Positions 1 to 25,341 of a DNA stretch of 25,341 nt are shown here, piece by piece. Under the pieces are notes generated by a model that saw only the letters and a program-made list of their open reading frames with translations, was not told where the DNA came from and made no database searches. Where the stretch lies: positions 1 through 25,341 of IMG/VR virus record IMGVR_UViG_3300013104_000072; one strand, 5' to 3'. This DNA comes from a virus. The stretch's first letter is position 1; every line of letters starts with the position of its first letter. A program made the position numbers and the translations under genes.

Positions 1-1
1 A

Positions 2-103
2 AAACTCACCGGGCTTGATAAGCAGATTGTGGAAATGCGCGGCAGCCTTGGCCTTAACCTGAATAAATCCCTCACTGAGCTATTCGAAGATGACAGCGAT
101 TAA
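2..103 (+). CDS. Terminase small subunit, C-terminal end (5' partial)
   Basis: An open frame enters from the left edge and ends with TAA at 101-103, giving 33 residues that finish in an acidic tail (ELFEDDSD). The stop overlaps the ATG of the large terminase gene at position 90 by 14 bases, the usual translational coupling of phage small and large terminase genes. In such phages the small subunit recognises packaging DNA and regulates the ATPase. The visible piece is too short to show a DNA-binding domain, so the call rests on position and overlap. Confidence 0.6.
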   Translation, partial: KLTGLDKQIVEMRGSLGLNLNKSLTELFEDDSD

Positions 104-1459
104 CCCGATATTCAAACCGTTCATTAAGCCACACCGTTACAAAGTGGCAAAGGTGGGCGCGGGTCAGGGAAAAGCTGGACTATTGCACGTTTACTCGTAG
201 AGATATCTCGCCGGGGGTGCTATCGCTTTCTCTGCGCCCGCGAACTCCAGAACAGTATTAGCGACTCAGTAATCCGATTGCTCGACGACACAATAAACCG
301 TGAAGGATATGCATCAGAATTTGAGGTGCAGCGTGCGAGTATTCGACACCTGGTGACCGGCAGTGAATTTATGTTCTACGGCATCAAGAACAACCCTACC
401 AAGATTAAGTCGCTAGAAGGTATCGACATCTGCTGGATGGAAGAAGCGGAGGCGGTATCAAAGGAATCGTGGGAAATCCTGATTCCTACCATTCGTAAGC
501 CAGGCTCAGAAATCTGGGTCAGCTATAACCCAAAGAACATCCTCGACGATACGCATCAGCGCTTCGTCATTGCGCCTCCTGATGACATCTGCCTGCTGAC
601 CGTCAACTACACAGATAATCCGTGGTTTCCTGACGTTCTGCGGCTGGAGATGGAAGAGTGCAAGCGTAAAGACTATGACCTTTACCTGCATATCTGGGAA
701 GGAGAGCCGGTTGCAGACAGCGACATGGCAATCATCAAACCATCGTGGATTGCAGCTGCAGTAGATGCTCACCTGAAGATTGGCTTTGAGGCATCCGGGC
801 GTAAGCGCATCGGCTTCGACGTTGCTGATGAGGGTGAGGATAGTAACGCTACAACACTGGCTCATGGCTCAGTTGTTACCGACTGCCAGCAGTGGAACAA
901 AGGCGACGTCATCACTTCAGCAGATCGCGTAAAAAACTACGCAGAAGAGGTCAGGGCTAGCGAAATTGTTTATGACTCCATTGGTGTTGGTGCTGGCGTA
1001 AAAGCCCACCTCAAGCGCGTGTGTCGCATTCCTGCTACTGGTTTCAATGCCGGTGAGTCAGTCTTTAAGCCTGAGGCTAAATATGCCGAAGGGAAGACCA
1101 ACAAAGACATGTTCTCCAACATCAAGGCGCAGGCATGGTGGGGAGTGCGTGACCGGTTCTACAACACCTGGAGAGTTGTGAAGCATCTGGAAGCAAATCC
1201 AGACGATCGCGATTTCGTTAAGCAATTCTCTGACGACCAGCTAATCAGCCTTTCCTCTGGTATCAAGCAGCTTGAGTACCTCAAGGCTGAGCTATCTCGC
1301 CCATGGGTTGATTACGACAATAACGGTCGCGTGAAGGTTGAGAGCAAAAAGGACATGAAGAAGCGCGGCATACCATCACCAAACATGGCCGACTCGCTCA
1401 TTATGGCATTCGCTCCGATTCACAAGCCATTCCATATTCCTGACGAGATACTCCAATGA
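90..1459 (+). CDS. Terminase large subunit, PBSX-like, with a one-base frame break before Walker A
   Basis: This is the DNA-packaging motor: an N-terminal ATPase and a C-terminal RNase H-like nuclease. From ATG 90 the frame reads [21 protein letters not shown] and then meets TAG within 22 codons. From 152 onward the homologous protein continues in the -1 frame as GGRGSGKSW, a Walker A motif, and runs to TGA at 1459. Adding one base at about 152-153 restores about 456 residues, normal for the family. Walker B-like IDICWMEE lies at about residues 112-119 of the restored protein. Candidate nuclease acidic residues are Asp244 (GFDVADEG), about Asp296 (VYDSIG) and about Asp435 (MADSLI). A TTG at 278 could start a 393-residue product in the main frame, but it would lack Walker A and could not package DNA. 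The break may be a mutation, a sequencing error in a short G run, or, less likely, recoding. The 3' end overlaps the portal start by 4 bases. Confidence 0.9.
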
Positions 1460-2931
1460 CAAGACGCAAGCAAACAGCGCAACCTACTCGACAGGGGCCA
1501 GCAAAAATCACGCAGAGGCATCTTGATAATGCCTCTGTAGCAAATGATGAGAAGCCGTACGCTGAATTTAAACGATATGAACCACTGCCCGGGGTAATCC
1601 CTGAGGCGAAGAAGGAAGCCACTCTGGCGATGGATGCAACGCCGTACGACGTGCTTAACAGCATGTCAATCGGCACAGAGTATTCAGGCTTCCGTGGTTA
1701 TCCGATTCTCGCCGCCATGTCTCAGCAGGTCGAGTATGCGAACATGCATACCGTTATGGCCGACGAAATGACGCGTAACTGGATTGATATAAAAAGTCGC
1801 AAAGATGGCGATGAAGATATTGACCTGATGGAGCAGGCGCTCGTTAAGTACGACGTGAAGCGCTTAATCCATGAAGCTGTGAAGCAGGACTCAATGTTCG
1901 GCGTGGCGCATATCTACGTCGACACCGGGGCAAGCGAAACAGAGCTTGAGAAGCCACTCTTCCTCGACCCTCGCAAGATTCCAAAGGGTTCGCTGAAAGG
2001 TCTGCGTTGCGTTGACCCGACATGGATTTACCCGGCGATGTACAACACTCGCTGGCCTCTGTCTGATAACTACTACAAGCCGCAAGCATGGTTTGTCATG
2101 GGGCAGACGGTTCACGAGTCACGCTTTATCGACATTATCAGCCGACCGGTGCCAGACATCCTCAAGCCGTCATATTCGTTTGGTGGTCTGTCGCTGACGC
2201 AGCTGATGGAGGATTACGTTACAGACTGGCGAGACGCCAAGAAGAACGTCATCAAGATTCTCCGCACTCTGCGTATGCGGGCGCTGAAAACTGACATGGA
2301 TGCTCGCCTTGCTGAGCCAGGGCAGTTCGATAAGCGCATCAAGCTCTTCACTGGCCTGCAGGATAATCAGGGATTGTGGGTGCTCGACAATCAAGAGGAC
2401 CTGCTCCACATGCAGACCTCTCTTAGCGAATTGTCCAACCTGTTATCCAACTATCAGGACCAGATGTGCATCCCGGCTCGCATCACTAACCTGAAGCTCC
2501 TTGGGAACGCTCCAGCAGGACTTAACGCATCAGGCGACTCTGAGCTTGAGACGTGGCACGAAACCATCTCAGGGATGCAGGAGCGCGATATTCGACGGGC
2601 TCTGGAAAACATCTTCAAGATTATCCAGCTCTCCGAGTTTGGCGAAATCAAAGAGGACATCTATTTCGAGTTCCGTCCACTGGATGAGCTGAGCGAGAAA
2701 GAGAAAGCCGAGATTGCCAAACTGAAGGTCGAAACGGTAACTACCGCCGCTGACTCGCAACTGGTCGACACCGAAGAGGCTCGCGATGCACTGAAATGCA
2801 TTGAAGGCGCTGGCTTCGAAAATCTGGATGGTGATTATGAACCGGAAGAAGACGAAGAGTCTGAAGCCAGTGAATTACAACGCGGGAAACATCAGGTGGT
2901 ATCAGAAAGAGCTGCTCAGAACGATTCGTGA
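1456..2931 (+). CDS. Portal protein (DUF1073 family)
   Basis: The predicted product has 491 residues and would form the ring at the unique capsid vertex through which DNA passes and to which the neck attaches. The start ATG overlaps the terminase stop (ATGA). The middle of the protein has the DUF1073/portal pattern, including the [20 protein letters not shown] block at residues 76-95 and a [20 protein letters not shown] segment typical of these portals. The C-terminus is acidic ([12 protein letters not shown]). Residues 57-61 are LAMDA, a motif shared with three other head proteins here, which suggests that about 60 N-terminal residues may be trimmed during maturation. The position between the large terminase and an F-like head protein is the canonical one. 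Some databases link this family name to anti-CBASS protein Acb1, but length and position here support a portal. Confidence 0.9.
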
Positions 2932-3640
2932 GATGAACGATGACGTTAAGGCGGAGATAGTAACCATCATGCGAGATAACCCGCTGGCGATGGATATGGC
3001 GATGGATGCTAACCCGGTTGACCTGGTGAAGCGTGCCATATCCTCACTGGCTAAGAAATGGATAGACAACTTCATCAGGAAGGCGATTCCGGTTTCCGAT
3101 GAGGTGGCAGATAAGACGCTTGAGGCTGTCGACCGTGGCATCCTCGCATCTGCCCGCAAAGACTCTCTGGTTATTAACCTGCAATGGACTGACGCCATGC
3201 TGCAAAAGCGTGACGCCATCATTGCTGAAAACGTGGCTCTGATTCGCTCGATACCTGAGAAATACTTCACAGAAGTCGAGTCGATGGTCTTCAGGTCTAT
3301 CGCCAAAGGTGGAGATCGCAAACAACTGGCCGATGAGATAGAGCGTGAATTTGGTAAGCGCCATGGCATCACCAGACGCCGCGCTGAGTTCATCGCTCGC
3401 GACCAGGTACGCAAGGCTACCAGTGCGCTCTCAAACGCACGACATCAGGCGGCAGGCATCAAGAAAGGCATCTGGCTTCACAGTGGTGGTGGCAATCAAC
3501 CACGACATAAGCACGTGAAGGCTAACGGCGAGGAATTCGACCTAGATAAAGGATTGCCGATTGGCGACAAGGGTCAGTACGTGTTACCAGGCGAGGAGCC
3601 AGGTTGTGGTTGCACATGGAAACCAAAGTTGCCGTTTTAA
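2837..3640 (+). CDS. F-like minor head protein (Mu F / SPP1 gp7 family)
   Basis: The predicted product has 267 residues and is a minor head morphogenesis protein of the Mu F/SPP1 gp7 type. I chose ATG 2837 because [12 protein letters not shown] followed by NAG..WYQKELL resembles the N-terminus of this family. A GTG at 2870 and an ATG at 2933 are later alternatives. The gene overlaps the portal gene by 95 bases. The C-terminal domain shows the family pattern: ITRRRAEFIARDQVRKATSA, then WLHSGGG, then LPGEEPGCGCTWKP with closely spaced cysteines. Residues 50-58 contain a doubled LAMDMAMDA motif. An intrinsic terminator follows 20 bases after the stop. Confidence 0.87.
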   Translation: MNRKKTKSLKPVNYNAGNIRWYQKELLRTIREMNDDVKAEIVTIMRDNPLAMDMAMDANPVDLVKRAISSLAKKWIDNFIRKAIPVSDEVADKTLEAVDRGILASARKDSLVINLQWTDAMLQKRDAIIAENVALIRSIPEKYFTEVESMVFRSIAKGGDRKQLADEIEREFGKRHGITRRRAEFIARDQVRKATSALSNARHQAAGIKKGIWLHSGGGNQPRHKHVKANGEEFDLDKGLPIGDKGQYVLPGEEPGCGCTWKPKLPF

Positions 3641-3659
3641 AACGAAACAAAACAACAAT

Positions 3660-3680
3660 GTCACTTCGGTGGCCTTTTTT
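3660..3680 (+). terminator. Intrinsic terminator after the F-like gene
   Basis: The stem GTCAC/GTGGC (one G-T wobble) closes a TTCG tetraloop and is followed by C and six T. It lies inside the late operon, so full expression of downstream genes needs read-through, antitermination or a new promoter. Confidence 0.75.
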
Positions 3681-3698
3681 ATTGCCTGAAGAAAGGAA

Positions 3699-3887
3699 AT
3701 GAGCATGAAAGACGTCGATGTTATTTCAGAGCGAGTTGGTGATTGCTCATATACGCGAGTAAGCAATAGCAACTTGGTTGTAACCCTAGAGCAGATTGGT
3801 TCGACAAAATCTCTTACCACGTATGGCCGGGGAAATGTCAGGCAAATGAAAGCGATTGCCAGATGGTTTCATAAGTCACTCCAGTAA
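3699..3887 (+). CDS. Small protein of unknown function
   Basis: I do not recognise this protein. It has 62 residues from ATG 3699; an ATG at 3705 is an equally good start, 60 residues long, with AAAGGA at better spacing. The product is soluble-looking with a basic C-terminus (GRGNVRQMKAIARWFHKSLQ) and no membrane segment or known motif. It sits between an intrinsic terminator and the protease/scaffold gene and has a good ribosome binding site. Placement behind a terminator inside a structural operon is typical of a late-acquired extra gene. Whether it has its own promoter is not clear; I see no convincing -10/-35 pair. Confidence 0.6.
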   Translation: MSMKDVDVISERVGDCSYTRVSNSNLVVTLEQIGSTKSLTTYGRGNVRQMKAIARWFHKSLQ

Positions 3888-3901
3888 TTAGAAGGTGGCA
3901 A

Positions 3902-5131
3902 ATGCCAGTACATCAAAAAGACGGCTCCTGGTGGTGGGGTTCAAAAGGACCGTTCCCATCAAAAGAAAAAGCCGAAGAAGTAGAGCGAGCGGCATACGCG
4001 AACGGCTACGCCAAAGACTCTGCATTCGCATTCGACAGGGCAAGCGTGCGCACCTATGACGCGGATGGAAAGCTCCACGTAGAGATAACCCCAATCAGCA
4101 AGGCCAATGTCTGCGTTTACTACGGACGCGAGATTCCAGGCTGCGATGAGTTAGGGCTCATTCCTGATAAAGCATATCGCCTCCTGCGTGACCCTGAAGA
4201 GCTGCGCAAGGCCGCAGACACATTCAACAACCAACCGCTGCTTAACACGCACATCGCCGTGTCAGTGCTTGACCCACCGAAAGAAGCAATCATCGGATCA
4301 ACCGGTGAAAGCGCTGAATTCGACGGCACCTACCTGAAAAACTCTCTCGTCATTTGGGATGTGAATTCCATCATCGGCGTGGAGAACAAGCAGCAGCGCG
4401 AAATTTCATCCTCATACCGCTACCGGCTCGATATGACACCGGGCGAGTACGAGGGAGAGGCATACGATGGCGTCATGCGTGACATCGTTTGTAACCACGT
4501 GGCAATCGTGCCATCGGGTCGTGCAGGCCCGGATGTATTTGTATACGACTCACAACCGACAGGACTCAAACTGATGTCAAAAATCAAATCACTCATGACC
4601 CTCATCCGGCCATATCTGGCTAATGATGAGAAGTCAGAAGAGGTAGAAAAGAAAGTCGAAGCCATCATCAAAGATGAAGACGAAGACAAGAAGAAAGCAG
4701 AAGACGAAATGTCCGAGGAAGAGAAGAAAAAACTCGCCGAAGACGAAGAGTCGGAGAAAGAAAAAAAGGCTGAAGACGAAGCCGAAGAAGAGAAAAAAGA
4801 GAAAGAAAAAATGGCAAACGACAGCAAGTTAGCGATGGATGCAGCTATCAAGGCGGCAACTAACTCAGTGGAGCAGCGATTCATCGCTCTACGCCAAGCT
4901 GAGCGTGATGTGCGTCCGGTAGTAGGCGAGCTGGCCTGTGACAGCGCAGAGGAAGTGTATCGCACCGCTCTGAAGCAACTTGGCTGTGATGAGCATGCCT
5001 CAATCCCTGCCGCTGCACTGAGCTCTGTATTCAAAGCCTATGCACGCCAGCCGTCATCCATGGCGCAGGACTCCGCGGTTATCACTACGTCTTCTCGCGA
5101 AAACGTTAAAAACTTCTTTGAGGGCAAATAA
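3902..5131 (+). CDS. Capsid maturation protease-scaffold fusion (DUF2213)
   Basis: The predicted product has 409 residues. The N-terminal 220 residues match the DUF2213 family, which I take to be a head-maturation protease: conserved stretches are NQPLLNTHIAV, REISSSYRYR and VCNHVAIVPSGRAGPDV, with His and Ser residues suitable for an assemblin-like serine protease. Residues 225-310 are a highly charged Lys/Glu segment with repeated AEDE units and form a predicted coiled coil, as in scaffolds. The C-terminal 95 residues are Ala-rich and helical. An in-frame ATG at 4574 with AGGA nine bases upstream could start a separate scaffold product (MSKIKSLMTLI...). The protein contains many A-x-D-A/S sites (AKDS 37, AFDR 43, ANDS about 305, AMDA 311, ACDS 345, AQDS 388), which could be self-processing sites. 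The gene lies just upstream of the cement and capsid genes. The family call is firm; the catalytic residues are inferred. Confidence 0.82.
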   Translation: MPVHQKDGSWWWGSKGPFPSKEKAEEVERAAYANGYAKDSAFAFDRASVRTYDADGKLHVEITPISKANVCVYYGREIPGCDELGLIPDKAYRLLRDPEELRKAADTFNNQPLLNTHIAVSVLDPPKEAIIGSTGESAEFDGTYLKNSLVIWDVNSIIGVENKQQREISSSYRYRLDMTPGEYEGEAYDGVMRDIVCNHVAIVPSGRAGPDVFVYDSQPTGLKLMSKIKSLMTLIRPYLANDEKSEEVEKKVEAIIKDEDEDKKKAEDEMSEEEKKKLAEDEESEKEKKAEDEAEEEKKEKEKMANDSKLAMDAAIKAATNSVEQRFIALRQAERDVRPVVGELACDSAEEVYRTALKQLGCDEHASIPAAALSSVFKAYARQPSSMAQDSAVITTSSRENVKNFFEGK

Positions 5132-5133
5132 CA

Positions 5134-5622
5134 ATGGCTTTCCAGACAAGTGTATCTGTTTACTCTGGCGTTGGTCAGGCTGGTCAGCCTGCTTCTAACA
5201 GCCCAATCATTGCTGCTGCAGGCGGTCCTGGTGCATATCAGGCTGGTTCAAGCGGCCTGGTCATGGCGCGTTTCGCATGGCGTGACGGCGCTAACCCACT
5301 CCTGCTGAACAACACCGGCACCGGCAAGCCTGTTGGCTTCGTCTACAACAACGCAAACGCCACCATCGGATATCTGCAAAACTCCAGCATGACTATCCCT
5401 GCCGGCCGAGAAGCATCTCCGGTAGTTGGTGGTGACTTCTGGGCTCTGTCTGCTACCGACGCAACTGTAGGTCAGAAAGTATTTGCGGTACTGGCTGACG
5501 GTACCCTGAAGACCGGTGCGGCCGGCGCAACCATTTCCGGTGCTGTTGAAACCGACTGGTACGTGGCTAGCCCTGCAACAACCGGCAATCTGTTAATCAT
5601 CTCTACCTGGAGCAAAGCATAA
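5134..5622 (+). CDS. Probable capsid cement/decoration protein
   Basis: The predicted product has 162 residues, rich in Gly, Ala, Thr and Ser, with almost no Lys and predicted beta structure. It has the repetitive small-residue composition of phage decoration or cement proteins (for example VGFVYNNANATIGYLQNSS and MTIPAGREASPVVGGDFWAL). It starts two bases after the protease/scaffold stop, and its TAATG junction couples it to the major capsid gene, the standard place for a capsid-stabilising protein. I associate it with the Gp24-type structural cement family from memory; the function is inferred mainly from context. Confidence 0.72.
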   Translation: MAFQTSVSVYSGVGQAGQPASNSPIIAAAGGPGAYQAGSSGLVMARFAWRDGANPLLLNNTGTGKPVGFVYNNANATIGYLQNSSMTIPAGREASPVVGGDFWALSATDATVGQKVFAVLADGTLKTGAAGATISGAVETDWYVASPATTGNLLIISTWSKA

Positions 5623-6647
5623 TGCCTCAACTGACTCAGGCTGATTTCGCTGCCTTTAAAGCGGAAGCCGAATCTCGCGGCATTTACCTGCCTGCATCGG
5701 TAACTAAGTTTGCAATGGATGCCGACCCTCAGCCGGGTCTTGGCGCAAACGGCGGTATTCCTGCTATTGTTTCAACCTTCATCGACCCTGAAATCGTTCG
5801 CACCATCTTCGCTAAGCAGAAAGCGACCGAGATTCTGGGCGAGAAGAAAAAAGGCTCATGGGCTCAAGACACCATGATGATCCAGCGCGTTGAGCAATCT
5901 GGTGACGTTGTGGCGTATGACGACTACAGCGAACAGGGTGCTAACCAGGTAACTTCCCGTTGGGAAAACCGCCAGGTGTTTCGCTATCAGACCATGGTTA
6001 CCTATGGCGAACTGGAGCAGGAACGCTATGGACTGGCTATGCTGCCATACGTAGCAGAGAAACAGCGTGCTGCAGCGTGGACTCTGAACCAGGCGCAGAA
6101 CAAGTTCTACTTCTACGGCGTATCCGGCCTGCTGAACTACGGCATCCTGAACGACCCATCACTGCCAACTCCAATTACTCCGGCAACTGTTGGTGGCTTT
6201 ACACTGTGGAAAGACAAGCAGGTTATCGATATCTACAACGATATCCTGGCGCTGTATGAAGACCTGATCACTCGTACCAATGGTGCAGTTGGTGATGGCG
6301 TTGATATGGCCTCTCCACTGGTTCTGGCGATGTCGCCTAAGACCTCCGTTTGGTTCAAAAAGGCCAACGAAGTCTTCGGTAACTCCGTTGAGAAGATGGT
6401 CAAAGATACCTTCACCAATATCCGCATCGAAGTTGCGCCTCAGTACAGCACTGATGCCGGCGAACTGGTGCAGATGTTTGTTGAGACTGCTCAGGGTCAG
6501 GACGCGGGTTACTGCGCATACAGTGAGAAGCTGCGTGCACATCCAGTCATCACCATGACCTCTAGCTGGAAACAAAAACACTCTGGCACAACCTACGGCG
6601 CGGTGATTACTCAGCCGTTCCTGTTTGCTCAGCTTCTGGGGGTTTAA
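5622..6647 (+). CDS. Major capsid protein (DUF2184, HK97-fold)
   Basis: The predicted product has 341 residues and is the main shell protein of the head. It carries DUF2184 family features such as IPAIVSTFIDPEIVRTIFAKQKATEI near the N-terminus (quoted in part: IPAIVSTFIDPEIV, residues about 46-59), SWAQDTMMIQRVEQSGDVVA, and a C-terminal HPVITMTSSWKQKHSGTTYG. The first 33 residues look like a short delta-type propeptide ending at FAMDA (residues 30-34), a motif also found in portal, F-like and scaffold proteins here. The gene follows the cement gene with a one-base overlap. Codon use is strongly biased toward common codons (CTG, ACC, GGT/GGC), as expected for a highly made virion protein. Confidence 0.92.
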   Translation: MPQLTQADFAAFKAEAESRGIYLPASVTKFAMDADPQPGLGANGGIPAIVSTFIDPEIVRTIFAKQKATEILGEKKKGSWAQDTMMIQRVEQSGDVVAYDDYSEQGANQVTSRWENRQVFRYQTMVTYGELEQERYGLAMLPYVAEKQRAAAWTLNQAQNKFYFYGVSGLLNYGILNDPSLPTPITPATVGGFTLWKDKQVIDIYNDILALYEDLITRTNGAVGDGVDMASPLVLAMSPKTSVWFKKANEVFGNSVEKMVKDTFTNIRIEVAPQYSTDAGELVQMFVETAQGQDAGYCAYSEKLRAHPVITMTSSWKQKHSGTTYGAVITQPFLFAQLLGV

Positions 6648-6650
6648 TCG

Positions 6651-6977
6651 ATGGCTAAGCCTTCAACCTACGTTATCGGTTGCAAACTCCCAAACGGCCT
6701 GTCATTCCGTCACGGTGATCAGAAGATCACCCTGGCGGGTGCTAACTCCTCTCAGCTTGTAAACGGGTTCGGCCTGACAAAAGGCGTTCCCGCTGAAGCG
6801 TGGGAAGCATTCGAGAAGAATCACAAGGACGCACCATTCATTCGTAATGGAATCGTCTTTGCTGTTACTGATGAGAAATCAGCAGCAGACGCCTCTCTTG
6901 AACGCTCTCGCCAAAAGACGGGCCTTGAGCAGGTTAGTGCTAAAGATGCTGGCGTAGAGGAAGAAAAAGAGGAATAA
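6651..6977 (+). CDS. Small structural or neck-region protein, function unknown
   Basis: The predicted product has 108 residues and starts three bases after the capsid stop. The N-terminal 75 residues look like a compact beta fold (YVIGCKLPNGLSFRHGDQ, then FIRNGIVFAVTDE), similar to small proteins that often follow capsid genes. The last 30 residues are charged and probably disordered, ending EEEKEE. No catalytic motif is visible. Its place between capsid and connector genes suggests a virion or assembly role, which is inference. Confidence 0.7.
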   Translation: MAKPSTYVIGCKLPNGLSFRHGDQKITLAGANSSQLVNGFGLTKGVPAEAWEAFEKNHKDAPFIRNGIVFAVTDEKSAADASLERSRQKTGLEQVSAKDAGVEEEKEE

Positions 6978-6980
6978 GCC

Positions 6981-7385
6981 ATGGCAGTCGTGACTCTGGA
7001 TATTGCCAGTTTCCGCGCCATGTACCCTGAATTCTCCAACGTTCCAGATGCAATCCTTCCATTCCTGTTTGACCAGTCCACTGACTATCTGAATAACACT
7101 GATTACTCACTCGTCGATGATGTCGTGAAGCGAGAGCGTTTGCTCTACATGCTCATGGCGCATCTGGCGTATGTGCGTTACGGCGACAATCGAGGTCGTG
7201 GCGGCTCAGGAATGGTTGGGCGCATTGCGTCGGCTACAGAGGGCAGCGTGTCAGTTTCATCTGACCTCGGCCCTATTGAGTTCAGGTATGCGTGGTATAC
7301 GCAGAGCCCATATGGCATGGACTTCTGGCAGGCGACGAAAGTCTACCGGATGGCTAATTACTATCCTGGAGATAACTATGTCTGA
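6981..7385 (+). CDS. Head-tail connector protein (DUF4054)
   Basis: The predicted product has 134 residues. The opening VTLDIASFRAMYPEFSNVPD and the following helix-rich segment are the DUF4054/gp6-type connector pattern; MAHLAYVRYGDNRGRGGSGMVGR is followed by a conserved FRYAWYTQSPYGMDFWQ. Such proteins form a ring below the portal and join it to the tail. The stop overlaps the next start by eight bases (ATGTCTGA). Confidence 0.82.
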   Translation: MAVVTLDIASFRAMYPEFSNVPDAILPFLFDQSTDYLNNTDYSLVDDVVKRERLLYMLMAHLAYVRYGDNRGRGGSGMVGRIASATEGSVSVSSDLGPIEFRYAWYTQSPYGMDFWQATKVYRMANYYPGDNYV

Positions 7386-7824
7386 TGGCCTCGATAAGTA
7401 CCTGGAAGGAATGGCTGAGAGACTCAATGCCACTGAGGTAAGGGCTGGCTTTCTCGGCGGCTCAACATACCCAGACGGAACCAGCGTCGCGATGGTTGCC
7501 ACTCGTAACGAGTACGGTGACCCGGCAAACAATCAGCCTCCACGTCCATTCTTCCGAAATGCAATCGCAGACAAGCAGGAGGAGTGGAAGAAGACGATTG
7601 AGCGCGGTCTTGCTTCAGGTCTTGATTCCAGAACGGTGCTTGAGGTCGTTGGAGCTCAGATTAAGGGTGATATTCAGGAGTCGATTGCAACGCTTATTGA
7701 GCCTGCACTCTCCGAAGTCACACTTGAGCGACGCAGAAACAGAAAAGTGATGCCTAACCAGTCAGATAAGCCTCTCGTCGACACCAGGGTGATGATTGGT
7801 GATGTTAACTACGAGGTTACCTGA
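7378..7824 (+). CDS. HK97 gp10-like tail completion/neck protein
   Basis: The predicted product has 148 residues from ATG 7378, chosen because it overlaps the previous stop and begins the homologous sequence; the open frame continues upstream to 7171 but that part is a shadow of the DUF4054 gene. The motif VAMVATRNEYGDP followed by QPPRPFFRNAI is characteristic of gp10-like head-tail joining proteins that sit between the connector and the tail tube. A short C-terminal segment ends VDTRVMIGDVNYEV, also typical. It overlaps the next start by one base. Confidence 0.8.
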   Translation: MSDGLDKYLEGMAERLNATEVRAGFLGGSTYPDGTSVAMVATRNEYGDPANNQPPRPFFRNAIADKQEEWKKTIERGLASGLDSRTVLEVVGAQIKGDIQESIATLIEPALSEVTLERRRNRKVMPNQSDKPLVDTRVMIGDVNYEVT

Positions 7825-8192
7825 TGAACCTGCACCAAATTGTTCGAGGGGCGATCACAACGGTTAACCCTGACGTTTCCGGCGTACTGAAAGTGAACAG
7901 CGGATTTACAACCGCACCTGGCGGTAAGCGCGTGCAGTCATACACCGATGTTGATGTGATTGTGCAGATGCAGTCTTTGTCATCTACCGACCTTAAGCAG
8001 ATTGATGCAATCAACATTCAGGGGATTCTGCAAAGCGCCTATCTGAATGGGAATTTCAATGGCATTAACCGACCTGAACAGCAGGGCGGAGACATGCTGA
8101 TTGTTGATGGCAAGACATGGCTGGTTGTGAAAGTAGCGGAGCTTTATCCGGACTGGTGTCACCTGATTGTTAATCTGCAGAGGTCGCCATGA
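7824..8192 (+). CDS. Neck/tail-completion protein, family uncertain
   Basis: The predicted product has 122 residues. I do not recognise a precise family. The protein is mostly beta structure, with GGDMLIVDGKTWLVVKVAELYPDW near the C-terminus (quoted in part: DMLIVDGKTWLVVKV), a pattern seen in small head-tail joining proteins. Its location between the gp10-like gene and the tail terminator gene, with overlaps on both sides (1 and 4 bases), implies a neck role. Confidence 0.72.
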   Translation: MNLHQIVRGAITTVNPDVSGVLKVNSGFTTAPGGKRVQSYTDVDVIVQMQSLSSTDLKQIDAINIQGILQSAYLNGNFNGINRPEQQGGDMLIVDGKTWLVVKVAELYPDWCHLIVNLQRSP

Positions 8193-8740
8193 CAGCCACA
8201 GTAGACATTACCGAGCTTGACCTGCGTATCGCGCTACAGGCGTTTCTGATGGATATCACCGGACTTACCATCGACAACGTTTTGGTGGGTCAGCAGAACC
8301 TTACGCCAATGCCACTTCATGACTTCATCATCATGACGCCGCTGAAGCAGATAGGCCTGTCTACCAACCGCGTCAAATACGACGACAACGGCGTGTATGG
8401 CGAAGGTAAACAGCTAAACCAGCGCAGCACGCAATGGCCTTGTCAGATTGACTGTTACGGTGAGAACGCAGCTGATAACGCTGCAATCATCGGTACGTTA
8501 ATCCGCTCAGACTTTGCCTGTGAGTGGTTCAGGCAGAACGGCAACGTCATCACCCCTCTTTACTGCTCAGACCCTCATCAGACGACGATGATAAACGGCG
8601 AGCAACAATACGAAGGCCGCTGGACGATGGAATTCATCGGGCAATTCAACCCGTCTGTTACCACACGCCAGGACTTCATGGACAGCATTACAGTCGGCGT
8701 TATTGCCGCAGATTTAAAATACCCACCGGAGAGTGCATAA
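8189..8740 (+). CDS. Tail (neck) terminator protein, gp12-like
   Basis: The predicted product has 183 residues. The sequence LRIALQAFLMDITG, then DFIIMTPL, then TQWPCQIDCYGENAADNAAI resembles the gp12-like neck terminator family of contractile-tailed phages, in which a hexamer caps the tail tube and docks to the connector. The gene lies immediately before the tail sheath gene with no gap, which is the expected order. Confidence 0.77.
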   Translation: MTATVDITELDLRIALQAFLMDITGLTIDNVLVGQQNLTPMPLHDFIIMTPLKQIGLSTNRVKYDDNGVYGEGKQLNQRSTQWPCQIDCYGENAADNAAIIGTLIRSDFACEWFRQNGNVITPLYCSDPHQTTMINGEQQYEGRWTMEFIGQFNPSVTTRQDFMDSITVGVIAADLKYPPESA

Positions 8741-10219
8741 ATGGCAATCCCATTACGCAAAGATATTCAAATCAATCCTGGAGTGCTGCCAGCGGGCGGT
8801 TCAGCGCTTGATCTGAATGGCCTTATCCTTACCGACAGCGCTTATGCTCCGGTGGGGAGTGTTATCACATTCACGAACAAAGAAGACGTAGCGGCCTATT
8901 TCGGTAGTGCATCGGCTGAATTCAGCATGGCTGAAGTGTATTTTCAGGGCTACGACAATTCCACCAAGACCCCGGGCGCGTTGCTGTTTGCACGATTTAA
9001 CCCGGAAGCAGCGGCAGCGTGGTTACGCTCAGGCTCTATGGCGGCCGTAACGTTAGACCAGCTCAAATTGCTGAGCGGTGTACTGACACTGACCGTTGAC
9101 GGGACTGCGGTGACATCAGCCAGTATTGACCTGAGTACAGCAACAAGCTTTGCTATGGCTGCTGACCTGATTGAAACAGGTATCGGTTCCAGCGTAACGG
9201 TAGAGTTCGACACCACTCAGAAGCGCTTCATCATCACCAGCGCGACCGATGGCGCAGCGAGCACTATCACATACGCAACCGGTACTTTGTCTGCTGGACT
9301 GAAGCTGACAGCCGCTACTGGCGCTCAGTTGTCGCAGGGCGCAGATGCAGCAGTAGTGACCACGGCGATGCAGTCAGTGCTGGATAGCTCTCAGAACTGG
9401 GCAATCTTCACTACATCCTTCACGCCGACCGAACAAGAGGCGCTGGACTTCTCCGCATGGGTTAACGGCCAGAATTACCGCTTCGGATACGTTCCATTCA
9501 CGCTGGAAGAATCCGCTCTGGTATCTGGCTCAACCGACACGCTGGCGTACAAAATCATCAGCACTTACGACTATTCAAACGTCGTACCGGTGTTCGGTGA
9601 CCAGACTCACGCAGCGAGCGTTATTGGTTATGCAGCATCTCTTGACTTCGACCGCCAGGAAGGCCGTGTACCATTCAAATTCCGCTCACTCGGCGGCCTG
9701 CTGCCAGAAGTAACCACGTCAGCAAATTACGATGCGCTGATTGCCAATGGATACAACTTCTACGGCGCGTACACGGCGAATAACTACGACACCCGATATT
9801 GGGCCGATGGCACCATCACTGGTGACTTCAAGTGGTTTGACTCCTTCTGCTTCCAGATTTGGCTGAATGCCAACCTGATGCAGGACGCTATCGAACTGTT
9901 CCAGTCCAATCGCAGCATTCCGTACAACGCACGCGGCAAGGCGATCATCGAGGCTTCCTTCTCCGATACGCTGAATCAGGGCATTACCTTTGGCGGTATC
10001 CGCACTGGCGTAACACTGTCCAGCTCTCAGATTTCAGAGATTCAGAATGCCGTAGGCGCTGACATCTCTCCATCACTGATTGCCAAGGGTTACTACCTGT
10101 ATATCGCAGACGCTACTCCTACGCAGCGTCAGGAGCGCACAAGCCCGAGTATGACCCTGTGGTACTGCGACGGTGGGTGCGTACAGAAAATCACTCTCGC
10201 AAGCATTGAGGTGCAATAA
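8741..10219 (+). CDS. Tail sheath protein (DUF3383)
   Basis: The predicted product has 492 residues and is the contractile outer sheath. DUF3383 features include the N-terminal [30 protein letters not shown], then a variable beta domain at about residues 120-210, and the C-terminal [19 protein letters not shown] followed by a WYCDGG strand likely to take part in sheath-sheath interlocking. Its size, the adjacent tail tube gene and the following chaperone and tape measure genes identify this phage as a myovirus. The start follows the terminator gene stop directly. Confidence 0.9.
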
Positions 10220-10660
10220 ATGTCCAACACTATTACAAGCGCTGATTCAATCTTTGCCCTCACTGTTACCAACCTGTTCCCCAGCGCTCAAACGCTGGAA
10301 GGTTACGCAGCGGACGCGATGTTTGCTCTGGGTGATACAGAAATGGCGGTTTCCGTCCGTGGCGCTGACGGTAAGCTCTCTGGCGGCTTCGTATTCGGTG
10401 AGTATCTGCAGACGATCACAATCATGCCTGACAGTCCATCTCGTGACCTGTTCGAGACCTGGCAACTGACGTCACTGACCTCGAAAGCAGTATTCCGCTG
10501 CAACGCAACAATCATCCTCCCGGCGATTGGTCGCAAGTTCACTCTGACCAACGGAATTCTGCAACGCGCAAAAGCCATCCCTGATGCGCAGCGCGTCCTG
10601 CAGGCGATGACCTTCCAGATTAACTGGGAGAACTGTGTTGGCGAAGCTTATAACGCATAA
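10220..10660 (+). CDS. Tail tube protein (DUF3277)
   Basis: The predicted product has 146 residues and is the inner tube protein, starting at the base after the sheath stop. The sequence ALGDTEMAVSVRGADGKLSG followed by FVFGEYLQTITIMPDSPSRD fits the DUF3277 tail tube family, which is found next to DUF3383 sheaths. Predicted structure is beta-rich as required for a tube. Early residues ADSIFALTVTNLFPSAQTLE also match the family pattern. Confidence 0.88.
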   Translation: MSNTITSADSIFALTVTNLFPSAQTLEGYAADAMFALGDTEMAVSVRGADGKLSGGFVFGEYLQTITIMPDSPSRDLFETWQLTSLTSKAVFRCNATIILPAIGRKFTLTNGILQRAKAIPDAQRVLQAMTFQINWENCVGEAYNA

Positions 10661-10668
10661 GGATTAAC

Positions 10669-11073
10669 ATGGCACGCAAAGAGCTTTACTACACCGTCGA
10701 AGATAAAGGCCGTGACAATGGGAAGAAGTTTTACATTCGTGAAATGTCAGCTACTCAGGCTGAGTGGTGGGCAATCCGAGCGATATTGGCGATGGCTAAT
10801 AACGGCATTAATCTTCCGGATAACCTTTCAGATATGGGTATGGCAGGCATGGCGAAAGTCGGCCTCGAAATGGTGGCTAAAATCCCTCCAGAGGATGCAC
10901 GGCCTCTCCTGGACGAGCTGATGAAGTGTGTTCAAGCGGTGCCAAATCCAGATGATCAAAGCATCAAGCGACCGCTGATTGATGATGACACTGAAGAGGT
11001 TATTACTCGCCTGAAACTTCGCGGTGAAGTCTTTAAGCTGCACGTCGATTTTTTAACTGCCGCCGCCAGTTAG
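10669..11073 (+). CDS. Tail assembly chaperone, zero-frame product (G-like)
   Basis: The predicted product has 134 residues and sits between the tube and tape measure genes, where nearly all long-tailed phages encode paired chaperones that coat the tape measure during assembly. It begins ARKELYYTVEDKGRDNGKKF and has a helical C-terminal half. Near the end, codons 128-129 (ttt tta) form the slip site T TTT TTA; without slippage translation ends at TAG 11071-11073 as DFLTAAAS. By analogy with lambda G, the zero-frame form should be the more abundant one. No sequence motif of lambda G itself is evident; the call rests on position, size and the slip site. Confidence 0.82.
   Translation: MARKELYYTVEDKGRDNGKKFYIREMSATQAEWWAIRAILAMANNGINLPDNLSDMGMAGMAKVGLEMVAKIPPEDARPLLDELMKCVQAVPNPDDQSIKRPLIDDDTEEVITRLKLRGEVFKLHVDFLTAAAS
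11049..11055 (+). promoter_or_regulatory. Programmed -1 ribosomal frameshift site TTTTTTA
   Basis: The heptamer T TTT TTA is in the correct phase of the chaperone frame (ttt 11050-11052, tta 11053-11055) and is of the X XXY YYZ form known to slip efficiently. A perfect hairpin TAACTG/CAGTTA (11054-11059 with 11067-11072) begins at the slip site itself, and a second one GGTCAG/CTGACC lies at 11091-11096 with 11109-11114. After slippage the frame is open to 11285. Confidence 0.82.
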
Positions 11074-11285
11074 ACATCCCTCCGGTAATGGGTCAGCAAA
11101 TCGCTGGCCTGACCGACTATGCCAACGTACCTAAAACAATAGCGACGGTCCTGTCATCGGGTAAATGCTCGTTGACAGAACTAAGCACAACGCTTGGTGT
11201 AGAGGATTTATGGTGGTGGCTTGAAATTATTACAGTCGACAATTACAACCAAATGGTCATCAACAGGACTCAGGAGAATGGCTGA
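11055..11285 (+). CDS. Tail assembly chaperone -1 frameshift extension (T part of G-T-like fusion)
   Basis: After the -1 slip, translation resumes at aac 11055 and adds 76 residues (NCRRQLDIPPVMGQQ...), giving a fusion of about 205 residues with the 129 upstream codons. The LDIPP segment directly after the junction and the small helical domain that follows (GLTDYANVPKTIATVLSSG, then WWWLEIITVDNYNQMVI) are protein-like and conserved in character although the first in-frame ATG is only at 11088, with a poor ribosome binding site. The stop overlaps the tape measure start (TGATG). In lambda the corresponding T domain binds the tail tube protein; the same is inferred here. Independent translation from 11088 remains possible. 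Confidence 0.8.
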   Translation, partial: NCRRQLDIPPVMGQQIAGLTDYANVPKTIATVLSSGKCSLTELSTTLGVEDLWWWLEIITVDNYNQMVINRTQENG

Positions 11286-13063
11286 TGCCAACGATTATTG
11301 ACTCACTGGTAGTCACTCTTGGTCTTGACTCTTCCGGATTCAAGAAAGGCCAGACAGAAGTAAAAAAAGGCCTGGACGATACCAGAAAGAATGCTGACCA
11401 GACAGCTAAAGACATGGAGGCCGCAGGTAAAAGAGCGGCCTCATTTTTTGGCTCAATCCGAACAGAATTACTTGCGCTGGTAGGTGTCACTTTATCGGCG
11501 CAGGGTATCAAGACCTTCATCACCAACATGACATCGGATTTGATGCGGTTGGGGATTGAATCACGAGCGCTGGATATCTCGGCCAAGTCTCTTGATGGAT
11601 GGGAGAGAGCGGCAGCGGCAGCCGGTTCAACTGCAGAGCGTATGGCTGGCACGCTGGGCAACTTCCAGAAGACGCTGACAAACATTCGTACAGGTGGCGG
11701 TCAGGATGATCCGCTTTTTGGCGCTCTGGCGTCATTCGCCGGTGCAACTGGTGCTAACTTCGACTACCAGAACGACAACGCCGAAAAAATCATGCGCAAG
11801 ATTGCCAGCAACTGGGGCAAGCTTAGCAAAGATGCTCAGCGCAGATTTGGTGGCATGTTTGGGTTTGACAATGCCACTCAGCAGGGGCTTGCTAATGGCT
11901 CTCTGGTTCAGGATGCAGATCGCTTTGCGAAGATATCCCGCGCTACCGATGAAGCAACCAGAAAGGCGCTGGAGTTTAACCGCCGCCTGCAGGAGATGAA
12001 GCAGAACTTTACTGCGGCATCTCAGGTGCTCTATGAGGCGCTGATTCCATACATCGAGAAGCTCATTCCCCTGATTGAGAAGTTCGGGATATGGATTAGC
12101 ACTCACGGACCAGAAATAAGCAAATTCTTCTCCGACACAGCAGATGAAATTAACAAGGTTGTTGATGCTGTAGGAGGTCTGGAAAACGCTCTAAAACTTC
12201 TCCTGGTGTTTGTAGGCGGGAAGTGGCTGTTAGGCATGACCAGTTCAATCGGTGGCGTCAGGGGCGCTCTCACTGCGCTTGGTCGCGTGAGCATGATTGC
12301 CGGTCTGGTAGAGCTCCAGAAATACGCCGAGCAACTTGAGAAGAAATACTCATGGCTGACTGACAATCCGGTGACAAACTTCCTGAATGGAAGCGCAGGA
12401 ACAGACACAACCACGGAATGGGGTAAGCAACTTCACGACTGGATATTCGACAAAACCGGTATTGAGTTGCCTCGTGGTGATGGATACAAATCAGCACCTC
12501 GCGGCATCCGTAATAACAACCCGGGAAACCTGAACTATGTCGGCCAGGCTGGCGCGACAATGGAGGGTGGTGAGGGCGGAAGGTTTGCGGTGTTCGAGTC
12601 AATGCAGCACGGCGTTGCAGCGCTCTACAAGCAACTGCAACTATACTTCAAACGCGGCATAAACACCCTTTCCTCAATCGTCAAAACCTACGCCCCTGCA
12701 TCTGACAATAACAACGTCGACGCCTATATTTCTGCGCTAACCAAAGCGACAGGAAAAGGCGCTAACGAGGTTCTGGATTCAGGAGACACATCGACAATTG
12801 CAAGGTTGATGAAGGGCATTGTCGACCATGAGAACGGCAAGGGCTACATCAGCTCATCTGACATCATGGGCGGTATTCAGTTGGGCGCAGGTTCATCGGC
12901 ATCTCGCAATATGCCAGCGACAGCCGGAAGCCAGACCAATATCAACATCGGCAAAATCGACATGCAGACATCGGCCGGAAATGCCAATGCGCTTGGTGCT
13001 GATATCCAGAGAAACCTTCAGAGAAACCGCCTGGTGAATCCAGCGATGTCAGGGCAGGGATAA
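11285..13063 (+). CDS. Tape measure protein with lysozyme-like C-terminal domain
   Basis: The predicted product has 592 residues. Residues 1-60 (LVVTLGLDSSGFKKG, then helical coiled coil) and the long helical middle are typical of tape measures that set tail length. A hydrophobic stretch lies at about 302-318 (ALKLLLVFVGGKWLLGM), as expected for a protein that enters the host envelope. Residues about 405-530 form a distinct domain: RGIRNNNPGNLNYVG, FAVFESMQHGVAALYKQL, INTLSSIVKTYAPASDNNN, a pattern found in phage tail lysozyme/transglycosylase-like domains, so it may cut peptidoglycan during DNA entry. By the usual scale of about 1.5 angstrom per residue the tail would be a little under 90 nm if the whole chain measured, and shorter if the enzyme domain does not count. 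The start is coupled to the chaperone stop. Confidence 0.88.
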   Translation: MPTIIDSLVVTLGLDSSGFKKGQTEVKKGLDDTRKNADQTAKDMEAAGKRAASFFGSIRTELLALVGVTLSAQGIKTFITNMTSDLMRLGIESRALDISAKSLDGWERAAAAAGSTAERMAGTLGNFQKTLTNIRTGGGQDDPLFGALASFAGATGANFDYQNDNAEKIMRKIASNWGKLSKDAQRRFGGMFGFDNATQQGLANGSLVQDADRFAKISRATDEATRKALEFNRRLQEMKQNFTAASQVLYEALIPYIEKLIPLIEKFGIWISTHGPEISKFFSDTADEINKVVDAVGGLENALKLLLVFVGGKWLLGMTSSIGGVRGALTALGRVSMIAGLVELQKYAEQLEKKYSWLTDNPVTNFLNGSAGTDTTTEWGKQLHDWIFDKTGIELPRGDGYKSAPRGIRNNNPGNLNYVGQAGATMEGGEGGRFAVFESMQHGVAALYKQLQLYFKRGINTLSSIVKTYAPASDNNNVDAYISALTKATGKGANEVLDSGDTSTIARLMKGIVDHENGKGYISSSDIMGGIQLGAGSSASRNMPATAGSQTNINIGKIDMQTSAGNANALGADIQRNLQRNRLVNPAMSGQG

Positions 13064-13064
13064 T

Positions 13065-13868
13065 ATGGCCTTTTCACTGAACGAAACAACGCTACTCAGC
13101 GCGATAAACAGCGGCAATATCTTTTCCATTATCAACAGTACCCTTTCGCCTGGTTACGGGGTTTACCTGAAATCAGGCTTAAGGGCATTGTCTCCGTCCT
13201 CGTTCCTGGGGATTGAGTATGGGGCGGATGCCTCAGTGGTATCTGCTCCAATTGAGCAAGGTTCTTACAGCAGCTTTAACAAAGTAAAACGGCCGCCAAT
13301 TATCAGGGTGCTGTTTACGCTGGAGGGATGGACAGGGTTTAGCGGTAGCATTCCCAACCTGACCAACTTCACCCTGACGAGTCGCTCAGACATGTTGGCT
13401 GCTCTTGATGCGATGGTTGCTGATGCGCAGGTGTACGACATCGAAACTCCTGACACGACATACGAAGACTATGACCTGGTTAGATACAATTACCGGACAT
13501 CAGATCGCGATGTGACCCTTCTGACGGTGGAAGCCATTTTTCAGGCTGTGTTGCAGGAGGCCGAAGTAACCCTGACAAGCACCACAGCCAACAGTAACAC
13601 CACATCGAACGGAACAAGCAAGGCGGCCAGCGTCGTTACTGAGAAGGCAAACTCAACGGCCACTAACTCAACCCTTGAAGATGTCAAAGGCGCACTAACC
13701 GGCCTGAAAGAGTCAGTATCCAGTGCTGCAACAACAGTCGCAACGTCTGTCACAAACGCCGTAAGCAATGCCACCTCAGGCATAACAAGCTCTATTAATG
13801 GCGCGGCAACATCGGCCATTAAAAACCTTGCGACAACGGTTGATGAACTGGTAGCGGGGTTATCCTGA
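13065..13868 (+). CDS. Dit-like baseplate protein
   Basis: The predicted product has 267 residues. The N-terminal 170 residues follow the Dit-like pattern of simple myovirus baseplates: YGADASVVSAPIEQGSYSSF, then NKVKRPPIIRVLFTLEG, then DAQVYDIETPDTTYEDYDLV and NYRTSDRDVTLLTVEAIFQ. These proteins form the ring that ties the tail tube to the hub. Residues 175-267 are a low-complexity Ser/Thr/Ala/Asn tail (for example SSAATTVATSVTNAVSNATS) of unknown role. The start follows the tape measure stop by one base, and the stop overlaps the next start. Confidence 0.8.
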   Translation: MAFSLNETTLLSAINSGNIFSIINSTLSPGYGVYLKSGLRALSPSSFLGIEYGADASVVSAPIEQGSYSSFNKVKRPPIIRVLFTLEGWTGFSGSIPNLTNFTLTSRSDMLAALDAMVADAQVYDIETPDTTYEDYDLVRYNYRTSDRDVTLLTVEAIFQAVLQEAEVTLTSTTANSNTTSNGTSKAASVVTEKANSTATNSTLEDVKGALTGLKESVSSAATTVATSVTNAVSNATSGITSSINGAATSAIKNLATTVDELVAGLS

Positions 13869-14173
13869 TGCAAAACATTTCTCTCAAGCCCCTCAAGGCT
13901 CAGGAAGTCAGCGTCAATCTTGATGGTCAGTCAGTGACTTTGCGCATTGTACAGCGCTCTACAGGCCTGTTTATCGACGTTGGCCTCGATAATTTGTGGA
14001 TAGCTCAAGGCGTGCTTTGCCATAACTGCAACAAGATAGTCCGCTACCCCTATCTGGGCTTCAAAGGTGAGCTTTTCTTCGCTGATACCAAAGGAAGTCT
14101 TGACCCTGTTTATGACGAGCTTGGGACGCGATTCAAGCTGTTCTACGCCACGGCAGATGAGATGGCAGCATGA
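13868..14173 (+). CDS. Baseplate plug protein (Pam3 gp18-like)
   Basis: The predicted product has 101 residues. Features are an N-terminal beta strand followed by VNLDGQSVTLRIVQRSTGLF, then QGVLCHNCNKIVRYPYLGF and a C-terminal beta segment FKGELFFADTKGSLDP. This resembles the small plug proteins of compact contractile baseplates, which sit between the Dit-like ring and the hub. The two nearby cysteines (CHNC) could bind a metal or form a disulphide; this is inference. It overlaps the hub gene by four bases (ATGA). Confidence 0.77.
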   Translation: MQNISLKPLKAQEVSVNLDGQSVTLRIVQRSTGLFIDVGLDNLWIAQGVLCHNCNKIVRYPYLGFKGELFFADTKGSLDPVYDELGTRFKLFYATADEMAA

Positions 14174-15024
14174 CCTATAAAAAGAGAACGCTGAAATTTC
14201 AGTTCACGCTGAAAGACGGTGCTTTTGATGAGTCAGGAAACAACATCCTGACCATCGACAACATCAAGGCGGAAATAGAGATAGGTGCTTATGGCGGTAT
14301 ATCAGGAACGACACTGGAAGCAAGAGTGTTTGGACTGAGCATCGAAAACATGGCTCTGCTGAGCTACAAGGGCATCCAGTTAAACGGTGCAAAGCAGAAC
14401 ATGATGAAGGTTTGGGCAGACGACAGGCCGGTATTCTTTGGCTCTATCACTAACTGCTTTGCCGACCTTAACCAGATGCCAGATGCGCCACTGATAATCA
14501 GCGCCTTTTCAACAGGGTTCGACCAGTCAATCACTGCACCGCCTTTCTCAAAAGAAGGCATTGCAAGCGTTGCTGAAATTATCACGACAATAGCAGCAAG
14601 CATTGGCTATACGGTGGTTAACAACGGCGTTCTGGCGAAGCTTGAAAATCCTTACTTCGAAGGCAACCCGATAGCACAGATTCAGCAGTGCGCTCATGCG
14701 GCAGGCATCGAGATTGATTTCAGGCTGGGAGCTATTTATATATGGCCGCAGGGTGGAAGCATTGACGACACCATACCTCTCATATCACCAGAGCATGGTT
14801 TAATTGGATACCCGGTATTCAGTAACTACGGGATTAACTTCCAGTGTCAGTACAGCGATCTGATATTGCGAGGTCGCAAGGTGCAGATAGAAACCTCACT
14901 ACCGAACGGTAGTGGGGTTTATACGGTGCAGTCGGCAATTCACCATCTTTCGACATGGACTGAAGGCGCTCCGTGGGCAACCATCGTGTGGGCATCAATC
15001 GGTCAGCTAACAGTGAGGCAGTAA
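14170..15024 (+). CDS. Baseplate hub protein (gp27/gp44-like)
   Basis: The predicted product has 284 residues. It opens RTLKFQFTLKDGAFDESG and shows the hub pattern IKAEIEIGAYGGISGTTLEA, VWADDRPVFFGSITNCFADL, then PFSKEGIASVAEIITTIA and GVYTVQSAIHHLSTWTEGAP at the end. Such proteins form a trimer that continues the tube and carries the spike. At 284 residues it is short for the family, in keeping with a minimal baseplate. The stop and the next start share a base (TAATG). Confidence 0.82.
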   Translation: MTYKKRTLKFQFTLKDGAFDESGNNILTIDNIKAEIEIGAYGGISGTTLEARVFGLSIENMALLSYKGIQLNGAKQNMMKVWADDRPVFFGSITNCFADLNQMPDAPLIISAFSTGFDQSITAPPFSKEGIASVAEIITTIAASIGYTVVNNGVLAKLENPYFEGNPIAQIQQCAHAAGIEIDFRLGAIYIWPQGGSIDDTIPLISPEHGLIGYPVFSNYGINFQCQYSDLILRGRKVQIETSLPNGSGVYTVQSAIHHLSTWTEGAPWATIVWASIGQLTVRQ

Positions 15025-15725
15025 TGAACTTATTTACTACGAGGCCTCAGGACACTGCAACCGATGCCAATTCTCAGCAATTCCTGATGCATCAGTTTCT
15101 GATGGGAAAGTCATTCATCACACTGGCGATCGTAACTTCGGTTAATGAATCCGGAGAAGTCGTGTCAGTGAAGCCAATGGTTGAGGGGTTCACTGGGGGC
15201 GGAGACCTAATTCCGAACTCGGTGATTCACGGCGTTCCGGTCTGGCGATTGCAGCGCGGTGCCAGCGCCGTAATCATGCCTCCCGTAGAGGGAGATATTG
15301 GTCTTATTGCCATTTGCGATCGCGATATCACGGCCGTGAAGAAGACAAAGCAATCCGCACTGCCAGGTTCAAATCGCACCCACAGTTATTCGGATGCCAT
15401 CTATCTTGGCGGAGTACTTAATGCAGAGCCAAGCCAGTACGTGAAGTTTGCCAATGATGGGATTGATATCGTTTCTCCTCTGGTTGTGCAGGTTAATGGG
15501 AACACTGTTGTAGTCAATGCTGATGACAAAATATCTCTGAACGCCCCTATCATTGAGGCAAACGGACAGCTTACGCAGGGAGCTGGTAGCTTCGGTGGTA
15601 ATGCGACATTCGGCGGCACGATTACTGCTACCGGAGAAGTCACAGGAAACGGCATACATCTCAGTACGCATAAACATGGTGGCGTGGAAACTGGCGGAGG
15701 CCAGACAAGCACACCGACAAACTAA
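15024..15725 (+). CDS. Baseplate spike protein (Gp138/gpV-like)
   Basis: The predicted product has 233 residues from ATG 15024. The N-terminal part (ITLAIVTSVNESGEVVSVKP, then GDLIPNSVIHGVPVWRLQRG) forms the OB-fold of Gp138-type spikes; the region PPVEGDIGLIAICDRDI follows. The C-terminal part has the repeated short beta units of a spike shaft (VQVNGNTVVVNADDKISLNA, GGNATFGGTITATGEVTGNG) and ends HLSTHKHGGVETGGG. The His-x-His at residues 216-218 is the iron-binding apex motif seen in P2 gpV-like spikes, so a metal-stabilised tip is likely. A terminator begins at the stop codon. Confidence 0.87.
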   Translation: MNLFTTRPQDTATDANSQQFLMHQFLMGKSFITLAIVTSVNESGEVVSVKPMVEGFTGGGDLIPNSVIHGVPVWRLQRGASAVIMPPVEGDIGLIAICDRDITAVKKTKQSALPGSNRTHSYSDAIYLGGVLNAEPSQYVKFANDGIDIVSPLVVQVNGNTVVVNADDKISLNAPIIEANGQLTQGAGSFGGNATFGGTITATGEVTGNGIHLSTHKHGGVETGGGQTSTPTN

Positions 15726-15745
15726 CCCGCCTCGGCGGGTTTTTT
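15724..15745 (+). terminator. Intrinsic terminator after the spike gene
   Basis: The palindrome AACCCGCC-TC-GGCGGGTT is perfect and is followed by a T run to 15745. It overlaps the spike stop codon and precedes the next start by only 16 bases. It splits the baseplate genes into two groups unless read through. Confidence 0.88.
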
Positions 15746-15761
15746 ATTGCCCGGAGTTTAC

Positions 15762-16118
15762 ATGCTCACCAAATCACTGCTTTTGACAGACCAGTGGGAC
15801 ATCACGCTAGACGACACCGGAAGCATGGCAATCACAGCCAACCCATACGCAGTAGCACAGGACGTAGCGTGTTCTTGCTCTACCTTCCTTGGTGAAGCCT
15901 GGTACGACACCACGCTGGGGATTCCTTACTACGAGCGCATTCTCGGTCACTGGCCTGGCACTCAGCTCATCAATACCAAGATGGCAACCGAGGCCAAAAA
16001 GCTTCCATATGTCCAGGCGGCATTCTGCACCACAACGGTTGGCAAAGCAGATCGCCTTGCATCCGGCGTGATGACCATAACGGACCAAAACAACGTTCAG
16101 ACCACAATCCAATTCTGA
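15762..16118 (+). CDS. Baseplate wedge protein (gp25/gpW-like)
   Basis: The predicted product has 118 residues from ATG 15762, with GGAG six bases upstream; an upstream TTG at 15747 lies in the terminator's end and is less likely. The sequence QWDITLDDTGSMAITANPYA, then QDVACSCSTFLGEAWYDTTLG and IPYYERILG is typical of the gp25-like/Mu gp46 family, where the conserved acidic and tryptophan-containing block locks sheath to baseplate. It lies directly before the J-like gene, the standard pair. Confidence 0.88.
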   Translation: MLTKSLLLTDQWDITLDDTGSMAITANPYAVAQDVACSCSTFLGEAWYDTTLGIPYYERILGHWPGTQLINTKMATEAKKLPYVQAAFCTTTVGKADRLASGVMTITDQNNVQTTIQF

Positions 16119-16126
16119 GGTAACAA

Positions 16127-17359
16127 ATGGCTGAAGTAACAGTTAGCACAGCCGTCCCCTCTGTCACGTTTTCCGCTACCGGCATTGCCGTTCCTGATGA
16201 GATAGACATTCTCAACGGGCGATTAACTGACCTTGATACCGCCATGGGCGGAGGGATGAGTAAGAGTCTGACGACTCCGCAGGGACAGATTGCCATGAGC
16301 GACACGGCAATCATCGGAGACAAGAACGATAACCTTGCATGGTTGGTTAACCAGATTAACCCTGACTTTGCTGAAGGACGCATGCAGGATGCGATCGGGC
16401 AGATTTACTTCATTGACCGTATCGCAGCAATTGGCACAACGGTGACTGCAACCTGCTCCGGCCTTGTGGGAACGGTTATCCCGGCAAACAGCATTGCACA
16501 GGATACCAGCGGTTATCTTTACTTCTCGCTTGCAGATGCTGTTATTCCATCCTCTGGTTCTGTCGATGTGGTTTTCCAGAATCAGGCTTCAGGTCCTATC
16601 GCTTGCCCAATCGGGGAGCTGAATACTATCTATCGGGCAATTCAGGGCTGGTCGGGTATCGACAATGCTACTGCCGGGGTATTGGGCAATGAAGTAGAGA
16701 GTCGGGCAAACTTTGAGTATCGCCGCAAACAGTCAGTTGCTGGAAACTCCAACAATCAGCTTGGGGCTGTGTACGCCAACGTGCTGGCTGTCAGCGGCGT
16801 TACCGACGCATACGTGACACAGAACAACACCGGTCTTACAGTAACTAAGGGGTTCACCAACGTATCTCTGGAGCCTCATTCGCTCTACGTATGCGTGTAC
16901 GGTGGCGCGTCGGCAGATATCGCAAAAGCGATCTGGCAGAAGCTTCCTCCTGGACCGTCAATGGTTGGCAACACCACATACACGGTGGTTGACGATGTTA
17001 ACTACGTTCAGCCTTACCCTGAATACGAAATCAAATGGCAAACTCCATCAGCGGTAAGCGTCTACTTCAAGGTTGAGCTCGCGGACAACAACGCATTGCC
17101 TGGAAACATCGCGACGCTGGTTCAAAATGCGATCATCAGCGCATTCAATGGCGAAGATGGCGGAACAAGGGCGCGTATTGGCTCAACCATTTATGCTGGC
17201 CGTTACTACGCAGGCGTTCAGGCTATCGACAGTGACAACGTTGATATCTTCAGCATCACTATTAGCCGTGACGGTACTACATATCAAACCTCTGCGTCCT
17301 TTGGCATTGATGAAGTGCCGACACTGGATGCATCAAACATCTCGGTGACACTGGCATGA
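16127..17359 (+). CDS. Baseplate J-like protein
   Basis: The predicted product has 410 residues and is the main wedge protein of the baseplate. The pattern includes GDKNDNLAWLVNQINPDFAEG, the AIGTTVTATCSGLVGTVIPA beta domain, and NEVESRANFEYRRKQSVAGN followed by GAVYANVLAVSGVTDAYVTQ, all characteristic of the J/gp47 family (longer stretches quoted in part). The 5' end lies eight bases after the gp25-like stop. The stop overlaps the next start by four bases (ATGA). Confidence 0.9.
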   Translation: MAEVTVSTAVPSVTFSATGIAVPDEIDILNGRLTDLDTAMGGGMSKSLTTPQGQIAMSDTAIIGDKNDNLAWLVNQINPDFAEGRMQDAIGQIYFIDRIAAIGTTVTATCSGLVGTVIPANSIAQDTSGYLYFSLADAVIPSSGSVDVVFQNQASGPIACPIGELNTIYRAIQGWSGIDNATAGVLGNEVESRANFEYRRKQSVAGNSNNQLGAVYANVLAVSGVTDAYVTQNNTGLTVTKGFTNVSLEPHSLYVCVYGGASADIAKAIWQKLPPGPSMVGNTTYTVVDDVNYVQPYPEYEIKWQTPSAVSVYFKVELADNNALPGNIATLVQNAIISAFNGEDGGTRARIGSTIYAGRYYAGVQAIDSDNVDIFSITISRDGTTYQTSASFGIDEVPTLDASNISVTLA

Positions 17360-17943
17360 TAAACGTCGCGGATACCATCCTGACGCAATATGCCGACAGC
17401 CCGAAACTCAAATCCCTGACTTACTCGTTCAATGATGCCGTAGGTGTCGAAGGCTTTCTTGATGATTTCTATGACGTGATATGGAACATCCAGACAGCTG
17501 ATACCTACGGGCTGGATGTATGGGGAAAAATCGTGGTTGTCAGCAGGCAGCTGACGGTGACAGAGAACAAGATTTACTTCGGCTTTAATGAGGCGTCATC
17601 AGACCCGATTCTCGTTGACGACCCTCAGCCATTCAACCAGGCACCTTTCTATTCTGGCGAGCTTTTAACTTCAACTGTAACGCTAACTAATGACGCATAT
17701 CGCAAGCTAATCATGATGAAGGCTGCGGCGAATATATCTGATTGCACCATTCCAAACCTGAATAAATTACTGACCTTTATGTTTGGTGATAGCGGTCGTT
17801 GCTATGCAAGAAACGACGGTGAAATGGTCATGAGCTACGTATTCGAATTCCAGCTCTCAACAGTTGAACTGGCAATAGTTCAAAGCTCAGGTGCGCTTCC
17901 TGCCCCAATTGGGGTAACAGTTAATATCGTTCAGCAGGTATGA
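17356..17943 (+). CDS. Baseplate/tail protein DUF2612 (P2 gpI-like role)
   Basis: The predicted product has 195 residues. It opens VADTILTQYADSPKLKSL, has DDFYDVIWNIQTADTYGLDV and WGKIVVVSRQL, then FGFNEA and a C-terminal LPAPIGVTVNIV. This is the DUF2612 pattern found in place of P2 gpI/Mu gp48 after J-like proteins. It likely links the wedge to the fibres. It is followed by the tail fibre gene after one base. Confidence 0.85.
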   Translation: MINVADTILTQYADSPKLKSLTYSFNDAVGVEGFLDDFYDVIWNIQTADTYGLDVWGKIVVVSRQLTVTENKIYFGFNEASSDPILVDDPQPFNQAPFYSGELLTSTVTLTNDAYRKLIMMKAAANISDCTIPNLNKLLTFMFGDSGRCYARNDGEMVMSYVFEFQLSTVELAIVQSSGALPAPIGVTVNIVQQV

Positions 17944-17944
17944 C

Positions 17945-19120
17945 ATGAACTCTTCTGATACCCCTTCAAGAATTACCAAAGCATTTGGTGTAAACGGACT
18001 TAAAAACACGATCCCTGTTGACTCAAGCACCTCCACAGACAACAACGGCGTAGCGACATTCGACAAAGGATTTCCTGCCGTAACCATGCAGCCATTGAGC
18101 GCTGGAGGCATACCGCCATCAGGAAAGGACATGAATGGCGTGCTGTATTCAACAACAATACAGCAGCAATGGCAGAACGCCGGGATGACGTACCCATTCA
18201 GCCAGGACTTCTCTGACGCAGTGAGCGGATACCCAAAAGGGGCTATTGTGCCAAGCTCTGTTTATACGGGGCAGTGGTTGAACCTGAATGAAGCCAACGG
18301 AACATCACCTGAGTCACCAACTGGCGCTAGCACCGGCTGGGTGCCAATCAATAACTATGGCGTAACTCAAATCACGATGACATCAGGTAGCGTCGTAATG
18401 TCATCGCTTCAGGCTGCAAAAGACCGAATCATTATCAGCGGAGCGCTGACTGCTAACGTGAACCTTATTTTCCCGGCGTGGATTAAATCATGGGTAGTTC
18501 ATAACAACTGTACGGGTAATTTCACGATCACCTGTCGTACTGCCTCTGGTACCGGTGTAGTCGTCATTCCTGGCCTTGTTTCAAGATTATTCTGCGATGG
18601 CGTAAATATCAGCGATGAAACCTACAACCCTAATAACGACATGGTTGGAATGGTTGCCCCGTTTGCGGCAAATGCAGCCCCAACAGGATGGCTGAATGCA
18701 GACGGAAGTTTGGTTAGCCGTATCACGTATGCCCGCCTCTTCTCGCGAATAGGGACAACATTCAGCGTAGGAGATGGCTCAACAACATTTGGGCTTCCTG
18801 ATTTACGCGGTGAGTTCGTGCGTGGATGGGACAATGGGAGAGGCATTGACTCAGGTCGTGTCTTCGGTAGCTTCCAGAAGGGTTCCTTGATTTCATTCGA
18901 TGACAGCGCGAGAAACGCAATCATGGGCATGTGGGGGGGCAACTTCTCAGCAAATGTATCAAGGGATAACTTGGGGTACGACTCATCTTTTGACCTCGGC
19001 TCTGTCAGTGCAGCTAACTATATTGAGGGGGTTAACTTCTCCTCGCAGACCGCAACCCTAGGCCAGGCTGGCGCAACAAGACCTCGCAACGTAGCCCTCC
19101 TTTATTGCATCAAATATTAA
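17945..19120 (+). CDS. Tail fibre with collar domain
   Basis: The predicted product has 391 residues. Residues 1-135 are an N-terminal attachment region (GLKNTIPVDSSTSTDNNGVA, FPAVTMQPLSAGGIPPSGKD, then STTIQQQWQNAG), similar to N-termini of other enterobacterial fibres. Residues about 233-290 form a phage collar domain (MVGMVAPFAANAAPTGWLNA, FGLPDLRGEFVRGWDNGRGI). The end (RPRNVALLYCIKY) is the typical C-terminus of collar-domain fibres. It may bind host glycans itself or form the adaptor for the tailspike encoded nine bases downstream. No chaperone gene for fibre assembly is seen, which fits the short collar-type fibre. Confidence 0.87.
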   Translation: MNSSDTPSRITKAFGVNGLKNTIPVDSSTSTDNNGVATFDKGFPAVTMQPLSAGGIPPSGKDMNGVLYSTTIQQQWQNAGMTYPFSQDFSDAVSGYPKGAIVPSSVYTGQWLNLNEANGTSPESPTGASTGWVPINNYGVTQITMTSGSVVMSSLQAAKDRIIISGALTANVNLIFPAWIKSWVVHNNCTGNFTITCRTASGTGVVVIPGLVSRLFCDGVNISDETYNPNNDMVGMVAPFAANAAPTGWLNADGSLVSRITYARLFSRIGTTFSVGDGSTTFGLPDLRGEFVRGWDNGRGIDSGRVFGSFQKGSLISFDDSARNAIMGMWGGNFSANVSRDNLGYDSSFDLGSVSAANYIEGVNFSSQTATLGQAGATRPRNVALLYCIKY

Positions 19121-19129
19121 GGCAATGAC

Positions 19130-21640
19130 ATGTCTATTTCAGATACCAATCAAGCGAAACGATATGCCTCTATTGCTGAAGTTGCTGCAGCCGAGGCAAA
19201 ACTATATGCAGATAAATTAGAAGCGGCACCGGACTATGCAGAACAGGCCAGATTATCAGCTGAGTCAGCGCTTGCATCATCCGTCTCGGCCTCAGAATCG
19301 GCTTCATCAGCAACACTTTCTGAAAACGCGGCCAGCGATTTTGCCACACAGGCAGCAGCATCAGCAGCCGACGCTGGTTCTGCTGCGGCCGGGGCAATTT
19401 CAAGAAGCGTGAAAGTACCTGTGGGTGAGTCTTTATCAGACCTTCCTCCTGCGGCATCCAGAGTTAACAGCGTTATCATTTTTAACTCAGGAGCAGACTC
19501 TGAAGTTAAACCACTGTCTGACTTTGCAATTCTTGATTCTGATGGGAAAATACCAGCTTCAATCATCCCGGCAGTAGCGCTTTCTCAGGTATTCGTTGTT
19601 AATAGCCAGGCCGCCATGCTCGCTCTTACAGCGCAGGAAGGTGATATAGCCAAGAGGACAGACCTAGGCCTGTCATTCGTTCTGGCAGCAGAGCCAGCAA
19701 GCACTCTATCAAACTGGATACAGGTTAATGATGATGTTCTTGCTCAGCTTTCTCAATCTAATGGCGCTTCACTGATTGGGTACAATGCTGAAACTCTGGA
19801 AGATGTAGCAGATCGCGTTGACCTTAAGTTAAATGGCGCTAACACCTTCTCTGCCGGGGCAACTCTTTCAAGCCCTAAAGACTTTATCTGGGATGCAGCT
19901 TCATCCACCTGGTATTACTGGAGTGGCTCATATCCTAAAACAGTTGCCGCATCATCTTCTCCATCTTCAACAGGTGGGATTTCACCTGCCGCGTGGAGCC
20001 CTGCAAGTAGCTCATACCTTCAGTCACTTTTAATTGCTGCAAATGGCGTCAATTACGTAAATGGCGCTGTAAAAACAGTAGCTACGTTTGCGGCAGTAAA
20101 AAGCGGATCACATGCCAATGCTCTCTATCTGGTAACAATTGAGCATCACGCAGGTGGCTTAGGAGGTGCCAGTTATCAGCGTTCAGGGACCACTGGAACA
20201 CCTTCATCAGGCGATGAAGCTCTTTGTTATGATGCCGATGGCGTAGGCTGGAAAATGGTTAAACAGCCGATTCATAGCCCGCGTCAATTTGGCTTCCTTG
20301 GCAATGGCACCGATGATTTGGCTGCGTGCAAAAGGACATCAAACTTTGTAGGGCAAAATGGCGGCGGTCGAATTTTCTTTGAAAGTTTATCAGGGAAGAA
20401 TGACGGTAAAATCAGTAATAACTGGGATATAACATACAGTGGGGTAAGTATTGAAGGTTCGCCTGATGTTCATATCCACACTGAGGCAGCAACAGCTGAT
20501 GGACACTGCATAGCATTTATAGGCGATCTGGCTACGACATCTGGACGTATCAAACAGGTTGGTATTAGAGGAATAAAGGTATCAGCAAACGGCTCAACCA
20601 ATCTTGACAATGCAATAGGATTTGCAGGATGTGATGGTTTCTGGGCTACTAATCTTTATATTCCTCATGCGGACAGAAAGGGGGTTACTGCTCAGGTAAA
20701 CGTTGTTAATGGTGTTTTCAAAGACATTATTATTGATTCTACCAACTATGATGCTGTAACCATCGAAGGTGATACTGTTAATAATGCCATCATCAGTCAA
20801 AACTTCGTTATTGAAAATATCACTGTCACATCAGCAGGCAGGGATGGACTGCATATCGCAGGAGCCAGCTCAACAAACCTGGTTGACAGAGTTGTTGTTA
20901 GAAACTTCAGGTGCGATGCTGCAGTTGGAAGCGGTGTTAATGCCGGGCTTTGTCAGAACCTTTATATTGATGAGTCAACAAGAGTGAATAACAGCGGTGT
21001 TTATGGTTTCAATATTAACAACACCACTGATATCAAAGGCAGATTTAACACTCTTAACAGCCAAAACGCAGGTATTGCTCTTGTATCGTGCTCCAGAGTA
21101 AATGCCAAGGTAAGCGTGACAAATGCCGGACTGGCTGGCTCAGGTTCTTCAAACCCATGGGATGCTATATATATTGGCACAGCATCAGATCCACATGTTT
21201 TAGATGCCGAGGTATATGGCACATCACATCGATACCTGATTAATGCCACTGGAACGGCAGTAGAGCATATTATTACGTTCTCAAGGCCTGGGCTAATGCC
21301 TAGTGGAGTGACCGGCGTTTTAGGAACAAACGTTGTTCAGGTTGTAGTTCGTGACCCAGGGGAGCAAACGACAACCGCCTCCGGAACGCCATCGGTAGTG
21401 GGTATTGATTCTATCTACCTAAATCCTGCATCTGCATCTAACTACACGGCATTTTCGGGTGGCGTTGTTGGTAAAACTGTGAATGCCAGATTTAATGGCT
21501 CAGCAACAATGGTGCAGGGGTCTACAACAGGAACGTTTAGATTAAAGGGAGCAGTTAACGTAACACCTGCCGCTGGTAGCATGATGTCATTCCTGTACAC
21601 GTCAGAGGGGATCTGGCGTGAAATTGCCAGGAACTTCTAA
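19130..21640 (+). CDS. Tailspike, predicted beta-helix with possible glycan depolymerase activity
   Basis: The predicted product has 836 residues. Residues 1-90 are Ala/Ser-rich helical coiled coil. Residues about 125-200 match a module common in tail fibres (LDSDGKIPASIIPAVALSQV, QEGDIAKRTDLGLSFVLAAE). Then come NGANTFSAGATLSSPKDFIW and WSGSYPKTVAASSSPSSTGG, the linker found in colanic-acid/capsule-type spikes. From residue about 384, QFGFLGNGTDDLAACKR opens a right-handed beta-helix domain extending to about 710, and the last 100 residues are a beta-rich cap (ending EIARNF). This architecture fits a trimeric spike that binds and often cleaves O-antigen or capsule. The substrate cannot be read from sequence and the catalytic residues are not identified. 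A strong terminator follows the stop. Confidence 0.85.
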   Translation: MSISDTNQAKRYASIAEVAAAEAKLYADKLEAAPDYAEQARLSAESALASSVSASESASSATLSENAASDFATQAAASAADAGSAAAGAISRSVKVPVGESLSDLPPAASRVNSVIIFNSGADSEVKPLSDFAILDSDGKIPASIIPAVALSQVFVVNSQAAMLALTAQEGDIAKRTDLGLSFVLAAEPASTLSNWIQVNDDVLAQLSQSNGASLIGYNAETLEDVADRVDLKLNGANTFSAGATLSSPKDFIWDAASSTWYYWSGSYPKTVAASSSPSSTGGISPAAWSPASSSYLQSLLIAANGVNYVNGAVKTVATFAAVKSGSHANALYLVTIEHHAGGLGGASYQRSGTTGTPSSGDEALCYDADGVGWKMVKQPIHSPRQFGFLGNGTDDLAACKRTSNFVGQNGGGRIFFESLSGKNDGKISNNWDITYSGVSIEGSPDVHIHTEAATADGHCIAFIGDLATTSGRIKQVGIRGIKVSANGSTNLDNAIGFAGCDGFWATNLYIPHADRKGVTAQVNVVNGVFKDIIIDSTNYDAVTIEGDTVNNAIISQNFVIENITVTSAGRDGLHIAGASSTNLVDRVVVRNFRCDAAVGSGVNAGLCQNLYIDESTRVNNSGVYGFNINNTTDIKGRFNTLNSQNAGIALVSCSRVNAKVSVTNAGLAGSGSSNPWDAIYIGTASDPHVLDAEVYGTSHRYLINATGTAVEHIITFSRPGLMPSGVTGVLGTNVVQVVVRDPGEQTTTASGTPSVVGIDSIYLNPASASNYTAFSGGVVGKTVNARFNGSATMVQGSTTGTFRLKGAVNVTPAAGSMMSFLYTSEGIWREIARNF

Positions 21641-21644
21641 AGAA

Positions 21645-21669
21645 AAGCCCTCTTTCGAGGGCTTCTTTT
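21645..21669. terminator. Bidirectional terminator between tailspike and acyltransferase
   Basis: The hairpin AAGCCCTC-TTTC-GAGGGCTT is perfect over eight pairs, with C and TTTT on the plus side and TTTT-C-TTT on the minus side. It lies between two convergent genes and can end transcription from both. The minus-strand stop codon (21668-21670) lies at its right edge. Confidence 0.88.
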
Positions 21670-23566
21670 ACTTCAATGGGTTGGTATTGTCTTTGAAGTA
21701 TCGGTAGGAAAGCCAGTTCATGGCCTTGATGCTCATATGACCTGCATCATGATACATAAGTGATCCCATAGCAAACGGCGTGTATTCGCCATTTTTCTTC
21801 ATGAGATAGGAAGGGTCGACGATTACGAAATTATCGTATTTACCCGCTTCTTTCTTAAGAATTTCAGATGCAACAAAGAAGTCTTGTATCATCGGGAAGG
21901 AATCTCCATCCCCACATTGCTTCCTTTGATAGCACGCAGCAGGATTCTTTTTCCACTCAGGCATTTGCGCAAGTAAGATTACCTTCTTCGCGTGAGCTGA
22001 ATAGAAATCAAACAGGTTTTTATAATCAAATGTTTTGTAGGAGTAATAAGGGGCCGCGCGTTCCCAGTTATTCCCGACAATGATATATTCGTACTTACCT
22101 GAAGCGATCTCCTTTTTGGCAATCTGCCTGAACCGTTGGCAAACCTCAGGGTTTTCCCCAAACGGCGACTCGTCCATAGTAGGCCAGCAAGAAGAAGTGC
22201 TCAGTTGTTTAATTTTAACCCCGGCACGTCTACCCATATCGTCAACAAATGGGCTGTAATGTCCAGCGTTAGAGTCGCCAACATAGAGCGCAAGCTTGTT
22301 TGATGATTTATCACCCATATAGCAGTTAGCCAGTTCGTCGGTGAATGCTATCCCCCTGCGCCCCTCCGCACTTACGTGACACCATCCATTATCAATTCCC
22401 GGATATGATACATCTGTATTTTCGGCAGATATCTTTCTGCCATCAAAGCCGTTTGTATATGAGCAAGCGAAATAGGCGATAAGAGCAACAGCCACGAAAG
22501 CAATATTGATACGAATGAAAGACTGCCTGAAGTTCAGGGAGGATTTACGAGTTGGGTTTTCGATAAACTTAAGGCTGATGTATGAAAGGATTATCGTTGC
22601 CGCAAAGATACCAGCCTTAACCTTCCATGAATCCAGGATGCCAAGGTAGTTACTGTAGGCAATGAAAGGCCAGTGCCACAGATAAACAGAGAATGAAATC
22701 AGCCCAAGCCAAACCACTGGCTTCAGACAATAAATCTTTGACGCTATGTTCTGCTTGAATCCACTGCCACCGGCGATAATCAGGAATGCACCTACTGACG
22801 GTATAGCTGAATTGATGCCAGGGAAAACAGATGTTGGCGTTATGGTGAGAGACGACCAGATAATCAAAGCCGTACCTGCAACAACAGCTATCAATGAGTT
22901 GAAATTACGAGCCCATTCATATTCTCTGTGCATGAGAGCTAGCGCAGCGCCAAGAAGCAAACCGCCAGAGCGAGTGTGGAGCATGTAATACGCAAACCCC
23001 ATATCATTTACAGCAATATTCTGCGAAAGTGCGAATGAAACGGCGGCCATAACAATGGCTATTATTCCAAGATGCCTACCTTTAAGCACTCTCGCCAAAA
23101 CGATCAGCAGAATAGGCCAGATGAAATAAAACTGCTCCTCTACCGCCAGCGACCACATATGCAGAAGAGGCATTTCTTCTGAAGAGGATGCAAAGTAAGC
23201 ACCAGTGACATCCCAGAAATAAAAGTTAGCTGCGTATATGGATGTGTACAGGTAGCTACCGATTAGTGATGCATAGTCGGCAGGCATCAACAGGAACCAG
23301 CCAGCGATGACGGCGCATGTTGATACGACAAACACGTTCGGGACGATTCGCTTTATCCTGCGATTGAAGAAATCCAGAAGCGAAAACGATTTGTTATCAA
23401 TGCTGCGGATCACAATTCCTGTAATCAGGAATCCGGATATGACAAAGAAGACATCCACTCCAACGAAACCACCGCTGAATGCTTCAATTTTTAGGTGGTA
23501 GAGAAACACCAGCATCACAGCCAGCGCCCTCAAGCCGTCAACATCGGCTCTGTATCGTATATTCAT
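21668..23566 (-). CDS. Acyltransferase-3/SGNH fusion, probable surface polysaccharide O-acetyltransferase
   Basis: The predicted product has 632 residues. Residues 1-370 form the multi-helix membrane acyltransferase-3 domain: RYRADVDGLRALAVMLVFLY at the start, then GVDVFFVISGFLITG and LAVEEQFYFIWPILL, the family motifs. Residues about 400-630 form a periplasmic SGNH domain with the Ser432 block VGDSNAGHY, the GNN block (IIVGNNWER) and D607-x-x-H610 (YHDAGHMS) completing a likely catalytic triad. This fusion is the OafA type, which moves an acetyl group across the membrane and puts it on O-antigen or another surface glycan. Sf6 Oac, the better-known phage acetyltransferase, lacks the SGNH part. 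The gene is on the strand opposite the late genes, next to attP, so it probably acts in lysogens by changing the receptor. The ATG lacks a clear ribosome binding site. The glycan and acyl group are inferred. Confidence 0.9.
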   Translation of the reverse strand: MNIRYRADVDGLRALAVMLVFLYHLKIEAFSGGFVGVDVFFVISGFLITGIVIRSIDNKSFSLLDFFNRRIKRIVPNVFVVSTCAVIAGWFLLMPADYASLIGSYLYTSIYAANFYFWDVTGAYFASSSEEMPLLHMWSLAVEEQFYFIWPILLIVLARVLKGRHLGIIAIVMAAVSFALSQNIAVNDMGFAYYMLHTRSGGLLLGAALALMHREYEWARNFNSLIAVVAGTALIIWSSLTITPTSVFPGINSAIPSVGAFLIIAGGSGFKQNIASKIYCLKPVVWLGLISFSVYLWHWPFIAYSNYLGILDSWKVKAGIFAATIILSYISLKFIENPTRKSSLNFRQSFIRINIAFVAVALIAYFACSYTNGFDGRKISAENTDVSYPGIDNGWCHVSAEGRRGIAFTDELANCYMGDKSSNKLALYVGDSNAGHYSPFVDDMGRRAGVKIKQLSTSSCWPTMDESPFGENPEVCQRFRQIAKKEIASGKYEYIIVGNNWERAAPYYSYKTFDYKNLFDFYSAHAKKVILLAQMPEWKKNPAACYQRKQCGDGDSFPMIQDFFVASEILKKEAGKYDNFVIVDPSYLMKKNGEYTPFAMGSLMYHDAGHMSIKAMNWLSYRYFKDNTNPLK

Positions 23567-23633
23567 ATGTCGTAATCAAATGAAAATTAAGTAAATAGGA
23601 ATAGTACCAGCTAAGGGAAGGTAAAACACCACT

Positions 23634-23652
23634 TGATCGACACCGCCGATCA
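23634..23652. promoter_or_regulatory. Dyad TGATCG-N7-CGATCA with two GATC sites
   Basis: A perfect six-base inverted repeat with a seven-base spacer sits in the divergent control region between the acyltransferase and the UmuD'-like gene, five bases before the LexA box. Each arm holds a Dam methylation site (GATC at 23635 and 23648). TTGATC at 23633-23638 could be the -35 of the rightward promoter, with CTGTAT at 23659-23664 inside the LexA box as its -10 (spacing about 20; TTGATC matches poorly in spacing). It may be an operator, but no binding protein can be named. Confidence 0.45.
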
Positions 23653-23656
23653 GTAC

Positions 23657-23676
23657 TACTGTATTAACATACAGCA
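23657..23676 (+). promoter_or_regulatory. LexA (SOS) box upstream of the UmuD'-like gene
   Basis: The 20-base site TACTGTATTAACATACAGCA has the CTG-N10-CAG core of the E. coli LexA box with an A/T-rich middle. It ends 17 bases before the ATG, and a ribosome binding site GGAGGT lies at 23683-23688. LexA bound here would block transcription of the rightward gene. It may also affect the divergent acyltransferase promoter. Confidence 0.9.
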
Positions 23677-23693
23677 TCTATCGGAGGTGAGTT

Positions 23694-24080
23694 ATGGGAT
23701 TCCCGAGCCCTGCAGCAGACTTTGCAGAACAGCGCATATCGCTCGATGAGCGCATCGTATCGAGACCAGCGGCTACGTACTTCATGCGAGCGGGTGCGAC
23801 GCATTACCGCGAAGGCATACTCAATGGTGCTTTGCTGGTAGTTGATGCATCGCTCACTCCATGCGATGGCTCATTGCTGGTTTGTAGAATGGATGGTGAG
23901 CTGAGGATTAAGCGGTACCGAAAATCACCAAAACCTCATCTGGAGGATTTGCAGACAGGAAGACGTGAAGCGATACCGGTGCACGATGATGGAACTAGCC
24001 CAGACTCGATATTTGGCGTGATCACCTACATCATAAACGATGCACGCTCTGGTGAGTTTGATGATTGTCCGGTGATGTGA
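23694..24080 (+). CDS. UmuD'-like protein (HumD type), catalytic serine replaced
   Basis: The predicted product has 128 residues. It begins MGFPSPAADFAEQRISLDER, which matches UmuD just after its Cys24-Gly25 cleavage point, so the gene encodes the processed UmuD' form directly, like HumD of phage P1. The middle shows RPAATYFMRAG, then GALLVVDASLTPCDGSLLVC, MDGELRIKRYRK, and near the C-terminus DSIFGVITYIINDAR, all UmuD-like. Aligned by eye, the catalytic Ser60 (in GDSM) is His37 here (ATHY), while the partner Lys97 corresponds to Lys73. Self-cleavage therefore seems neither needed nor possible. UmuD' joins UmuC to make error-prone polymerase V; the phage protein may supply this without RecA-driven cleavage. 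The C-terminus has an extra 15-residue tail. The LexA box and strong ribosome binding site support SOS expression. Confidence 0.88.
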   Translation: MGFPSPAADFAEQRISLDERIVSRPAATYFMRAGATHYREGILNGALLVVDASLTPCDGSLLVCRMDGELRIKRYRKSPKPHLEDLQTGRREAIPVHDDGTSPDSIFGVITYIINDARSGEFDDCPVM

Positions 24081-24088
24081 GACAGAAA

Positions 24089-24149
24089 TGGGACACACAA
24101 AGCTTTGCATCGGTTTGCAAGGCTTTGCATGTTTTTCGAAGATGGGACG
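24089..24149. promoter_or_regulatory. Left-arm candidate integrase/excisionase sites (TGGGACR)
   Basis: The heptamer TGGGACA/G occurs at 24089-24095 and 24143-24149 to the left of the attachment core, and twice more to its right, inside the end of the integrase gene, at 24298-24304 and 24309-24315, eleven bases apart. Short direct repeats on both sides of a core are what arm-type binding sites of a tyrosine integrase look like. The two right-hand copies also encode part of the integrase (VPNMS), so they could be coding in origin. Not tested. Confidence 0.4.
24101..24130 (+). repeat. Three tandem ten-base repeats with TTTGCA core
   Basis: Three consecutive decamers, AGCTTTGCAT, CGGTTTGCAA and GGCTTTGCAT, share TTTGCA in exactly the same phase. 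The ten-base period puts them on one face of the helix, as for binding of an excisionase or accessory factor. They lie 74 bases left of the attachment core. Confidence 0.65.
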
Positions 24150-24203
24150 TGTGAGCGCCGTAGTGATGGGGTAAGTTGTTGTTAGCTCAGGTAGTTCCAG
24201 GAA

Positions 24204-24250
24204 CTTCTAAGCCGTAGGTCGTAGGTTCGAATCCTACAGGGCGTACCATT
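24204..24250 (+). other. attP: attP core: 3' half of a tRNA-Arg(UCU) gene
   Basis: Bases 24204-24248 are a perfect tRNA 3' half from position 32 to CCA: anticodon loop CTTCTAA (anticodon UCU), stem GCCGT, variable loop AGGTC, T arm GTAGG-TTCGAAT-CCTAC, acceptor AGGGCGT, A, CCA. The expected 5' partners are absent: upstream AGGAA does not pair with GCCGT and TTGTTGT does not pair with the acceptor strand. It is therefore not a working tRNA but the identity segment used for integration, 14 bases from the end of the integrase gene. The core differs from the E. coli K-12 argU end, as I remember it, at several bases, so the natural target may be the argU-type gene of another enterobacterium. Confidence 0.85.
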
Positions 24251-24263
24251 AAGTATTAGTAAC

Positions 24264-25341
24264 TTACGCCTCTTTCACTTCCTCCTCATTTCCGGTGTGG
24301 GACATATTTGGGACATCAACCCCAAAAATTGAGTCAATTTGCTTCGCGTGTTCCGTTAAATGGTTAGGCGCCAGGTGAGCATATCGACGGACCATTTCGA
24401 TACTTTCCCAGCCGCCCATTTCCTGCAATACAGATAACGGAACTCCTGACTGAATTAACCAGCTCGCCCATGTGTGTCTCAGGTCATGGAAACGGAAATC
24501 CTCAATACCTGCACGACGACATGCTGCATTCCATGCGCTCTGGTCATCAACCCGCATCTTCCTCACTGATGGAGTCTTAGAGCCGTCAGGACGAACGCCG
24601 GCTTTCATATGGACGAACACCCATTTATGATGATTGCCAATCTGATCGCGCAGTACCTTACAGGCCGTATCATTCAGCGCTACGCCAATAGCTCTGTTTG
24701 ATTTACTGTCTTCAGGATTCACCCAGGCAACCCGACGCTGCATATCGATTTGTTGCCACTCCATATTGATGATGTTCGAACGACGAAGGCCGGTTGCCAG
24801 CGCAAACTTAACAACCGACTTCAGTGGTTCAGGACATTCCTCAATAAGCCTCTTCGCTTCCTCATGCTCCAGCCAGCGTACCCGCTTATTTCTTACGGCC
24901 GGCACCTTAATCACTGGTGCTTTCTCCAGCCATTTCCAGTCACGCTCTGCCGCACGCAGGATAGCTTTCATCAGTGCCAGATGCTTGGCCTTGGTGGAAG
25001 TAGTGACGGGAGAGGCTGAATACACCGGTGCCGGCTGCCCATTCTTCTGAGCCGCTGCTGCCTGAATTTTCCATATCTCAAGCAGCTTGCGGTTGCTCAT
25101 CTTGTTTACTGCTGAGTAAATCCTTTGCTCAGTGACATCTTTTAAACGAATCCCTTCGAAATGTGCCAGCCAGAAAGCCATGCGACTGCGGTCGTCTTTC
25201 AGTGACTTCTTCTCGGCTTTTTCCTCAAGCCACCGCATGCAAGCATCATCAAACGTTACATCAGGGAAATCGCCAAGTCGGTCTACTCGCCACAGTTCAG
25301 CTTTGCGCTTGTCATGTAGCTCAGTAGCGAGCCGTTTGTCG
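24264..25341 (-). CDS. int: Tyrosine integrase, DLP12-like (5' end outside window)
   Basis: The frame is open to the right edge (first visible residues [17 protein letters not shown]), so the true start lies outside; at least 358 residues are visible. It has the core-binding region [16 protein letters not shown] and the catalytic domain with the arginine motif [14 protein letters not shown], the lysine region [11 protein letters not shown], the [11 protein letters not shown] box and the [20 protein letters not shown] segment bearing the tyrosine. The sequence is very close to what I remember of the DLP12 integrase, which uses the argU tRNA gene, matching the UCU tRNA half 14 bases beyond its stop. 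It catalyses integration and excision at the attachment site. The gene reads toward the core, the common int-att arrangement. Its 3' end may contain right-arm binding sites. Confidence 0.95.

Follow-up and report, generated by a model that had tools for sequence, protein, structure and literature searches.

A conserved A-x-D↓[A/S] motif in four phage head proteins as candidate recognition site of the DUF2213 head maturation protease

The window, a separate entry in a virus collection with a total length of 25,341 bases, holds genes for the head and the tail of a phage or prophage with a contractile tail, and Pantoea phage PA-1 is its closest named phage. The genes are arranged in the order terminase, portal (PF06381), Mu-F-like protein (PF04233), DUF2213 protein, cement protein and capsid, followed by the tail genes. 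The head genes considered here are:

1456..2931, plus strand: portal protein (PF06381 Phage_portal_3; Pfam E 9.4e-85; phrog_146) with a predicted N-terminal propeptide, residues 1-60
2837..3640, plus strand: Mu-F-like minor head protein (PF04233; Pfam E 1.4e-10; phrog_324), overlapping the portal 3' end
3902..5131, plus strand: putative head maturation protease of the DUF2213 (PF09979) type, with an acidic and helical scaffold region fused at its C-terminus (Pfam E 3.6e-45; phrog_2229 E 6e-123; weak fold match to T4 gp21)
5134..5622, plus strand: cement/decoration protein of the XM1 gp53 / E217 gp24 type (Pfam E 1.2e-30), without AMD and outside the predicted substrates
5622..6647, plus strand: major capsid protein (phrog_264 E 1.3e-62) with a predicted 33-residue propeptide

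AMDA is the sole tetrapeptide common to the portal, the F-like protein, the protease/scaffold and the capsid. A preliminary description of this DNA had read it as a cleavage site shared by the four proteins, and all of its motif positions as well as the four further protease sites it listed at residues 37, 305, 345 and 388 (AKDS, ANDS, ACDS and AQDS) turned out to be correct. The predicted sites, with an arrow at the bond proposed to be cut, are:

1624..1638, plus strand: portal cut site LAMD↓A, residues 57-61 (from the sequence; relatives keep AMD[A/S] or GDS)
2984..3010, plus strand: F-like cut sites LAMD↓M-AMD↓A, residues 50-58, the second being canonical (relatives usually AxDA(N/S)P; the numbering assumes the ATG at 2837)
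4010..4021, plus strand: protease auto-site AKD↓S, residues 37-40, between N-terminal mini-domain and protease domain (pLDDT <50 at 35-47)
4541..4552, plus strand: possible auto-site VYD↓S, residues 214-217, with D216 invariant, which may instead be structural (pLDDT <50 at 210-225)
4814..4825, plus strand: scaffold auto-site AND↓S, residues 305-308 (sequence and alignment)
4829..4843, plus strand: scaffold auto-site LAMD↓A, residues 310-314 (sequence and alignment)
4934..4945, plus strand: scaffold auto-site ACD↓S, residues 345-348 (Asp in 49/55 aligned proteins; GDS in the GF-2 clade)
5063..5074, plus strand: C-terminal auto-site AQD↓S, residues 388-391 (Asp in 53/55 aligned proteins; pLDDT <50 at 384-395)
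5709..5723, plus strand: capsid cut site FAMD↓A, residues 30-34 (from the sequence; D33 is near-invariant in an alignment of 14 phages)

The 1,493 aa of the four head proteins contain five copies of the tripeptide AMD, while the 6,533 aa encoded by the 23 remaining window genes that were examined contain none, in line with the preliminary description, which had found no AMD in the tail, baseplate, fibre or acyltransferase proteins. Among 2,000 residue shuffles no replicate showed AMD in all four proteins, and the shuffles gave an expectation of 0.0 shared tetrapeptides. The looser pattern A-x-D-[SA] was found 10 times in the head proteins versus 1.5 times expected from the shuffles; as it also occurs nine times in other window genes, it is not diagnostic by itself.

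The PF09979 profile matches residues 50-217 of the protease/scaffold with 154 bits against a gathering cut-off of 22, while a Pfam scan at E 0.01 gave no match to Peptidase_S78 (HK97 gp4-type) and returned DUF2213 instead. Three residues of this domain are of importance for the following discussion:

4250..4252, plus strand: His117, invariant in the alignment, proposed catalytic residue
4406..4408, plus strand: Ser169, invariant in the alignment, proposed nucleophile
4496..4498, plus strand: His199, present in 52/52 aligned sequences outside the GF-2 clade and replaced by Ser inside

Neither His117 nor Ser169 varies among 30 diverse DUF2213 members, which suggests a catalytic role for both as judged from the alignment. 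The structural model of the protease (pLDDT 72) has good confidence through most of residues 50-209, with uncertain stretches at 35-47, 210-225 and 384-395 that hold three of the predicted cut sites. The ANDS and AMDA sites of the scaffold region are located in a predicted helix, which counts against their reading as cut sites. The top PDB fold match of the model is T4 gp21 (5jbl; E 0.021, probability 0.98, TM to target 0.48), followed by the EBV protease (E 0.083, probability 0.72), with the KSHV protease also among the next matches; all of these should be regarded as weak.

To follow the motif through related phages, we extracted the four proteins from named phages and viral contigs and obtained 230 entries, 201 of them with all four genes, which were reduced to 55 representatives by clustering. 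The motif is kept in the capsid, the portal, the F-like protein and at several protease sites in about 200 relatives, with capsid identity going down to about 20-25%. At the matching place the capsid N-termini show AMD[A/S] or one of the close variants AND, AQD, AFD, NMD, GMD and TMD, and the portal N-termini show AMD[A/S] with ALD or SDS in a few of them. In most relatives the F-like protein reads AxDA(N/S)P, its site being the least conserved of the set (ASDE in E217), and among the relatives inspected no clear F-like site was found in the GF-2 clade or in StenoB2. No loss of a recognisable site was observed among the intact capsid or portal genes inspected: apparent losses in four contigs (L081, L082, L090 and L151) were artefacts of start choice or truncation, and a fifth one (L114) is the TMDA variant. 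The co-conservation in relatives that the preliminary description had named as a check was borne out for all four genes, most weakly for the F-like protein.

In phages with 20-46% identity in the mature capsid, only 2-8 of 23-28 aligned residues of the capsid propeptide agree with the window and the motif is nevertheless retained; in Bcep781 and XapPhi3 the automatic alignment was off by three columns at this site, which was therefore placed by eye. The four residues of the capsid site are encoded by 24 different codon strings, showing that selection operates at the protein level. A tripeptide with Asp as its last residue is common to the capsid and portal N-termini in 8 of 15 divergent lineages (1.4 expected), to capsid and protease in 13 of 15 (5.5 expected) and to capsid and F-like protein in 5 of 15 (1.35 expected), whereas the control pair of capsid and cement protein gave 0 of 13 versus 1.4 expected. 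The nine loose matches in other window genes are the point in favor of an origin by chance or by composition bias in Ala/Asp-rich proteins; shuffles without a single expected shared tetrapeptide, the lineage tripeptide test, the conservation over long evolutionary distances and the coordinated switching described below lead us to reject this explanation, the probability of which we consider to be negligible. DUF2213 phages whose capsids are of another type (the more distant ZF40, RHEph04, V1199 and JustaPhage, and also T145P1) do not show a propeptide site of the A-x-D kind in their capsids, and our claim is therefore restricted to the phrog_264 capsid group.

A coordinated change of the motif was observed in the clade of Edwardsiella phage GF-2 (L061, L078-L090). 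Here the capsid site reads [VI][VI]GDS, the portal site V[VT]GDS or PVGDS, and the protease carries [RG]GDS, [VI]GDS, MGDS, [TSN]GDS and [TVL]GDS at five positions. Three of these GDS sites correspond in the alignment to A-x-D sites in the remaining phages (window D307, D347 and D390), and the RGDS at 37-40 is found at the same place as AKDS in the window. Outside this clade Gly at P2 was seen in none of 51 capsids and none of 50 portals. The GF-2 protease itself shows eight changes at otherwise conserved positions, and three of them (Tyr172Pro, His199Ser and Val203Thr) affect residues that are constant in all 52 other sequences and lie beside the invariant His117/Ser169. Such a joint change of sites and protease is expected if one enzyme reads all sites. 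The switch is a single evolutionary event, strong in its sites and without replicates. We tend to the view, with some reservation, that DUF2213 proteins are Asp-specific maturation proteases and that the GF-2 enzyme has an altered pocket and partly altered catalytic surroundings (His199Ser, Tyr172Pro), its capsid, portal and auto-sites having moved from A-x-D to x-G-D, which would represent a natural and complete re-targeting of a protease together with its substrate set.

Capsid and portal sites show Asp at P1, mostly Ala at P3, Met at P2, Leu or Phe at P4 and Ala or Ser at P1', the 100% Asp at P1 in the per-site tallies being partly due to construction as the sites were picked by pattern. 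At P2 the auto-sites of the protease/scaffold accept M, N, Q, K or C. From these sequences the recognition site seems better written as A-x-D↓[A/S], with Met as the usual residue at P2 in capsid and portal, than as the [LF]-A-M-D/A proposed previously: the idea of a shared site holds, but Leu/Phe at P4 and Met at P2 appear to be preferences instead of requirements, and one clade uses x-G-D↓S. In agreement with the preliminary description, no published cleavage consensus for the DUF2213 family was found in the literature searched.

Two virion structures can be compared with the predicted sites. The capsid protein gp25 of E217 carries AMDS at 62-65, and its first 65 residues were not seen in the cryo-EM map, for which the authors considered either cleavage or disorder (PMC10329688). 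The ordered capsid begins at residue 66 (PDB chain 8frs_B), and the Pa193 capsid protein gp26 was also modelled from 66 (PMC11042391). A start after Ser65 fits a cut between D and S with one disordered residue but would also fit a cut between S and N. Asp↓Ala/Ser is proposed as the probable exact bond. In the portal of E217 the AMDS at 70-73 is part of a stretch missing in PDB chain 8fvh_O, and residues 1-93 of the Pa193 portal were published as missing both from the density and from LC-MS. XM1 was set aside as a third structure together with its 30 missing residues, since the sequenced XM1 (PP580404) differs from the phage of PDB 7KMX, which has a capsid with only marginal similarity to the query. 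The N-arm missing in MS data of Sf11 (PMC12724387) was not used either, as the capsids of relatives start near its residue 43 and a wrong start codon may be the reason. No N-terminal sequence or semi-tryptic peptide for this phage group was found in the literature searched.

The same data bear on the question whether AxD[SA] might be an uncut docking peptide that binds the scaffold or fellow head proteins during prohead assembly. All four proteins are core head proteins, the motif is found in flexible N-termini or linkers, and a docking motif would be conserved and co-vary with its partner as well. Points against docking are an ordered capsid that begins straight after the motif in E217 and Pa193, the absence of the Pa193 portal N-terminus from LC-MS, several motif copies at domain boundaries within the protease/scaffold itself and a protease active-site region that changes along with the motif, and we regard docking as very unlikely.

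A further question is which enzyme cuts. Pa193 gp24, published as putative scaffold, is retained in the virion with residues 286-326 at the five-fold vertices. In our analysis this protein (9b40_G) is a full-length DUF2213 protein (E 3.6e-109), and the retained piece falls between the predicted cuts at D214 and D379 (E217 numbering). The Pa193 authors proposed that gp24 serves as scaffold only, in which case a host protease or another phage enzyme would have to process the head; the scaffold-like plug formed by gp24 is in line with this, and the literature searched contained no report of proteolysis by a DUF2213 protein. The invariant His and Ser, the assignment to PHROG head maturation protease families, the predicted fold with its weak match to T4 gp21 and the GF-2 changes beside His117/Ser169 that accompany the change of the sites all point to the DUF2213 protein instead, making a foreign protease slightly less probable still than docking.

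We therefore infer that cleavage takes place at the motif and that the DUF2213 protein is its agent: A-x-D↓[A/S], here mostly AMD↓A, is in all likelihood the recognition site of a DUF2213 serine protease that matures the procapsid. The earlier reading of a shared DUF2213 site is supported by both the relatives and the ordered capsid start after the motif in E217 and Pa193. Protease and scaffold would be made as a single protein and built into the prohead, and after assembly the protease would cut itself at AKDS, ANDS, AMDA, ACDS and AQDS and thereby break up the scaffold. It would also trim the N-termini of the capsid (33 aa), the portal (60 aa) and the F-like protein, so that trimming and scaffold breakup together would clear the interior for the DNA, and the enzyme and its sites would evolve together.

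With this knowledge, a testable cleavage consensus might become available for a widespread phage protease family that is still named DUF2213. It would explain why the N-termini of capsid and portal are missing in E217 and Pa193, phages that are used or proposed for therapy, and it indicates that the "scaffold plug" of Pa193 may be a fragment of the protease. As a natural experiment, the GF-2 switch could show how a viral protease and all of its substrates change specificity jointly. The consensus might also help to assign mature N-termini and to recognise overlooked head proteins in many phages.

Among known systems, the Pbunaviruses E217 and Pa193 have homologous portal, capsid and DUF2213 proteins in equal gene order, with AMDS in both capsid and portal of E217; the corresponding papers leave the missing N-termini open, and the Pa193 paper treats the DUF2213 protein as scaffold only. 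The assemblins of herpesviruses are proteases that are made joined to the scaffold and recognise an Ala-Ser bond. They resemble the window protein in the scaffold-joined protease and by a weak fold match, but differ in the recognition sequence and are very distant. Traits of the gp21/assemblin type that we found in the sequences are the conserved Ser and His and one short site common to several head proteins and the protease. The Glu at P1 of T4, phiKZ and SPN3US was not found, since the aligned capsid and portal sites carry Asp. T4 gp21, the top though weak fold match, is likewise a serine protease whose cuts in head maturation fall at a single short motif with an acid at P1, but it cuts after L/I-X-E (PMC9026906), with Glu where the window has Asp, and T4 has a separate scaffold protein, gp22. 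SPN3US gp245, of the giant-phage type (cf. phiKZ gp175), cuts after A-X-E and prefers Ser at P1' (PMC10052503). It processes several head proteins as well as itself and shares with the proposed site Ala at P3, any residue at P2 and an acid at P1, whereas in the window P1 is Asp instead of Glu, the protease is fused to the scaffold and belongs to another sequence family (DUF2213). The proposed DUF2213 site would thus be an Asp version of the layout known from T4 and the giant phages, which carry Glu at this place.

The small gene that follows the capsid gene also carries matches to the proposed cut site A-x-D|[A/S], and together with the small predicted domain at the N-terminus of the DUF2213 protein, the predicted maturation protease and scaffold, it is located as follows:
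3902-4010, small predicted N-terminal domain of the DUF2213 protein, beginning MPVHQKDGSWWWG
6651-6977, small gene after the capsid gene, phrog_2085

As AADA and AKDA are found close to the C-terminus of the phrog_2085 product, it is possibly a further protein cut at such sites, and possibly the two motifs occur there by chance.

At the other end of the window an acyltransferase-like gene adjoins the tail fibre genes and is followed by two further genes, all three identified from sequence only:
21668-23566, minus strand, membrane acyltransferase-like gene
23694-24080, LexA/UmuD-like gene
24264-25238, minus strand, integrase

The prophage L057 is present in contig CACSKA010000002.1, labelled Chryseobacterium sp. 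18061, and its capsid is 94% identical to the enterobacterial-type capsid of the window, a possible case of contamination or mislabelling. For Shigella phage Sf11 gp39 a cleaved N-arm has been reported (PMC12724387), which may instead be a mis-annotated start, because the capsids of relatives begin near Sf11 residue 43. The name XM1 appears to be used for two different Vibrio phages (PP580404 and PDB 7KMX).

In the DUF2213 protein of the window AKDS separates the N-terminal mini-domain from the rest. The mini-domains of AB1 and Lbo240 differ from it and are similar to E217 gp21, there a small gene of its own. The word "protease" is absent from the main text of both the E217 (PMC10329688) and the Pa193 paper (PMC11042391), and Pa193 gp24 (PDB 9b40 chain G), published as a putative scaffold, is a member of the DUF2213 protease family along its full length.
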